This document shows, piece after piece, positions 1-64,000 of a stretch of DNA of 64,000 nucleotides (its first letter is position 1; each line of letters begins with the position of its first letter). The translations under genes and the position numbers were made by a program. Location of the stretch: assembly GCF_019511645.1 (NCBI RefSeq), contig NZ_JAEUAX010000001.1, positions 248,001 to 312,000 on the forward strand, read 5' to 3'. Under the pieces are notes generated by a model. That model was not told where the DNA came from, did not search any database, and was given only the letters and a program-made list of their open reading frames with translations. Source of the stretch: Microbacterium ureisolvens. GTDB lineage: Bacteria > Actinomycetota > Actinomycetes > Actinomycetales > Microbacteriaceae.

Positions 1-1
1 C

Positions 2-694
2 CTGCCGCAGGCCTATGACGGGTGGCCGCGCTCGGTCATCGCCGTCGCCGACGACGACGAGTCGAAGACATCGAGCATCATGGTTCTGACCCAGCAGGAC
101 CAGTGGTCCGACTACAAGCTGTCGTATGTCGGGAGCCTCGAGGCCTCCACCACGCTTCCCGACCTCGCTCCCGCGTACATCGGCGCGCCCCAGGTCGAGC
201 CGGACTCCCCGTTCCTCCTGCTTCCGCCGAACGAGGTCGCCGCCGCGTACGCGGACGTCATCAACAAGGGCGAGGAGAGCGAGTACTACGACCTGTTCGA
301 GGCCGACGGAGACCAGCTCCGCGCCAGCATCGCGGCAGACCGCCAGCGACGACTCGAGGAGTTCAACAAGACGGCGTCGTCGACCGGCAGCCTCGAATTC
401 AGCTCGGCGGCAGGCGCCCAGGCGCCGTTCGCCCTGCAGACGGTGGAGAGCGGCGCGATCGTCGCGGTCAACATCAACGAGATCGACACCGTCAAGCCCA
501 CCAACGCGGACGCCGTGATCAAGGTCGACGGCAATCAGACGGTGAAGACGCTGGCCGGTGTCGACCAGTCGCAGACCGGCTTCGCGACCACGTTCAGCGA
601 CCAGGTGTTCTTCTACGTGCCGGGTCCCGGATCGAACGAGAAGATACGCCTGCTCGGTTACTCGTCCGACATCCTCGATGCGAAGATTCTGTAG
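2..694 (+). CDS. Unknown protein, C-terminal part (5' end outside window)
   Basis: The reading frame is already open at base 2 and runs to a TAG at 692-694, so about 230 C-terminal residues are visible. An ATG at 80 lies inside the open frame and is not needed as a start. The visible part is soluble, acidic and rich in Ala, Asp and Gln. It has alternating beta-prone stretches and a helical, charged middle, and no catalytic motif or membrane segment that I recognise. The next gene overlaps it by one base (TAGTG), so the two are probably translationally coupled. Large extracytoplasmic proteins with this type of tail occur in related genomes, but that assignment is only a guess. Confidence 0.75.
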   Translation: MPQAYDGWPRSVIAVADDDESKTSSIMVLTQQDQWSDYKLSYVGSLEASTTLPDLAPAYIGAPQVEPDSPFLLLPPNEVAAAYADVINKGEESEYYDLFEADGDQLRASIAADRQRRLEEFNKTASSTGSLEFSSAAGAQAPFALQTVESGAIVAVNINEIDTVKPTNADAVIKVDGNQTVKTLAGVDQSQTGFATTFSDQVFFYVPGPGSNEKIRLLGYSSDILDAKIL

Positions 695-1632
695 TGACCG
701 ATCCCACTCTGGGCGCCTCGCTTCGCGGTGCCGTCGACCTGTCCTCCCTCCGCAACCGCCCTGCGCCCGTCGCGCCGGGTGAGGAGGCGCCCGCCGGAGC
801 CGGCGTGGCCGTCCCGTCGCTCGTCCTGGATGTCACCGACGAGACGTTCCCGCAGGTGCTCGAGCTCTCTCGCACCGTTCCCGTGGTCGTCGACCTCTGG
901 GCCGAGTGGTGCGGGCCCTGCAAACAGCTGAGCCCGATCCTCGAGAAGGTCGTGCTCGAGCTCGGCGGCCGCGTCGTGCTGGCCAAGGTCGATGTCGATG
1001 CGAACCCGCAGCTGTCGCAGGCATTCCGCGCGCAGTCCATCCCGATGGTCGTCGCCCTCGTCGCGGGCCAGCCGGTGCCGATGTTCACCGGCGCCGTGCC
1101 CGAGCAGCAGGTGCGCGAGGTGTTCGCCCAGCTGCTGCAGCTCGCGGCCCAGAACGGCGTCACCGGCTCCGCCGCGGTCGACGGGGACGCTCCGCAGGAG
1201 GCCCCCGCCGAGCCGCCCCTGCCTCCGCTTCACGCTGAGGCGTTCGCGGCGATCGAGGAGGGCGACTACGCCCGCGCTATCGCTGCGTACGAGAAGGCCC
1301 TTCTCGAGAACCCTCGCGATGCCGAGGCGCGCGCCGGTCTCGGCCAGGTGCGCCTGCTCGACCGGGTGCAGGGCCTTGATCTGCAGGCCGCTCGTGCGGC
1401 CGCGGCATCCTCCCCTCAGGATGTGGCAGCGCAGTTCGCGGTGGCCGATCTCGACCTCGCCGGCGGGCACGTCGACGATGCCTTCGCGCGCCTGCTGGAC
1501 CTGTTCGCCCAGCTTCCCGCGGACGAGCGCACCCCGGTGCGCGAGCGGCTGCTCGAGCTGTTCGCGCTCGTGGGCGATGCCGACCCCCGCGTGATAGCGG
1601 CCCGGGGCCGCCTCGCCTCGCTGCTCTTCTGA
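694..1632 (+). CDS. YbbN/CnoX-like thioredoxin-TPR protein
   Basis: A 312-residue protein with a thioredoxin fold at about residues 45-145 carrying WCGPC (cysteines 73 and 76), followed by a tetratricopeptide-like helical half (about 175-312). This is the layout of YbbN/CnoX, which acts as a redox-active co-chaperone holding clients for the chaperone machinery. Many actinobacterial homologues keep the CGPC pair as here. I chose the GTG at 694 because it overlaps the upstream stop by one base; the frame is open further upstream but there it overlaps the preceding gene. It converges on glgB across an imperfect hairpin. Confidence 0.85.
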   Translation: MTDPTLGASLRGAVDLSSLRNRPAPVAPGEEAPAGAGVAVPSLVLDVTDETFPQVLELSRTVPVVVDLWAEWCGPCKQLSPILEKVVLELGGRVVLAKVDVDANPQLSQAFRAQSIPMVVALVAGQPVPMFTGAVPEQQVREVFAQLLQLAAQNGVTGSAAVDGDAPQEAPAEPPLPPLHAEAFAAIEEGDYARAIAAYEKALLENPRDAEARAGLGQVRLLDRVQGLDLQAARAAAASSPQDVAAQFAVADLDLAGGHVDDAFARLLDLFAQLPADERTPVRERLLELFALVGDADPRVIAARGRLASLLF

Positions 1633-1666
1633 GCAACCCCTACGCCGGCGCCACGACCGTCTTCCG

Positions 1667-1705
1667 AACGAGGGCCCCGGGGACCTGTAACCCGGAGCCC
1701 TCGTT
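1667..1705. terminator. Bidirectional hairpin between convergent genes
   Basis: AACGAGGGCCCCGGG (1667-1681) pairs with CCCGGAGCCCTCGTT (1691-1705) over 15 positions with one mismatch and a 9-base loop. It sits between the ends of the thioredoxin/TPR gene and glgB. There is no T-run, as is common for GC-rich actinobacterial terminators. Confidence 0.7.
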
Positions 1706-1721
1706 GCGCGTGTGACGGCTC

Positions 1722-3899
1722 TCAGCCCTGTGTCGGTGAGGGGATGTGCGCGCCCGTCCGGTGGCGCAGCCACAGCACGCCCAGCGGCGGCAGCACAAGA
1801 GACGCGCGCCCGCCGGCGCCCGCGTGGACCACGCCGAGGTTGCCTACGCCCGACCCGCCGTAGACCTGCGCGTCGGTGTTGAGGATCTCGTCCCACACGC
1901 CGGTCTCGGGCAGATCCAGCTCGAAAGACGAGATCGGGTTGCCGGAGAAGTTCGCGGCGACGACGATCGTGTTGCCGTGCCAGTCGCGTCGCGCGAACGA
2001 GATCACATTGGGGTTCCACCTCGGTGCGCCCAGCCTCGTGAACGCCGCGCCGTCGCTGTCGCGCGCCCACAGCGCGGAGTGCTCGCGGTAGATGCGGTTG
2101 AGCGCCCCGACGAACTGCTGGAGCTGGGCGTGGGTCGGCTGATCGAGCAGCCACCAGTCGAGGGAGCGGCCCTCGGACCACTCCGAGAGCTGCCCGAACT
2201 CCTGGCCCATGAACAGCAGCTGCTTGCCCGGGTGCCCCCACATGTACGCGAGGAAGGCGCGCATGTTCGCCAGCTTCTGCCAGTGATCGCCGGGCATGCG
2301 GGAGAAGAGGCTGCCCTTCCCGTGCACGACCTCGTCGTGGCTGATGGGCAGGACGTAGTTCTCGCTGAATGCGTAGACGAACGAGAACGACAGCTCCCCC
2401 TCGTGATGCGAACGGTAGATCGGATCACGCTTGATGTACTGGAGCGAGTCGTTCATCCAGCCCATGTTCCACTTGAACCCGAAGCCGAGGCCGGCCTGGT
2501 TCGTCGGGGCCGTGACCCCGGGGAAGCTCGTGGACTCCTCCGCGATCATCGCGATACCGGGGTAGCGCTTGTACGCCGTGGCGTTGACCTCCTGGAGGAA
2601 GCGGATCGCCTCGAGGTTCTCGCGTCCGCCGTGCACGTTGGGCGCCCACTCGCCTTCCTCGCGGGAGTAGTCGAGGTACAGCATCGATGCCACGGCGTCC
2701 ACGCGGAGACCGTCGACGTGGAACTCCTCGAACCAGTACAGCGCGTTCGCGACGAGGAAGTTGCGGACCTCGTTGCGGCCGTAGTCGAAGATGTAGGTGC
2801 CCCAGTCGCGGTGCTCACCGCGTCGCGGGTCGGCGTGCTCGTACAGCGGCTCGCCGTCGAAGCGGGCCAGGGCGAAGGAGTCCTTCGGGAAATGCCCCGG
2901 GACCCAGTCCATGATGACCCCGATGCCGGCCTGGTGGAGCCGGTCGATGAGGTACCGGAGGTCGTCGGGATGCCCGAATCGACTGGTCGGCGCGTAGTAC
3001 CCGGTGACCTGGTACCCCCACGACCCGCCGAACGGATGCTCGGCGAGCGGGAGGAACTCGACGTGCGTGAAACCCTGAGCGCCGACGTAGTCGATGATCT
3101 GGTCGGCGGCGTCGCGGTACGACAGCCCCTGACGCCACGACCCCAGGTGCAGTTCGTACACCGACATCGGCCGTGACACGGGCGTCGACGTGGCACGCTG
3201 CGCGAGCCACGCGGCATCCCCCCACGCGTACGAGGAACGGACGACGACGGATGCCGTGGCCGGCGGCACCTCGGCGAAGCGGGCCATCGGGTCTGCCTTG
3301 AGCACCCACGCGCCGTTACGCCCGCGGAGCTCGAACTTGTAGGTCGTGCCCTGACCGAGGCCGGGGATGAACAGTTCCCACACACCGCTCGCGCCCATCG
3401 AGCGCATCGCGTGACCCTGACCGTCCCAGCCGTTGAAGTCGCCCACCACGCGCACGGCGCGGGCGTTGGGCGCCCACACGGTGAACGCGGTTCCCATGGA
3501 GCCGTCGTGCTCCCGCTCGTGCGCGCCGAGAACGCGCCACAGCTCCTCGTGGCGTCCCTCGCCGATCAGGTGGAGGTCGAGCTCGCCGATCGTGGGGGAG
3601 TGGCGGTAAGGGTCGTCCGCGGTGAAGTCCGGGCCCTCGGCGTAGGTGGTGAGCAGCTCGTACCGGGTCAAGACTCCGGCGCGGGTGCCCTCCCAGATCC
3701 CGCTGCGCACGTGCTCGAGCGGCACCCGCGTGCCGTCGGCGAACACCGCGGTGACACTGCGCGCAAGGGGTCGCCGGGCGCGCACGATCCAGGTCGGGGT
3801 GCCCTCGGCGTCCGAGTCGGGATGGATGCCGAGCACGGAGTGGGGATCATGGTGCGAGCCCGTCGCGACGGCATCGAGGATCTGGTCGGCGGGCGTCAT
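1722..3899 (-). CDS. glgB: 1,4-alpha-glucan branching enzyme GlgB
   Basis: A 725-residue GH13 enzyme that makes alpha-1,6 branches in glycogen or the GlgE-derived glucan. After an N-terminal CBM48 region (GDFNGWDGQG near residue 150) the catalytic barrel shows DGLRVDAVAS (nucleophile Asp near residue 400), MIAEES (acid/base Glu near 455) and LPISHDEVVHGKGS. The ATG at 3899 overlaps the glgE stop as ATGA, so I preferred it over an upstream GTG at 3974 that lies inside glgE. In the GlgE pathway, GlgB branches the linear alpha-1,4 chains elongated by GlgE, which matches this gene pair. Confidence 0.96.
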   Translation of the reverse strand: MTPADQILDAVATGSHHDPHSVLGIHPDSDAEGTPTWIVRARRPLARSVTAVFADGTRVPLEHVRSGIWEGTRAGVLTRYELLTTYAEGPDFTADDPYRHSPTIGELDLHLIGEGRHEELWRVLGAHEREHDGSMGTAFTVWAPNARAVRVVGDFNGWDGQGHAMRSMGASGVWELFIPGLGQGTTYKFELRGRNGAWVLKADPMARFAEVPPATASVVVRSSYAWGDAAWLAQRATSTPVSRPMSVYELHLGSWRQGLSYRDAADQIIDYVGAQGFTHVEFLPLAEHPFGGSWGYQVTGYYAPTSRFGHPDDLRYLIDRLHQAGIGVIMDWVPGHFPKDSFALARFDGEPLYEHADPRRGEHRDWGTYIFDYGRNEVRNFLVANALYWFEEFHVDGLRVDAVASMLYLDYSREEGEWAPNVHGGRENLEAIRFLQEVNATAYKRYPGIAMIAEESTSFPGVTAPTNQAGLGFGFKWNMGWMNDSLQYIKRDPIYRSHHEGELSFSFVYAFSENYVLPISHDEVVHGKGSLFSRMPGDHWQKLANMRAFLAYMWGHPGKQLLFMGQEFGQLSEWSEGRSLDWWLLDQPTHAQLQQFVGALNRIYREHSALWARDSDGAAFTRLGAPRWNPNVISFARRDWHGNTIVVAANFSGNPISSFELDLPETGVWDEILNTDAQVYGGSGVGNLGVVHAGAGGRASLVLPPLGVLWLRHRTGAHIPSPTQG

Positions 3900-5980
3900 C
3901 GGGACTCCTTCACATGGAGGATGTGGACCGGTTCGGTGAACGCGTCGAGCATCACGTAGTTGTGATCGGACCACGTCCAGCGCGCGCCGGTGACGAGGTC
4001 CTCTACCTCGTACGGCGTCCCCGGCTCGACGCCCCAGACGCGGGTGTCGAGGTGCACCATCGTCTGACGCACCGAGTGGGGATCGGTGTTGACGACCACG
4101 ATGATCGTGTCGCTGCGGCCGTCGGGGGAGAGTGCGGCGTCGAGATGCTTGGTGTAGACGAGGATCGCGTCGTCGTCGCTCCAGTGGACGCTCAGGTTGC
4201 GCAGCTGCCGTAGCGCCGGGTGCGCGCGCCGAATCTCGTTGAGGCGGGCCAGGAACGGCGCGAGAGAATCGCCTCGCTCGATCGCGCCGGCCCAGTCACG
4301 GAACTTGTACTCGTACTTCTCGTTGTCGATGTTCTCTTCGGAACCGGGTCGAGCCACGTTCTCGAACAACTCGTACCCGGCGTACACGCCGTACGTCGGC
4401 GCGGCCGTCGCGGCGATCGCCGCCCGGATGACGTAGGCCGGCCGCCCCCCGAACTGCAGGAACTCCGTGAGGATGTCATGCGTGTTGACGAAGAGGTTCG
4501 GCCGCATGAAGTCCGCCGTGTCATGCGCCACCGACGAGAGGAACTCCTCCAGCTCGCGTTTGGTGTTTCGCCACGTGAAGTACGAGTAGCTCTGCTGGAA
4601 GCCGACGGCCGCGAGACTCTGCATGACGGCCGGTCGGGTGAACGCCTCCGAGAGGAAGATCGCATCGGGGTGCTCGGCGTTCACGGTCGCGATCAGCCAC
4701 TCCCAGAACTGGAGGGGCTTGGTGTGCGGGTTGTCGACGCGGAAGATCTTGACACCCTGCGAGATCCAGTGCCGGACCACTCGAAGCACCTCGGCGTAGA
4801 TACCCGCCGGATCGATGTCGAAGTTGATGGGGTAGATGTCCTGGTACTTCTTCGGCGGGTTCTCCGCGTAGGCGATCGAGCCGTCGGGAAGCGTCGTGAA
4901 CCACTCCGGGTGCTCCGTCACCCAAGGGTGATCGGGCGATGCCTGAAGGGCGAGGTCGAGAGCGACCTCGAGGCCGAGTCGCTCGGCTGCGCGGACGAAC
5001 GCTCGGAAATCGGCGGCCGAGCCGAGTTCGGGATGGATGGCATCGTGGCCCCCTTCCGCCGCCCCGATCGCGTACGGCGATCCGGGATCGCCGGGCAGCG
5101 CATCCAGTGTGTTGTTGCGCCCCTTCCGGTTGGTCTGCCCGATCGGATGGATGGGCGGCAGGTAGGCGACGTCGAACCCCATCTCCGCGACCGCGGGCAG
5201 GCGCTTGGCGGCCGTGCGGAATGTGCCGCTCTTCACCGTGCCGTCCAGGAGTCGACGGGCGCCCTCCGAGCGCGGGAAGAACTCGTACCAGGCCCCGACG
5301 CCGGCCCGCTCGCGTTCGACGAGCAGTTCCCTGTCGTCGCCGATGGTGACGAGCGACATCAGCGGTCGCTGGTGGAAGTACCGCGCGATGGCCGGGTCCT
5401 CGACGATCGACAGCGCCGCGGCGTCGTCGACCTGGGCGTCGCGCAGGGACGCGGCCGCGTCGACCAGTGCCTCGCGCTCGGCTGCGGGACGCCCCCTCTC
5501 GGCACCGGCCCGTTCGAACAGGCGGGCGCCCATCTCGCGCATGAGCGGCGCATCCACGCCCGCAGCGATCTTGAGTGATGCGGCGTGCTCCCACGTGGCG
5601 AAGTCATCGCCGAACGACTCGAACCGGAAGCGCCAGATGCCCTGCTCGAGCAGGGCCACCTCGGTGCGCCACCGGTCCAGGCCGTCCTCGAGGGGCTCGA
5701 GGCGATGCAGCGATTCGTCGCCCGATGGCGAGAACAGCCGCACCTGCACGCCGATGCGGTCGTGCCCTTCCCGGAACGACGTCACGCCGAACGGCACGAC
5801 CTCTCCGACGAAGGCCTTGGGTCGGTAATCACCCCACGGAACGGCGGGTGAGGGCTGGGCGAGCGGAATGCGCCGCGCTCGGGTGTCGGTCTCCGCCTGC
5901 CAGGCCTGAGCCTTGCGGACAGGGAGGGCAGAGGCGCTCCGCCACGGACGGGAGCGCACGGAGCGCGTCTTCGTGACCAC
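3896..5980 (-). CDS. glgE: Alpha-1,4-glucan:maltose-1-phosphate maltosyltransferase GlgE
   Basis: A 694-residue GH13_3 enzyme that extends alpha-glucan using maltose 1-phosphate. The family features are the long N-terminal domain (PKAFVGEVVPFGVTSFREGHD), PPIHPIGQTNRKGRNN, FRVDNPHTKPLQFWEWL with the nucleophile Asp near residue 414, and FLSEAF with the acid/base Glu near 442. It overlaps glgB by 4 bases, so the two are translationally coupled. The GTG start is supported by a TAGGTT box ending 6 bases before it (leaderless arrangement). TreS and the maltokinase that supply maltose 1-phosphate in known pathways are not in this window. Confidence 0.95.
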   Translation of the reverse strand: MVTKTRSVRSRPWRSASALPVRKAQAWQAETDTRARRIPLAQPSPAVPWGDYRPKAFVGEVVPFGVTSFREGHDRIGVQVRLFSPSGDESLHRLEPLEDGLDRWRTEVALLEQGIWRFRFESFGDDFATWEHAASLKIAAGVDAPLMREMGARLFERAGAERGRPAAEREALVDAAASLRDAQVDDAAALSIVEDPAIARYFHQRPLMSLVTIGDDRELLVERERAGVGAWYEFFPRSEGARRLLDGTVKSGTFRTAAKRLPAVAEMGFDVAYLPPIHPIGQTNRKGRNNTLDALPGDPGSPYAIGAAEGGHDAIHPELGSAADFRAFVRAAERLGLEVALDLALQASPDHPWVTEHPEWFTTLPDGSIAYAENPPKKYQDIYPINFDIDPAGIYAEVLRVVRHWISQGVKIFRVDNPHTKPLQFWEWLIATVNAEHPDAIFLSEAFTRPAVMQSLAAVGFQQSYSYFTWRNTKRELEEFLSSVAHDTADFMRPNLFVNTHDILTEFLQFGGRPAYVIRAAIAATAAPTYGVYAGYELFENVARPGSEENIDNEKYEYKFRDWAGAIERGDSLAPFLARLNEIRRAHPALRQLRNLSVHWSDDDAILVYTKHLDAALSPDGRSDTIIVVVNTDPHSVRQTMVHLDTRVWGVEPGTPYEVEDLVTGARWTWSDHNYVMLDAFTEPVHILHVKESR

Positions 5981-5986
5981 GACTCG

Positions 5987-5992
5987 AACCTA
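5987..5992 (-). promoter_or_regulatory. Leaderless -10 box of glgE
   Basis: TAGGTT ends 6 bases before the glgE GTG and no Shine-Dalgarno sequence is present. This suggests transcription starts at the start codon. Confidence 0.5.
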
Positions 5993-6056
5993 TCGCGCGT
6001 CCGAGCGGGATGACAGCGACGCGACGCGGCGCCGCGATTCGGTCGGCGTTTCCGCG

Positions 6057-8141
6057 TCACTCGGCACGGAAGAGACGCATCGAGGTTCCGGCGAGGGACA
6101 CGATGTCTCCGGGTGCGAACGACTCCGCCCCCGCGGACGGCTTCTCGTCGGCGCTCGACCACAGCGAGACGTAGCGCGCCACGCCCTCCACATCGGGGAG
6201 CGTGACCTCGATCGGCCGCTCGGTGCCGTGCACCATGAGCAGCACCCGGTTGAAGCTCTCGAACTCGGGCGTCGACGCGGCCACGTACTGCAGAGTGCGG
6301 TGCGAGGGATCGGTCCACCGCTCGATCGACATCGTCGCGCCGTGCTCGTCGTACCACTCCATGACGGATGCCGAGGGCGTGCGCTCGCCGAGCCGCGCGA
6401 AGCGGCTGGGACGCAGGGCCGGGTTCTCACGACGCAGGCGCAGCAGGTGGCGCACGTGGGCGTACAGATCCTGCTGCCATGGCGCGTGCTCCCACGACAG
6501 CCACGTCAGGACAGAGTCATGGCAGTACGCGTTGTTGTTCCCGCGCTGGGTGCGAGCGAACTCGTCACCGGCGGTCAGCATGGGCACACCGGCCGACAGC
6601 AGCAGCGTGCCCAGGAGGTTGCGCATGGCCTTGCGCCTGGTCGCGAGGATGCGCTCGTCGTCGGTCGGGCCCTCTGCGCCGTGGTTGAAGGAGCGGTTGG
6701 TGTCCGCGCCGTCGCGGTTCTGCTCGCCGTTGCCGAGGTTGTGCTTGACGTCGTACGACACCAGGTCGCGCAGTGTGAAGCCGTCGTGCGCGGTCACGAA
6801 GTTGACGCTTGCGAGCGGACCGCGGGCGTCGGCGAACGTGTTCGCGGAACCCGCGAGGCGGTTCGCGAAGCCGCCGATGCCGACCGGCGAGGTGGACGCT
6901 CGACGTGCGTAGTCGACGTCGCTCAGCCAGAAGTTGCGGACGCGATCGCGGTAGCGGTCGTTCCACTCGCTCCAGCCCTCGCCGAAGTTGCCGGTCTGCC
7001 ACCCGCCCATGCCGACGTCCCACGGCTCGGCGATCATCTTCACACCCGCGAGTGCGGGGTCGTCGAGGATGGCCCGCAGCAGCGGGTGCGCCGGTGTGAA
7101 CACGTGCCCCGCGTCGCGTCCGAGCGTCGCGGCGAGGTCGAACCGGAAGCCGTCGATCTGCACGTCGTTCGCCCAGTAGCGCAGGGAATCCAGCACCAGG
7201 CGGGCCGCAGCATCCGTCGACGTGTTCACCGAGTTGCCGCAGCCCGTGACGTCGATGTACGCGCCGTCCTGCTGCTGGCGGTAGTAGGCGCGGTTGTCGA
7301 TGCCGCGCAGGCTCGAGCGCGGGCCGCCGATGCCCTCCTCGGCGGTGTGGTTGTAGACCACGTCGAGGATGACCTCGAGCCCGGCCTCGTGCAGCAGCTT
7401 CACCATGCCCTTGAACTCCCGCAGGACCGCCTCAGGACCCTGCCGACGGGCCTCCTCCGTCGCGTAGGCGGCATGCGGGGTGAAGAAGTTCAGCGAGTTG
7501 TAACCCCAGTAGTTCGCGAGCCCGTGCTGGAGCAGCCGTGGTTCGGTCGTGAACGCGTGCACCGGCAGCAGTTCGATGCTCGTGACGCCGAGGTCGAGGA
7601 AATGCCGCACCATCGCGGGGTGGGCCAGGCCCGCGTACGTGCCGCGGAGGGCGCCGGGGACGTCCGGATGCCGCTTCGACATGCCCTTGAGATGACCTTC
7701 GTAGAGCACCGTGCGGTCCATCGGGATGGCGGGCTTCGCGATGCCGCCCCAGTCGAACGATCCCTCGACGACCGCCGAGCGCCAGCCGTCGTACCCGGTG
7801 CGGACGAGTCCCCGCGAGTAGGGTTCGAGCAGGAGGGTTCCGCGGTTGAAGGTGTTGCCCGGGCCGTGCGGCCCGTCGACGCGGATGGCGTACCGCGTGC
7901 CAGGGCGCAGAAGCGGCGTCGTGATCTCCCATACGCCGCCGCCGATCGGCACGAGCGGTTCTGTGGCGGTGATCCAGTCGAGGTCCGTGTCGTCGAACAC
8001 GACGAGGTCGATCGCGTCCGCAGCGTCGGACCAGACGCGCAGGCGTGCGTGTCCGTCGAGGAGCACCACCCCCTGTCCGTCGAGCGTCGGATCGAGCAGA
8101 CCTGCGTCAGGGGGCGAGATGACGGAGACCGGGCTGATCAT
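6057..8141 (-). CDS. glgX: Glycogen debranching protein GlgX
   Basis: A 694-residue GH13 isoamylase-type enzyme that removes alpha-1,6 branches from glycogen or limit dextrins. Visible motifs are DVVYNHTAEE, IDGFRFDLAATLGRD (nucleophile Asp near residue 335), MIAEPWDVGMGGWQ (acid/base Glu near 371) and the family-typical GNNNAYCHDS. An N-terminal CBM48-like region precedes the barrel. I placed the start at the ATG at 8141, because TATGGT ends 7 bases upstream of it. In-frame ATGs at 8159 and 8153 would add a few residues. glgE follows after 76 bases, so the three enzymes form one glucan block although glgE has its own promoter-like box. Confidence 0.93.
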   Translation of the reverse strand: MISPVSVISPPDAGLLDPTLDGQGVVLLDGHARLRVWSDAADAIDLVVFDDTDLDWITATEPLVPIGGGVWEITTPLLRPGTRYAIRVDGPHGPGNTFNRGTLLLEPYSRGLVRTGYDGWRSAVVEGSFDWGGIAKPAIPMDRTVLYEGHLKGMSKRHPDVPGALRGTYAGLAHPAMVRHFLDLGVTSIELLPVHAFTTEPRLLQHGLANYWGYNSLNFFTPHAAYATEEARRQGPEAVLREFKGMVKLLHEAGLEVILDVVYNHTAEEGIGGPRSSLRGIDNRAYYRQQQDGAYIDVTGCGNSVNTSTDAAARLVLDSLRYWANDVQIDGFRFDLAATLGRDAGHVFTPAHPLLRAILDDPALAGVKMIAEPWDVGMGGWQTGNFGEGWSEWNDRYRDRVRNFWLSDVDYARRASTSPVGIGGFANRLAGSANTFADARGPLASVNFVTAHDGFTLRDLVSYDVKHNLGNGEQNRDGADTNRSFNHGAEGPTDDERILATRRKAMRNLLGTLLLSAGVPMLTAGDEFARTQRGNNNAYCHDSVLTWLSWEHAPWQQDLYAHVRHLLRLRRENPALRPSRFARLGERTPSASVMEWYDEHGATMSIERWTDPSHRTLQYVAASTPEFESFNRVLLMVHGTERPIEVTLPDVEGVARYVSLWSSADEKPSAGAESFAPGDIVSLAGTSMRLFRAE

Positions 8142-8148
8142 GCGGACT

Positions 8149-8154
8149 ACCATA
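8149..8154 (-). promoter_or_regulatory. Leaderless -10 box of glgX
   Basis: TATGGT ends 7 bases before the ATG at 8141, with no Shine-Dalgarno sequence between. It overlaps two alternative upstream ATG codons, so if it is real those are not used. Confidence 0.4.
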
Positions 8155-8256
8155 ACCATGGTCCGAGTCGACGGTGTTACGGCACCGGGTCCCACCGGAC
8201 ACGGATCTCGGATGCCGCAGCCGGGCGCTTCCGATCGCGGAGGAGGCGGACGGGTC

Positions 8257-9450
8257 ATGAGCGATTCGCGGATCTATCTCGATCACGCCGCGACAGCGCC
8301 GCTGCGACCCGAGGCGCGCGACGCGTGGATGGACGCGGCGTCGGCCGTCGGCAACGCCTCGTCGATCCACGGCGCCGGCCAGCACGCGCGACGCGTGCTC
8401 GAGGAGGCGCGTGAGCGCCTCGCCGCGGTGGTCGGCGCCGACCCGATCGAGGTCGTGTTCACGTCGGGCGGCACCGAGGCCGTCAACCTCGCCGTCAAGG
8501 GCCTGTGGTGGGCCCGGCGACCGGACGCCGACGCCGTGGTGCTGCCTGACGGCGAACACCACGCGACGCTCGACGCGGTCGAGTGGCTCGAGGCGCAGGG
8601 TGCGCTCCTGCGGCACGCCGGGCTCGACCGCATGGCTCGCATCCGGGTGGACGATTTCGCCGCGGCCCTGCCCGGTGCCGCCCTGGCGACGGCGCTCGTG
8701 GCGAACAACGAAGCCGGGACGGTGAACGACGCGGCCGCGCTGTCGGCGTCCGCCGCAGAGGCGAAGGTGCCGTTGCACCTGGACGCCGTCGCGGCGTTCG
8801 GCCACGTGCCGGTGTCGTTCCGCGACTGGCGGGGCGATTCCCGCGGCCGCGCCGGCCTGGCCGCGTTGAGCGTGTCAGCGCATAAGATCGGCGGGCCGAC
8901 GGGCGTCGGTGCGCTCGTCGTGTCGCGCGGGGCGGAGCTCACCGCGCTCCTGCACGGCGGCGGTCAGGAGCGCCGACTGCGGGCCGGCACGCAGGACGTG
9001 CCCGGCGCGGCAGCCTTCGCGGTCGCCGCGGAGCTCGCGGAGGCGGAGCGCGCGACCGAGGCGGAACGGCTCGCGGTCCTGCGGGAACGACTGGTGCGCG
9101 GCATCCTGAGCTCCATTCCGGGCGCGCAGCTGCTGGGAGATCCGATCGACCGCGTGCCCGGCAACGCCCACGTGCTGTTCCCCGGGGCGTCGGGCGAGAC
9201 CCTGCTGTTCCTTCTCGACATGGCCGGCATCGAGGTCTCCACGGGGTCGGCGTGCCAGGCGGGCGTGCCCGAGCCGTCGCATGTCGTGCTCGCCATGGGG
9301 CGGACGGATGCCGAAGCCCGCCAGGTGCTGCGGTTCACGCTCGGTCGCACCACCGCCGACGCCGACGTCGACGCCGTGCTCGCGGTGCTTCCGGACGTCG
9401 TCGAACGCGCGAAGGCGGCGTCCGGGCCACGGTCAGGCGGGGGTTCGTAG
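8257..9450 (+). CDS. Cysteine desulfurase (IscS/NifS family)
   Basis: A 397-residue PLP enzyme that takes sulfur from cysteine as an enzyme-bound persulfide. It shows YLDHAATAPLRPEA at the N-terminus, the HHAT motif of the PLP site, SAHKIGGPTG with the Schiff-base Lys at 210, and the mobile catalytic loop TGSACQAG with Cys 333. An AGGAGG sequence lies 10 bases before the ATG at 8257. mnmA starts 9 bases after the stop. The likely job here is to supply sulfur for tRNA 2-thiouridine, although general Fe-S supply cannot be excluded. Confidence 0.93.
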   Translation: MSDSRIYLDHAATAPLRPEARDAWMDAASAVGNASSIHGAGQHARRVLEEARERLAAVVGADPIEVVFTSGGTEAVNLAVKGLWWARRPDADAVVLPDGEHHATLDAVEWLEAQGALLRHAGLDRMARIRVDDFAAALPGAALATALVANNEAGTVNDAAALSASAAEAKVPLHLDAVAAFGHVPVSFRDWRGDSRGRAGLAALSVSAHKIGGPTGVGALVVSRGAELTALLHGGGQERRLRAGTQDVPGAAAFAVAAELAEAERATEAERLAVLRERLVRGILSSIPGAQLLGDPIDRVPGNAHVLFPGASGETLLFLLDMAGIEVSTGSACQAGVPEPSHVVLAMGRTDAEARQVLRFTLGRTTADADVDAVLAVLPDVVERAKAASGPRSGGGS

Positions 9451-9453
9451 ACT
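9448..9453 (+). promoter_or_regulatory. Leaderless -10 box of mnmA overlapping a stop codon
   Basis: TAGACT ends 6 bases before the mnmA ATG. Its first three bases are the TAG stop codon of the cysteine desulfurase gene. Confidence 0.5.
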
Positions 9454-9459
9454 GGACCC

Positions 9460-10557
9460 ATGAGGATCCTTGCGGCCATGAGCGGCGGAGTGGACTCCGC
9501 CGTCGCGGCCGCCCGGGCCGTGGACGCCGGTCACGACGTCGTCGGCGTCCATCTCGCGCTCTCCCGCGCCGGCGGCACGCTGCGCACGGGCAGCCGCGGC
9601 TGCTGCACCATCGAGGATGCGATGGATGCGCGCCGAGCCGCCGATCGCCTCGGCATCCCGTTCTATGTGTGGGACTTCTCCGAGCGGTTCCGCGACGACG
9701 TCATCGACGACTTCGTGGCTGAGTACCGCGCCGGCCGCACCCCGAACCCCTGCATGCGGTGCAACGAGAAGATCAAGTTCGCGGCCCTCCTGGAGCGCGC
9801 GCTCGAGCTCGGGTTCGACGCGGTGTGCACGGGACATTACGCCACGCTCGTCGACGGGCCGGAGGGCCTCGAGCTGCACCGGGCGTCGGATGCCGCGAAG
9901 GACCAGTCCTATGTGCTCGGCGTGCTCACCGCTCAGCAGCTCGCACACACGTACTTCCCTCTCGGCTCGACACCGTCCAAGGCGCTCGTGCGCGCTGAGG
10001 CGGAGGAGCGCGGTCTGACCGTGGCGCACAAGCCCGACAGCCACGACATCTGCTTCATCCCCGACGGCGACACGCGCGGCTGGCTCGCCGAGAAGGTCGG
10101 CGCCGAGCGCGGCGACATCGTCGACAGGGCCGGGGCGGTGGTGGGCGCACATGACGGTGCGCACGCCTTCACCGTCGGTCAGCGACGCGGTCTGCAGCTC
10201 GGTGTTCCGGCGCCCGACGGCAAGCCCCGCTTCGTGCTCGAGGTGCGGCCCGTCTCGAACACCGTGGTCGTCGGCCCCAAGGAGGCCCTCGCCACCGCCG
10301 AGATCGCGGGTCAGCGCTACTCCTGGGCAGGGCGTCCGCAGCCCGAGGGCGAGTTCGCCTGCCACGTGCAGATCCGCGCGCACGCCGATCCGGTGCCGGC
10401 TGCGGCGGCGCTGGCCGACGGCGTGCTCACGGTCGTCCCGGCGGAGCCGTTCGACGGCGTCGCGCCCGGCCAGACGGCGGTGCTCTACGACGGCACGCGT
10501 GTGATCGGGCAGTTCACGATCGATCGCACCGTCTCGGCCGTCCCGGTCGACGCATAG
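9460..10557 (+). CDS. mnmA: tRNA-uridine 2-sulfurtransferase MnmA
   Basis: A 365-residue ATP-dependent enzyme that makes 2-thiouridine at position 34 of Lys, Glu and Gln tRNAs in the cytoplasm. It has the PP-loop SGGVDS (residues 8-13), the [12 protein letters not shown] motif with Cys 98 and Cys 101, and [10 protein letters not shown] with the second catalytic Cys at 198. The family's GxRxG-like [11 protein letters not shown] and C-terminal beta-barrel follow. It lies directly behind the cysteine desulfurase, the expected persulfide donor. The ATG at 9460 is preceded by a leaderless-type TAGACT and no ribosome-binding site. Confidence 0.96.
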
Positions 10558-10627
10558 CCGGCGGGTGGATGCTGCGGCGACCGGTCGACGCACGTCCCGG
10601 CGCCCTGGCGGTGTCCGACCCCGCTCC

Positions 10628-13012
<2,385 letters not shown>

Positions 13013-13077
13013 CCAGCGTCGGGAACCAGCGCGATGCGTCGGTGCGCAGCGTCGCCCCAGACTGCAAGGATGACCAC

Positions 13078-13386
13078 ATGACGCAGTGGCTCTACCGCAT
13101 CGTCCCGTCGCGTCCCGAGATGGTCGGGGATCCGACGCCCGACGAGCAGCGCATCGTCGGCGCCCACTTCGACTATCTGGTCGCGCTCCGTGATCGCGGC
13201 ACCCTGATCCTCGCCGGGCGTACCCAGGAGGCCGAGGGCACGTTCGGCATCACGATATTCGAGGCCGACGACGAGTCCGCCGCGCATGCAGTCATGAACG
13301 CCGACCCCGCAGTCGCGGCAGGCGTCTTCGTCGCGTCGCTGCACCCCTACCGGATCGCGGTCGCCCGCGACGGGCTCGAGGACTGA
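13078..13386 (+). CDS. YciI family protein
   Basis: A 102-residue protein with the ferredoxin-like alpha/beta fold of YciI. HFDYLVALRDRGTLILAGRT near residues 30-49 is the family core, with the conserved His-Asp pair beginning the helix and the LAG segment after it. Family members have unknown or dehydratase/isomerase-like roles, so no reaction is assigned. AAGGA lies 7 bases before the ATG. The gene ends 4 bases before the convergent fatty-acyl-CoA ligase gene. Confidence 0.8.
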   Translation: MTQWLYRIVPSRPEMVGDPTPDEQRIVGAHFDYLVALRDRGTLILAGRTQEAEGTFGITIFEADDESAAHAVMNADPAVAAGVFVASLHPYRIAVARDGLED

Positions 13387-13390
13387 GACG

Positions 13391-15091
13391 TCAGGCTCCG
13401 GTGTTGAGCGCGAGCAGGCGGTCGCGCACCTGGCGGCGCAGGACCTTGCCGATGAGCGACTTCGGCAGCTCGTCGACGACGTAGATGCGGCGGGGCACCT
13501 TGTAGGGCGTGAGGATGCCGCGGGCGAAGTCGCGGACGGCTTCCACATCGATCTCCTGATCGGGTGAGACGACGATCGCCGCAACGACCTCTTCGCCGGA
13601 GTGCTCGCTCGGGAGTCCGACGACGGCGGCGTCATCGACCTGCGGGTGCTGGCGGAGGGCGTTCTCGACCTCTGTCGGGGCGACGTTGAACCCGCCCGTG
13701 ATGATGAGCTCCTTGATCCTGTCGACGATGCGGACGAACCCCGCCTCGTTGATCGTGACGATGTCGCCGGTACGGAACCATCCTTCGGTGAAGACGGCCT
13801 CGGTCTCCTCGGGCTTGCCGTAATAGCCGCTGAACACCTGCGGCCCGCGCACGACGAGTTCGCCGCGCTCGCCGGCGGGCACGTCTTGCGTGGGGTCGTC
13901 GGGGTCGACGACGCGGCACTCCGTACCCGGCAGGGGGAGGCCGACCGTGCCGGGGACGCGGTTGTCGGCGACCGGGTTCGCCATCAGCACCGGCGAGCAC
14001 TCGCTGAGCCCGTAGCCTTCGACGAGGAACCCGCCGGAAGCCGCCTCGAACGGCACCACGAGCTCGTGGGGCAGCGCCATCGCACCCGAGATCGCGACCT
14101 CCGTGCCCGCAAGCGACACGCCCTTCTCCCGCGCCGCCTTGAGCAGGCGCTCGGCGATGGGCGGGACGAGCGGGAGGAACGTGGCCGGATGCTTCTTCGT
14201 CACGTCCAGCACCATGTCGGGATCGAACCGCGGGAACAGCACCAGCCGCGCGCCCATTGACATCGCGAAGGTCAGGCAGAGCGTCAGCCCGTAAGCATGG
14301 AACATCGGCAGCACGGCGTAGACGACGCACCCGTCTCCGCGCACGATCGACGGGACCCACGCGCGCGCCTGCGCGGCGTTCGAGAGGAGGTTCCGGTGGG
14401 TGAGTGACGCGCCTTTCGGCGTGCCGGTCGTGCCGCTCGTGTACTGGATGAGCGCGAGATCGCCGGTACCCGGGCGCGGGTGGGACGCCGGTAGCGGCGA
14501 GGATCCGACGACCTGCTCCCACGCCACCGTTCCGGAGACGCGGTCGGACAGCGCCTTGCGCGCTTCGCGCGCTTTCGCGATGGGGAGCTTGAGGGCGAGG
14601 CGCGTGCGGAGGGGCATCGCCTTGATGACCTCGACCGAGATGAGGTTCGTGACCGCGAGGTCGGCGGGGAAGTCCTGCACGGTCGCAACGACCTTGGTCC
14701 ACACGATCGCGTGCTTCGCGCCGTGGTCCTCGAACTGCTTCCGCAGCTCGCGCGGGGTGTACAGCGGGTTGTGTTCGATCACGACGGCGCCGAGCCGCAG
14801 GATCGCGTAGAACGCGACGATGTGCTGGGGGCAGTTCGGAAGCACGATCGCGACGGGGTCGCCCGCCTTCACGCCGAGGTCGCGCAGGCCTGCGGCCGCG
14901 CGCTCGATCTGCTCGTGCAGAGACCGGTACGAGGTCTCGCGTCCGAAGAACTGGAGGGCGGCAGCATCCGGGTAATCGCGTGCCGATGCTTCGACGATGT
15001 CCACGAGGGAACCGGTCACAGGGGCGAGGTCCTCCGGCACCCCCTCTGCGTAGCTGGCGATCCAGGGGCGCGGCGGGTCGTAGGTCGTCAC
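13391..15091 (-). CDS. Long-chain fatty-acyl-CoA ligase (FadD-like)
   Basis: A 566-residue member of the ANL adenylate-forming family that activates fatty acids to acyl-AMP and then acyl-CoA. It carries the P-loop YTSGTTGTPKGASLTHRNL, the VEGYGLSECSPV motif, GWFRTGDI, and the C-terminal IKELIITGGFNVAPTEVE hinge with PKSLIGKVLRRQ, whose Lys is the usual catalytic lysine. Substrate chain length cannot be read from the sequence. The GTG start has TAGGCT 6 bases upstream and is divergent from gatC across 60 bases. Confidence 0.9.
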   Translation of the reverse strand: MTTYDPPRPWIASYAEGVPEDLAPVTGSLVDIVEASARDYPDAAALQFFGRETSYRSLHEQIERAAAGLRDLGVKAGDPVAIVLPNCPQHIVAFYAILRLGAVVIEHNPLYTPRELRKQFEDHGAKHAIVWTKVVATVQDFPADLAVTNLISVEVIKAMPLRTRLALKLPIAKAREARKALSDRVSGTVAWEQVVGSSPLPASHPRPGTGDLALIQYTSGTTGTPKGASLTHRNLLSNAAQARAWVPSIVRGDGCVVYAVLPMFHAYGLTLCLTFAMSMGARLVLFPRFDPDMVLDVTKKHPATFLPLVPPIAERLLKAAREKGVSLAGTEVAISGAMALPHELVVPFEAASGGFLVEGYGLSECSPVLMANPVADNRVPGTVGLPLPGTECRVVDPDDPTQDVPAGERGELVVRGPQVFSGYYGKPEETEAVFTEGWFRTGDIVTINEAGFVRIVDRIKELIITGGFNVAPTEVENALRQHPQVDDAAVVGLPSEHSGEEVVAAIVVSPDQEIDVEAVRDFARGILTPYKVPRRIYVVDELPKSLIGKVLRRQVRDRLLALNTGA

Positions 15092-15097
15092 GGCGAC

Positions 15098-15103
15098 AGC
15101 CTA
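15098..15103 (-). promoter_or_regulatory. Leaderless -10 box of the acyl-CoA ligase gene
   Basis: TAGGCT on the minus strand ends 6 bases before the GTG at 15091. It mirrors the gatC box on the opposite strand. Confidence 0.5.
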
Positions 15104-15139
15104 CGCCGGGGGCGCCCCGGGCCAGGGGCGCGGCCCCGG

Positions 15140-15145
15140 TAGGCT
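15140..15145 (+). promoter_or_regulatory. Leaderless -10 box of gatCAB
   Basis: TAGGCT ends 6 bases before the gatC GTG. The same hexamer and spacing serve the divergent gene, so both promoters are packed into 60 bases. Confidence 0.5.
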
Positions 15146-15151
15146 TGGGGG

Positions 15152-15451
15152 GTGTCTGAAATCACCCCCGATCTCGTGCGCCATCTCGGTGTGCTCGCCC
15201 GGATCCAGCTGAGCGACGGCGAGGTCGAGCGCCTCACCGGCCAGCTCGACGCGATCGTCGACAACATCGCCAAGGTCTCCGAGGTCGCCACGCCCGACGT
15301 CCCCGCCACCAGCCACCCGATCGCCCTCGAGAACGTGTTCCGCTCGGACGTTCCCGGTGATCTGCTGACGCCCGCGCAGGTGCTGCAGAATGCGCCCGAC
15401 TCCGCGGACGGGCGTTTCCGCGTGACCGCGATCCTCGGCGAAGAGCAGTAA
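15152..15451 (+). CDS. gatC: Asp-tRNA(Asn)/Glu-tRNA(Gln) amidotransferase subunit C
   Basis: A 99-residue subunit that wraps around and stabilises GatA. The N-terminal [20 protein letters not shown] and the mid-region [12 protein letters not shown] are typical of GatC, and the length is normal. It is the first gene of a gatC-gatA-gatB operon, with only 10 bases to gatA. The GTG start is leaderless-like, with no Shine-Dalgarno sequence. Confidence 0.95.
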
Positions 15452-15461
15452 GGACCCCGAC

Positions 15462-16982
15462 GTGACCGACCTCACGAAGCTGAGCGCCGCCGCGCTCGCA
15501 GACAAGCTCTCCTCGCGCGAAGTGTCGAGCGTGGAAGCCACGCGGGCCCACCTGGACCGCATCGCGGCGGTGGACGCCGACGTGCATGCCTTCCTCCACG
15601 TCAACGGCCACGCTCTCGACGTCGCCGCCGACATCGACCGCCGCCGCGCGGACGGAGAAGATCTGGGCCCGCTCGCGGGCGTGCCCCTGGCGATCAAGGA
15701 CGTGCTGGTCACGACCGACATGCCGTCGACCAGCGGCTCGAAGATCCTCGAGGGCTACATGTCGCCCTACGACGCGACCGTCGTCGCGCGCTCGCGTGCC
15801 GCAGGCCTCGTGCCCCTCGGCAAGACCAATATGGACGAGTTCGCGATGGGCTCGTCGACCGAGCACTCGGCCTACGGCCCCACCCGCAACCCGTGGGACC
15901 TCTCACGCATTCCGGGCGGCTCGGGAGGCGGCTCGGCCGCGGCGGTCGCCGCGTTCCAGGCGCCGCTGGCCCTCGGCTCCGACACGGGCGGCTCGATCCG
16001 CCAGCCTGCGCACGTGACAGGGACAGTGGGCATCAAGCCGACCTACGGCGGCGTCAGTCGCTACGGCGCGATAGCGCTGGCGTCGAGCCTCGACCAGGTG
16101 GGCCCGGTGACCCGCACGGTGCTCGACGCCGGGCTCCTTCATGACGTGATCGGCGGGCATGACCCCCATGACTCCACGTCGCTCGCCCACGAGTGGCCGT
16201 CTTTCGCCGCCGCCGCCCGTGAGGGGGCCACCGGCGAGGTGCTCAAGGGCCTCAAGGTCGGTGTGATCCGCGAGCTCCCCGACAGCGGCTTCCAGGCGGG
16301 TGTGTCGGAATCGTTCCGCGCCGCGCTGGCCGCGATGGAGGCGCAGGGCGCGGAGATCGTCGAGATCAGCGCGCCGCACTTCGAGTACGGCGTCGCCGCG
16401 TACTACCTGATCCTGCCGGCCGAGGCATCCAGCAACCTCGCGAAGTTCGACTCGGTCCGCTTCGGCCTGCGCGTCGATGTCCCCGGCGGCACCGTCGAGG
16501 ACGTCATGGCGGCGACCCGCGAGGCCGGCTTCGGCGACGAGGTGAAGCGCCGGATCATCCTCGGCACGTACGCACTGTCGGCGGGCTACTACGACGCCTA
16601 CTACGGCTCGGCCCAGAAGGTGCGCACGCTCATCCAGCGCGACTTCGCGGACGCGTTCTCGCAGGTCGACGTCGTCGCCACGCCCTCGGCGCCTACCACC
16701 GCGTTCAAGCTCGGGGAGAAGATCGACGACCCGCTGCAGATGTATCTCAACGACGTGACGACGATCCCTGCGAACCTCGCCGGCGTGCCGGGCATCTCGA
16801 TCCCGTCGGGTCTCGCCGCGGAGGACGGACTGCCCGTGGGCATCCAGTTCCTCGCTCCCGCTCACGAGGATGCGCGCCTGTACCGCGTGGGAGCGGCGCT
16901 GGAGTCCCTGCTCGTCGACTCGTGGGGCGGTCCGCTCCTCGACAGGGCGCCGGCCCTCGGCGCGAACGGAGGTGCCCGCTGA
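15462..16982 (+). CDS. gatA: Asp-tRNA(Asn)/Glu-tRNA(Gln) amidotransferase subunit A
   Basis: A 506-residue amidase-signature enzyme that hydrolyses glutamine and channels ammonia to GatB. The Ser-cisSer-Lys triad is visible as Lys 79 in LAIKDVL, and the serines in GGSGGGSA and [11 protein letters not shown]. It starts at a GTG 10 bases after gatC, and its TGA overlaps the gatB ATG by one base. Its presence shows that this organism forms Gln-tRNA(Gln), and possibly Asn-tRNA(Asn), by transamidation of a mischarged tRNA. Confidence 0.97.
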
Positions 16983-18505
16983 TGGCGAAGGACAAGCTGA
17001 TGGACTTCGACGAGGCCCTCGAGCTCTACGAGCCGGTCCTCGGGTTCGAGGTGCACGTCGAGCTGAACACAGAGACCAAGATGTTCTCCGGCGCCGCGAA
17101 CCCGGCGAACTCGGCGAACCACGGTGCCGAGGCGAACACCCTCGTCGCCCCCGTCGACATGGGTCTGCCCGGTGCGCTGCCCGTCGTCAACGAGACCGCC
17201 GTGCGCTACTCGATCAGTCTCGGCCTCGCACTCGGCTGCTCGATCGCTCCGTCGAGCCGGTTCGCGCGAAAGAACTACTTCTACCCGGATCTCGGCAAGA
17301 ACTATCAGATCTCGCAGTACGACGAGCCCATTGCGTTCGACGGATCGATCGACATCGAGCTCGCCGACGGGGAGATCGTCACGGTGCCCATCGAGCGAGC
17401 GCACATGGAGGAGGATGCCGGCAAGCTCACCCACATCGGCGGCTCGACCGGGCGCATCCAGGGCGCCGAGTACTCGCTCGTCGACTACAATCGCGCCGGT
17501 GTGCCGCTCGTCGAGATCGTCACCAAGCCCATCTTCGGCGCCGAGCACCGGGCTCCGGAGATCGCCAAGGCGTATGTCGCGACGATTCGCGACATCGTGA
17601 TCGCGCTCGGCATCTCGGAGGCGCGCATGGAGCGCGGGAATCTCCGTTGCGATGCCAACGTGTCGCTGCGTCCGCGGGGCCAGGAGAAGCTCGGCACGCG
17701 CACCGAGACGAAGAACGTCAACTCGATGCGCTCGGTCGAACGTGCGGTGCGGTACGAGATCCAGCGCCAGGCGGCGATCCTCGCCGCGGGTGGGACGATC
17801 ACGCAGGAGACACGCCACTGGCACGAGGACACCGGCACCACGTCGCCCGGTCGGCCCAAGTCCGACGCCGACGACTACCGCTACTTCCCGGAGCCCGACC
17901 TGCTGCCGGTCGCGCCGTCGCTCGAGCTCATCGAGCAGCTCCGCGCGGCGCTGCCGGAGCCGCCCGCGGCTCGCCGGCGTCGGCTCAAGGCCGACTGGGG
18001 CTTCGCCGACATCGACTTCCAGGGTGTCGTGAACGCGGGACTCCTCGCCGAGGTCGAGGCCACGATCGCCGCGGGCACCTCGCCCGCCGCGGCCCGCAAG
18101 TGGTGGACCGGTGAACTCCTCCGTATCGCGAACGCCCAGTCCCGCGAACCCGCCGAGCTCGCCACTCCCAGGGACGTGGCCGCACTGCAGGCGCTGGTCG
18201 ATGCGGGGACCCTGACCGACAAGCTCGCCCGTCAGGTGCTCGAGGGAATGATCGCCGGTGAAGGCACGCCCCAGGAGATCGTCGATGCCCGCGGTCTCGC
18301 GGTCGTCTCGGACGACGGCGCGCTCATCGCAGCGATCGACGAAGCGCTCGCCTCGCAGCCCGACGTGCTCGAGAAGATCCGCGACGGCAAGGTGCAGGCC
18401 GCCGGGGCGGTCATCGGCGCGGTGATGAAGGCCATGAAGGGCCAGGCCGACGCCGCGCGCGTGCGCGAGCTGGTGCTCGAGCGCGCCGGCTCCGCGGACG
18501 CATAG
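16982..18505 (+). CDS. gatB: Asp-tRNA(Asn)/Glu-tRNA(Gln) amidotransferase subunit B
   Basis: A 507-residue subunit that phosphorylates and amidates the Glu or Asp of the mischarged tRNA. Motifs include [18 protein letters not shown] at the N-terminus, [14 protein letters not shown] and [14 protein letters not shown] helical domain and the YqeY-like tail complete the normal length. I chose the ATG at 16982, which overlaps the gatA stop by one base, over an in-frame ATG at 16922 inside gatA. A perfect hairpin follows the stop by about 30 bases. Confidence 0.97.
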
Positions 18506-18537
18506 GCGAACGACGCAGGCGGGCGTGCCCGCTCGAC

Positions 18538-18574
18538 GTGAGGGGCGGATTCCGGCCGGGGATCCGCCCCTCAC
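18538..18574 (+). terminator. Terminator hairpin after gatCAB
   Basis: GTGAGGGGCGGAT (18538-18550) pairs perfectly over 13 bp with 18562-18574, with an 11-base loop. There is no T-run. It separates gatB from dinB, which has its own Shine-Dalgarno sequence. Confidence 0.75.
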
Positions 18575-18609
18575 GCCGCGATGTCCGCGGTTGCAGGGAG
18601 GATCGACGC

Positions 18610-19872
18610 ATGGGGCGTGGTGACGGAACCGGCCGGGTCGTGTCCCCGGCGGATGCAGACGATACCGGCGCCGGGATCCTGCACGTCGACATGGACGCGT
18701 TCTACGCATCGGTCGAGCAGCTCGACGATCCCTCGCTGCGCGGCAAGGCGATCATCATCGGCGCGCCCGAGAGCCGCTCCGTGGTCTCGAGCGCGTCGTA
18801 CGAGGCCCGTCGCTTCGGCGTGCGCTCCGCGATGCCGGTCGGACAAGCGCTGCGACTGTGCCCGCACGCGGTCGTCGTCCCCCCGCACTTCGAGCGGTAT
18901 CTCGAGATGTCCTCGCAGGTCATGCGCATCTTCCGCGACGTGACGCCGCTCGTCGAACCGCTGTCGATCGATGAGGCGTTTCTCGACGTCAGCGGAGCGA
19001 GACGGCTCTGGGGCAGTCCCGGAGAGATCGCACGGATGCTGCGCCGCCGCGTCCTCGAAGAGACGGGCCTCACGTGCAGCGTCGGGGTCGCCGCGACGAA
19101 GCACGTCGCGAAGATGGCTTCCACTCTGAGCAAGCCCGACGGCCTCCTGATCGTCGCCGAGGCGGACACCGCCGCATTCCTCGCCCCGCGATCGGTGCGC
19201 GCGCTGTGGGGCGTCGGCCCCAAGACCTCCGAGGCGCTGGAGGCACGCGGCATCCGTACCATCGCCGACGTGATCGACACGCCCCGCGAACTGCTCGATC
19301 GCGCTCTCGGTGCCGCGATGGGGGAGCGGATCTGGCACCTCGCGCGGGGCATCGACGCACGCGAGGTCGACACCAGCAGGGTCGAGAAGAGCGTGGGGCA
19401 CGAAGAGACCTTCCACGAAGACATCGCGGACACGGCGATCCTCCGCTCCGAGCTGCGGCGGCTTGCCGATCGGGTCGGCGCGCGGCTGCGCAGCAGCGGC
19501 TGGGAGGCGTCGACCGTCGCGATCAAGGTGCGCTACGCGGACTTCACGACGATCTCCCGATCGCAGACGCTGCCCGAGCCTACGGCGGTCGGCCAGCGCA
19601 TCGGCGATGCCGCCCATGAGCTGTTCGCCTCGGTCGATCGCACGCTGCCCGTGCGGCTCATCGGCGTCCGGGCGGAGAAGCTCCGGCCGGCCGGGGCGGC
19701 GATGCCTGCGCTGTGGGACGACAACGAGGGGTGGCGACGCATCGAGGACGCGCTCGACGGCGCGACCGCGAAGTTCGGGCGCGGGGCCGTCACCCGCGCC
19801 ACCCTGCTCGGCGCCCGCGGCGGCGGCACTCTTCCGTCCAGCCCGCCCCCGCCACGGCTCGACCAGGGCTGA
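18610..19872 (+). CDS. dinB: DNA polymerase IV (Y family)
   Basis: A 420-residue translesion polymerase. The catalytic carboxylates are in ILHVDMDAFYASVEQ and SIDEAFLDVSG. The thumb shows GVGPKTSEALEARGI, and a little-finger domain follows. The protein ends in a short Pro-rich tail without a clear beta-clamp motif. I chose the ATG at 18610 because GGGAGG lies 7 bases upstream; an earlier in-frame GTG at 18538 lies in the terminator stem. I see no LexA-like operator upstream, so SOS control is not supported by the sequence. Confidence 0.93.
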   Translation: MGRGDGTGRVVSPADADDTGAGILHVDMDAFYASVEQLDDPSLRGKAIIIGAPESRSVVSSASYEARRFGVRSAMPVGQALRLCPHAVVVPPHFERYLEMSSQVMRIFRDVTPLVEPLSIDEAFLDVSGARRLWGSPGEIARMLRRRVLEETGLTCSVGVAATKHVAKMASTLSKPDGLLIVAEADTAAFLAPRSVRALWGVGPKTSEALEARGIRTIADVIDTPRELLDRALGAAMGERIWHLARGIDAREVDTSRVEKSVGHEETFHEDIADTAILRSELRRLADRVGARLRSSGWEASTVAIKVRYADFTTISRSQTLPEPTAVGQRIGDAAHELFASVDRTLPVRLIGVRAEKLRPAGAAMPALWDDNEGWRRIEDALDGATAKFGRGAVTRATLLGARGGGTLPSSPPPPRLDQG

Positions 19873-19940
19873 CTCGAGGAGCCGGTCGGTCGCGGCTCGC
19901 CGGTCTTGGTCGGCCGCTGTGCCAGAGCCGCGCCGGCCGG

Positions 19941-19946
19941 TACGTT
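19941..19946 (+). promoter_or_regulatory. Leaderless -10 box of the GerW-like gene
   Basis: TACGTT ends 6 bases before the ATG at 19953. Confidence 0.45.
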
Positions 19947-19952
19947 GGACGC

Positions 19953-20273
19953 ATGCCCAACATCGCACTCGAACTCGGCAAGCAGTCCGCGTCCTTCGGC
20001 GTGAAGAGCGCATACGGCGAGCAGCAGGACGTCGACGGCGTCCGCATCATCCCCGTTGCACTGACGTGGTCCGGCTTCGGCGGAGGCTCGGACGAGGCCG
20101 GCAACGGCGGAGGCGGCGGAGGCGGCTGGGCCATCCCGGTCGGCGCGTACATCCGCCAGGGCGACGGTCTGCGGTTCGAGCCGAACATCATCGCACTGCT
20201 GACAGTCGCGATCCCGTTCGTCTTCTTCGCCGGTCGCGCGCTCAGCCGTGTCATCCGCACCCTCAAGAAGTAA
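19953..20273 (+). CDS. GerW/YtfJ-like small protein
   Basis: A 106-residue protein resembling the GerW_C (YtfJ) domain. After an N-terminal helix comes IIPVALTWSGFGGGSDEAG, then a run of seven glycines (about residues 50-56), then WAIPVGAYIRQGDGLRFEPN. A hydrophobic stretch near residues 72-90 (IALLTVAIPFVFFAG) looks like a C-terminal membrane anchor. In Bacillus the family is linked to spore germination. This organism is not expected to sporulate, so the role here is unknown. The following kinase-like gene overlaps the 3' end by 26 bases. Confidence 0.7.
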   Translation: MPNIALELGKQSASFGVKSAYGEQQDVDGVRIIPVALTWSGFGGGSDEAGNGGGGGGGWAIPVGAYIRQGDGLRFEPNIIALLTVAIPFVFFAGRALSRVIRTLKK

Positions 20274-20841
20274 CCCGGACGCCGTCGGCAACTCGCTGGG
20301 AATCGCGGTCGACCAGATCATCGCGGCGATCGCGCAGGTCGCAGCATCCAACCCGGTCATCCTCATCGACGGCCGAAGCGGCGCCGGCAAGACCACGCTG
20401 GCGCGCACCCTCGTCGCACGGTGGCCGTTGCGCGGTCGAGTGCAGCTCGTGGCCCTGGATTCCATCTACCCCGGCTGGGACGGCTTGGACCACGGCGTCG
20501 AGCTCGCGAAGGATCTGATCCTCACGCCGCACGCGAAGGGGCTCGTCGGGGTGTGGCAGCGGTGGGATTGGGCGGTCGGAGAGCCCGCCGAGGCGCACGC
20601 CGTCGACCCCTCCCTGCCGCTCATCGTCGAGGGGGCCGGGGTCCTGACGCCCGCGACGGCGCGACTCGCCGACGTACGCGTCTGGCTCGAGTCGCCGGCC
20701 GCGTCGCGCAAGCAGCGGGCGCTGGCCAGAGACGGCGAGACGTACCGTCCGCATTGGGACCGATGGGCGCGCCAGGAGCACGTGCACGTGACCCGCGACG
20801 ACCCGATGAGCCTCGCCACCCTCGTGTTCCCCGTGCCGTGA
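20248..20841 (+). CDS. P-loop ATPase, uridine kinase-like
   Basis: A 197-residue protein with a Walker A motif GRSGAGKTTLAR near residues 42-53, then LVALDSIYPGWDGLDHG and LIVEGAGVLT, which resemble the substrate-binding and Walker B parts of uridine or nucleoside kinases. No lid motif clear enough to name the substrate is visible. The GTG at 20248 is the only plausible start in this frame and overlaps the preceding gene by 26 bases, so coupling is likely. The gene ends 7 bases before the convergent DUF2017 gene. Confidence 0.75.
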   Translation: MSSAPSRSNPDAVGNSLGIAVDQIIAAIAQVAASNPVILIDGRSGAGKTTLARTLVARWPLRGRVQLVALDSIYPGWDGLDHGVELAKDLILTPHAKGLVGVWQRWDWAVGEPAEAHAVDPSLPLIVEGAGVLTPATARLADVRVWLESPAASRKQRALARDGETYRPHWDRWARQEHVHVTRDDPMSLATLVFPVP

Positions 20842-20848
20842 GCGCGGA

Positions 20849-21343
20849 TCAGTCCTCCCGGTCGAGCGCGGCCACCAGGCCGTCGAGTCGGTAGCCGATC
20901 CAGTCGTAGACGCCGAACCGCGGATCGTCGTGCTCGTGGTCGTCCGCCTCGACGATCCCCAGCCGCGTTGCGAGCACCAGGCGGACGGCCGCCAGGGTCC
21001 GGAGCCAGGCCTGTGCGGTCTCGGCGTCGAGCGTGATCTCGACCTGTTCCAGCAGCGCCGGGTCGTCGGGATCTTCCGGGATCTGTGCAGCGTCGTGGAG
21101 GGACGCCAGCACGAGGCCCGCGTCGGACTCCCGCCGACCGAGCAGATCACCCTGCGTCAGCGCCCGGAACTCCCGTGCCGCCTCCTCATCGTCCGCGTAC
21201 CCGGGAGGGACGAGTCGAGCGACGGCAGGGTCGCCGTCGTCGGGTGCGGACTCGCGAAGCAGGTCGGCGAACTGGCCGACGAGCCCCGCCAGATGGGCCG
21301 CCTCCAGGCGGGCGACGTCGAGCACGACGACCCGGCCCGTCAT
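20849..21343 (-). CDS. DUF2017 family protein
   Basis: A 164-residue acidic protein (MTGRVVVLDVARLEAAHLAG at the start, DWIGYRLDGLVAALD at the end) matching my memory of DUF2017, which in other actinobacteria lies directly behind clpS. Its function is unknown, and no DNA-binding or catalytic motif is evident. The ATG at 21343 overlaps the clpS stop as ATGA; an upstream in-frame start at 21370 would lie inside clpS. It is the last gene of the three-gene operon zincin-clpS-DUF2017. Confidence 0.8.
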   Translation of the reverse strand: MTGRVVVLDVARLEAAHLAGLVGQFADLLRESAPDDGDPAVARLVPPGYADDEEAAREFRALTQGDLLGRRESDAGLVLASLHDAAQIPEDPDDPALLEQVEITLDAETAQAWLRTLAAVRLVLATRLGIVEADDHEHDDPRFGVYDWIGYRLDGLVAALDRED

Positions 21344-21642
21344 CGAGGCTCCTGCCTCACCGTGGCCCACAGGCCGTAATCGTGCATCGCCTGGGCATGC
21401 ATCTCCATCTGCTCACGGGGACCTTGCGAGACGACCGCGTGCCCCTCGTTGTGCACGGCGAGCATGAGCCGCTCCGCGTCTGCGCGCGCCAGGCCGAAGT
21501 ACTCGCGGAAGACGTGGGTGACGTAGCTCATGAGGTTGACCGGATCGTCCCAGACGACCGTCTGCCACGGGCGCGCCGGGTCGACGTGCTCGGCGGCCTC
21601 GACGTCCTCGTCGAGCGCGGGTGTCGCAAGCGCAGCCATCAT
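21340..21642 (-). CDS. clpS: ATP-dependent Clp protease adaptor ClpS
   Basis: A 100-residue adaptor that delivers N-degron substrates to a ClpA/ClpC-type unfoldase. The core WQTVVWDDPVNLMSYVTHVF, the helical ERLMLAVHNEGHAVV and the C-terminal MEMHAQAMHDYGLWATV are diagnostic. I chose the ATG at 21642 because it makes a 4-base ATGA overlap with the upstream zincin stop. An ATG at 21648 would add two residues and one at 21639 would remove one. The partner ClpC is not in this window, but clpP1P2 are 35 kb away. Confidence 0.92.
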   Translation of the reverse strand: MMAALATPALDEDVEAAEHVDPARPWQTVVWDDPVNLMSYVTHVFREYFGLARADAERLMLAVHNEGHAVVSQGPREQMEMHAQAMHDYGLWATVRQEPR

Positions 21643-21989
21643 GCCCATCCCAGCTCGTGCAGGCGATCGTCGTCGATTCCGTAGAAGTGCGCGATCTCGT
21701 GCACCAGAGTCGTGTGCACCTCGTCGCGCAGCTCGTCCTCGTCTTCGCACACCGCCAGGTGGGGCTCGCGGTAGACGATGATGCGGTCCGGCAGCTCGCC
21801 GACGCCGTAGCGCTCCCGCTCGGTCAGCGCCCAGCCATCGTACAGGCCGAGCAGGTCCAGGCTGCCGTCCTCCGGGCGGTCCTCGACGACGAACACGACG
21901 TTGTCGAGGCCCTCGACCATGTCATCGGGGAGGGCATCCAGCTCGTCGATCACGAGCGTCTCGAAAGTCGCGGCATCCATCTCCATCAT
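21639..21989 (-). CDS. Small zincin-like metallopeptidase family protein
   Basis: A 116-residue protein with a C-terminal HEIAHFYGIDDDRLHELGW motif. The HExxH is at residues 97-101, with a following Asp or His as the third metal ligand, as in the minimal zincin family found in actinobacteria. Peptidase activity is assumed from the motif only. It is the first gene of an overlap operon with clpS and the DUF2017 gene. Two adjacent ATGs (21989 and 21986) are possible starts. The tRNA-His terminator lies just upstream. Confidence 0.8.
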   Translation of the reverse strand: MMEMDAATFETLVIDELDALPDDMVEGLDNVVFVVEDRPEDGSLDLLGLYDGWALTERERYGVGELPDRIIVYREPHLAVCEDEDELRDEVHTTLVHEIAHFYGIDDDRLHELGWA

Positions 21990-22006
21990 GATGCCCCGGT
22001 TCTACG

Positions 22007-22037
22007 CGAATGGGGCGCGTAAGACGCGCCCCATTCG
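22007..22037 (-). terminator. Terminator of tRNA-His
   Basis: CGAATGGGGCGCGT (22007-22020) pairs perfectly over 14 bp with 22024-22037 around a 3-base loop. It lies 7 bases past the encoded CCA of tRNA-His and 17 bases before the zincin gene. Confidence 0.8.
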
Positions 22038-22044
22038 ATGGATT

Positions 22045-22120
22045 TGGGGTGAGTAACGGGACTTGAACCCGCGACCCCCTGGACCACAACCAGGTGCTCT
22101 ACCAACTGAGCTATACCCAC
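22045..22120 (-). tRNA. tRNA-His (GTG)
   Basis: The minus strand folds as a complete cloverleaf. Acceptor GTGGGTA pairs with TACTCAC, the D-arm is GCTCAGTTGGTAGAGC, the anticodon loop is TTGTGGT (anticodon GTG), and the T-loop is TTCAAGT. Position 73 is C followed by an encoded CCA. The base before G1 is G (22121), fitting the extra G-1 of tRNA-His that pairs with C73. It lies downstream of orn on the same strand. Confidence 0.97.
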
Positions 22121-22157
22121 CATGTCTCCCGCTCGCGCGGGCAACCAGACGATTCTC

Positions 22158-22784
22158 TCACACCTCAGGAGCAAACGACGACACGACGGCAGCAGCAGCT
22201 GCGCGCGCACCGTCGCTCGTCGGTCCGGGCTCCGGAACGAACACCGCCTGGCGGTAGTACGCGAGTTCGCGAATCGACTCGAGGATGTCGGCGAGGGCGC
22301 GGTGACCGCCGTCCTTCGCGGGTGCATGGATGTACGCGCGCGGGTACCAGCGGCGCGAGAGCTCCTTGATGCTCGAGACGTCGACGTTGCGGTAGTGCAG
22401 CCAGCGGTCGACGCGCGGCATGTACTTCGCGAGGAACATGCGGTCGGTGCCGATGGTGTTCCCCGCGAGGGGAGCCTTGCCCTCAAGCGGGACGAAGCGC
22501 TGGATGTACTCGAGCACCTGGAATTCGGCGTCCGCCAGGCTCACGCCCTGCGGGATCTCGTCGAGAAGCCCCGACGTGCGGTGCATGTTCGTGACGAACT
22601 CGTTCATGTTCGCCAGCGCCGAGTCGTCGGGCTTGATGACGACAGAGAAGCCCGGGTCGAGCGTCCGCAGCTCGAAGTCGGTGACGACCACTGCGATCTC
22701 CACCAACTCGTCCACGCCGAGGTCGAGCCCGGTCATCTCGCAGTCGATCCACACCAGACGGTCGTTCTCGGATGCACCCACCAT
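22158..22784 (-). CDS. orn: Oligoribonuclease
   Basis: A 208-residue 3'-5' exoribonuclease of the DEDDh type that degrades RNA of 2-5 nucleotides, including pGpG. The DxE motif is in LVWIDCEMTGLDLG (Asp 14, Glu 16) and the His-Asp end is in DGGHRALADILESIREL. AAGGA lies 8 bases before the ATG at 22784; an alternative ATG at 22793 would add MEH. The next feature on the strand is tRNA-His, a neighbourhood I recall from other actinobacteria. An Ala-rich tail extends the C-terminus slightly. Confidence 0.95.
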   Translation of the reverse strand: MVGASENDRLVWIDCEMTGLDLGVDELVEIAVVVTDFELRTLDPGFSVVIKPDDSALANMNEFVTNMHRTSGLLDEIPQGVSLADAEFQVLEYIQRFVPLEGKAPLAGNTIGTDRMFLAKYMPRVDRWLHYRNVDVSSIKELSRRWYPRAYIHAPAKDGGHRALADILESIRELAYYRQAVFVPEPGPTSDGARAAAAAVVSSFAPEV

Positions 22785-22861
22785 GTGCTCCATCCTTATC
22801 GCAAGTCCAGACATCCCACGGGCCTGGACTCGGGTGCCGACTCCCACGCCGGACCCGTTCG

Positions 22862-22934
22862 CCCCTCCGGGAGGATTCGAACCCCCGACCTGGCGGGTAG
22901 AAACCGCTCGCTCTGTCCCCTGAGCTACGGAGGG
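22862..22934 (-). tRNA. tRNA-Arg (TCT)
   Basis: The minus strand gives acceptor CCCTCCG pairing perfectly with CGGAGGG, a D-stem GCTC/GAGC, anticodon loop TTTCTAC (anticodon TCT), and T-arm GGGGG-TTCGAAT-CCTCC. The top pair of the anticodon stem (27-43) is an A-C mismatch. Position 73 is G and CCA is not encoded. Confidence 0.94.
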
Positions 22935-23040
22935 AAGGGTTCTTCCACACTACCGGGTCGCACCACGCCGTCGCGGACGCTGGCGCATGACGTGCGCTCG
23001 GCGTAGCGTCAGCACCGGAGGCATCGAAAGGAGTTCACCG

Positions 23041-23253
23041 ATGAGCACCACGGAGACGCACCACCCTCTCTGGGTCGCCTATGGAGCATCCGGCGTCGCC
23101 GGAAGCATCCGCAAGGACGACGACGGCTACACGGTCACCATGGCCGGTGCGAGCGAAGCGACGGGCACGTACCCGACGATGGAGATCGCGAAGAGCGCGC
23201 TCCACTCGCACATGACGCCGGGCAGTGACTGGCCCATGTTCCGCGAGCACTGA
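23041..23253 (+). CDS. Small unknown protein, 70 residues
   Basis: AAAGGAG lies 7 bases before the ATG, the best Shine-Dalgarno sequence in the neighbourhood, and a TAGCGT box sits at 23003-23008, so this short gene is very likely real. The protein reads as one small alpha/beta unit: HPLWVAYGASGVAGSIRKDD, then DGYTVTMAG, then a helix TMEIAKSALHSHM. There is no cysteine, membrane segment or recognised motif. Its layout resembles that of the 87-residue protein at 25424-25687 (see findings). Confidence 0.78.
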   Translation: MSTTETHHPLWVAYGASGVAGSIRKDDDGYTVTMAGASEATGTYPTMEIAKSALHSHMTPGSDWPMFREH

Positions 23254-23291
23254 TCCGCGCCCGGCTCGGGCGGGTCGTCCGTCGGCGCGCG

Positions 23292-23900
23292 TCACGCCGG
23301 TCGTTCGGCGACGACGCGCGCCGGCGTCGTGCGCGTGTCGAGCAGGGGCAGTGCAACGTGCACGAGCGGACCGATCAGCACGGCGAAGAGCACCGTGCCG
23401 ATGCCCACCGTGCCGCCGAGCAGCCAGCCCACCAGCAGCACCGAGACTTCGACGAGCGCGCGGCACAGCCAGATCGGCCAACCGAGGCGGGCGTGCATGC
23501 CGGTCATCAGTCCGTCGCGCGGGCCGGGGCCGAAGTGAGCGCCGATGTAGAGCCCGGACGCGACGGCGACGAGAACTATGCCGCCGAGGAGCGTCGCGAG
23601 CTGGGCGGGCAAGCCCGACACGGGCGGCAGGAAGCCCAGCACGATCTGCATGCTCGTGCCGACGAGGAGGATGTTGGCGATCGTGCCGATACCCGGCTTC
23701 TGCCTGAGCGGGATCCACAGCAGCAGCACGAAGAACCCCACGATGTTGGTGACCCAGCCGATGCCGATGCCGGTGCGCACCGACAGGCCCTGGGCGAAAA
23801 CCGTCCAAGGGTCGACGCCCAACCCGGCTTCGACCGTGAGCGCGCACCCGGCACCGTAGAGGAAGAGACCGACGATCAGCTGGACGATTCGGCGTGGCAT
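23292..23900 (-). CDS. YczE/YitT-type integral membrane protein
   Basis: About 202 residues with five hydrophobic segments (roughly residues 5-25, 42-65, 72-95, 102-128 and 155-185). YGAGCALTVEAGLGVDPWTVFAQGLS and GAHFGPGPRDGLMTG are typical of YczE-like proteins. These are often encoded divergently from MocR-type regulators, exactly as here, and are suspected to be transporters with unknown substrates. The start is the ATG at 23900 (MPRRIVQL); one at 23918 would add six residues but falls in the palindromic operator region. The gene converges on the small gene ending at 23253. Confidence 0.8.
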   Translation of the reverse strand: MPRRIVQLIVGLFLYGAGCALTVEAGLGVDPWTVFAQGLSVRTGIGIGWVTNIVGFFVLLLWIPLRQKPGIGTIANILLVGTSMQIVLGFLPPVSGLPAQLATLLGGIVLVAVASGLYIGAHFGPGPRDGLMTGMHARLGWPIWLCRALVEVSVLLVGWLLGGTVGIGTVLFAVLIGPLVHVALPLLDTRTTPARVVAERPA

Positions 23901-23908
23901 GGGTCCAT

Positions 23909-23945
23909 CCAATCTCATGATTGGCACGGCTTGGGCAGTCCAATA
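23909..23945. promoter_or_regulatory. Likely MocR operator between yczE and its regulator
   Basis: CCAATC-TCAT-GATTGG (23909-23924) is a perfect inverted repeat. A third CCAAT follows in direct orientation at 23940. MocR regulators usually bind direct or inverted repeats between themselves and a divergent target. Confidence 0.5.
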
Positions 23946-23949
23946 TCGG

Positions 23950-23955
23950 TACTCT
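23950..23955 (+). promoter_or_regulatory. Leaderless -10 box of the MocR regulator
   Basis: TACTCT ends 6 bases before the ATG at 23962. Confidence 0.45.
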
Positions 23956-23961
23956 GGCCTC

Positions 23962-25386
23962 ATGGACTCGCGCATATCCGCACGCGCGCTCGCGGCGACG
24001 CTCGGCGGCTGGCGTACGCGTGAGCCGGCGTACGAGGCGCTGGCCGATGGCATCCGCCTGCTCTGCCTGGACAACCGGCTCGCGCCACGCACGGCACTGC
24101 CGGCGGAGCGGGAGCTTGCCGCTGCGCTGCACGTGAGCCGCAGTACGGTCGCCGCTGCCTACCGGAGCCTGCGCGAGACCGCGCACATCGCGAGTCTTCG
24201 CGGATCGGGCAGTGTCACGCTTCCGCTCGGGCGCCGGGATCCGGGGCGTGCCGAGGCCGGCGACGGAATGATCGACCTTCAGCAGGCCAGTCCGCCCGCG
24301 TGGCCCGGGCTGGCGGGGATCATGGCCCAGACGGCAGGCGGCGCATCTGCACTGGTGTCGCGCGTGGGGTACGACGTGCTCGGTCGGATCGAGCTGCGCG
24401 AGGCGATCGCCGAGCGCTACACCGAGCGTGGCATCCCGACGCGCCCGGACGAGGTGCTCGTCACGACCGGTGCTCAGAGCGCGATCCACCTCGTGTCCAC
24501 GGTGCTCATCGGGCGAGGAGACCGCGTGCTCGTGGAGACGCCCACCTATCCGCACGCGGCAGACGCACTGCGCCGGGCGGGCGCACGGCTCGTGGGGGTG
24601 CCCGTGACCACCGACGACGGCTGGGATCTCGATCGGGCCGAGCAGGCATTCGCCCGAACCCTCCCTGTGATGGCGTACCTGATGCCCGACTTCCAGAACC
24701 CGACGGGCCGGAGCATGGACGCCGAGGAACGGGCAGTGATGCTCGCGGCGGGGGAGCGGTCGGGGTCGGTGCTGGTTCTCGACGAGACCACGGCGGACCT
24801 CGACATCGACCGCGGACCGGTTCCGCCAGGCTTCACGGCGGCGGAGCCGGGGACGGTCGTGCGGATCGGTTCCCTGGGCAAGACCGTGTGGGGCGGGCTG
24901 CGGCTCGGATGGGTGCGCGCCGACGGTGATCTCATCCGTCGCCTCGTGGCGGCACGGCCGGCCCACGACCTCGGCACTCCCGAATTCGAGCAGGCTATCG
25001 CCACACGCCTGCTCTCGCAGTTCGACGACATCGTCGTTCAGCGCTCGGAGCTGCTGCGGTCGGGGCGCGACGCCCTCGTGAACGCACTGCGGGAGAGGTT
25101 GCCCGCGTGGGAGCTGCCCGATGTCCGCGGAGGCGTTTCGCTCTGGATCGAGCTGGGCGCGCCGCTCAGCTCGGCGCTGGTGATCGAGGCCCGAGCGCGC
25201 GGTGTGCTGCTGGGCGCCGGGCCGCGGTTCTCGGTCGAGGGTGGGCACGAACGACACCTCCGGGTGCCCTTCACCGCACCGCCCGAGGAGACGGTGCGCG
25301 CGGCCGACCTTCTCGCGGACGCCTGGTCGTCGGTGCGGGCCGGGGCGCCCTCGACGGTCGTGGAGTCGGTCGGCGCGGTCATCTGA
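23962..25386 (+). CDS. MocR-type GntR regulator with aminotransferase-like domain
   Basis: A 474-residue protein. Its N-terminal GntR winged helix (about residues 15-80) contains LPAERELAAALHVSRSTVAAAYRSL. The C-terminal fold type I aminotransferase-like domain (about 110-470) has VTTGAQSAIHLV, PTYPHAADALRRAG, MPDFQNPTGR and SLGKTVWGGLRLGW, where the Lys is the expected PLP anchor. Such proteins sense PLP or an amine adduct. Divergence from yczE suggests that it controls that transporter and itself. The ATG at 23962 is preferred because TACTCT precedes it; an earlier in-frame ATG at 23899 is inside the yczE start. Confidence 0.9.
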   Translation: MDSRISARALAATLGGWRTREPAYEALADGIRLLCLDNRLAPRTALPAERELAAALHVSRSTVAAAYRSLRETAHIASLRGSGSVTLPLGRRDPGRAEAGDGMIDLQQASPPAWPGLAGIMAQTAGGASALVSRVGYDVLGRIELREAIAERYTERGIPTRPDEVLVTTGAQSAIHLVSTVLIGRGDRVLVETPTYPHAADALRRAGARLVGVPVTTDDGWDLDRAEQAFARTLPVMAYLMPDFQNPTGRSMDAEERAVMLAAGERSGSVLVLDETTADLDIDRGPVPPGFTAAEPGTVVRIGSLGKTVWGGLRLGWVRADGDLIRRLVAARPAHDLGTPEFEQAIATRLLSQFDDIVVQRSELLRSGRDALVNALRERLPAWELPDVRGGVSLWIELGAPLSSALVIEARARGVLLGAGPRFSVEGGHERHLRVPFTAPPEETVRAADLLADAWSSVRAGAPSTVVESVGAVI

Positions 25387-25423
25387 CGAAACGGGGCGCC
25401 GTGGCCTCTGACGACCGCGGGCT

Positions 25424-25687
25424 TCACCGGCCGAACACCAAGCACTCGACCGCGTCGTCGGCGCTCCAGAAATCGCCGAGATCGCGGAAGGCATGGGCGG
25501 CGGGGTTGTAGCGCCGCGCACGGAAGCGGACGCTGCCCGCTTGGGCGATCTCCTGCAGATGGCCGATCACGCGTCCCCCGGGTTCCAGCACCCGCCACAG
25601 CGATGGCGCCGCGGCGACGAGACGCACGCGTCTCCGCGATGCGATGGGCGGCGTGCCCGATGTGCGGGTTTCGACGACAGCTGACAT
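25424..25687 (-). CDS. Small unknown protein, 87 residues
   Basis: AGAAGGAGG lies 4 bases before the ATG at 25687, a near-perfect ribosome-binding site that defines this start inside a longer open frame. The product is basic in its first half (ASRRRVRLV), then SLWRVLEPGGRVIGHLQEI, SVRFRARRY, and a C-terminal FWSADDAVECLVF. No known domain is recognised. A TATGTT box lies about 25 bases upstream. It is divergent from ssb across 228 bases. Confidence 0.78.
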   Translation of the reverse strand: MSAVVETRTSGTPPIASRRRVRLVAAAPSLWRVLEPGGRVIGHLQEIAQAGSVRFRARRYNPAAHAFRDLGDFWSADDAVECLVFGR

Positions 25688-25782
25688 GTTGCCTCCTTCT
25701 CGCTCGAACATAACTACGGGTTGCGACATTCCGACTCTCGGGATCTTCCGGCGTTTCCTCCCCAGCAGGCCGGGCTTCCGTC

Positions 25783-25791
25783 TTGTCCACA
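25783..25791 (+). other. DnaA-box-like 9-mer
   Basis: TTGTCCACA matches the high-GC actinobacterial DnaA box. It stands alone in the intergenic region upstream of ssb and is not part of an origin-like cluster. Confidence 0.35.
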
Positions 25792-25840
25792 GATCACCGC
25801 ACAGCTGGGTTTCGACCGCCGCGATGCGGTGAGGCTGAGT

Positions 25841-25879
25841 GCACTGCCGGCGCCTTCGGGCACGGGGCGCCGGCAGTGC
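25841..25879 (+). other. Strong hairpin upstream of ssb
   Basis: GCACTGCCGGCGCC (25841-25854) pairs perfectly over 14 bp with 25866-25879, with an 11-base loop. It ends 36 bases before the ssb ATG. It could be a 5'-leader structure or terminate transcription from upstream. Confidence 0.6.
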
Positions 25880-25915
25880 CGGGGACGGTCCCCGAATCAA
25901 CAGAGAGGATGAGCG

Positions 25916-26461
25916 ATGAGCGACACAGGTGACACGATCACGATCACCGGCAACGTGGCGACACCGCCCGAGCTGAAGCACACGGCGGCCGGAGTGGCGA
26001 TCGCCACGTTCCGCGTCGCGAGCGGTCAGCGGCGATACGACCGAGACGCCGGCGGATGGACCGACTCGGGAACGAACTGGTACACCGTCTCGGTGTTCCG
26101 CACGCTGGCTGAGCACGCCTACCGGTCGCTGCAGAAGGGCGACCGCGTGATCCTCACCGGTCGCCTCCGCCTTCGAGAATGGGACAACGGCACCCGGCGC
26201 GGCACGGCGATCGAGATCGACGCCGAGGCCATCGGACACGATCTGCGCTGGGGGACGACGACGTTCCAGAAGGACTCGCGGGCCGCGACGATCCCGACGT
26301 CGCAGAGCTGGCCGACGGCGCAGGCCGGCGACGCGTGGGCGGCGCCCGGCGTCGACGGAGCGGGTGAGACGGCAGAGGCGGAAGAAGCGGTGCATCCGGA
26401 GCTCGCGGCGGTCGGATCGAGCCCCGGCTCCACAGAGCACGAAGCGGAGACGCCCTTCTGA
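25916..26461 (+). CDS. ssb: Single-stranded DNA-binding protein
   Basis: A 181-residue protein with one N-terminal OB-fold: ITITGNVATPPELKHTAAGVAIATFRVAS, then NWYTVSVFRTLAEHAYRSLQKGDRVILTGRLRLREW. The flexible C-terminal part is acidic and ends in AETPF rather than the usual DDDIPF-type tip, though the final Pro-Phe is kept. A purine-rich GAGAGG sequence lies 7 bases before the ATG. It is not in the rpsF-ssb-rpsR cluster where the housekeeping SSB normally lies, so this may be a second paralogue. Confidence 0.88.
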   Translation: MSDTGDTITITGNVATPPELKHTAAGVAIATFRVASGQRRYDRDAGGWTDSGTNWYTVSVFRTLAEHAYRSLQKGDRVILTGRLRLREWDNGTRRGTAIEIDAEAIGHDLRWGTTTFQKDSRAATIPTSQSWPTAQAGDAWAAPGVDGAGETAEAEEAVHPELAAVGSSPGSTEHEAETPF

Positions 26462-26491
26462 CGCGTTCAGCGTGCGCGGGGCCGGCGGCCC

Positions 26492-26497
26492 TAAACT
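26492..26497 (+). promoter_or_regulatory. Leaderless -10 box of the lipoprotein gene
   Basis: TAAACT ends 6 bases before the GTG at 26504. Confidence 0.5.
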
Positions 26498-26503
26498 CTC
26501 CCC

Positions 26504-27031
26504 GTGGCCCGAGACCTCCCGCCCCGCGCTCGCTTCGATGTCCGTCGGCTGCGCGCCCCGCGGGTGTTCGCCGTCATGGCGGTCGTCGGTGCGCTCACCG
26601 CGTGCAGTCCCAGCGAACCGGAGCCGACCCCGACGCCCACCGTCACGACGACCGACAGCGCACCGAGCGCGAGTGCCACGCCGACCGCGCCCGCTGCACC
26701 CGCGCTGGTGCCCGACGGCACCGCGGAGGACAATCTGCCGCTCTTCTCCTCGGTCACCGCGTCGGTGTGGGCGACGGATGCCCGAGTCACCGGGCGGGCG
26801 TACGTCGACGCACTCACGGCGGCGGGGTTCGACAAGGCTGCGATGCAGGTCACGCAGGACACGTCGACGGTGGGCAATCCCGCCGAGAGCATCCAGTTCT
26901 CGGTCCGCTGGAACGATCAGTGCCTCATCGGCCAGGTCGGCCCGGCCACGGGGGAACCCGTCACGGTCGTGGTTCCGGTGCTCGCCGAGGGAAACTGCCT
27001 CGTCGGGCAGACCCGTCCGATCGACTGGTAG
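26504..27031 (+). CDS. Secreted lipoprotein of unknown function
   Basis: A 175-residue protein with a basic N-terminus (about 20 residues with many Arg), a hydrophobic core VFAVMAVVGALTA and a lipobox GALTAC with Cys near residue 34. It should therefore be lipid-anchored on the outer face of the membrane. A Pro/Thr/Ser-rich linker (about 35-70) leads to a compact domain with two further cysteines (QCLIG and NCLVG) that could form a disulfide. No enzymatic motif is seen. The GTG start follows a leaderless-type TAAACT. Confidence 0.8.
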   Translation: MARDLPPRARFDVRRLRAPRVFAVMAVVGALTACSPSEPEPTPTPTVTTTDSAPSASATPTAPAAPALVPDGTAEDNLPLFSSVTASVWATDARVTGRAYVDALTAAGFDKAAMQVTQDTSTVGNPAESIQFSVRWNDQCLIGQVGPATGEPVTVVVPVLAEGNCLVGQTRPIDW

Positions 27032-27141
27032 CTCCGACCACCGGCGAGTCGCGGCCGGCGACTGCTGTGCTCACGCCGCTCGCTGCGGCGCCCGGTAGGC
27101 TGGGACGCTGACGCCTGAGTCCAAGGAGAGCAGAAACCCGC

Positions 27142-28813
<1,672 letters not shown>

Positions 28814-28821
<8 letters not shown>

Positions 28822-29335
28822 TACCGGCGACGCGGCGGTCGCAAGCACGGAGGGCGACCGCCGCCTGCACATCCCCATCCACCTGCGATGGGGGGATCTC
28901 GACGCGTTCAACCACGTCAACAACACGTCGATGCTCAAGCTCCTCGAAGAGGCGCGGGTGCGCGCGTTCTGGTTGCCCGAACCCGGCGAGGACGCGCCCG
29001 CGACCGCCGTGCTCGACTCGAGCATCTTCAGCGGAATGCTGACGCTCATCGCCCGGCAGGAGATCGAGTACCTCGCCCCGGTGCCGTACCAGCGGCATCC
29101 CCTCGATGTGCAGATGTGGTTCGGCAAGCTGGGCGGCTCCAGCATCGAGGTCTGCTACGAGGTGTACAGCCCACTCGAGTCCGCGGCGAACGGACGAACC
29201 CTGTACGCACGCGCCACCACGGTCATCGTGAAGGTGGATGCGGAGACGGGGCGTCCGCTTCGACTCACCGGCGAGGAGCGCGCCGCGTGGGGGCCCTATG
29301 TCGGTGAGCCGATCAATTACGCTCACCGGCGCTGA
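28814..29335 (+). CDS. Acyl-CoA thioesterase, 4HBT hot-dog family
   Basis: A 173-residue hot-dog fold protein. HLRWGDLDAFNHVNNTSMLKLLEEARVRAFW contains the catalytic Asp and the His-Val-Asn turn of the YbgC/4-hydroxybenzoyl-CoA thioesterase group. EIEYLAPVPYQRHPLDVQMW forms the long strand. The GTG start at 28814 overlaps the ettA stop by 8 bases, so it is probably translated by coupling. The substrate is unknown. A TesB-type thioesterase lies convergently next to it. Confidence 0.87.
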
Positions 29336-29352
29336 CCCGCACCGGAGTCGGA

Positions 29353-30267
29353 TCAGCCGGCGTCACTTCCGGCACCGGGAACCCGGATCATGATCTCCTG
29401 CGCGACGCTGGCCATCAGTGTGCCGTCTGCGGCGTAGATCCGTCCTGACGCGAGGCCACGGCCACCGCGCGCGCTCGGCGACTCCTGGACGTACAGCATC
29501 CATTCGTCGACGCGTCCGAACCGGTGCCACCACATCGCATGGTCAAGGCTCGCCACCTTCAGTCCCGGCGTCGCCCAGGAGACGCCGTGGGCGCGGAGGA
29601 TCGACTCCTGGATCGTCAGGTCGCTGAGGTACGCCAGCACGGCCCGGTGGACCGCGGGGTCGTCGGGGATCGGTCGGCGGATGCGCATCCAGACCGCCTG
29701 GCGCGGCGCTTTCTCGGCGCCGGCCGTGACGTAGATGGGAGCCGGGATGTGGCGCAGATCCACCGGCCGGTCGGTGAAGAGCCGCTTCGACATCGGGTGC
29801 AGACCGCTGAGGTGCGCCTCGACGTCGGGAAGGTCCTCCGGCGCGGGAACGTCTTCCGGCATCGGCTCCTGGTGGTCGAGCCCCGGATCCTCGTCCTGGA
29901 ACGACGCGATCATCGAGAAGATCGGGACGCCCTCCTGAAACGCCTGCGTGCGGCGGGTCGAGAACGAGCGTCCGTCGTGGATGCGATCGACGGAGAAGGT
30001 GATGCCCTTCGCCGAGTCGCCGGGACGCAGGAAGTACCCGTGCATCGAGTGCACGATCCGCTCCTCGGGGATCGTGCGGGACGCGGCGACGATGGACTGC
30101 GCGAGAACCTGGCCGCCGTAGACGCGCCCGAGCGGCATCGACTGGGACGCGCCGGTGAAGATGTCCTCCGTGGTGCGCGCGTCGGACGCGCTCAGATCGA
30201 TGACCGAGAGCATCGACGCGACCGGGTCCTTCTCGGGCGCGCTGTGTGCGTTCGGCTCGGCATCCAC
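29353..30267 (-). CDS. Acyl-CoA thioesterase II (TesB-like)
   Basis: A 304-residue double hot-dog protein. The N-terminal half shows GRVYGGQVLAQSIVAASRTI and HSMHGYFLRPGDS; the C-terminal half shows AVLAYLSDLTIQESI and ASLDHAMWWHRFGRVDEWMLY, with the family Asp, Thr/Ser and Gln residues. It hydrolyses medium- to long-chain acyl-CoA in the family. The GTG at 30267 has AGGAG about 6 bases upstream. It is divergent from the unknown gene at 30326 across 58 bases. Confidence 0.92.
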   Translation of the reverse strand: MDAEPNAHSAPEKDPVASMLSVIDLSASDARTTEDIFTGASQSMPLGRVYGGQVLAQSIVAASRTIPEERIVHSMHGYFLRPGDSAKGITFSVDRIHDGRSFSTRRTQAFQEGVPIFSMIASFQDEDPGLDHQEPMPEDVPAPEDLPDVEAHLSGLHPMSKRLFTDRPVDLRHIPAPIYVTAGAEKAPRQAVWMRIRRPIPDDPAVHRAVLAYLSDLTIQESILRAHGVSWATPGLKVASLDHAMWWHRFGRVDEWMLYVQESPSARGGRGLASGRIYAADGTLMASVAQEIMIRVPGAGSDAG

Positions 30268-30325
30268 GGGTGCTCCTCTCCGGGGCGGCGGCCGCCCGTA
30301 GGTCCGCTTGGTAGCTTAGAGGGCG

Positions 30326-31000
30326 ATGTCACCGCGCCTGCTGCTCGCCGATCCCGAGTCCGCCGCCGACGCCCTCACTTTCGCGGGTCGGGCGGCACGC
30401 TTCACCGTCGAAGGGGTGAGGTTGCAGGCGTCAGGCGGGGTCCTGGCGATGACCGCCGCCCCGCTGGCGCCACGGGGTTTCGGCGATCCGACGCCCACTG
30501 TCCTCGCCCTGCGCTCGCTCGGCGCGGACCCCGAACTCGTGTGCGACCTCGTGGTCGAGGCATCCGCCCTCTCCGCCACGACCGACGACCCCCGCGCTCT
30601 CGCCCTCCCCGAGACCGCCCTCTCGCCGGCGTGGGCGGGGATCACGCCGCCGCGCAGCGGCTGGGACGCGCGGCCCGGCATCGAGGCTTCGACGCTTGCG
30701 GCCAAGGCGCAGGGCGGGATCGCCCGCGTCGCCGACTCGGTGCCGACCGATGCCGGCGAGGACGTCGTGCGAGCGGTTCGCGCCACGGTGTGGGGTGCGC
30801 CCGACGAGGAGCTGGGCGGCCTTCCGCTCGGCGTCGCGTTCGCGGCTTTGAGTCTGGGCTTCATCAGCGGCGGCGAGACGGCACGGGTGTTCACGAGCGG
30901 TCCATGGACGCGCGTCAGCCTGTCCCGCGGTCACGTGCTGGTCCGCGGGCCGGTGGCGACCGGTCTCACCCCGGTGCGGCGGACGGGCTCAGCGGACTGA
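30326..31000 (+). CDS. Unknown actinobacterial protein, 224 residues
   Basis: A 224-residue Ala- and Leu-rich protein. LLLADPESAADALTFAGRAARF begins it, VEGVRLQASGGVLAMTAAPL follows, and GGLPLGVAFAALSLGFISG near residue 180 is hydrophobic but probably buried rather than membrane-spanning. No catalytic motif is recognised. A TAGCTT box lies 8 bases before the ATG and AGAGGG overlaps the same gap, so either a leaderless or a short-leader mRNA is possible. It converges on the flavoprotein gene with a 14-base gap. Confidence 0.78.
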   Translation: MSPRLLLADPESAADALTFAGRAARFTVEGVRLQASGGVLAMTAAPLAPRGFGDPTPTVLALRSLGADPELVCDLVVEASALSATTDDPRALALPETALSPAWAGITPPRSGWDARPGIEASTLAAKAQGGIARVADSVPTDAGEDVVRAVRATVWGAPDEELGGLPLGVAFAALSLGFISGGETARVFTSGPWTRVSLSRGHVLVRGPVATGLTPVRRTGSAD

Positions 31001-31014
31001 GGCGGGCTCCTCGG

Positions 31015-32673
31015 TCATACCGCTGCGGCCGCCGCGCGCCCGGCGGCACGCCCCGAGAAGAGGCATCCGCCCAGGAACGTCCCCTCGAGGGCGCGGTACC
31101 CGTGGACGCCGCCACCGCCGAAGCCGCTCGCTTCGCCTGCGGCGTACAGTCCGGGCACGGCTACGCCGCCGGCGCCGAGCGCGCGGCCGGACAGATCGGT
31201 TTCGATGCCGCCGAGGGACTTGCGGGTGAGCACATGCAGTTTCACCGCGATCAGCGGACCCGACTTCGGGTCGAGGATCCGGTGCGGGCTCGCGGTGCGG
31301 ATGAGTCGATCGCCGCGGAATGCGCGCGCCGAGCGCAGCATGGCGATCTGGGCGTCCTTCGTGAAGTCGTTGTCGATCTCCCGATCGCGCGCTTCTATCT
31401 CGAACCGCACGTGGTCGGCGTCGAGCACCTCTCCGCCGGGGAGCGCCTGCATGCCCGCGATGAGGTCATCGAGGGTGTCGCGCACGACGAAGTCCGCGCC
31501 GCGATCCATGAACGCCTGCACGGGGCCGGCGGCACCCTTGCCGAGGCGCGATTGCGCGAGGAGTCTCACGTCCTTGCCCGTGAGGTCCGGGTTCTGCTCG
31601 CTGCCCGAGAGGGTGAACTCCTTCTCGATGATCTTCTGCGACAGCACGAACCACGAGTGGTCGTGGCCGGTCGCCCGCAGGTGCGCCAGCGTGCCGAGCG
31701 TGTCGAAGCCCGGGAACAGGGGCACGGGCAGACGATTCCCGGTCGCGTCCAACCACACCGACGAGGGACCGGGAAGGATGCGGATGCCGTGGCCCGGCCA
31801 GATCGGATCCCAGTTCCGGATGCCCTCGACGTAGTGCCACATCCGGTCGCCGTTGATCAGTCGCGCGCCGGCCGCCGCTGAGACCGGCTGCATCGAACCG
31901 TCGACGTACGCGGGCACACCGGTCACCATCGTCGTCGGGGGTGTGCCGAGCCGCTCGGGCCACCACTGGCGCACGAGGTCGTGGTTGCCGCCGATGCCAC
32001 CTGAGGACACGATGGTCGCGGCCGCGGTGACGGTGAACGAGTCGACCGTAGCGCGCGAGCTGGCGACACCGCGTGCTGCCCCGGAAGGCGCCAGCACATC
32101 TCCCGCAGCCCCGGTGACCACACCGTCCTCGACGGTCAGCGAGATGACCCGGTGGCGGGGCAGGATCGTCACGCGGCCTTCGGCCTCGCCGGCCTCCACC
32201 GCCGCCTGGAACGGCGCGACGATGCCCGGGCCGGTTCCCCAGGTGATGTGGAAACGCGGCACCGAGTTGCCCGGACCGGTCGCGGTGTAACCGCCGCGCT
32301 CCGCCCAGCCCACGATGGGGAAGAAGCCGACACCCTTCTCGCGCAGCCACGCGCGCTTCTCCTCGTGGGCGAATTGCAGGTAGGCCTCCGCCCAGCGCCG
32401 CGGCCACAGGTCCTCGTCGCGGTCGAATCCGGCGTTGCCGAACCAGTCCTGCCGCGCCAGCTCGAGCGAGTCGTGGATGCCGAGCCTGCGCTGTTCGGGC
32501 GAATCGATGAAGAATAGCCCGCCGAACGACCACCACGCCTGCCCGCCGAGGTTCGAGCGCGGCTCCTGGTCGACGATGGTCACGCGCTTGCCCGCGGCGA
32601 CCGCCTCAGCGGTGGCCACGAGACCCGCGAGGCCCCATCCGATGACCAGGACGTCGGTGTGGTGGGATGGCAT
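31015..32673 (-). CDS. FAD-binding dehydrogenase (fumarate reductase/KSTD-like flavoprotein)
   Basis: A 552-residue flavoprotein. The N-terminal Rossmann motif is DVLVIGWGLAGLVATAEAVAAGKRVTIVDQE in outline, then NLGGQAWWSFGG. The C-terminal FAD motif is GLYAAGEASGFGGGGVHGYR, followed by EGTFLGGCLFSGRAAG. This matches the family annotated as FAD-binding dehydrogenase in actinobacteria and related to 3-ketosteroid dehydrogenases. The natural substrate is unknown. A GAAGGAG sequence lies 5 bases before the ATG. It follows mscS and the globin gene on the same strand after a 38-base gap and is probably co-transcribed. Confidence 0.87.
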   Translation of the reverse strand: MPSHHTDVLVIGWGLAGLVATAEAVAAGKRVTIVDQEPRSNLGGQAWWSFGGLFFIDSPEQRRLGIHDSLELARQDWFGNAGFDRDEDLWPRRWAEAYLQFAHEEKRAWLREKGVGFFPIVGWAERGGYTATGPGNSVPRFHITWGTGPGIVAPFQAAVEAGEAEGRVTILPRHRVISLTVEDGVVTGAAGDVLAPSGAARGVASSRATVDSFTVTAAATIVSSGGIGGNHDLVRQWWPERLGTPPTTMVTGVPAYVDGSMQPVSAAAGARLINGDRMWHYVEGIRNWDPIWPGHGIRILPGPSSVWLDATGNRLPVPLFPGFDTLGTLAHLRATGHDHSWFVLSQKIIEKEFTLSGSEQNPDLTGKDVRLLAQSRLGKGAAGPVQAFMDRGADFVVRDTLDDLIAGMQALPGGEVLDADHVRFEIEARDREIDNDFTKDAQIAMLRSARAFRGDRLIRTASPHRILDPKSGPLIAVKLHVLTRKSLGGIETDLSGRALGAGGVAVPGLYAAGEASGFGGGGVHGYRALEGTFLGGCLFSGRAAGRAAAAAV

Positions 32674-32711
32674 GTCGACTCCTTCGTCGGCGAGGGGGGG
32701 AGTCGGCTGAC

Positions 32712-33194
32712 TCAGCGGGCGGGATCGGCGTCCGCGGGCGGTGCCGCCGTGACGGGGAAGGATGCTGCGGCCCGGGCTCCCGCGGCGGGCCCGATCCCCG
32801 AGGGCTCGAAGGTATTCACCATGGCATATGCGGCGCGCTGGAGGTAATCCCAGAGCGTCGCCTCGTGCAGCGGCGGGAGGTGCAACTCGTCGACGGCGAC
32901 GCGCATGTGCGCGAGCCAGCGGTCGCGCGCGTCGGGATCGACGTGGAACGCCGCGTGACGCATGCGCAGCCGGGGGTGTCCGCGCTCCTGGCTGTACGTC
33001 GTCGGACCGCCCCAGTACTGCTCGAGGAACAGTGTCAGCCGCTCCTGCGCCGGGCCGAGGTCTTCCTCGGGATACATAGGACGCAGCACCTCGTCGTCGG
33101 CGACGCCGCGGTAGAAGACCTCGACGAGCCGCACGAACGTGTCGTGGCCGCCGATCTCGTCGAAGAAGCTCAGCGGGGTGGCCGAGTCTGTCAT
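32712..33194 (-). CDS. Group II truncated hemoglobin (GlbO-like)
   Basis: A 160-residue 2-on-2 globin. SFFDEIGGHDTFVRLVEVFYRGVADDEVLRPMYP is the family start; LFLEQYWGGPTTYSQERGHPRLRMRHAAFHVD contains the proximal His and the E-F turn; a conserved Trp (DRWLAHM) follows. An Ala/Pro-rich tail of about 30 residues extends it. Group II globins bind oxygen or NO and peroxides. The ATG at 33194 overlaps the mscS stop as ATGA, tying the globin to the channel gene. Confidence 0.92.
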   Translation of the reverse strand: MTDSATPLSFFDEIGGHDTFVRLVEVFYRGVADDEVLRPMYPEEDLGPAQERLTLFLEQYWGGPTTYSQERGHPRLRMRHAAFHVDPDARDRWLAHMRVAVDELHLPPLHEATLWDYLQRAAYAMVNTFEPSGIGPAAGARAAASFPVTAAPPADADPAR

Positions 33195-34303
33195 GGAGTG
33201 CCTCCGGTGGTCGTGCCGGATTCGTCGCCTGCGGGCGTCGTCGACGGCTTCTTCGGGGTTCGCTTCGGCTTCCACACGGGGCGATCGGGCGTGGCGGCGA
33301 CCGCTGTGGGCTGGGTCTTGGGAGGGTTGGCGCCGCGTACGCGCCCCGCGCCCTCGAGGCCGCTCGGCATGACCGCGGTGAGGGCGGGAAGGGTGATGCC
33401 CATCTCGTCGATCGTCTTCTTCAGGCGCATGCGCAGTTCGCGGGCGACGTCGTCCTTCGCGTTCGCACGCGTCTTCATGACGAGGCGGATGACGAGCGCG
33501 TCGCCGGAGATCGACTCGAGACCCCACACCTCGGGCTGCTCGAGGATGCGCGTGCGCCACTTGGGATCCTTCGCGAGCGCCTTGGCGGTGTCGAGCATCG
33601 CGCGCTCCACTTCACCGATGTCGGAATCGGTCGCCACCGAGAGGTCGATGATGACCCGCGACCAGCCTTGCGAGAGATTGCCGATGCGGGTGATCTCGCC
33701 GTTGCGGACGTACCAGAGCGTCCCGTTGACATCGCGGACGTGCGTGACCCGGACGCTGACGTACTCGACGATGCCGGTCGCCAATCCGAGGTCGACGACG
33801 TCGCCGATCCCCACCTGATCCTCCGCGACGATGAAGATGCCGTTGAGCACGTCCTTGACGATGTTCTGCGCACCGAAGCCGAGGCCTGCGCCGATGGCTG
33901 CGGTGAGGAGGGTGAGCGAGGCGAAGGCCGAAGGCGCCAGCACGTTGATGATCAGCAGGATCGCGATGACGACGATGGTCACGTTGACGACGTTGTGGAG
34001 AATCGATCCCAGCGTCCGTGTGCGCTGTACGAGTCGCACCGAGGCGAGCGGTGCCCGCTCGAGCGCCTGGGTGTCGTCGACGTTCGCCTTGTTCTTCGCG
34101 CCGTTCACGATGCGACCCACGACACGCCGGATCACGAACTTCAAGATCCAGGCCAGGATGATGGCGCCGACGATGATCCCGGCGACCGCGAGGAGGTTCT
34201 TGCCGACGGCGAGGAAGAACTCGCCGAACTGCTGCCAGGTCTCAGCGTCGGTGAGGTCGGGGCCAGCCGGGGTGGGAGTGGTCTCGAGGGGAACGCGGAT
34301 CAT
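33191..34303 (-). CDS. MscS-family mechanosensitive ion channel
   Basis: A 370-residue channel. Three transmembrane segments are visible (about residues 30-55, 105-125 and 130-150). The pore helix and beta domain follow as LLTAAIGAGLGFGAQNIVKDVLNGIFIVAEDQVGIGDVV in outline, then a soluble C-terminal domain and a basic Pro/Thr-rich tail. It should open under membrane tension and release solutes. The ATG at 34303 lies 7 bases after TAGGAT; a GTG at 34309 is the alternative. It heads a minus-strand set with the globin and the flavoprotein. Confidence 0.92.
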   Translation of the reverse strand: MIRVPLETTPTPAGPDLTDAETWQQFGEFFLAVGKNLLAVAGIIVGAIILAWILKFVIRRVVGRIVNGAKNKANVDDTQALERAPLASVRLVQRTRTLGSILHNVVNVTIVVIAILLIINVLAPSAFASLTLLTAAIGAGLGFGAQNIVKDVLNGIFIVAEDQVGIGDVVDLGLATGIVEYVSVRVTHVRDVNGTLWYVRNGEITRIGNLSQGWSRVIIDLSVATDSDIGEVERAMLDTAKALAKDPKWRTRILEQPEVWGLESISGDALVIRLVMKTRANAKDDVARELRMRLKKTIDEMGITLPALTAVMPSGLEGAGRVRGANPPKTQPTAVAATPDRPVWKPKRTPKKPSTTPAGDESGTTTGGTP

Positions 34304-34310
34304 CGTCACG

Positions 34311-34316
34311 ATCCTA
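34311..34316 (-). promoter_or_regulatory. Leaderless -10 box of mscS
   Basis: TAGGAT ends 7 bases before the ATG at 34303. Confidence 0.4.
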
Positions 34317-34348
34317 ACGAGCTGGGGTGCGCTCAGCCTGGACGGCGT

Positions 34349-35059
34349 TCAGCTTGTCGACGACCCGTCGCTGCGCGGCGGGAGAGGTTCGGCCTCTTCG
34401 ATGAGCCGGTGCCGGTGGGCGAGGATCACGGCGTGCACCCGGTCGCGCGCCCCGATCTTCGCCAGCACGCGTCCGACGTGAGTCTTGACCGTCGACTCGC
34501 TCACGTACAGGTGGTGCGCGATCTCAGCGTTGTTCATCCCGCGGGCGATCGCGATGAACACCTCGCGCTCGCGGTCGGTCAGCTCAGCTGTCGGGTCATC
34601 GGCGGACGAGGTGCGCCGTGGCGCGGGCGGCACGGCGCGGAGGCGGTCGATGAGTCGCCGAGTGACCGACGGCGCCAGCGCGGCGTCGCCGCGATGGACC
34701 GCCCGGATCGCGGCGGTCAGCTCGGAGCGCTGCGCATCCTTGAGGAGGAAGCCGCTCGCCCCGGCATCGAGCGCGCCCAGCGCATACTCGTCGAGGTCGA
34801 ACGTCGTCAGGACGAGTACGCGCGTCTGCGGGTGCGCGGCGACGATCGACCGCGTGGCGGCGATTCCATCGGTACGCGGCATCCGTATGTCCATCAGCAC
34901 GACGTCCGGGGCGTGCGCGGCGACGGCACGCATGGCCTCGTCGCCATCGGCCGCCTCGCCCACGACGACGACATCCGGTTCGGCCTCGAGCACAAGGCGG
35001 AAGCCGAGCCGGATCAGCTCCTGGTCGTCCACCAGAAGCACGCGGATGGCAGTCGTCAT
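34349..35059 (-). CDS. Response regulator, NarL/FixJ type
   Basis: A 236-residue DNA-binding response regulator. The receiver domain starts IRVLLVDDQELIRLGF and has the phospho-accepting Asp 57 in VVLMDIRMPRTDG, plus LVLTTFDLDEYA and FLLKDA. The LuxR-type helix-turn-helix is LTDREREVFIAIARGMNNAEIAHHLYVSESTVKTHV in outline. The ATG at 35059 lies 22 bases after the cognate kinase gene, so they form one operon. The target genes are unknown. Confidence 0.95.
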   Translation of the reverse strand: MTTAIRVLLVDDQELIRLGFRLVLEAEPDVVVVGEAADGDEAMRAVAAHAPDVVLMDIRMPRTDGIAATRSIVAAHPQTRVLVLTTFDLDEYALGALDAGASGFLLKDAQRSELTAAIRAVHRGDAALAPSVTRRLIDRLRAVPPAPRRTSSADDPTAELTDREREVFIAIARGMNNAEIAHHLYVSESTVKTHVGRVLAKIGARDRVHAVILAHRHRLIEEAEPLPPRSDGSSTS

Positions 35060-35081
35060 GGTCCGTTCTCCTCCACCGAGC

Positions 35082-36386
35082 TCATCGTGCCCGCGCGCGC
35101 CCGGAGGGGCAGCGAGGCGCGCACCGCCCGCCGTCGATCGCTCCCGCCTCCAGGGTGCCTCCCACGTGCGCCGCGCGCTCGCGGAGTCCGGGGAGGCCGA
35201 ACCCGGCGCCCGTCGGCGGGTCCGCAGCATCCGTGCGCGGTCGCACCCCGTCGTTGACGATGTCGAGGTCGACGGCGTCCCCCCGGACGCCGATCCGCAC
35301 GTCGATCCCGGTGGCCAGCGGTGCATGCCGCATCGCGTTGGTGAGCGACTCCTGCACGATGCGCGCCACCGCGAACCGCATTTCCGCAGGCACGTCGTCG
35401 AGGCCTCCCTCCACCCGCAGCACGACGGGGAACCCCGCCCGCTGGGCGGACTGGACGGCATCGGCGACGGACGCCGACTCGATCGGTGCGAGCGGCGCAT
35501 CGGGGGAGAGGTCGGGATCGCGCAGCACGCCCAGCATCGCGCGCATCTCGGTCAGCGCACCGCGAGCCGTGACGGCGATCTGCTCGGTGGCCGCGCGGGC
35601 GCGTGAGGTGTCGGGTGTCGCCGTCGCCCCCTCCGCGAGTGCGACGACGACGGTCAGGTTGTGCGAGACGATGTCGTGCATCTCGCGCGCGATGCGCGTG
35701 CGCTCGGCCGCAGCGCCGAGGCGCGCCTGCTGGTCCCGTTCGACGAGCAGCTGGCGTGAGCGGTCGATGATCGCTTCCAGATACCGTCGCCGGTTGCCGA
35801 CGTTGATGCCGATCAGCGCGCCGATCAGCAGGGCGATCGCGCCCGACACCAGCGAAGTGATGAGGTAGTTCCACGCAGCGGGCTCCGCGAGGCCGGCCAC
35901 GGCGGTGTAGACCGCCATCAGTGCGGTCGCCGTGGCGAAGGCGATCCAGCATGAGAGCACGGATCGGTAGACCGCGACCGCGTAGATGGCCAACGCGGGG
36001 GGGACATGCGATGCCGGTACGAGGCTGGGCGGCAGGATCACCAACGGCAGCGCCGCGACGGCGAAGACGAGGAGTGGCCGCGTGCGGCGCAACAGCAGGG
36101 AGGCGCACGCGCAGACCACCACGACGATCGCATACACCGTCTGCGGCGGCGTCGGGGGGATCGGGTACTCGGAGCGGATCGCCGCGGAGGGCACCGACAG
36201 CAGGAGGGCGGCGACCGCGACGATGACGTCGGCGGTCCGCGGATGCCGTGCCCAGAAGCGCCGGAAGACGCCCGGCGGTCGGGGCAGGAGGAGACCGTCG
36301 TCGGCGCCGGGAGCGGCACCGATGAGTCGGCGACGTCCGCGCGCGTCAGTCTTCGGGATGAACAGCGGCCGTCGCAGTGGTACCAC
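35082..36386 (-). CDS. Sensor histidine kinase, HisKA_3 type
   Basis: A 434-residue membrane kinase. Several hydrophobic segments (about residues 45-200) form the input domain. The dimerisation helix has the phospho-accepting His in RTRIAREMHDIVSHNLTVVV, and the ATP-binding part shows ESLTNAMRHAP and GAGFGLPGLRERAAHVGG. It has no large extracytoplasmic domain, so it probably senses the membrane itself or an intramembrane signal, as DesK-like kinases do (inference). I chose the GTG at 36386 because the frame further upstream runs into the palindrome and pepN. The start is uncertain, with no clear ribosome-binding site. Confidence 0.88.
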   Translation of the reverse strand: MVPLRRPLFIPKTDARGRRRLIGAAPGADDGLLLPRPPGVFRRFWARHPRTADVIVAVAALLLSVPSAAIRSEYPIPPTPPQTVYAIVVVVCACASLLLRRTRPLLVFAVAALPLVILPPSLVPASHVPPALAIYAVAVYRSVLSCWIAFATATALMAVYTAVAGLAEPAAWNYLITSLVSGAIALLIGALIGINVGNRRRYLEAIIDRSRQLLVERDQQARLGAAAERTRIAREMHDIVSHNLTVVVALAEGATATPDTSRARAATEQIAVTARGALTEMRAMLGVLRDPDLSPDAPLAPIESASVADAVQSAQRAGFPVVLRVEGGLDDVPAEMRFAVARIVQESLTNAMRHAPLATGIDVRIGVRGDAVDLDIVNDGVRPRTDAADPPTGAGFGLPGLRERAAHVGGTLEAGAIDGGRCAPRCPSGRARAR

Positions 36387-36397
36387 GGTGCCGGATA

Positions 36398-36439
36398 CGA
36401 CGGATGCCTCGACCCCGCGCGGGGTCGAGGCATCCGTCG
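36398..36439 (-). terminator. Perfect 21-bp inverted repeat between pepN and the kinase gene
   Basis: Bases 36398-36418 and 36419-36439 are exact reverse complements with no loop base left over. The hairpin contains GGATGC and GCATCC. It lies 7 bases past the pepN stop and is the likely pepN terminator. Confidence 0.75.
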
Positions 36440-36445
36440 AATCGG

Positions 36446-38992
36446 CTACTGGGCGTCCCGGTCCTGCACCGACAGCGCGCGCTCGACTCCGGCGAGATTC
36501 TCGGCGACCAGGCGTCGCAGGGCGGGAGCCGCGTCGGCGTTCGCCTCGAGCCACGCGCGCGTCGCGTCGCGGAGCGCCACGTCGGCGAGCGGGGCGGGAT
36601 AGAGCCCCACGATGAGGTACTGCGCGATCTGATAGGTGCGCGAGTTCCAGATCGGCAGCAGCGACTCGAAGTAGCGCGAGACGAAGCCGCCGAGCAGATC
36701 GCGGCCCGCCGGGTGCACGAAGCCGAGTGCCGCGGCGCGGACGATCGTGTTCGGCTGGTCGTCGCTGTCGACGAGCGACGACCACGCCGCTGCCTTCGCC
36801 TCGGCCGACGGCAGCGCCGCCTTGGCCTGGGCGGCGAACTCCCCGCCCTTGGCGGTGTTGTCGGCCTCGAGGGCCTCATCGATGTCGGCCGCCGTGACGA
36901 CGCCGCCCGCGGCGAGCGACACGAGCAGCTGCCACGACAGGTCGGTGTCGATGGCCAGGCCGTCGAAGCTGACCTCGCCGTCGCGCACCTGGCGCACCTT
37001 CTCCCACTGACCCGGGGTCGCGGCGGCCGACGCGAACGCGGTCACGAACTGCAGCTGGCTGTCGCTGCCGGACTCGGCGTTCTCCGCCAGCGCCCACAGC
37101 GCGTCGGCGACCTTCGCACGCGTGAGGTCGCGCTTCTCGGGCGCGACGTACGAGTTCGCCGCGAGCTGGAGCTGCGCGAGCGTCGTGCGAACCGTGGTGG
37201 ACTCCGTCTCCGCGCCGATGTTGCGCAGCACCAGATCGACGTAGTCGGAAGCGGATGCCTCGGCGTCGCGTGTCTGATCCCACGCGGCACCCCATACCAG
37301 CGAGCGCGCGAGCGGGTCGCTGATCTTGTCGAGGTGGTCGATCGCGGTCTCGAGCGACCGGTCGTCGAGGCGGATCTTGGCGTATGCGAGGTCCTCGTCG
37401 TTCAGCAGTACGAGCGCGGGGCGCTGGAGACCCTTGAGCTCGGGCACCTCGGTGAGATCGCCGTCGACGTCGAGCTCGACGTGGTGCACGCGCACGAGCG
37501 CGTCGCCGTCGAGGTCGTAGAAGCCGACGCCGAGGCGGTGCGGGCGGATCGTGGGGTAGTCGGCCGGCGCGGTCTGCACGATGGCGAAGCGCGTGATGGT
37601 GCCGTCGACATCGGTGACGATCTCGGGCGACAGCGTATTGACGCCCGCCGTCTCGAGCCACTTCTTCGACCACGTCGAGAGCTCGCGGCCGCTGGTGACC
37701 TCGAGCTCGGCGAGCAGGTCCGAAAGCTCGGTGTTCGACCACTCGTGCTTCTTGAAGTAGGCGGCGACTCCGGCGAAGAACGCCTCGATGCCGACCCACG
37801 CGGCCAGCTGCTTGAGCACCGAGCCGCCCTTGGCGTAGGTGATGCCGTCGAAGTTGACCTGCACGTCCTCCAGATCGTTGATCTGCGCGACGACCGGGTG
37901 GGTCGACGGGAGCTGGTCCTGGCGGTATGCCCAGGTCTTCTCCATCGCGTTGAACGTGGTCCACGCCTCGGTCCACTCGGTCGCCTCGGCGGTGGCGATG
38001 GTCGACGCCCACTCGGCGAACGACTCGTTGAGCCACAGGTCGTTCCACCACTTCATGGTGACGAGGTCGCCGAACCACATGTGGGCGAGCTCGTGCAGGA
38101 TCGTGACGACGCGGCGCTCCTTGACGGCGTCCGTGACCTTCGAGCGGAAGACGTACGTCTCGGTGAACGTGACCGCACCCGCGTTCTCCATCGCACCCGC
38201 GTTGAACTCGGGCACGAAGAGCTGGTCGTACTTGGCGAACGGGTAGGCGTAGTCGAACTTCTCCTCGAAGTACGCGAAGCCCTGGCGGGTCTTGTCGAAG
38301 ATGTAGTCGGCGTCGAGGAACTGCCACAGGCTCTTGCGGCCGTAGACACCGAGCGGGATGACGCGTCCGGACGCGCTGGTCAGCTCCGAGTACGTCGCCT
38401 CGTAGGGACCCGCGATGAGCGCCGTGATGTACGACGAGATGCGCGGCGTGGCGTCGAACGTCCAGGTCGCGGTGCCGTCGCCGTGCTTCTTCGGCTCGGG
38501 GGTGGGCGAGTTCGAGACGACCTTCCACGGCTCGGGGGCTGTCACGGTGAAAGCGAACGTCGCCTTCAGGTCGGGCTGCTCGAACACCGCGAAGACGCGG
38601 CGCGAGTCAGGCACCTCGAACTGCGAGTAGAGGTACACCTCGCCGTCGACGGGGTCGACGAAACGGTGCAGGCCCTCACCCGTGTTCGTGTACAGGCAGT
38701 CCGCGTCGATCACGAGCTCGTTGTCGGCGGCCAGGCCGTCGAGCGCGATGCGCGAGTCCGCGAACGCCGACGCGGGGTCGATCGAGCGCCCGTTGAGGGT
38801 GATCTCGCGCACCTCGCGCGCGATCAGGTCGATGAACGTCGTGGCACCGGGCGTCGCGGTGAAGCGCACGACGGAGCGGGATCCGAAGACCTCGGCGCCC
38901 TTCGTCAGATCGAGCGCGATCTCGTACGACTGCGTGTCGACGATCGCGCGGCGCTCCTGCGCCTCGATGCGGGTGAGGTTCTCTCCAGGCAC
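36446..38992 (-). CDS. pepN: Aminopeptidase N (M1 family)
   Basis: An 848-residue zinc aminopeptidase. FVPEFNAGAMENAGAVTF (the GAMEN exopeptidase motif, near residue 265) and TILHELAHMWFGDLVTMKWWNDLWLNESFAEW in outline (HExxH-x18-E, near 298) identify it. The C-terminal ERAP1-like domain fills the remainder. It removes N-terminal residues from peptides, probably downstream of Clp proteolysis. I chose the GTG at 38992 (MPGENLTRIEAQER) because GGGAG lies 8 bases upstream and actinobacterial homologues begin this way. An ATG at 39007 would add five residues. Confidence 0.95.
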   Translation of the reverse strand: MPGENLTRIEAQERRAIVDTQSYEIALDLTKGAEVFGSRSVVRFTATPGATTFIDLIAREVREITLNGRSIDPASAFADSRIALDGLAADNELVIDADCLYTNTGEGLHRFVDPVDGEVYLYSQFEVPDSRRVFAVFEQPDLKATFAFTVTAPEPWKVVSNSPTPEPKKHGDGTATWTFDATPRISSYITALIAGPYEATYSELTSASGRVIPLGVYGRKSLWQFLDADYIFDKTRQGFAYFEEKFDYAYPFAKYDQLFVPEFNAGAMENAGAVTFTETYVFRSKVTDAVKERRVVTILHELAHMWFGDLVTMKWWNDLWLNESFAEWASTIATAEATEWTEAWTTFNAMEKTWAYRQDQLPSTHPVVAQINDLEDVQVNFDGITYAKGGSVLKQLAAWVGIEAFFAGVAAYFKKHEWSNTELSDLLAELEVTSGRELSTWSKKWLETAGVNTLSPEIVTDVDGTITRFAIVQTAPADYPTIRPHRLGVGFYDLDGDALVRVHHVELDVDGDLTEVPELKGLQRPALVLLNDEDLAYAKIRLDDRSLETAIDHLDKISDPLARSLVWGAAWDQTRDAEASASDYVDLVLRNIGAETESTTVRTTLAQLQLAANSYVAPEKRDLTRAKVADALWALAENAESGSDSQLQFVTAFASAAATPGQWEKVRQVRDGEVSFDGLAIDTDLSWQLLVSLAAGGVVTAADIDEALEADNTAKGGEFAAQAKAALPSAEAKAAAWSSLVDSDDQPNTIVRAAALGFVHPAGRDLLGGFVSRYFESLLPIWNSRTYQIAQYLIVGLYPAPLADVALRDATRAWLEANADAAPALRRLVAENLAGVERALSVQDRDAQ

Positions 38993-39105
38993 TGCTGTGG
39001 CTCCCATGGGTGAGGATGACGGAGGTGGTCGATCGGCTCGTCGCGCGAGCGTTCGATCCGGCGGCCGCCACCAGCGCTGCTGGCACCGATGACAACCGTC
39101 CCAGC

Positions 39106-40803
39106 CTATGTGCTGCGGGTGCTGGATTGGCGTCGCACATGGCTGCGGGCATGCTCCAGCGCCGACGGCAGATCGGCGAACAGGTGGTTCTGGTGGTGCA
39201 GCGAGTCGAGCACGCCGACGGTGCGGAAGAGTTCCTCGTGCCCGGGTTGGACGCCCTTGATGAGCACAGTGACGCCCCGGCGCTCCAGCGTCTGCACGAT
39301 CTCGGTGAGCACGCGCGCACCCGTCGCGTCGACCAGTTCCAGCCGGGACATGCGCAGGATCACGACCGAGATGCCCGTGAGTCCGGTCACGGCGTCGAAC
39401 ACCCGGTCTGCTGCGGCGAAGAAGAGCGGCCCATCGAGTCTCACGATCGCGATGTGCACGTCTTCCGGCGCGGGTTCGCCCGAGGGCTGCTCGCGGTGCA
39501 CCGATGTGGCTCGCGACAGATTGCGCAGGGCGAAGAAGCCCGCGCACACGACTCCGATCACGACGGCGACGATGAGGTCGAACGACACCGTCACGAGGGC
39601 CGTGAGGACGAACGCGAGGGCGTCCGAGCGGGTGGAGCGCAGGATCGAGCGCACCGTTGCCCCGTGCACCATGCGAACTGCGGTGAGCATCAGCACGGCG
39701 GCGAGCGCCGCCAAGGGGATCGTGCTCACCGGACCTGCGGCGATCAGCACGAATCCGAGAAGGACGGCGGCGTGCACGATGGCCGCCAGTCGCGAGCGTC
39801 CGCCCGAGCGCACGTTGACGGCGGTGCGGGCGATCGCCCCGGTGGCGGGCATGCCCGCGAACAGGCCGGAGCCGATGGAGGCGATGCCCTGACCGACCAG
39901 CTCGCGATCGGGATCGTACCTGCCGGTGTCGGCCATCGAGGCCGCCACGCGCGCCGACAGCAGCGACTCGATGGCCGCCAGGGCGGCCACGGTCACTGCA
40001 GGGAGCAGGAGGTGTCCGAGTTCTGCCGGATCGAGCGTCGGAAGCGCCGGTGCGGGCAGCGTGGCGGGGAGGGGTCCGATCACCGCGAGAGGATCGGGCA
40101 CCACCAGGGCGATCACCGTGACGAGGCCGATGCCGATCAAGGACCCGGGGATCGCGGGATGGATGCGGGGGGCGAGGACCATGCAGGCGATCACCGCGCC
40201 GGCGGCGCCGAGAGCCCAGGGCACGTAGGCCCCATCGGCGTGCGCGATCGCCTGCGCCGCTGCGACGACCGCGTTCGAGCTGTGCTCTCCCGCAGGGCTG
40301 AGCCTCGGAGAGACGAGCAGCGGCACCTGCTGCAGGAAGATGATCACGGCGATGCCGAGCGTGAACCCCTCGATGACCGGCCAGGGGATGAACGACACGG
40401 CGCGGCCGAGTCTCAGCACTCCGGCGACCAGCACGAGGATGCCCGCGAGCAGGCTCACGGTGGCGACCGCCCCCGGCCCCAGCGAGGCGACGATGGGCAC
40501 CAGGACGACGACCATCGCGCCGGTCGGCCCCGATACCTGCACATGCGATCCGCCGAACACGGCCGCGAGAACGCCGGCGACGATGGCGGTCACGAGCCCC
40601 GCTTCCGCCGTCAGTCCGGAGCTGACACCGAATCCCAGGGCGAGGGGGAGGGCCACGATCCCGACCGTGACCCCGGCGACAAGATCTCCGCGCCACGTCC
40701 GGCGAAGTCCGCGGTAGTCCTCGGGCGAGGGGAGCAGACTCCGCGCGTACGCGGCCGCGCGCGCTGTTCGGCTCCCGCGGGACGCGGCATCCGCTCTGCT
40801 CAT
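39106..40803 (-). CDS. SulP-family anion transporter with STAS domain
   Basis: A 565-residue membrane protein. The first motif, GLRRTWRGDLVAGVTVGIVALPLALGFGVSSG in outline (residues 32-63), is typical of SulP. About ten to twelve membrane segments run to residue 430. A cytoplasmic STAS domain (about 445-550) contains VHIAIVRLDGPLFFAAADR. Family substrates include sulfate, bicarbonate and dicarboxylates, and the sequence does not decide between them. It overlaps the upstream ArsR-type gene as ATGA, so the regulator very probably controls it. Confidence 0.92.
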   Translation of the reverse strand: MSRADAASRGSRTARAAAYARSLLPSPEDYRGLRRTWRGDLVAGVTVGIVALPLALGFGVSSGLTAEAGLVTAIVAGVLAAVFGGSHVQVSGPTGAMVVVLVPIVASLGPGAVATVSLLAGILVLVAGVLRLGRAVSFIPWPVIEGFTLGIAVIIFLQQVPLLVSPRLSPAGEHSSNAVVAAAQAIAHADGAYVPWALGAAGAVIACMVLAPRIHPAIPGSLIGIGLVTVIALVVPDPLAVIGPLPATLPAPALPTLDPAELGHLLLPAVTVAALAAIESLLSARVAASMADTGRYDPDRELVGQGIASIGSGLFAGMPATGAIARTAVNVRSGGRSRLAAIVHAAVLLGFVLIAAGPVSTIPLAALAAVLMLTAVRMVHGATVRSILRSTRSDALAFVLTALVTVSFDLIVAVVIGVVCAGFFALRNLSRATSVHREQPSGEPAPEDVHIAIVRLDGPLFFAAADRVFDAVTGLTGISVVILRMSRLELVDATGARVLTEIVQTLERRGVTVLIKGVQPGHEELFRTVGVLDSLHHQNHLFADLPSALEHARSHVRRQSSTRST

Positions 40804-41162
40804 CGCGCAGGCAGGGCCGGGAGCGCGTGCGCGTCGGCGAGGAGGTCGCGATCGGAAGACAGGACGTCCAGCAGCAGGGCGCGTGCCACCGCCAGCAGCT
40901 CGGCGACCTTGGGGCCGGCGAGTCGGTAATACACATGGCTCGCGCGCCGCTCGGAGGCCACCAGGCGGTGCCGGCGCAGCACCGCGAGGTGCTGGGAGAG
41001 ATGGGATGCCTCGAGCCCGGTCTCGGCCTGGAGTTCGGCCACGCTGAGCTCTTCGGCGGCGGAGAGGAGCTCGAGGATGCGGATCCGGAACGGATGCGAA
41101 AGACCTTTGAAGAGCCCGGCCTTGACTTCGTACAGCGGTCGCTGCGTTCGTGTTAGCGGCAT
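40800..41162 (-). CDS. ArsR-family winged-helix repressor without cysteines
   Basis: A 120-residue regulator. LFKGLSHPFRIRILELLSAAEELSVAELQAETGLEASHLSQHLAVLRRHRLVASERRASHVYYRL spans the winged helix in outline, with recognition helix near LEASHLSQHLAVLRR. The usual metal-binding ELCVCDL segment is replaced by EELSVAEL and the protein has no cysteine, so thiol or arsenite sensing is excluded. It overlaps the SulP transporter gene by 4 bases. A perfect palindrome covers its start codon and suggests autorepression. Confidence 0.92.
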   Translation of the reverse strand: MPLTRTQRPLYEVKAGLFKGLSHPFRIRILELLSAAEELSVAELQAETGLEASHLSQHLAVLRRHRLVASERRASHVYYRLAGPKVAELLAVARALLLDVLSSDRDLLADAHALPALPAR

Positions 41163-41176
41163 GATGAAATCATCAT
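41161..41176. promoter_or_regulatory. Palindromic operator of the ArsR-SulP operon
   Basis: ATGATGAAATCATCAT is a perfect 16-bp palindrome overlapping the ArsR start codon. On the minus strand it also contains TATGAT, a good -10 box. It stands out as AT-rich in this genome and lies 41 bases before the divergent ferrochelatase start. Confidence 0.7.
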
Positions 41177-41216
41177 ATCGCCGGATCCGGCGGCGACGCG
41201 GTGTCAGGATGGAGGG

Positions 41217-42416
41217 GTGACCTCTCCCGAGCAGCACGCCGTCCCGTTCGCCTCTCCCGCCGTGGTCTCCGGTGCCCCGTACGTCGAGGAGCCCGTCGCG
41301 TACGACGGCATCCTCCTCGCGGGCTTCGGCGGTCCGGAGGGGCAGGACGACGTCATCCCCTTCCTCCGCAACGTCACGCGCGGCCGCGGCATCCCCGACG
41401 AGCGCCTCGAAGAGGTCGCGCACCACTACCGCCACTTCGGCGGCGTGAGCCCGATCAACGCACAGAACCGCGCGCTGAAGGCCGCCCTCGAGGCCGAGCT
41501 CGCCCGCCGAGGTCTCGATCTGCCGGTGTACTGGGGCAACCGCAACTGGGCGCCCTACCTCGGCGAGGCGGTGACGGATGCCGCCGCGGCCGGTCACACG
41601 AATCTCCTGGCGCTCGCGACCAGCGCCTATTCGTCCTTCTCCAGCTGTCGCCAGTACCGTGAGGACTTCGCGCGGGTGCTCATCGAGACGGGACTGCAGG
41701 ATCGCGTCACGATCGACAAAGTGCGGCAGTTCTTCGACCACCCCGGCTTCGTGAAGCCCTTCGTGGACGGCGTGCGCGACGCCGTGGCCGGCTTCCTCTC
41801 CGACGGAGTGGCCCCCGAAGGCGTACGGGTGCTCTTCTCGACCCACAGCATCCCGACGGCGGACGCGGAGCGCTCCGGCCCACGCGAGGGCGACGAGCTG
41901 CACCGAGATCTGGGTGAGGGCGGCGCCTACGCCGCGCAGCACCTGGCTGTGGCCGAGGTGGTCATGGCGGCCGTCGCCGCCGAGGTCCCCGGCGCCGACC
42001 GGGTCGCGTGGGACCTCGTCTACCAGTCGCGCTCCGGACCGCCCAGCCAGCCCTGGCTCGAGCCCGACATCAACGACGTCATCGCCGAGCTTCCGGGCGC
42101 CGGCGTGCAGGCCGTAGCGATCGTCCCCGTCGGCTTCATGAGCGACCACATGGAGGTCCTGTGGGATCTCGACACGGAGGCGATGGATGCCGCGGCCGAG
42201 GTGGGCATCCGCGCGGTGCGCACGCCGACCCCCGGTGTGGACCCTGTCTTCGTGTCGGGTCTCGTCGACCTCGTCGAGGAGCGCCTGAACGGCACGCCGG
42301 CGGGGGAGCGGCCGCACGTCACCGACCTCGGACCGTGGTTCGACGTGTGCCGGCCCGCTTGCTGCGAGAACGTGCGCGCGGGGTTCAAGCCGGCGGCCGC
42401 CGGCATCGCACCCTGA
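41217..42416 (+). CDS. hemH: Coproporphyrin III ferrochelatase
   Basis: A 399-residue enzyme that inserts Fe(II) into coproporphyrin III in the actinobacterial heme pathway (also named cpfC). It has LLAGFGGPEGQDDVIPFLRNV, the RVLFSTHSIP segment with the metal-inserting His, VPVGFMSDHMEVLWDLD with the acidic pair, and three clustered C-terminal cysteines (DVCRPACCEN), consistent with a [2Fe-2S] cluster as in many actinobacterial enzymes. The GTG at 41217 is preceded by CAGGAT 6 bases upstream, an imperfect leaderless box. It is divergent from the ArsR-SulP operon. Confidence 0.95.
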   Translation: MTSPEQHAVPFASPAVVSGAPYVEEPVAYDGILLAGFGGPEGQDDVIPFLRNVTRGRGIPDERLEEVAHHYRHFGGVSPINAQNRALKAALEAELARRGLDLPVYWGNRNWAPYLGEAVTDAAAAGHTNLLALATSAYSSFSSCRQYREDFARVLIETGLQDRVTIDKVRQFFDHPGFVKPFVDGVRDAVAGFLSDGVAPEGVRVLFSTHSIPTADAERSGPREGDELHRDLGEGGAYAAQHLAVAEVVMAAVAAEVPGADRVAWDLVYQSRSGPPSQPWLEPDINDVIAELPGAGVQAVAIVPVGFMSDHMEVLWDLDTEAMDAAAEVGIRAVRTPTPGVDPVFVSGLVDLVEERLNGTPAGERPHVTDLGPWFDVCRPACCENVRAGFKPAAAGIAP

Positions 42417-42488
42417 ACCCCCGACCTTTCACCACTGATGCTCGCTGCGGGGTGCAGCATCCGTCCTCCTTCGTCCGTCACCCCTCTC

Positions 42489-42494
42489 TAGGAT
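42489..42494 (+). promoter_or_regulatory. Leaderless -10 box of the RpiB-like gene
   Basis: TAGGAT ends 7 bases before the ATG at 42502. Confidence 0.45.
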
Positions 42495-42501
42495 TGAGCC
42501 C

Positions 42502-43047
42502 ATGCGCATCCACATCGCGACCGACCACGCCGGCCTCGAGTTCTCGACGCAGCTGCAGCACCATCTCGCGGCCGCCGGTCACGACGTCGTCGACCACGGA
42601 CCGATCGAGTACGACCCGCTCGACGACTACCCCGCGTTCTGCATCCGCGCCGCACAGGCGGTCGTGCGCGACCAGGCCGCCGGCATCGACGCGCTCGGCG
42701 TCGTGTTCGGCGGTTCGGGCAACGGCGAGCAGATCGCCGCGAACAAGGTCGTCGGCGTCCGCGCCGCGCTCGCGTGGAGCATCGCGACCGCGGAGCTCGC
42801 TCGTGAGCACAACGACGCCAACGTCATCGCGATCGGCGCGCGTCAGCACACGTTCGAAGAGGCCGCGACCTTCATCGACCGCTTCATCGCGACGCCCTTC
42901 TCCGGCGAGGAGCGCCACGCGCGCCGTATCGCCCAGCTGGCCGCGTACGAGGAGGACGGCACCCTCCAGCCCGACCCGCGAGCCGTCGCCGGGCAGCCCG
43001 ACGTCCTCGCCGCCGACGACAGCTCTTTCGACCCCGAAGCGGGCTGA
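42502..43047 (+). CDS. Ribose-5-phosphate isomerase B family protein
   Basis: A 181-residue RpiB/LacAB-family isomerase that interconverts ribose 5-phosphate and ribulose 5-phosphate in the pentose phosphate pathway. MRIHIATDHAGLEF has the phosphate-binding Asp-His pair (8-9). GVVFGGSGNGEQIAANK has Glu 76 at the active site, where E. coli RpiB uses a Cys elsewhere; the Glu form is known from mycobacteria. The C-terminus is about 30 residues longer than E. coli RpiB. The next gene begins 3 bases after the stop. Confidence 0.92.
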   Translation: MRIHIATDHAGLEFSTQLQHHLAAAGHDVVDHGPIEYDPLDDYPAFCIRAAQAVVRDQAAGIDALGVVFGGSGNGEQIAANKVVGVRAALAWSIATAELAREHNDANVIAIGARQHTFEEAATFIDRFIATPFSGEERHARRIAQLAAYEEDGTLQPDPRAVAGQPDVLAADDSSFDPEAG

Positions 43048-43050
43048 GTC

Positions 43051-44049
43051 GTGCCCGAGGGGCATTCCGTCCATCGCATCTCCCGCCAGTTCGACCGCAA
43101 CTTCGTCGGTCGTTCCGTCTCGGCGTCCAGCCCACAGGGACGCTTCGTCGAGGGCGCGGAGATCCTGAGCGCGCGCATCGCGACGTCGGTGCGTGCCGTC
43201 GGCAAGCAGATGTTCCTCGAGTTCGACGACGACCTGTGGCTGCGGGTGCACCTCGGCATGTACGGCGCGTGGGATTTCGCGGGCGAGATCCTCGTGGATC
43301 CGACCATCGCGTCGGCCAACGGGCGCATGGGCCAGACGAACCAGCGCGGCACCGACCTCGACGATCCGATCCTCGACAGCTCGGGGGAGAACTCGCTGAC
43401 CTCGATCGGCGCGCCGCGCCGCACGCGCGTGCACGTGCGCATGTCGGAGCAGACCACCGGGCTCGCCGACGAGGGCGACGAATGGCCACCGCCCGTCGTG
43501 GGCCAGGTACGCCTGCGCCTGCTCACGGACGTGACGTGCGCCGACCTGCGAGGCCCGACCGCCTGCGAGCTCCAGACGCCCGACGAGGTCGCCGCGACCA
43601 TCGCCAAGCTGGGCCCCGACCCGCTCGTCGACGACGTCGCCGAGGGCGAGGAGCGGTTCACCTCGGTCGTGCGCCGCAAGCCGACCTCCATCGGCCTGCT
43701 GCTCATGGACCAGAACGTGGTCAGCGGCATCGGCAACGTGTACCGCGCCGAACTGCTGTTCCGCGCACGTCAGAACCCGCACACTCCGGGACGAGACGTC
43801 CCCGAGGAGGTCGTGCGCGACCTCTGGCGGGACTGGGTGAGGCTCCTCGCGATCGGGGTCGAGACCGGCCAGATGATGACGATGGACGACCTCGACCCCG
43901 AGGCGTACCGGGCGGCGATGGCGAGCCGCGACGACCGCCACTGGGTCTACCACCGCGCGGGTCTGCCGTGCCGGGTATGCGGAACGTCGATCCTGGTCGA
44001 GGAGGCCGCGGGCCGCAAGCTCTACTGGTGCCCGTCCTGCCAGGCCTGA
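43051..44049 (+). CDS. Fpg/Nei-family DNA glycosylase (Nei type)
   Basis: A 332-residue base-excision glycosylase/AP lyase. The mature N-terminus PEGHSVHRISRQ has the catalytic Pro and Glu; MPEGH rather than MPELP points to the Nei (endonuclease VIII) branch, which favours oxidised pyrimidines. A helix-two-turn-helix (LLLMDQNVVSGIGNVYRAELLFRA) and a C-terminal zinc finger (CRVCG and WCPSC) are complete. An inserted polar segment at about 85-150 is longer than in E. coli Nei. The GTG start lies 3 bases after the RpiB-like gene. Confidence 0.92.
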   Translation: MPEGHSVHRISRQFDRNFVGRSVSASSPQGRFVEGAEILSARIATSVRAVGKQMFLEFDDDLWLRVHLGMYGAWDFAGEILVDPTIASANGRMGQTNQRGTDLDDPILDSSGENSLTSIGAPRRTRVHVRMSEQTTGLADEGDEWPPPVVGQVRLRLLTDVTCADLRGPTACELQTPDEVAATIAKLGPDPLVDDVAEGEERFTSVVRRKPTSIGLLLMDQNVVSGIGNVYRAELLFRARQNPHTPGRDVPEEVVRDLWRDWVRLLAIGVETGQMMTMDDLDPEAYRAAMASRDDRHWVYHRAGLPCRVCGTSILVEEAAGRKLYWCPSCQA

Positions 44050-44075
44050 GCGCGGCCGGGGCTCGGGCGCGCGAA

Positions 44076-44081
44076 TAGGCT
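44076..44081 (+). promoter_or_regulatory. Leaderless -10 box of the PaiB-like gene
   Basis: TAGGCT ends 6 bases before the ATG at 44088. It is the same hexamer as at gatC and the acyl-CoA ligase gene. Confidence 0.5.
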
Positions 44082-44087
44082 GGGCGC

Positions 44088-44729
44088 ATGCGCCAGAACC
44101 CGAGCTTCGCGATGTCGGATGTCGGCGAGATCCGCCGGCTCATCGAGCAGAATCCGTGGGTGACGATCGTCTCGTCGACGGAGTCCGGATTGGTCGCCTC
44201 GCACTACGCCGTGCTGCTGGACGCCGACAGCGAGGATCTCACGATCGTGGGCCACGTCGGCAAGCCCGACGACCTCATCCACGGCCTCGGGGAGCACGAG
44301 CTTCTCGTGGTCGTGCAGGGCCCGCACGGGTACATCTCGCCCGGCTGGTACGGCGACGTTCAGAGTGTCCCGACCTGGAACTTCGTGTCGGCGCACCTCA
44401 CCGGCACCCCCGAGCTGCTGACGCCCGAGGAGAACCTCGAGGTGCTCGAGCGTCTCGTCGCGCGCTTCGAGAGCGGCTTGCCGCAACCCCGCCTGATGTG
44501 GGAGCCCCCGAACGACCCGGAGTTCGTGCGGCGGCTCGAGAAGGGCACCGTCGGCTTCCGGCTCACACCGACGAAGGTCGTCGGCAAGCGCAAGCTGAGT
44601 CAGAACAAGCCCGACGAGACGGTCGAGACGGTGATCGTGGAGCTCGAGTCCGGCGCGAGCCCGTACGCCGACCCGCGACTGCCGGCCGAGATGCGCCGCG
44701 ACCTCGACACCCGCAAGGCCGCCCGGTGA
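44088..44729 (+). CDS. PaiB-type FMN-binding protein
   Basis: A 213-residue split-barrel flavin-binding protein. VTIVSSTESGLVASHYAVLLD forms the first strands, GPHGYISPGWYGDVQSVPTWNFVSAHLTG in outline is the PaiB signature, and GTVGFRLTPTKVVGKRKLSQNK follows near the C-terminus. Bacillus PaiB was described as a negative regulator of sporulation and protease genes, but most homologues are of unknown role and may be flavin-dependent oxidoreductases. Its stop overlaps the GTG of the amidohydrolase gene by 3 bases. Confidence 0.87.
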   Translation: MRQNPSFAMSDVGEIRRLIEQNPWVTIVSSTESGLVASHYAVLLDADSEDLTIVGHVGKPDDLIHGLGEHELLVVVQGPHGYISPGWYGDVQSVPTWNFVSAHLTGTPELLTPEENLEVLERLVARFESGLPQPRLMWEPPNDPEFVRRLEKGTVGFRLTPTKVVGKRKLSQNKPDETVETVIVELESGASPYADPRLPAEMRRDLDTRKAAR

Positions 44730-46231
44730 CGGCGGTCCGCGGCGAAGCCCTCGACGTCATCGCGAACGCGCGTCTGACCGGGGCCGACCGCACCGATCCG
44801 TTCGGCGCCGACCCGGTGGATGTGCACCTGGCCGAGGGGCTGGTCGTCGACATCGCGCCCGCAGGGGCGCTGCCGCGCGGCGGGCGCGTGCTGGATGCCG
44901 ACGGCGCCTGGGTGATCCCGGGCCTCTGGGACCACCACGTGCACACAGTGCAGTGGGCGCTCTCCGCCCAGCGCGTGGCGCTCGGAGAGGCATCGTCCGC
45001 AGCGCACGCGGCGGCGCTCATGGGCGCTGCGGAGGCGCTCCCCGATGGGCGGCGCGTGGGCAGCGGCTTCCGCGACGCGTTCTGGGCCGACACGCCCGAC
45101 CTCGCGCTGCTCGATGCGGCGACGGGCGAGGTCCCCACGTATCTCATCAACGCCGATGTGCACAGTGTGTGGCTCAACTCGGCTGCGCTCCGCCGCGAGG
45201 GGTTCGAGCCGGACGGGTCCGGTCTCCTCCGCGAGGAGCCCGCGTTCGAGATCTCGCGCCGGCTCAACGCCGTCGACGCGTCGGTGTCCGACCCGGCCGT
45301 CGCGCGGATGGCGCAGGATGCCGCCTCCCGCGGTGTCGTAGGGCTCGTCGATCTCGACATGTCGTGGAACGAGGGCGCGTGGGCCCGGCGGCTTGCCGCC
45401 GGGTTCGACGCGCTGAGGGTCTCGTTCGGGATCTACCCCCAGTTCCTCGACCGGGCGATCGCCGACGGGCTCCAGACCGGAGACGCTGCCCGGGGCGCAG
45501 CATCCGACCTCGTCCGTGTCGGCCCTCTCAAGGTGATCACCGACGGCTCGCTCGGCACGCGCACCGCCGCGTGCTCCCACGCGTATCCGGATGACCCGCA
45601 CAACCACGGCGTGATCACGGTCGATCTCGCGACGCTCGTCGATCTCATGACGCGCGCCACGGCCGCGGGCATCGCGTCGGCGATCCATGCCATCGGCGAC
45701 GTCGCGAACTCGCACGCGCTCGATGCCTTCGCGGCGACGGGGGCATGGGGGACGATCGAGCACGCGCAGCTCGTCGCGCACGCCGACATCCCGCGGTTCG
45801 CGCGGCTGGGGGTCGGCGCGAGCGTCCAGCCCGAGCACGCCCTCGACGACCGCGACCTGACCGACACGGTGTGGGCGGGCCAGACGGCGCAGCCCTACCC
45901 GTTGCGCGCCCTCGCCGACACGGGCGCGAACCTGCTGTTCGGCTCCGATGCGCCGGTCTCGCCGCTCGATCCGTGGGCGGCGATGGCGTCCGCCGTGTTC
46001 CGCACGCGCGGCCGGCGCGAGCCGTGGCAGCCGTCGCAGCGCGTCGACGCGGCGACGGCGCTGGCGGCCTCGACGCGGGGCGGCTCCGCCGAAGCCGCGC
46101 GCATCGAACCAGGGGACGTCGCCGACCTCGCCATCTGCGAGCACGACCCCCTCGCTGTCGACGAGCCGACGCTGCGCGGCATGCGGATCGCCGCGACGCT
46201 GCTGGCCGGACGCCTCACCCACGTGGCGTGA
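44726..46231 (+). CDS. YtcJ-like amidohydrolase
   Basis: A 501-residue metal-dependent hydrolase of the amidohydrolase superfamily. The metal site is WVIPGLWDHHVHT near residue 70, with further ligands in LKVITDGSLGTRTA, AIHAIGDVANSHALDAF, IEHAQLVAHADI and FGSDAPVSPLDPW. The N-acyl or formyl substrate cannot be inferred. The GTG at 44726 overlaps the PaiB-like stop as GTGA, so the two are translated together. A short hairpin follows the stop. Confidence 0.9.
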   Translation: MTAVRGEALDVIANARLTGADRTDPFGADPVDVHLAEGLVVDIAPAGALPRGGRVLDADGAWVIPGLWDHHVHTVQWALSAQRVALGEASSAAHAAALMGAAEALPDGRRVGSGFRDAFWADTPDLALLDAATGEVPTYLINADVHSVWLNSAALRREGFEPDGSGLLREEPAFEISRRLNAVDASVSDPAVARMAQDAASRGVVGLVDLDMSWNEGAWARRLAAGFDALRVSFGIYPQFLDRAIADGLQTGDAARGAASDLVRVGPLKVITDGSLGTRTAACSHAYPDDPHNHGVITVDLATLVDLMTRATAAGIASAIHAIGDVANSHALDAFAATGAWGTIEHAQLVAHADIPRFARLGVGASVQPEHALDDRDLTDTVWAGQTAQPYPLRALADTGANLLFGSDAPVSPLDPWAAMASAVFRTRGRREPWQPSQRVDAATALAASTRGGSAEAARIEPGDVADLAICEHDPLAVDEPTLRGMRIAATLLAGRLTHVA

Positions 46232-46242
46232 TCCGGTCGATG

Positions 46243-46258
46243 CGGGGGTCTGCCCCCG
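46243..46258 (+). terminator. Short GC hairpin after the amidohydrolase gene
   Basis: CGGGGG-TCTG-CCCCCG is a 6-bp perfect stem 11 bases after the stop. It is short but very stable. Confidence 0.45.
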
Positions 46259-46338
46259 TAGCGGTCCGGGAGCACATCGGATGCCGCGCCGTCGCCGTCG
46301 TCGCGAAGCTGGGAACATGAGTTCCGAGGGAGACACCG

Positions 46339-47745
46339 ATGACCGCCGCCACCACTGAACCTGCTCCTCTCCAGCCGGTCGCATCGCGCCCCGCCTCCGG
46401 CTTCTGGGGGTCCTACGGGCAGGCGTGGGTGCGCACCCCCGGCAGCGCGCTGTACCTGCTCGCGGTCTTCGTGCTCGCGATGGTCTCGGTGAGCGTGCTG
46501 AGTTCGCTGTTCTGGGCGGGCGTCGGGCTGCTGATCCTCGTGATCGGGCTGCCGCTCATCGTCCTGACGCTGCTCATCGCGCGCGGCTTCGGCGTCGCCG
46601 ACAGGTTCCTCCTGCTCCTGACCGGACAGGCCCCGATCGCCGAGCCGGAGTGGAATCGCGACACGCCGGAGACGACGGGCTTCTGGATGACGCTGACCCG
46701 CCCCATCCGCAACGCGCACTACTGGCTCTACCTGGTTCACGGCATGATCGTGAACCCCATCATCAGCACCATCTCCTTCACCCTCACCGTCGTGTGGCTG
46801 AGCGTCGGCCTCGGTGGCCTCACCTACTGGTTCTGGGGACTCTTCCTGCCCCGCGGCGGGAACACGGACGGCTCGGCCGGGGAGTGGGGGCAGTACGTCG
46901 CCGACTTCATGCCATGGCTCTTCGGCGGGTGGTCGAGCTGGGCCGTGGAGGTCGCGCTCTACCTCATCGCCGGCATCCTGTTCACCTTCACGATGCCGTG
47001 GGTGCTCGGTGGTCTCGCGCGCGGTCACCACGCCGTCGCCCAGCGCATGCTCGGCCGATGGGAGTCGGACGAACTGGCTGCCGAGGTACGCGCCGAAGCC
47101 GCCGCTCGCGGTGCCGCGGTGCACGCGGAAGACGTCGCCCTCCGCCGTCTCGAGCGCGACATCCACGACGGACCGCAGCAGCGCCTGGTGCGGCTTCAGA
47201 TGGACCTCGCCGCGCTGGAGCGGCGCGCGGAGTCGGGAGACACGGATGCTGCCGCCGACCTGGCTCGAGAGGCACGCGGTCACGCGAAGGCGGCGCTGGA
47301 TGAGCTTCGCGCGCTGTCGAGCGGCGTCGCTCCGCCGCTCCTGCAGGATCGCGGACTGGCCGCGGCGCTGGACGCCGTCGCGACCGCGTCGCCGCTGCGG
47401 GTTCAGGTCGACGTCGACCCCGCGGTCGACCGCGCGGTCAGCCAGGAGATCGCCCGAACCGTCTACTTCGTCGTCGCCGAGCTCATGACGAACGCCGTCA
47501 AGCACTCGGGAGCCACCGGGGTGAGCCTGCGCGCCTCGCTGAGGCGCGGCGCCGCCGGGGCTCCGACGCACCTCGACGTCTGGGTCGTCGACAACGGCCG
47601 CGGTGGCGCGGCCTTCAGCGCCGGTCACGGGCTCGAAGGCCTGCGCGAAAGGCTTGCCGGTCTCCGCGGTCTGCTGACCCTGACGAGCCCGGTCGGGGGA
47701 CCGACGTCCGTCGGGGCCCACATTCCTCTCACGGTCGCGCCATGA
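46339..47745 (+). CDS. Sensor histidine kinase with multi-pass sensor domain
   Basis: A 468-residue kinase. The N-terminal sensor has four or five membrane segments (about residues 38-90, 130-165 and 190-225) and polar loops, matching the putative sensor domain seen in actinobacterial kinases. The HisKA_3 helix is RRLERDIHDGPQQRLVRLQMDL with phospho-accepting His 276. The ATPase domain shows VVAELMTNAVKHSGA and GHGLEGLRERLAGL. Its stop overlaps the regulator's ATG as ATGA. The stimulus is unknown. Confidence 0.93.
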   Translation: MTAATTEPAPLQPVASRPASGFWGSYGQAWVRTPGSALYLLAVFVLAMVSVSVLSSLFWAGVGLLILVIGLPLIVLTLLIARGFGVADRFLLLLTGQAPIAEPEWNRDTPETTGFWMTLTRPIRNAHYWLYLVHGMIVNPIISTISFTLTVVWLSVGLGGLTYWFWGLFLPRGGNTDGSAGEWGQYVADFMPWLFGGWSSWAVEVALYLIAGILFTFTMPWVLGGLARGHHAVAQRMLGRWESDELAAEVRAEAAARGAAVHAEDVALRRLERDIHDGPQQRLVRLQMDLAALERRAESGDTDAAADLAREARGHAKAALDELRALSSGVAPPLLQDRGLAAALDAVATASPLRVQVDVDPAVDRAVSQEIARTVYFVVAELMTNAVKHSGATGVSLRASLRRGAAGAPTHLDVWVVDNGRGGAAFSAGHGLEGLRERLAGLRGLLTLTSPVGGPTSVGAHIPLTVAP

Positions 47746-48434
47746 CGCATGCCTATGCTGAGGGGATGCCGTCCTCGCCCGACTCCGCACCGCTGCGCGT
47801 CGTCCTGTTCGAGGATTCCGTCCTGCTGCGCGAGGGGCTCGTCCGCCTGTTCGACGAGGCCGGCTACACGACGGCCGGCGCCTGGGGCGACGCTGAGGAT
47901 GTCGTAGCCCGCGTCCGCGAGGCGCGGGCCGACGTCGCGATCCTCGACGTCCGCCTGCCCCCCGGCTTCCGCGACGAGGGCATCCGCGCGGCCCTGGCGG
48001 TGCGCGCCGCGCTTCCCGCCGTCGGCATCCTGGTGCTCAGCCAGTACGTCGAGGGCGTCTATGCGAAGGAGCTCCTCGCCGGCGGTGAGGGCGGCGTCGG
48101 CTACCTCCTGAAGGACCGCGTCACGTCCCTGGACGAGTTCACGGATGCCGTCCGGCGTGTCCGTGGGCGTGGGACGGTTCTCGATCCGCTGGTCGTACAG
48201 CAGCTCCTCTCTGCCCGGCCCGATCCGCTCTCGACGCTCACCCCGCGCGAACGCGATGTTCTCACGCTCATGGCCGAGGGCCGCAGCAACGCGAGTATCG
48301 CGCAGCGGCTGTTCATCGGCGTCGGCGCGGTGGAGAAGAACATCAGCGCCATCTTCGCGAAGCTCGGTCTCGAGGAGTCCGGCACGGAGCACCGCCGGGT
48401 TCTCGCGGTGCTCGCTTTTCTGCAGTCTCCATGA
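47742..48434 (+). CDS. Response regulator, NarL/FixJ type
   Basis: A 230-residue regulator. The receiver domain begins LRVVLFEDSVLLREG, with phospho-accepting Asp 69 in VAILDVRLPPGF, and ends in YLLKDRV. The LuxR-type helix-turn-helix is LTPRERDVLTLMAEGRSNASIAQRLFIGVGAVEKNISAIF in outline. The ATG at 47742 overlaps the kinase stop. A second ATG at 47766 has TATGCT exactly 6 bases upstream and would give a protein 8 residues shorter that still contains the full receiver domain. Confidence 0.93.
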   Translation: MTHAYAEGMPSSPDSAPLRVVLFEDSVLLREGLVRLFDEAGYTTAGAWGDAEDVVARVREARADVAILDVRLPPGFRDEGIRAALAVRAALPAVGILVLSQYVEGVYAKELLAGGEGGVGYLLKDRVTSLDEFTDAVRRVRGRGTVLDPLVVQQLLSARPDPLSTLTPRERDVLTLMAEGRSNASIAQRLFIGVGAVEKNISAIFAKLGLEESGTEHRRVLAVLAFLQSP

Positions 48435-48440
48435 CACGAC

Positions 48441-48469
48441 GAAGGCCTCCGGGGATCCCGGAGGCCTTC
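48441..48469. terminator. Bidirectional terminator between the response regulator and dps
   Basis: GAAGGCCTCCGGG (48441-48453) pairs perfectly over 13 bp with 48457-48469 around a 3-base loop. It serves two convergent genes. Confidence 0.8.
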
Positions 48470-48484
48470 ATCATGCCGTTGCGA

Positions 48485-48982
48485 TCACTCGGCGAGGTGC
48501 GCGAAGAGGAACCAGCGGTCCTTCTCTAGCGACTCCTTGATGCCGATGGCGATGTCCTGGCTCGTGAGGTCGAACTCGTCGAGCCCGTCGATCGCAGCCT
48601 GCGTGTCGGCGATGACGGTGTCCATGTCGGAGATCACGTTGCGGATCAGTGCATCCCACTGCGTGAAGCCGGCGGGGACCGCCGAGGAGGTCTTCTGGGC
48701 CACCGTGGCGACGCGGGCGTCGATCGGGAGTCCGAGGGCGACGATGCGCTCGGCGGCCTGGTCGGCGCCTGCCTGCGCATTGGCGACCACGGAGTCGAGG
48801 AGTTCGTGGATCGCGATGAAGTTCGCGCCGCGCACGTTCCAATGCGCCTGCTTGCCGTTCACGGCCAGGGCCTGAAGGCCCAGCACAACGGGGGTGAGGA
48901 ACTGCGCCGTCGCGGCGGCGACGTCGGGGTTCGCTGCGGTTGCGGGGGTGGTCTGGGTGTTCGTCATGTCGCTCATCTCCAT
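48485..48982 (-). CDS. dps: Dps-family ferritin-like DNA-protection protein
   Basis: A 165-residue four-helix protein. LQALAVNGKQAHWNVRGANFIAIHELLDSV in outline carries the ferroxidase His and Asp residues of the inter-subunit site, followed by AQAGADQAAERIVALG with the Glu. It should form a 12-mer that oxidises and stores iron and protects DNA. The N-terminal tail is short, Thr/Ala-rich and not basic, so DNA binding through it is doubtful. I chose the ATG at 48982 because GGAGG lies 7 bases upstream; ATGs at 48976 and 48967 are alternatives. Confidence 0.94.
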   Translation of the reverse strand: MEMSDMTNTQTTPATAANPDVAAATAQFLTPVVLGLQALAVNGKQAHWNVRGANFIAIHELLDSVVANAQAGADQAAERIVALGLPIDARVATVAQKTSSAVPAGFTQWDALIRNVISDMDTVIADTQAAIDGLDEFDLTSQDIAIGIKESLEKDRWFLFAHLAE

Positions 48983-49099
48983 CGTTCGGCCTCCAGTGAC
49001 TGCAACGCTACTCACGAGGAGTCATTCCGCAAGCAAGAGAAGGCTGGGCTAAACCGGGGAATCCGCGCCGTCGGTGCGGGTGTGCCGGGTGACAGCGGC

Positions 49100-49105
49100 T
49101 AACGT
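49100..49105 (+). promoter_or_regulatory. Leaderless -10 box of the acyltransferase gene
   Basis: TAACGT ends 6 bases before the GTG at 49112. Confidence 0.5.
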
Positions 49106-49111
49106 CGATTC

Positions 49112-51259
49112 GTGCCCTCCGCCGATCACGACCTCGGACCCCAGAATCTGGGTGCGCCCGCCAAGACCGTGACCCGCGAGCCGCGGGACCGCTCGCCGGA
49201 GCACGCTGAGCCGTCCCGGTTCATACCGCACGTCCAGGGCCTGCGCGCCATCGCCGTCCTGTGCGTGGTGCTGTACCACTTCTGGCCCGGCCGCCTCACC
49301 GGCGGGTACATCGGCGTCGACATCTTCTTCGTGATCTCGGGCTTCCTGATCACGGCGCACCTCATGCGCGAACTGACGGCGACCGGCACGGTTCGACTGG
49401 GCCAGTTCTGGGCGCGCCGCGCACGACGCCTGCTCCCCGCATCCCTGCTCGTCCTGCTCTTCTGCGCTGTCGTGGTGATGTCGCCGTACCTCATGCCCAC
49501 GTCGGCACTGCCGAACGAGGTGCGCGAGATCCTCGCGTCGACGTTCTACGTCGAGAACTGGTACCTGGCTCTCAACTCCGCGGACTATCTCAACCACTCC
49601 GGTTCTCCGACCACCGTGCAGCACTACTGGTCGCTGTCGCTGGAAGAGCAGTTCTACGTGATGTGGCCGCTCATCATGCTGCTGGCCGCGTGGATCGGCG
49701 TGAAGTTCTTCCGCGGCGCGCGTCGGCGCGCCATCATCACGGCCCTGAGCGTCGTGACCGTGGTCTCTTTCGCATTCTGCGTGGTCTTCACGATCACCAA
49801 CCCCGCGCCCGCCTACTTCGTCACGTTCGGCCGCATGTGGCAGTTCGGCGTCGGCGCGCTGATCGCACTGGTCCCGATGCTGCGGGTCCGCAACGCGATC
49901 GGCAGCTTCGTGCTCGGATGGGGCGGCATCCTGCTGCTCCTCTACGTCGCGTTCACGTTCGACGGGCAGACGCCGTTCCCGGGTCACATGGCGGCTCTGC
50001 CGACGCTGGGCGCAGCCGCGGTGATCGCCGCGTCGAACGCCGGGCGCTGGTGGTACCCGACGCGCATCCTCGCGATCCGTCCGGCGCAGTTCGTCGGAGA
50101 CATCTCGTACTCGCTGTACCTCTGGCACTGGCCGCTGATCGTCATCGCACCCTCGGTGCCGTTCTGGGGCCTCACGATCTACCATCGCGTGGCGCTCCTG
50201 CTGCTGTGCTTCGTGCTCGCGTGGCTGACGAAGCGGTTCGTCGAAGACCCGGCCCGTAGCTGGAAGGTGCTCACGTCGCGCCCCGCCCGAGTGACGCTGT
50301 GGTCCTCGCTCGCGGCGATGGTCGTGGTGGGCCTCGTCGCCGCGTCCGCGTGGTTCGTCAACGCGCCGCTTTACAACCAGGGCACGCGCGACATCGCCGA
50401 GCTGCAGCAGGACCCGCCGGAGTGCTTCGGCGCCGCATCGGTGCTCGACTCGGCCTGCGCTGACGCCGATTTCGGCGACACGATCCTGCCCGCGCCCGGC
50501 TTCGCCGGCATCGACCGGCCCGAGAACCCGGAGTGCTTCGTGCAGCTCACCGACTCACGTCCCGTCTCGTGCACCTTCGGCTCCGACGACCCCGATGCCC
50601 CGCGCGTCGCCCTCATCGGCGACAGCCACGCCTACCAGCTCCTCTCGACGTTCCAGCGCATGGCCGACGACAACGGCTGGCAGCTCGTCACCTGGTTCAA
50701 GGGCGCGTGCCCGTGGAACACCACGCCGCTGTCGACGCCGGGCGCGTTCGGCGCGGCCTGCACCGAGTGGCGCGACCGGGTGCAGAACGCCATCGACGAT
50801 GCCGACCTCGATGCGGTCTTCACCGCGGCCATCGCGACCACGCCGTACTCGTCCGCCGGGTACGACTCGTCGTACGACGCGGCCGTGGCCGGGTACCGCG
50901 ACGCGTGGAGCACGGTCACGGAGCGCGGCATCCCCGTCATCACCGTGGTCGACAATCCGGTGTGGGAGACGGATCCGAACAAGTGCCTGCGCACCCGCGA
51001 CGCGGCGCAGTGCGACGGCGAGCGGTCGGATGTGCTGGTGGAGGACGATCCGCTGCGGGCCGCAGCATCCGGTCTCGATTCCGTCACGCTGCTCGACTTC
51101 ACCGACGTGTTCTGCGGCGCCGAGACGTGCGCGCCCGTCGTCGGAGGGGCGAACATCTACCGCGACCAGGATCACCTGACGGTCACCTTCGCCGACACGC
51201 TGGCACCGTGGTACACCGAAGCAATCCAGACAGCGTTGACCAGGAGAGTCGCCCCATGA
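49112..51259 (+). CDS. Acyltransferase-3/SGNH fusion (OafA-like O-acetyltransferase)
   Basis: A 715-residue protein with about ten membrane segments (residues 40-405) of the acyltransferase-3 family. It includes RFIPHVQGLRAIAVLCVVLYHF, GGYIGVDIFFVISGFLI and YWSLSLEEQFYVMWPL. An extracytoplasmic SGNH domain (about 480-712) has ALIGDSHAYQL with the catalytic Ser and DQDHLT with the Asp-x-x-His end. Such fusions O-acetylate cell-wall or surface polysaccharides. Cysteines in the outer domain may form disulfides. The carbonic anhydrase-like gene overlaps its stop as ATGA. Confidence 0.92.
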   Translation: MPSADHDLGPQNLGAPAKTVTREPRDRSPEHAEPSRFIPHVQGLRAIAVLCVVLYHFWPGRLTGGYIGVDIFFVISGFLITAHLMRELTATGTVRLGQFWARRARRLLPASLLVLLFCAVVVMSPYLMPTSALPNEVREILASTFYVENWYLALNSADYLNHSGSPTTVQHYWSLSLEEQFYVMWPLIMLLAAWIGVKFFRGARRRAIITALSVVTVVSFAFCVVFTITNPAPAYFVTFGRMWQFGVGALIALVPMLRVRNAIGSFVLGWGGILLLLYVAFTFDGQTPFPGHMAALPTLGAAAVIAASNAGRWWYPTRILAIRPAQFVGDISYSLYLWHWPLIVIAPSVPFWGLTIYHRVALLLLCFVLAWLTKRFVEDPARSWKVLTSRPARVTLWSSLAAMVVVGLVAASAWFVNAPLYNQGTRDIAELQQDPPECFGAASVLDSACADADFGDTILPAPGFAGIDRPENPECFVQLTDSRPVSCTFGSDDPDAPRVALIGDSHAYQLLSTFQRMADDNGWQLVTWFKGACPWNTTPLSTPGAFGAACTEWRDRVQNAIDDADLDAVFTAAIATTPYSSAGYDSSYDAAVAGYRDAWSTVTERGIPVITVVDNPVWETDPNKCLRTRDAAQCDGERSDVLVEDDPLRAAASGLDSVTLLDFTDVFCGAETCAPVVGGANIYRDQDHLTVTFADTLAPWYTEAIQTALTRRVAP

Positions 51260-51795
51260 CGATCGCACCCGGAGCATCCGTGCTCACCGCGGCGGGCAGG
51301 ACGCCCTCGCTCGATCCCACGTCGTTCGTCGCCGCCGGGGCTCGCGTCGTCGGGGGAGTGAGCCTCGGCCCCGGCGCCAGCGTCTGGTACAACGCGGTGC
51401 TCCGCGCCGACGGCGACACCATCACGGTGGGGGCCAACAGCAACCTGCAGGACAACGTCTCGGTCCACGTCGACGCGGGCAGCCCTGTCGTCATCGGCGA
51501 CAACGTGTCGATCGGGCACAACGCCGTCGTGCACGGCTGCACGATCGGAGACGGCTCGCTCATCGGCATGGGGGCCGTCGTGCTCAACGGAGCGAAGATC
51601 GGATCCGGATGCCTCGTCGCCGGCGGCGCGGTCGTGCTCGAGGGCTCCGAGATCCCGGACGGCTCACTCGTCGCCGGCGTGCCGGCGAAGGTGCGGCGCG
51701 AGCTCACCGAGGAGGAGCGTGCCGGGCTGCTGCGCAACGCCGAGCACTACCTCGCGCACATCGACGAGCATCGCGACGCGGCATCCGTCGACTGA
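51256..51795 (+). CDS. Gamma-carbonic anhydrase-like hexapeptide protein
   Basis: A 179-residue left-handed beta-helix protein. It has hexapeptide repeats from residue 30 (VVGGVSLGPGASVWYNAVLRAD), then SNLQDNVSVHVDAG and VSIGHNAVVHGCTIGDGSLIGMGAVVL, with the metal-binding His residues of the gamma-class (Cam/YrdA) family in HVDAG, GHNAVVHG. A C-terminal helix completes the fold. Carbonic anhydrase activity is not certain, since many homologues are inactive. It overlaps the acyltransferase gene as ATGA. Confidence 0.9.
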   Translation: MTIAPGASVLTAAGRTPSLDPTSFVAAGARVVGGVSLGPGASVWYNAVLRADGDTITVGANSNLQDNVSVHVDAGSPVVIGDNVSIGHNAVVHGCTIGDGSLIGMGAVVLNGAKIGSGCLVAGGAVVLEGSEIPDGSLVAGVPAKVRRELTEEERAGLLRNAEHYLAHIDEHRDAASVD

Positions 51796-51806
51796 GCCGC
51801 CACACC

Positions 51807-52712
51807 TCAGCCGCGGGGCTGTGCGGGCGGGTGGTGCTTGCCGCGGTGCACCTCGTACAGGCGCACGTGGCCGGGCCATGCCGGGTCGTTCTCGATCGGC
51901 AGATCGTCCATGAAATGACGGATGACGTGAGCCAGCTGCCCCGGATGACTGAAGTTGATGGCGTGGGCGGCGCCCTCGAGCATCACGACCAGCACATGGC
52001 TGTCGGTCTGGCTCGCGATCTCGTCGACACGGTGCGCGTGGGGGAGCAGCGGGTCGCGCTGGCCCAGCACCACGAGCGTGGGGATGCGCATCTCGAGCAG
52101 CCGCTGCAGTGACGGGTACTGCGTGAGCGAGCGGAACATGCGCATCGTGCTCGGCACGCCGAAGCGCACGTAGTCCGGCACGGCGACGCGCGCCATCTTC
52201 ACCGGCTCGCGGGGTGCGTCCTGGGAGAGCTGCTTGATGGCCCGGCGCAGCGGCTGGTTGAACAGGCCGCCCGCCGGCGAAACCAGCACCGCTCGGTCGA
52301 TGCGTTCCGGGTAGCGGTGCGCGAACTCGATGATGACGGGGCAGCCCATCGAGTTGCCGACGAGCGTCGCCTTCTCGACGCCCCGGTCGTCGAAGAAGTC
52401 GACCGCGGCGCGCGCGAGGTCGGGGATGTCGAGCATGTCTCTGCGCTTGCCGCTGCGCCCGAAGCCGGGAAGATCGGGAACGTACGTGTGGAACTCGTGG
52501 GCGAGCCGCTCGGCCGTCGGCAGGAGGTAGCGACCTGAGAGCCCGAAACCGTGCACGTGCGCCATGACGCGCTCGTCCTTCGTCGGGTTCGGCGACTCGC
52601 GATAGAAGACGTCGACCCCGTCGATTCGCGTCCACTTCTCGGCGAGTGTCGACGCGGGCCGCCGGGGGACCTTGCGCTCGCCCGGCTCGGGGGTGGGCTT
52701 ACTGCTGCTCAT
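51807..52712 (-). CDS. Alpha/beta hydrolase
   Basis: A 301-residue hydrolase. The oxyanion region is VHGFGLSGRY, the nucleophile elbow is LVGNSMGCPV with Ser near residue 118, and the later His is in EGAAHAINFSHPGQLAH near the C-terminus. LVVLGQRDPLLPHAHR supplies the Asp. A C-terminal tail rich in His and Pro follows. The substrate is unknown. I chose the ATG at 52712, where AGGAG lies 5 bases upstream; ATGs at 52730 and 52745 are possible but fall near the operator-like repeat. Confidence 0.87.
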   Translation of the reverse strand: MSSSKPTPEPGERKVPRRPASTLAEKWTRIDGVDVFYRESPNPTKDERVMAHVHGFGLSGRYLLPTAERLAHEFHTYVPDLPGFGRSGKRRDMLDIPDLARAAVDFFDDRGVEKATLVGNSMGCPVIIEFAHRYPERIDRAVLVSPAGGLFNQPLRRAIKQLSQDAPREPVKMARVAVPDYVRFGVPSTMRMFRSLTQYPSLQRLLEMRIPTLVVLGQRDPLLPHAHRVDEIASQTDSHVLVVMLEGAAHAINFSHPGQLAHVIRHFMDDLPIENDPAWPGHVRLYEVHRGKHHPPAQPRG

Positions 52713-52730
52713 CGCGGCTCCTGCAGGCAT

Positions 52731-52779
52731 GGAACAGTTCCACACTCAGTCTGCCGCGACTGGGCGATCGGGGAACAGT
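52731..52779. promoter_or_regulatory. Operator-like repeats upstream of the alpha/beta hydrolase
   Basis: GGAACAGTTCC (52731-52741) is an 11-bp palindrome. GGAACAGT recurs in direct orientation at 52772-52779, so the copies are 41 bp apart, about four helical turns. Confidence 0.35.
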
Positions 52780-52842
52780 AGGGCGCGCGGCAGAACATAG
52801 CGCGATCTGAACGAAACCGCCCTGACGGCGCCGGCCGTCGCC

Positions 52843-53871
52843 TCAGACGAATCGCACCCAGTTCGCCCCGCCGCCGGTCTCGACCCGCTGCAGAAGCGCG
52901 AGTCGGTCCTCGTCCACCGCATACAGGGCGACCTTCGTCGAGCGCTCGCCCGCCGCGACGAGGTACGCGCCGTCAGGACTGATCGCGAAGCCGCGCGGCT
53001 GAGTCTCGGTCACCGTGAAGATCGTCGGCGCCGACACGGACCCGTCGGCCGACACGGATGCCGCACTCAGCGTGCTCTCGGTGCGCTCTGTGGCCCAGAG
53101 CCAGCGGCCGCCGGCGCCGAAGTGCAGGTCCGCGCCCCAGATGAGGTGCTCGGCGCGCGGGTCGGCGCCGTATCGACTGTGCGTGAGTCCCTTCGATGGA
53201 TCGAACGCGGATGCTGCGCCCACCAGCTCGAGGGCGCCGTCGGCGGTGTCGCGCGCGAAGTGCAGCAGTTCCCCCGAGAACTCCGTCAGGACGTACACCG
53301 CGTCCTGCGCCTCGTTGAGAACGAGGTGGCGGGGACCGCTGCCTTGCGGGGCAGCGACCGTGGCGGGCTCGAGCGGCTTCAGCGAGAAGTCGTCGCCGAC
53401 GGAATACTGAGCCACCAGGTCTGCGCCGAGCGAGACGAAGTACGCGAACCGGCCGTCGGCGCTGGGCAGCACAGAGTGCAGGTTCGGGAACTCGATCCGC
53501 GACACGGGCGCGCCGACGACCCCGTCGGTCACCGGTGCGATGATCCCGTATCCGCCGCCGTACGACGCCCCGAGCAGGCCGGAGCCGTCGCGCGTGAGCG
53601 CCAGGTAGTTCATGCCCCCACCGGCCAGGTCCGCGCGGGAGATCTGCGAGAGCCGCCCTGTCGCACGATCGAGCCGCAGCGTGACGATCCCCGTGGGCTC
53701 GCCCTTGACGCCGGCATACACGAGGTCGCGCCCTGAGTCCACCACGAAGGTGGAGCATCCGTCGAGTCCTTCCGTCACCGCGAGCCGTTCGAGCGAACCG
53801 CCGGCGAGTCGGAAGGTGCTGATGCTGCCATCACCGGCATTGGCTACGAGTACGAGAAGCGATTCCGTCAC
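52843..53871 (-). CDS. Lactonase-family beta-propeller protein (Pgl/YbhE-like)
   Basis: A 342-residue seven-bladed propeller protein. Repeating blades begin LLVLVANAGDGSISTFRL, FPNLHSVLPSADGRFAYFVSLG, GSGPRHLVLNEAQDAVYVLTE and PRGFAISPDGAYLVAAG, the pattern of the 6-phosphogluconolactonase (YbhE) family. Whether it acts on 6-phosphogluconolactone or another lactone is not decidable. The GTG at 53871 follows TACGAT by 6 bases, and no ribosome-binding site is seen. Confidence 0.88.
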   Translation of the reverse strand: MTESLLVLVANAGDGSISTFRLAGGSLERLAVTEGLDGCSTFVVDSGRDLVYAGVKGEPTGIVTLRLDRATGRLSQISRADLAGGGMNYLALTRDGSGLLGASYGGGYGIIAPVTDGVVGAPVSRIEFPNLHSVLPSADGRFAYFVSLGADLVAQYSVGDDFSLKPLEPATVAAPQGSGPRHLVLNEAQDAVYVLTEFSGELLHFARDTADGALELVGAASAFDPSKGLTHSRYGADPRAEHLIWGADLHFGAGGRWLWATERTESTLSAASVSADGSVSAPTIFTVTETQPRGFAISPDGAYLVAAGERSTKVALYAVDEDRLALLQRVETGGGANWVRFV

Positions 53872-53877
53872 CCCTCG

Positions 53878-53883
53878 ATCGTA
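53878..53883 (-). promoter_or_regulatory. Leaderless -10 box of the lactonase gene
   Basis: TACGAT ends 6 bases before the GTG at 53871. Confidence 0.45.
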
Positions 53884-53915
53884 GGCGCGACGGCGCATCG
53901 GCTCCCAGATATCAG

Positions 53916-53941
53916 GAAAGCCCCGATTCATCGGGGCTTTC
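53916..53941 (-). terminator. Terminator of tRNA-Gly
   Basis: GAAAGCCCCGA (53916-53926) pairs perfectly over 11 bp with 53931-53941 around a 4-base loop, 8 bases past the tRNA-Gly end. Confidence 0.8.
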
Positions 53942-53949
53942 TCATTCGG

Positions 53950-54020
53950 AGGGGATGACGGGAATCGAACCCGCACCATCAGTTTGGAAGACTGAGGCTC
54001 TACCATTGAGCTACATCCCC
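53950..54020 (-). tRNA. tRNA-Gly (TCC)
   Basis: The minus strand gives acceptor GGGGATG pairing perfectly with CATCCCC, D-arm GCTCAATGGTAGAGC, anticodon loop CTTCCAA (anticodon TCC) and T-loop TTCGATT. Position 73 is T and CCA is not encoded. TAATAC at 54050-54055 on the same strand is a plausible -10 box. Confidence 0.96.
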
Positions 54021-54119
54021 GTGCGCCCGCGGACGGGCACCGACCAATCGTATTACATCGCGAGGGCATTCCCGTTCCGAACCGCGGTCCAGGCGCGCGG
54101 CCGAGCGAAGGAGCCGGCG

Positions 54120-54497
54120 ATGCAGCGCACGGGCAGGCAGGTCGTCGAGGCGCTCGTCGCCACACTCAACGCCGGCGAGGTGGCCGGGATGGACGACGTG
54201 TTCCACGACGATGCGGTCATCGAGTGGCCGCAGTCGGGGGAGCGCATCGTCGGCGCCGACAACCGGCGTGCGATCTACGGAGCGTTCCCGCAGCTCCCGG
54301 CGATCTCGCCGCGGCGCCTCACCGGCGACGGCGGCCTGTGGGTCCTGGAGGCGGATCTGGACTACGGCGACGGCGATCCATATCAGACGGTGTTCGTCTT
54401 CGAGCTGCGCGACGGACTCATCTCCAAAGAGACCGCGTACTGGACGAAGCCGTTCCCGGCGCCCGAGTGGCGCGCGGACTGGGTCGAGCGGATGTAG
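54120..54497 (+). CDS. NTF2-like (SnoaL-type) small protein
   Basis: A 125-residue protein of the NTF2/SnoaL cone fold. The helical start VVEALVATLNAGEVAGMDDVFHDDAVIEWPQSGE in outline is followed by beta strands (VLEADLDYGDGDPYQTVFVFELRDGLISKETAYW), the usual order of this family. Members are often small-molecule isomerases, hydrolases or binding proteins, and no activity is assigned. AAGGAG lies 6 bases before the ATG at 54120. The open frame upstream crosses the tRNA-Gly gene and is ignored. Confidence 0.85.
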   Translation: MQRTGRQVVEALVATLNAGEVAGMDDVFHDDAVIEWPQSGERIVGADNRRAIYGAFPQLPAISPRRLTGDGGLWVLEADLDYGDGDPYQTVFVFELRDGLISKETAYWTKPFPAPEWRADWVERM

Positions 54498-54528
54498 ACC
54501 GGCGCAGGAACGTCCCGGGCAGGTCGGC

Positions 54529-54534
54529 TAGACT
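54529..54534 (+). promoter_or_regulatory. -10 box of tRNA-Pro
   Basis: TAGACT lies 40 bases before the mature tRNA-Pro 5' end. The short leader contains a 6-bp hairpin (GCACGC-AC-GCGTGC). Confidence 0.4.
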
Positions 54535-54574
54535 TCTCGGGGCCGAAAGGCGCACGCACGCGTGCGAACCCGCC

Positions 54575-54648
54575 CGGGGCGTAGCTCAGCTTGGTAGAGC
54601 GCCCGCTTTGGGAGCGGGAGGCCGCAGGTTCAAATCCTGTCGCCCCGA
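54575..54648 (+). tRNA. tRNA-Pro (TGG)
   Basis: Acceptor CGGGGCG pairs perfectly with CGCCCCG, the D-arm is GCTCAGCTTGGTAGAGC, the anticodon stem CCCGC/GCGGG encloses TTTGGGA (anticodon TGG), and the T-loop is TTCAAAT. The discriminator is A and CCA is not encoded. It lies 71 bases before tig. Confidence 0.97.
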
Positions 54649-54719
54649 CATCCGGAATTCCGAACCCAGACCTTCAACCGCCGCGGCCGCGCGCGGTCCG
54701 ATAGAGGAGAAGTACAGGC

Positions 54720-56246
54720 ATGGTGAACAGCACCGTCGAGAAGCTCAGCCCGACCCGGGTGAAGCTGCACATCACGGTCAGCCCCGACGAGCTCAAGCCG
54801 TCGATCAAGCACGCGTACGAGCACATCGCGCAGGACGTGCAGATCCCCGGCTTCCGCAAGGGCAAGGTGCCCGCGCCGATCATCGATCAGCGCATCGGCC
54901 GTGTCGCGGTGCTCGAGCACGCCGTCAGCGAGGGCCTCGACACCTTCTACCGCGAGGCCGCGGCCGCGCACGAGCTGCGCGTGCTGGGCCGCCCGTCGGC
55001 CGAGGTCACCGAATGGCCCAACGAGAAGGACTTCTCGGGTGACCTCGAGGTCACCGTCGAGGTCGACGTGCGCCCCGAGTTCGAACTGCCGTCGTTCGAG
55101 GGCACGACCGTCGAGGTCGACGCCGTCGAGGTCGACGAGGCCGCGATCGACGAGGAGCTGGACCGCCTGCGCGGCCGCTTCGGCACGCTCGTGACGGTCG
55201 ACCGTCCCGCCGCCAACGGCGACTTCGTCGAGCTCGACCTCGTCGCAACCATCGACGGCGCCGAGATCGACCGGGCCGAGGGCGTGTCGTACGAGGTCGG
55301 TTCGGGCGAGCTGCTCGAGGGCATCGACGAGGCCATCGACTCGCTCACCGCCGGTGAGGACACCACGTTCCGCTCGAAGCTGGTCGGTGGCGACCACGCC
55401 GGCGAGGAGGCCGAGGTCTCGGTGACCGTCAAGGCCGTCAAGGAGCGCGAGCTCCCCGAGGCCGACGACGACTTCGCTCAGATCGCGAGCGAGTTCGACA
55501 CCATCGCCGAGCTGCGCGACAGCCTCAAGGAGCGCGTCGGCCAGCAGGGCGCCTTCACGCAGGGCTCCGCCGCGCGCGACAAGCTGATCGAGACGCTGCT
55601 CGAGCAGGTCGAGATCCCCGTCCCCCCGCAGCTCATCGAGGACGAGGTGCACAACCACCTCGAGGGTGAGGGCCGCCTGGAGGACGACGTCCACCGCGCC
55701 GAGGTCGCCGAGGCCAGCGAGAAGCAGTTCAAGACGCAGATGCTGCTCGACAAGATCGCCGAGTCGGTCAACGTCCAGGTCTCGCAGGACGAGCTCACGC
55801 AGTACCTCGTGCAGTCGGCCGCGCAGTACGGCATGGCCCCGCAGGACTTCGTCAACGCGCTGCAGGAGGGCAACCAGCTGCCCGCCGTCATCGGCGAGGT
55901 CGCCCGCAACAAGGCTCTTGCCGTGGCGCTCGGAAAGGTGACGGTCGTCGACACGAACGGCAAGCCCGTCGACCTCAGCGGCTTCATCGCCGTCGAGGAC
56001 GAGGCCGACGCCGAGGCCGAGGTCGTCGAGGAGGCTGAGGAGATCGCGGATGCCGCGGCCGACGCCGACGCCGTGATCGAGGCCGAGGAGGCCGAGGCTA
56101 CGCAGAAGCCCGCGAAGAAGGCTCCCGCGCGCAAGCCCGCCGCGAAGAAGGCCGCCGGCGACGACGAGCCCGTCGCCGAGAAGGCTCCCGCGAAGAAGCC
56201 GGCCGCGAAGAAGGCTCCGGCCAAGAAGGCCGCCGACGCCGAGTGA
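54720..56246 (+). CDS. tig: Trigger factor with lysine-rich C-terminal tail
   Basis: A 508-residue ribosome-bound chaperone and peptidyl-prolyl isomerase. The ribosome-docking signature [10 protein letters not shown] is at about residues 43-52. The FKBP-like PPIase domain spans about 150-245 ([14 protein letters not shown]), and the helical chaperone arms run to about 425. Beyond the family's usual end there is an acidic Glu/Ala-rich stretch (about 425-460) and then a histone-H1-like repeat of Lys/Ala/Pro ([14 protein letters not shown]). GAGGAG lies upstream of the ATG. It is followed by clpP1P2-clpX, a conserved order in bacteria. Confidence 0.96.
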
Positions 56247-56272
56247 TGCCCGCGTCGGTCGGGTGACCGATT

Positions 56273-56314
56273 GACAGCAGAGGACGGATGCTGCGGCATC
56301 CGTCCTCTGCTGTC
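56273..56314 (+). terminator. Terminator between tig and clpP1
   Basis: Bases 56273-56291 pair perfectly over 19 bp with 56296-56314 around the tetraloop TGCG. The top of the stem is GGATGC/GCATCC. It separates tig from the clp genes. Confidence 0.85.
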
Positions 56315-56403
56315 CTGTGCGCGCTCTGCCCAGGGCGAACACGGGCGGGTCGTTCGCGGGGCGCCGGTAGATTCGATGGCGACCCAAGGAAACAGGAGTA
56401 CAC

Positions 56404-56997
56404 ATGGCCGAACCACTTGTCGCGACCAGCGTCTTCGACCGGCTGCTGAAGGACCGCATCATCTGGCTGGGGTCGGAGGTGCGTGACGACAACGCCAACG
56501 AGATCTGCGCGAAGATCCTGCTTCTCGCCGCTGAGGACTCCGAGAAGGACATCTACCTCTACATCAACTCGCCGGGTGGCTCGATCACCGCCGGCATGGC
56601 TATCTACGACACCATGCAGTTCGTGCCCAACGACATCGTCACGGTCGGCATCGGCATGGCGGCCTCGATGGGCCAGCTTCTGCTGACGGCAGGCACCAAG
56701 GGCAAGCGGTACATCACACCCAACGCCCGCGTGCTCCTGCACCAGCCGCACGGCGGTTTCGGCGGCACCGCGAGCGACATCCAGACGCAGGCGCAGCTCA
56801 TCCTCGACATGAAGAAGCGCCTCGCCGAGATCACCGCGTCGCAGACCGGCAAGACGGTCGAGCAGATCAACGCCGACGGTGACCGCGACCGCTGGTTCAC
56901 CGCGCCGGAGGCGCTCGAGTACGGCTTCGTCGACCACATCCGCGACTCGGCGCTCGACGTCGTCGGCGGTGGCGGCACCGGCGGCTCGGACAAGTAA
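56404..56997 (+). CDS. clpP1: ClpP1 protease subunit
   Basis: A 197-residue serine protease subunit of the mixed ClpP1P2 tetradecamer. The catalytic triad is Ser 88 (IGMAASMGQ), His 113 (LLHQPHGG) and an Asp near 164 (GDRDRWF). [21 protein letters not shown] is the family oxyanion and handle region. ACAGGAG lies shortly before the ATG. clpP2 follows after 32 bases, so the two are co-transcribed as in other actinobacteria. ClpX, and probably ClpC with ClpS, feed substrates to this core. Confidence 0.96.
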
Positions 56998-57029
56998 CGG
57001 CACCGAAGGCGAAAGAGAGAGAACCCGCA

Positions 57030-57707
57030 ATGCTGACCCCCACCTTCGGCGGCGCCCCGCTGGCGCCTCAGGGCCTCCAGATGCCCGGCAGCCGCTACAT
57101 CCTGCCGCAGTTCGAGGAGCGCACCGCCTACGGCTACAAGCGCCAGGACCCGTACAACAAGCTGTTCGAGGACCGCGTCATCTTCCTGGGTGTCCAGGTC
57201 GACGACGCCTCGGCAGACGACGTCATGGCGCAGCTGCTCGTCCTCGAGTCGCAGGACCCCGACCGCGACATCATCATGTACATCAACTCGCCCGGCGGCT
57301 CGTTCACGGCGATGACGGCGATCTACGACACCATGCAGTACGTGTCGCCGCAGATCCAGACGGTCGTACTGGGCCAGGCGGCCTCGGCTGCGGCCGTCCT
57401 CCTGGCCGCGGGCGCCCCCGGCAAGCGCCTCGCGCTGCCGAACGCCCGCATCCTGATCCACCAGCCCGCCGTGGGCGAGGCCGGCCACGGTCAGGCGTCC
57501 GACATCGAGATCCAGGCGGCCGAGATCCTGCGCATGCGGACCTGGCTCGAGGAGACGCTCGCGAAGCACTCGAACAAGACGCAGGCCGAGGTCAACAAGG
57601 ACATCGACCGCGACAAGATCCTCTCCGCGGAGGAGGCGGTCACCTACGGCCTCGTCGACCAGGTGCTCACCACCCGCAAGCGCGGTCAGCAGGCTCTCAC
57701 GAAGTAA
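57030..57707 (+). CDS. clpP2: ClpP2 protease subunit
   Basis: A 225-residue partner of ClpP1. The catalytic Ser 119 is in [15 protein letters not shown] and the His is in [33 protein letters not shown] is the shared core. The N-terminus carries an extra stretch of about 25 residues ([13 protein letters not shown]) that is likely removed as a propeptide in the mature enzyme, as described for actinobacterial ClpPs. GAGAGAGAA lies before the ATG. A compound hairpin follows the stop. Confidence 0.96.
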
Positions 57708-57732
57708 TCGCTCCGCGTCGATCCGCAGAGTT

Positions 57733-57772
57733 CAGCGCTCCGCCTCCCGCTCGTGCGGGATGCGGAGCGCTG
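57733..57772 (+). terminator. Compound hairpin after clpP2
   Basis: CAGCGCTCCGC (57733-57743) pairs perfectly with 57762-57772, and inside it CCCGC-TCGT-GCGGG forms a second stem. It separates clpP1P2 from clpX. Confidence 0.75.
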
Positions 57773-57910
57773 TGCTGTACGGCGGGGGTTCTCTCTGCGC
57801 GAACCCGGGTCGTCCACAACGTGCGTCGCAATGCCGCCGCATGTCGGCCTCAGCTATTAGGCTCGGAGGACAGCTGGGGGGCTCGCCCCCGAGGTACGAG
57901 GAGGAGCGGC

Positions 57911-59179
57911 ATGGCACGCATCGGTGAGAGCGCCGACTTGTTCAAGTGCTCCTTCTGCGGCAAGAGCCAGAAGCAGGTCCAGCAGTTGATCGCCGGACCC
58001 GGCGTCTACATCTGCGACGAGTGCGTCGAGTTGTGCAACGAGATCATCGAAGAGCGCATGGCGGAGTCGTCGTCCGGCGTCGTCGCCGACTTCGACCTGC
58101 CGAAGCCTCGCGAGATCTTCGCCTTCCTCGAGGAGTACGTCGTCGGGCAGACCGACGCCAAGCGCGCACTCTCGGTCGCCGTGTACAACCACTACAAGCG
58201 CGTGCGCGCACACGGCACGATCCAGTCGGCCGAGCAGCGCGCCGACGAGATCGAGATCGCCAAGAGCAACATCCTGCTTCTCGGCCCGACGGGCTGCGGC
58301 AAGACCTACCTCGCGCAGACACTCGCCAAGCGGCTCAACGTGCCGTTCGCGGTCGCCGATGCGACCGCCCTGACCGAGGCCGGCTACGTCGGCGAAGACG
58401 TCGAGAACATCCTCCTCAAGCTGCTGCAGGCTGCGGACTTCGACACGAAGCGCGCCGAGACCGGCATCATCTACATCGACGAGGTCGACAAGATCGCGCG
58501 CAAGGCGGAGAACCCGTCGATCACGCGCGACGTCTCGGGGGAGGGCGTGCAGCAGGCGCTGCTGAAGATCCTCGAGGGCACCGTCGCCTCGGTTCCCCCG
58601 CAGGGTGGGCGCAAGCATCCGCATCAGGAGTTCATCCAGATCGACACGACGAACGTCCTGTTCATCGTGGCAGGCGCCTTCGCCGGGCTGGAAGACATCA
58701 TCTCGTCGCGCGTCGGCAAGCACGGTGTCGGCTTCGGCGCGTCGCTGCACCGCAAGGACGAAGACCTCAACCTCTTCGGCGACGTGCAACCCGAAGACCT
58801 CCACAAGTTCGGCCTGATCCCGGAGTTCATCGGCCGTCTGCCCGTGGTCGCATCCGTCTCGCCGCTGGACCGCGAGGCGCTCATGGAGATCCTCACCGAG
58901 CCGAAGAACGCGCTGGTGAAGCAGTACCACCGCATGTTCGAACTCGACGGCGTCACGCTGGAGTTCGATCGCGAGGCCCTCGAGGCGATCGCCGACCTCG
59001 CGGTGGCGCGCAAGACCGGTGCGCGAGGACTCCGCGCGATCCTCGAGGACGTTCTCGGCCCGATCATGTTCGAGATCCCCTCGACGGACGACGTCGACAA
59101 GGTCATCGTCACCCGCGCCGCCGTCGATGAGGGTGCTCCGCCGACGCTCGTGCTCCGGGAGAAGCGCAAGAGCGCCTGA
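57911..59179 (+). CDS. clpX: ATP-dependent Clp protease ATP-binding subunit ClpX
   Basis: A 422-residue AAA+ unfoldase that feeds ClpP. The N-terminal zinc-binding domain has Cys 13, 16, 35 and 38. Walker A is [18 protein letters not shown] near residue 120, Walker B is [11 protein letters not shown], the pore loop is GYVGEDVE, and the ClpP-binding IGF-like loop region and sensor 2 ([15 protein letters not shown]) are present. GAGGAG lies 5 bases before the ATG. An in-frame upstream extension passes through clpP2 and is not used. The gene is separated from clpP2 by 203 bases with a terminator. Confidence 0.97.
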
Positions 59180-59208
59180 CCGGCGTTCGGCCACCGCCGG
59201 AGTTCCAC

Positions 59209-60195
59209 ATGCCCGACGTCGTACCGGACCTCGCGGACTTCTCGGGCGTCGTCAGCGCGCGGCGTGGGGACCACGTGATCGGCGAGTGGGCGGTCGGGTT
59301 GGCCGACCGCACCGCGGGCGCGCCGAACACGCCCCAGACGCGTTTCGGCCTGGCGAGCGGCACGAAGACGTTCACTGCGCTCGCCACGCTCTCGCTCGTC
59401 GGGGACGGCCTGCTGCGTCGCGACACCCGCGCGCGCGAGATCCTGGGAGACGACCTGCCGCTCATCGCCGACGACGTCACCGTCGACCACCTGCTGACTC
59501 ACACCTCGGGTATCGGGGACTATCTCGACGAAGAGATCGATGCGATGGCGCCGCTGAGCGTACCCGTGCAGCAGCTGGATTCGACCCCGGCGTACCTGCC
59601 GATGCTCGACGGCTTGCCCACGAAGTTCAGTGCAGGGGAGCGCTTCTCGTATTGCAACGGAGGCTACGTCGTGCTCGCGATCATCGCCGAGCGGGCCACG
59701 GGCATCTCGTTCGCCGACCTCGTCCGGACGCGCGTGTTCGAGCCGGCAGCGATGGCCGCTTCGGGCTTCCCGCGCTCCGACCTGCTCCCGCCCGGCACCG
59801 CCACCGGGTACAAGGAGGACGGCCGCACGAACGTGTTCGAGCTGCCGGTGGTCGGCTCGGGGGACGGGGGAGCGCACTCGACAGTGGGCGACCTGCACCG
59901 CTTCTGGCAGGCCCTCCTGGCCGGGCGCATCGTGGATCGCTCCCTGGTGGGCCTGCTCACCCAGCGCGTCACCGCGGACGCGGGCGACGGACTCGGCTAT
60001 GGCCGCGGAGTGTGGCTGGACGACGATGACCTCGTGATGGTGGGTGGCGACCACGGCGTGGTGGCGGTGAGCCGGCATCATCCGCCGACCTCGACAACGG
60101 TGACAGGGCTCGCGAACGTGGAGGTGCCGACCTTCGCGCGCATCCGCGACTTGATGAGCGTCGCCAAGAGGGTCGGTGTCGTACCCGCCCAGTAG
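59209..60195 (+). CDS. Serine hydrolase, class C beta-lactamase/DD-peptidase family
   Basis: A 328-residue penicillin-binding-type hydrolase. SGTK (Ser 50 and Lys 53) is the SxxK motif, YCN (148-150) is the YxN motif, and the third box is likely GGDHG near residue 287 (HTG-like). THTSGIGDYLDEE is the family stretch near 98. No signal peptide is seen at the chosen ATG, so it is probably cytoplasmic. Esterase activity is as likely as beta-lactamase activity. GGAG lies 8 bases before the ATG. Confidence 0.87.
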   Translation: MPDVVPDLADFSGVVSARRGDHVIGEWAVGLADRTAGAPNTPQTRFGLASGTKTFTALATLSLVGDGLLRRDTRAREILGDDLPLIADDVTVDHLLTHTSGIGDYLDEEIDAMAPLSVPVQQLDSTPAYLPMLDGLPTKFSAGERFSYCNGGYVVLAIIAERATGISFADLVRTRVFEPAAMAASGFPRSDLLPPGTATGYKEDGRTNVFELPVVGSGDGGAHSTVGDLHRFWQALLAGRIVDRSLVGLLTQRVTADAGDGLGYGRGVWLDDDDLVMVGGDHGVVAVSRHHPPTSTTVTGLANVEVPTFARIRDLMSVAKRVGVVPAQ

Positions 60196-60198
60196 TTT
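60193..60198 (+). promoter_or_regulatory. Leaderless -10 box overlapping a stop codon
   Basis: TAGTTT ends 6 bases before the ATG at 60205. Its TAG is the stop codon of the serine hydrolase gene. Confidence 0.5.
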
Positions 60199-60204
60199 CG
60201 GCGC

Positions 60205-61323
60205 ATGCCCACCGTCCGTCCGTTCCGCATCCACATTCCCGACGCAGACCTCGCCGATCTGCGGGCGCGCCTCGACCGGTTCCGGCCGCTGCCGGACTCG
60301 CCTCGGCGACCGCCCTCGGGCATGACCGCGGGCTACCTCCACGACCTCGTCGAGGCGTGGCGCGACTGGGACTGGCGAGCCCGCGAGGCGTGGCTGAACG
60401 ACCATCCCCAGTTTCTGGCCGACATCGGCGACGCCACCATCCACTTCGCTCATGTTCGCTCGGCGCACGATCATGCCCCCGCGCTCCTGGTTATGCACGG
60501 CTGGCCGCACACGTTCGCCCTGCAGCTCGACTTCGCGGATCTGCTCCCCGACTTCCATGTGGTCGTGCCGAGCTTCCCGGGATTCGCCTACTCCACCGCC
60601 TACGCCGACGGCCCGATGACCGAGACGAGGCTGGCTGCGACGATGCACTCGCTCATGACCGAGGTACTCGGGTATACGTCGTACCTCACGTACGGCGAGG
60701 ATGTCTCAGCGAACGTCAACGACCTGATCGCCGGATCGTATCCGGAGGCCGTCGCGGGAGTCGTGGTCACGCATTCGCACTTCCCGTCGATGGCGGAGCG
60801 TCACGGACTCACCGACCCCGACGAGATCGCCTTCTTCGCCCGGCTCGAGCAATGGGGAGGTGCCAACGGTGCGTACGGCCACGTGCAGGCGACACGCCCT
60901 GACACGCTCGCGGTCGCGCTGAACGACTCACCGGCCGGACTGCTGGGGTGGCTGGCGGAGAAGCTCGTGGAGTGGAGTGATACTCCCGTGGGAGATCCGC
61001 GGGCCGTGGAGCTCAGGATCTCCCGGGACCGCATCCTCACCGAAGCGATGATCTATTGGGCGACCCAGAGCATCGGCACGTCGTTCCGTCCGTACTACGA
61101 AGGTGCCGATCAACCGGATGAGATGCCCCCCGTCGTGATCCCGGCATCCGTCCACATCCAGCGCCACGAAGGCGATTACCCCGAATCGCTGGCTCGACGG
61201 TTCTACCGCGACCTGCGCGTGTTCGAGCGGCTCGACGAAGGCGGGCACTTCGCCATCGCCGAAGTGCCCGCCCTCATGGCTGAGCGGGTGCGCGCGTTCG
61301 CGCGTCAGCTCGACCTGGTCTGA
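60205..61323 (+). CDS. Epoxide hydrolase-like alpha/beta hydrolase
   Basis: A 372-residue enzyme of the epoxide hydrolase family with the EHN N-terminal region (PFRIHIPDADLADLRARLDR). The oxyanion motif is HGWP (98-101), FPGFAYS lies near 124, and the C-terminal His is in DEGGHFAIAE. The nucleophile elbow, normally GGDWG, reads GEDVS here with Asp 166 as the likely nucleophile. A lid domain with possible catalytic tyrosines lies at about 200-290. The substrate is unknown. The gene starts 9 bases after the serine hydrolase stop and ends 7 bases before the convergent M3 peptidase. Confidence 0.85.
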   Translation: MPTVRPFRIHIPDADLADLRARLDRFRPLPDSPRRPPSGMTAGYLHDLVEAWRDWDWRAREAWLNDHPQFLADIGDATIHFAHVRSAHDHAPALLVMHGWPHTFALQLDFADLLPDFHVVVPSFPGFAYSTAYADGPMTETRLAATMHSLMTEVLGYTSYLTYGEDVSANVNDLIAGSYPEAVAGVVVTHSHFPSMAERHGLTDPDEIAFFARLEQWGGANGAYGHVQATRPDTLAVALNDSPAGLLGWLAEKLVEWSDTPVGDPRAVELRISRDRILTEAMIYWATQSIGTSFRPYYEGADQPDEMPPVVIPASVHIQRHEGDYPESLARRFYRDLRVFERLDEGGHFAIAEVPALMAERVRAFARQLDLV

Positions 61324-61330
61324 CGACCGC

Positions 61331-63382
61331 CTAGTCCGCCAGACCGCGCCGCGCCAGGAGCGGCTCGATCTCGGCATCACGTCCGCGGAAGTCGCGGTAG
61401 GCCTCGCGCGGATCCTTCGAGCCGCCCACGCCGAGCAGTCGTCCGCGGAAGCGGTCGCCGTTCTCGCGGCGCAGGCCGCCGTTCTCGCGGAACCACTCGA
61501 CCGTGTCGGCGTCGAGCACCTCGCTCCAGATGTACGAGTAATAGCCGGCGCTGTAGCCACCCGAGAAAACGTGGGCGAAGTACGTCGACGAGTACCGAGT
61601 CGGCACGGCCGGGTTGTCGAGGCCGATGTCCGCGAGGGCGGCCGCCTCGAAGTCGGCGACGTCGATCTCCGCGGCGGCGGCTTCTACCGACAGCGAGTGC
61701 CACGCCTGGTCGAGCCACGCTGCCGCGAGGTACTCGCTGGTCGCGAAACCCTGGTTGAACGCCTCCGACGCGTGCAGCTTCTCGACGATCTCGGCGGGGA
61801 GCGGCTCGTCGGTGTCGACGTGGCGCGCGTACGACGCGAGGATCTCGGGCCAGTAGATCCACATCTCGTTGACCTGGCTCGGGAATTCGACGAAGTCGCG
61901 GTACACGTTTGTGCCGGCGAAGTGCGGGTACGTGACGGTCGCGAACAGACCGTGCAGGGCGTGACCGAACTCGTGGAACAGTGTGGTCACCTCGTCCAGG
62001 CTGAGCAGCGTCGGGCGTCCGTCGGCGGGCTTCGGCACGTTGAGGTTGTTGACGACGATCGGCTGCGTGCCGCGGAGGCGCGACTGCAGCACGATCGAGT
62101 TCATCCACGCGCCGCCTCGCTTCGTGTCCCGCGTGTAGAGGTCGAGGATGTAGAGCCCGAGCGTCGAGCCGTCAGCGTTGTGGACCTCGAAGACGCGTGT
62201 GTCCGGGTGGTATCCGCCGAGGTCGGTGCGCTCGATGAAGGTGATCCCGTACAGGTCGGTCGCGGCGCGGAACACGCCGTCCTTGAGCACCCGCTCCGCC
62301 TCGAACCATGGCCGCAGCGCCGCGCGGTCGAGGTCGTACTCGGCGGCCCGGACCTTCTCGGTGTAGAACGCCCAGTCATGCGCCTCAAGGGCGAACGGCG
62401 CAGGGCCGGCATCGATGATGGCCTGGAGCTTCGTCTGCTCGCGTCGCGCATTGCGCGCCGCGGGTGCGGCGAGCTGGCGCAGCAGATCGTGGACGGCCGC
62501 GGGCGATCCTGCGGTCTCGTCCGACGTGATGTATGCGGCGTGCGAGTCGTAGCCGAGCAGGGCGGCGCGCTCGGCGCGCAGCCGCACGATCTCGAGCAGT
62601 GTGGCGCGGTTGTCGTTCTCGTTGCCGCGCGAGCCGCGAGAACGGGATGCCGCGAGAAGGCGCGCGCGCGAACGCCGATCGGTCAGGCTGGAGAGGTAGG
62701 GATGGCCGGTGAAGAGGGTGAGCGTCACGACCCACTTCCCCTCCAGCCCACGATCGGCCGCGGCCTGCGCCGCGGCGGAGAGCTCGCCCTCGGAGAGCCC
62801 GTCGAGCTCGGAGGCGTCGTCGAACACGACCGCCAGATCGTTGGTGTCGGCGAGCAGGTTCTTCTCGAACTGCGTCGTGAGAGTCGACAGACGCTGGTTG
62901 AGCTCTGTCAGGCGCTTCTTCGCCTCATCGTCGAGGCCGGCGCCGGCGTGCGCCATCTCGGTATGGTGGCGCTCCACCAGGTACCGCTGCTCCGGGGTCA
63001 GGTCGAGTTCATCCAGCTGGTCGTGGATCGTCTCGATGCGCCCGAACAGGGCGGAATCCAGCTGGATCGAGTCCTGGTGCGCCGACATGAGGGGCGCCAG
63101 CTTCTCTTCGATCTCCTGGATCTCGGGCGTCGCGTCGGCGGAGGACACCGTGTAGAAGGTCCGCGCGATGTCACCCAGGAGTCGTCCGCTCTCCTCCAGG
63201 GGCAGCAGGGTGTTCTCGAACGTCGGCGTCGACCGCGCGCGCGTGATCGCGGACACTTCGGCCGTATGGGCGGCGAAGGCCTGCTCGAACGCCGGCAGGT
63301 AGTGCTCGGGGCGGATGACGGCGTAGTCGGGCAGCCCGTACGGCAGCGTGCTGGGGGACAGAAGCGGATTGTCGTTCGGCAT
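61331..63382 (-). CDS. M3-family peptidyl-dipeptidase (Dcp/oligopeptidase A-like)
   Basis: A 683-residue zinc metallopeptidase. TLFHEFGHALHGLFA has the HExxH motif near residue 470, and the Glu ligand follows in FVEFPSQVNEMW. The C-terminal substrate-binding YSAGYYSYIWSEVLDAD is typical of the Dcp/OpdA branch. The N-terminal half is helical. It degrades short peptides in the cytoplasm. The ATG at 63382 follows TACGCT by 7 bases, with GGAG within the gap. Its promoter faces the 14-bp repeat array shared with the winged-helix gene. Confidence 0.92.
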   Translation of the reverse strand: MPNDNPLLSPSTLPYGLPDYAVIRPEHYLPAFEQAFAAHTAEVSAITRARSTPTFENTLLPLEESGRLLGDIARTFYTVSSADATPEIQEIEEKLAPLMSAHQDSIQLDSALFGRIETIHDQLDELDLTPEQRYLVERHHTEMAHAGAGLDDEAKKRLTELNQRLSTLTTQFEKNLLADTNDLAVVFDDASELDGLSEGELSAAAQAAADRGLEGKWVVTLTLFTGHPYLSSLTDRRSRARLLAASRSRGSRGNENDNRATLLEIVRLRAERAALLGYDSHAAYITSDETAGSPAAVHDLLRQLAAPAARNARREQTKLQAIIDAGPAPFALEAHDWAFYTEKVRAAEYDLDRAALRPWFEAERVLKDGVFRAATDLYGITFIERTDLGGYHPDTRVFEVHNADGSTLGLYILDLYTRDTKRGGAWMNSIVLQSRLRGTQPIVVNNLNVPKPADGRPTLLSLDEVTTLFHEFGHALHGLFATVTYPHFAGTNVYRDFVEFPSQVNEMWIYWPEILASYARHVDTDEPLPAEIVEKLHASEAFNQGFATSEYLAAAWLDQAWHSLSVEAAAAEIDVADFEAAALADIGLDNPAVPTRYSSTYFAHVFSGGYSAGYYSYIWSEVLDADTVEWFRENGGLRRENGDRFRGRLLGVGGSKDPREAYRDFRGRDAEIEPLLARRGLAD

Positions 63383-63389
63383 GGTCTCC

Positions 63390-63395
63390 AGCGTA
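63390..63395 (-). promoter_or_regulatory. -10 box of the M3 peptidase gene
   Basis: TACGCT ends 7 bases before the ATG at 63382. It lies 30 bases from the repeat array. Confidence 0.4.
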
Positions 63396-63425
63396 GTCAC
63401 GCCGACGGGCGATGCCGAGAGTGTT

Positions 63426-63486
63426 TTGCAAAGATCCAATTGCAAACAAGTAATTGCAAAGAAGTGCTTGCAAAGATCTCTTTGCA
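63426..63486 (+). repeat. Five-copy 14-bp direct repeat (TTGCAAA array)
   Basis: TTGCAAA occurs at 63426, 63440, 63454 and 63468, and a shortened TTGCA at 63482, all with exactly 14-bp spacing. Each core TTGCAA is self-complementary. The array is AT-rich, ends 4 bases before the TAATCT box of the winged-helix gene and lies between two divergent genes. Confidence 0.85.
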
Positions 63487-63490
63487 TCAC

Positions 63491-63496
63491 TAATCT
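63491..63496 (+). promoter_or_regulatory. Leaderless -10 box of the winged-helix regulator
   Basis: TAATCT ends 6 bases before the ATG at 63503, directly next to the last 14-bp repeat. Confidence 0.55.
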
Positions 63497-63502
63497 GAGG
63501 GC

Positions 63503-64000
63503 ATGGCTGAGAACGAGACCCCGGATGCGAAGGATGCCGCCGCCCGCACGGAGGAGCGACACCACCAGGACCGCGTCCTGGATTCCGGAGCCCTGAGGGC
63601 ACTTGCGCACCCGCTTCGCGTGAAGATCTACGACATCCTCAGCCAGTACGGCCCGCAGACGGCGAGTTCACTCGCGGAGCGGCTGGGGGAGTCCAGCGGA
63701 TCCACGAGCTACCACCTTCGCGCCCTCGCCAAGCAGGACCTCATCCGCGAGGCCGAGGATCGCGGTACCGGCCGCGAGCGGTGGTGGGAGCGTCCGGTCG
63801 GGGGCGTGTCCTTCGCGAATCCCGACGCGATGACGACGCCGGCGGGACGCGCGGCGACGCAGGTCGTGATGAACGAGTTCCTGCGCAACCGCAACGATCA
63901 GCTGCTCGACTTCGTCAACCGGGGCATCGGCGGCGAAGACGAGATGTGGCAGGAGGGGACCCTGATCTCCACGGCCACGGCGCGCCTCACGCCGGAGCAG
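63503..64000 (+). CDS. Winged-helix transcriptional regulator (ArsR-like), 3' end outside window
   Basis: The first 166 residues of a regulator. After a charged N-terminal tail comes ALRALAHPLRVKIYDILSQYGPQTASSLAERLGESSGSTSYHLRALAKQDLIREAED in outline, a winged helix of the ArsR type with recognition helix near SSGSTSYHLRAL. The C-terminal part is helical and continues past base 64000. The ligand is unknown. The start is the ATG at 63503, 6 bases after TAATCT. The five-copy repeat immediately upstream is a natural candidate for its operator. Confidence 0.88.
   Translation, partial: MAENETPDAKDAAARTEERHHQDRVLDSGALRALAHPLRVKIYDILSQYGPQTASSLAERLGESSGSTSYHLRALAKQDLIREAEDRGTGRERWWERPVGGVSFANPDAMTTPAGRAATQVVMNEFLRNRNDQLLDFVNRGIGGEDEMWQEGTLISTATARLTPEQ

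Follow-up and report, generated by a model that had tools for sequence, protein, structure and literature searches.

The genome of Microbacterium ureisolvens carries, between the divergent genes of an M3 peptidase and an ArsR-like regulator, five copies of a short AT-rich core, and this raises the question of which protein uses the array and which genes are controlled through it. The array lies in a window of 64,000 nucleotides (contig NZ_JAEUAX010000001.1, positions 248,001 to 312,000), to which all coordinates below refer. The original prediction was autoregulation by the adjacent ArsR-like protein, possibly with the peptidase gene as a target. Comparisons made in both directions, from the array to the regulator and from the regulator to the array, strongly support the first of these proposals, insofar as sequence can speak for regulation. 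It is quite probable that the array is the operator of this HTH_20/ArsR-like protein, a predicted autorepressor, and that it is organized as a chain of overlapping dyads sharing half-sites, one of which also serves as the -35 box of the regulator promoter.

The sequence TTGCAAA begins at positions 63426, 63440, 63454, and 63468, and a fifth core, TTGCA, at 63482, exactly where the five repeats had been placed. Their 14-bp period proved equally exact. Among periods from 7 to 29 bp, only 14 and 28 stand out, every other period yielding two cores in at most 6 of the 146 regions upstream of regulator homologues (described below). The spaced pattern TTGCA-N9-TTGCA has 7 matches on the two strands of the window, all of them within the array, against 0.01 expected from dinucleotide shuffles, and the array is the sole place where it occurs in the 4.33-Mb (4,327,328-base) genome (reversed-pattern control, 0). 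The single half-site TTGCAAAG has 2 copies outside the array in the genome, with 14 for the reversed control. The GC content of the array is 36%, compared with 70% for the window. A chance origin is rejected by mononucleotide shuffles of the 146 regions, which yielded two cores in 6 of 2920 cases and three cores in none, and by 420 stretches of the window outside the array, none of which contains two cores. A simple tandem repeat can also be discarded, because the linkers differ while the cores and the period stay constant.

The repeats had been described as direct. The repeated cores are real, but this term understates their symmetry: TTGCAA is its own reverse complement, so that copies in tandem are at the same time inverted copies, and the two ends of the array are inverted with respect to each other. 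Because the core is self-complementary and the ends of the array point inward, the favoured reading is that of four overlapping 20-bp dyads sharing half-sites, rather than head-to-tail repeats. Dyad 1 (63426–63445, cores 1 and 2) reads TTGCAAAGATCCAATTGCAA, with 2 mismatches to TTGCAAAGNNNNCTTTGCAA, and is the outermost, next to the M3 promoter. Dyad 2 (63440–63459, cores 2 and 3) overlaps it by 6 bp and has 3 mismatches, and dyad 3 (63454–63473, cores 3 and 4) has 2. Dyad 4 (63468–63487, cores 4 and 5), which reads TTGCAAAGATCTCTTTGCAT with 1 mismatch, is the most symmetrical and lies over the regulator promoter.

The orientation of the half-sites can be read from their conserved flanks across the 146 arrays, whose sequences are related by descent, so that the counts describe a pattern and not independent events. 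In the leftmost core, conservation lies on the right-hand side (TGCAAAGAA), and in the rightmost core on the left-hand side (TCTTTGCA); the flank correlation between the leftmost core and the reverse complement of the rightmost one is 0.65, compared with 0.07 for the rightmost core as it stands. Of 183 interior cores other than the -35 core, 157 retain the outer T, compared with 63 of 142 leftmost cores, under a run definition that tolerated more mismatches in end cores than in interior ones; under strict runs, and with the -35 cores included, the contrast is smaller (235 of 254 interior against 95 of 146 leftmost cores). With both outer bases kept in the interior and with inverted ends, the interior cores look as though they are read from either side, and the end cores from a single side. 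The flanks of the interior cores are nevertheless asymmetric, their correlation being 0.77 with the leftmost core, 0.22 with the rightmost, and 0.35 with their own reverse complement. As interior cores favour the right-pointing type, symmetry is incomplete in the upstream dyads, and the array may alternatively be a polar chain that ends in one inverted half-site.

Whether the dyad also marks other genes was addressed by searching for it at large. In the genome of M. ureisolvens, a search allowing 3 mismatches found no dyad besides those of the array (reversed control, 1 per strand). In 20 relatives, most of them selected as ones in whose loci a homologue of the M. ureisolvens MFS transporter gene had not turned up, no dyad was found away from the regulator at up to 2 mismatches; 19 of the 20 have matches, all beside the regulator, and the reversed control gave 1–2 per strand in 14 of the 20. 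A wider regulon was rejected on these grounds, the matches being confined to the regulator locus.

The array stands in a fixed relation to the promoter-like boxes of the regulator gene. The inferred -10 box, TAATCT (63491–63496, plus strand), begins 9 bp after the start of core 5, and a 17-bp spacer separates it from the TTGCAA of core 4 (63468–63473, plus strand), the inferred -35 box. The array had been said to touch the -10 box, and TAATCT does fit such a box, but, core 4 being the -35 box, the array overlaps the promoter and does not merely touch it. A TANNNT hexamer starts at core + 9 in the 14-bp frame in 140 of the 146 loci, the other 6 having no TANNNT in phase, and the hexamer 17 bp upstream of this in-phase -10 is TTGCAA in 127 of the 140, TTGCAT in 12, and TTGCAC in 1. 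One in-phase -10 box per array is the rule (131 of 146 loci), with two in 9 loci. The distance from the start of the -10 box to the first in-frame start codon is 12–13 nt in 136 of the 140 loci; in M. ureisolvens, the ATG of the regulator (63503) comes 12 nt past the start of TAATCT. So short a distance suggests a leaderless mRNA, and the regulator is probably translated from one, with a transcription start site deduced from these boxes. A conserved repeat thus overlaps the -35- and -10-like boxes of the regulator's own gene, and a repressor bound to this repeat would mask the first of these boxes and probably also the second.

The original prediction could be followed up by looking for cores with 14-bp spacing upstream of orthologues in related genomes, and the array is there. 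Starting from the array, a three-core pattern was found in 20 of 58 genomes, M. ureisolvens included (reversed control, 0), and a regulator homologue with 45–100% identity adjoins the array in 20/20 of the loci fetched in this way; an M3 gene was found in 11 of them. Starting from the protein, a regulator homologue at E ≤1e-20 is present in 216 of 295 Microbacterium genomes, leaving 79 without. From the listed matches of these 216, 130 loci were taken, namely the best 30 and 100 further ones, chosen so as to omit most of the loci already fetched by pattern and some others, chiefly on small contigs. Counting as a core any TTGCAA with at most one mismatch, each of the 130 loci shows two or more cores in exact 14-bp phase shortly before the regulator gene; the number is three or more in 123 and two in the other 7. 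As 4 of the 130 duplicate loci fetched by pattern, there are 146 distinct loci in total. Conversely, no three-core array was found in 11 genomes of the same genus without a regulator hit. The combination also occurs on a Microbacterium plasmid (NZ_CP072877.1), which bears an array of four cores together with an MFS gene and a regulator homologue whose match is split into three pieces.

The association extends beyond the genus. Among 76 loci from named genomes, which belong in part to species already covered above, all have at least two cores and 70 have at least three, and up to seven cores are found in Ruicaihuangia, Cryobacterium, and Glaciihabitans. Two distant relatives, from Streptomyces and Chloroflexi (L259 and L260; 37–38% identity), carry a single dyad with the same spacing. 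A blind three-core scan across the class gave hits in 42 of 394 genomes, with 7 of 394 for the reversed control. Using a regulator profile built from array-bearing regulators, a homologue of the family was found to start within about 160 bp in 26 of the 27 newly fetched loci; this count includes 5 Microbacterium loci already counted above and leaves out 12 further genomes with pattern matches. The remaining locus (L294) turned out to be TTGCACTGGGAACC repeated in tandem. For loci from outside the family Microbacteriaceae, the regulator adjoins the array in 14 of 15.

Across all these loci, the number of units per array ranges from 2 to 7 while the step does not change. Where the regulator shares 70% identity or more, intergenic regions with three, four, and five cores are most often 93, 107, and 121 bp long, respectively (3 of 5, 12 of 36, and 3 of 10 loci). 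Length does not follow unit number strictly, since the median for five-core loci is 108 bp, with 121 bp in just these 3 of 10. An alignment of nine loci displays a clean 14-bp gap in three four-core relatives against the five-core ones, and a 28-bp gap in one three-core relative, in both cases with the flanks kept; the other three-core row (L065) is poorly aligned on its left side. Units would thus be gained or lost whole, at least among close relatives.

The regulator gene (63503–64000, plus strand, continuing to 64141 beyond the window) encodes a protein of 212 residues. It exceeds the curated Pfam cut-offs for HTH_20 (47.1 bits; cut-off 27) and HTH_5 (33.5 bits; cut-off 22), and it matches the ArsR-type structures 4omy (NolR) and 6j05 (ArsR) by sequence and, through its AlphaFold model, by fold, together with CzrA and 4g6q (Kfla_6221). 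The model (pLDDT 88.5) consists of a winged helix followed by long C-terminal helices. The longest match, 4g6q, itself a protein of unknown function, extends over most of the regulator (Z 11.8 over 169 residues, rmsd 4.3); fold searches returned no annotated function for the C-terminal half. Metal-sensing ArsR/SmtB regulators typically have a metal site made of cysteines. The M. ureisolvens regulator has no cysteine at all, and among 54 regulators including this one 48 have none and 6 have one; it also falls below the cut-off of the NCBIfam metalloregulator model (41.8 against 55 bits). The listed Pfam (E up to 0.1) and NCBIfam matches include neither the Fur nor the TetR family. The nearest regulators, 96% identical, are those of M. 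trichothecenolyticum and Microbacterium sp. Leaf288. In all 54 aligned regulators, residues H71, R73, and R91 to W95, in the recognition helix and the wing, are invariant, which would explain a half-site that stays constant while overall identity falls to 29%.

Downstream of the regulator come a 76-residue ORF and an MFS transporter gene, each overlapping the preceding gene by a few bases. The small ORF (64138–64368 on the scale of the window, past its end) overlaps both of its neighbours and has no Pfam or NCBIfam match; a related ORF is present in part of the relatives. The MFS protein matches the Pfam families MFS_1 and MFS_3, and its similarity to NCBIfam drug efflux models stays below their cut-offs. 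The likely co-target of the array in M. ureisolvens is this MFS transporter gene, just past the end of the window. A homologue of the M. ureisolvens MFS protein was not found by tblastn in the fetched stretch of 83 of 145 array loci, which leaves room for other transporters there. MFS-like ORFs, named by eye, are present in three loci: in L157 a different one is located downstream, and in L259 and L260 they abut the regulator.

These observations can be assembled into a mechanism. Dimers of the regulator sitting on the dyads would obstruct RNA polymerase at the operon of regulator, 76-residue ORF, and MFS transporter, until a ligand released them; the MFS partner suggests that this signal is a small toxic molecule. 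Within a dyad, the half-site centres would lie about 10–11 bp apart, a geometry that would suit a winged-helix dimer. That 14 bp is not a whole helical turn, as had been pointed out, is right for a single step but is not the full picture, since three steps make 42 bp, or about four turns of 10.5 bp. Successive dyads would be offset by 4/3 of a turn (about 480 degrees), placing neighbouring dimers about 120 degrees apart, so that overlapping dyads could be filled without the dimers colliding. Of the two arrangements first envisaged, a spiral oligomer or several overlapping dimers, the latter is the favoured reading, and more units would be expected to give a more co-operative or tighter autorepression. 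More tentatively, and with real doubt, all dyads may be filled at once: n cores would then carry n-1 dimers forming a sleeve with approximately three-fold screw symmetry, and whole 14-bp units, gained in some species and lost in others, would tune how steeply the gene represses itself. If this is true, the -35 box of the gene thus tuned would itself be a repressor half-site.

Other uses of the array have to be weighed against an operator of overlapping dyads. One is a head-to-tail series of direct repeats covered by an asymmetric filament of the kind formed by BldC. The interior cores do appear to point mostly to the right, as in TTGCAAAG, with the flank correlation to the leftmost core given above, and the number of units varies. 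Such a filament is disfavoured by the rightmost unit, which does not share the orientation of the leftmost: its conservation faces inward, and the base at its outer edge is not constrained. It is also disfavoured by the single symmetric dyad of L259 and L260, and by BldC itself, which is described as a 68-residue MerR-like protein with a 9-bp step (PMC5859096); we regard it as quite unlikely. That the array belongs to another, unlinked DNA-binding protein is very improbable, given that the array and the regulator co-occur in both search directions, that no array precedes M3 where an intact regulator is missing, and that the genome has no dyad away from the array with 3 or fewer mismatches. Finally, the repeated TTGCAA could be redundant -35 boxes for several promoters, without any operator. 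One core is indeed well placed as a -35 box in nearly all loci, as seen above, but most arrays have a single in-phase -10 box, and conservation is not limited to the hexamer but continues into AAAGA and is inverted at the opposite end, which makes this explanation scarcely credible.

A different matter is whether an operator of overlapping dyads would also control the divergent M3 peptidase gene (61331–63382, minus strand), whose best NCBIfam model is Dcp, below its cut-off. Several facts speak for it. An M3 gene is found in the fetched stretch of 128 of the 146 distinct loci, and the distance from its start to the leftmost core is mostly 29–57 bp, most often 44, which could reflect either constraint or shared descent. 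The inferred -35 box of M3 (63413–63418) lies about 7 bp from the edge of dyad 1, so that a bound dimer could touch it, and in the many loci where no MFS homologue was found M3 is one candidate target besides the regulator. Against it stand the M3 loci of genomes without the regulator. Of the 79 Microbacterium genomes without a regulator hit, 20 listed ones were compared, of which 15 have M3. In all 15, none with an intact regulator, M3 keeps as its neighbour valS or the segment that follows valS, and in all 15 there is no array, with at most one core in the 1.5 kb upstream. A TAGGCT or TACGCT box lies close before the M3 start in 11 of the 15, with a near variant in three more (all but L180); the inferred M3 -10 box of M. 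ureisolvens is TACGCT (63390–63395, minus strand), a type thus kept in relatives with and without the array. Moreover, arrays occur without M3 in the stretch (9 of 20 loci fetched by pattern and 9 of 130 fetched by protein), and the in-phase -10 boxes read towards the regulator. The peptidase gene can therefore be dismissed as the main target, and the original prediction of it as a possible target finds no support; it seems to be a passenger and is judged independent of the array. Control of M3 by the array is on balance unlikely, and M3 may be affected by a bound dyad 1 as a secondary target or side effect. Because valS or its following segment stands beside M3 in 15/15 genomes, M3-valS is probably an ancient gene pair that either received the regulator by insertion, alone or along with the MFS gene, or later lost it. 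The M3 peptidase is a warning that divergent neighbours may simply be passengers of an old gene order. Remnants of the regulator were seen beside two of these 15 arrayless M3 genes, covering residues 37–107 in two frames in L173 and residues 116–162 in L182. The TACGCT box of the M. ureisolvens M3 gene starts 13 nt before the start codon, and the M3 mRNA may also be leaderless.

Operators with overlapping dyads are already known. Fur boxes are described as overlapping 7-1-7 inverted repeats over the -35 and -10 boxes that accommodate one dimer, two dimers, or an extended array (PMC11353095); they resemble the present array in that dyads share bases over a promoter. Fur is an unrelated protein, with no domain of its kind in the listed matches of the regulator, and, measured against the Fur boxes of that account, the array here has a fixed 14-bp step, 2 to 7 units, and one half-site doubling as the -35 box. 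BldC from Streptomyces is a winged-helix protein that binds head-to-tail to a variable number of 9-bp direct repeats at promoters (PMC5859096). The shared features are the winged helix, the variable repeat number at promoters, and the actinobacterial host, whereas the present array has a 14-bp step, inverted end units, and a 212-residue HTH_20 regulator. DarR, a repressor of the TetR family, has its operator in its own promoter, where two dimers bind overlapping palindromes (PMC10636190). In both respects it is similar to what is predicted here, but it belongs to another family, and the portion of the paper cited reports just two dimers in the structures and describes no variable-length array (PMC10636190).

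Closer in protein family are the ArsR/SmtB regulators (NolR 4omy, ArsR 6j05, CzrA, and Kfla_6221 4g6q), with which the regulator shares the winged-helix domain and the HTH_20 and HTH_5 matches; it differs from them by the lack of cysteine, the score below the metalloregulator cut-off, and a longer helical C-terminal half. To our knowledge, chained operators are not characteristic of the ArsR/SmtB family. What would be new here is not the overlapping dyads but their use by an ArsR-like (HTH_20) predicted autorepressor, in a chain whose length varies and whose step is fixed at 14 bp. A description of this operator system was not found among the open-licence papers listed, and other literature may hold one.

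The variable number of units, combined with an unvarying and helically commensurate step, provides a natural series for relating operator number to co-operativity, and versions with 2 to 7 units are already at hand among the loci examined. The near-invariant recognition helix could also make the operator predictable for a large group of proteins annotated merely as "helix-turn-helix domain-containing protein", many of which adjoin an MFS transporter gene. A variation on this theme is found on two Streptomyces plasmids (L307 and L308), where the cores have drifted to CTGCAGAG-like sequences, with the 14-bp step kept, about 50 bp upstream of the regulator start. Their recognition-helix motif is SWHLRHL, compared with SYHLR-L. 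The joint change in core and helix is possibly a natural specificity switch, a lead and not a proof, since L307 and L308 are close relatives. On these two plasmids, as well as on a third Streptomyces plasmid with TTGC-type cores, the -10 box begins at core + 8 and not at core + 9.
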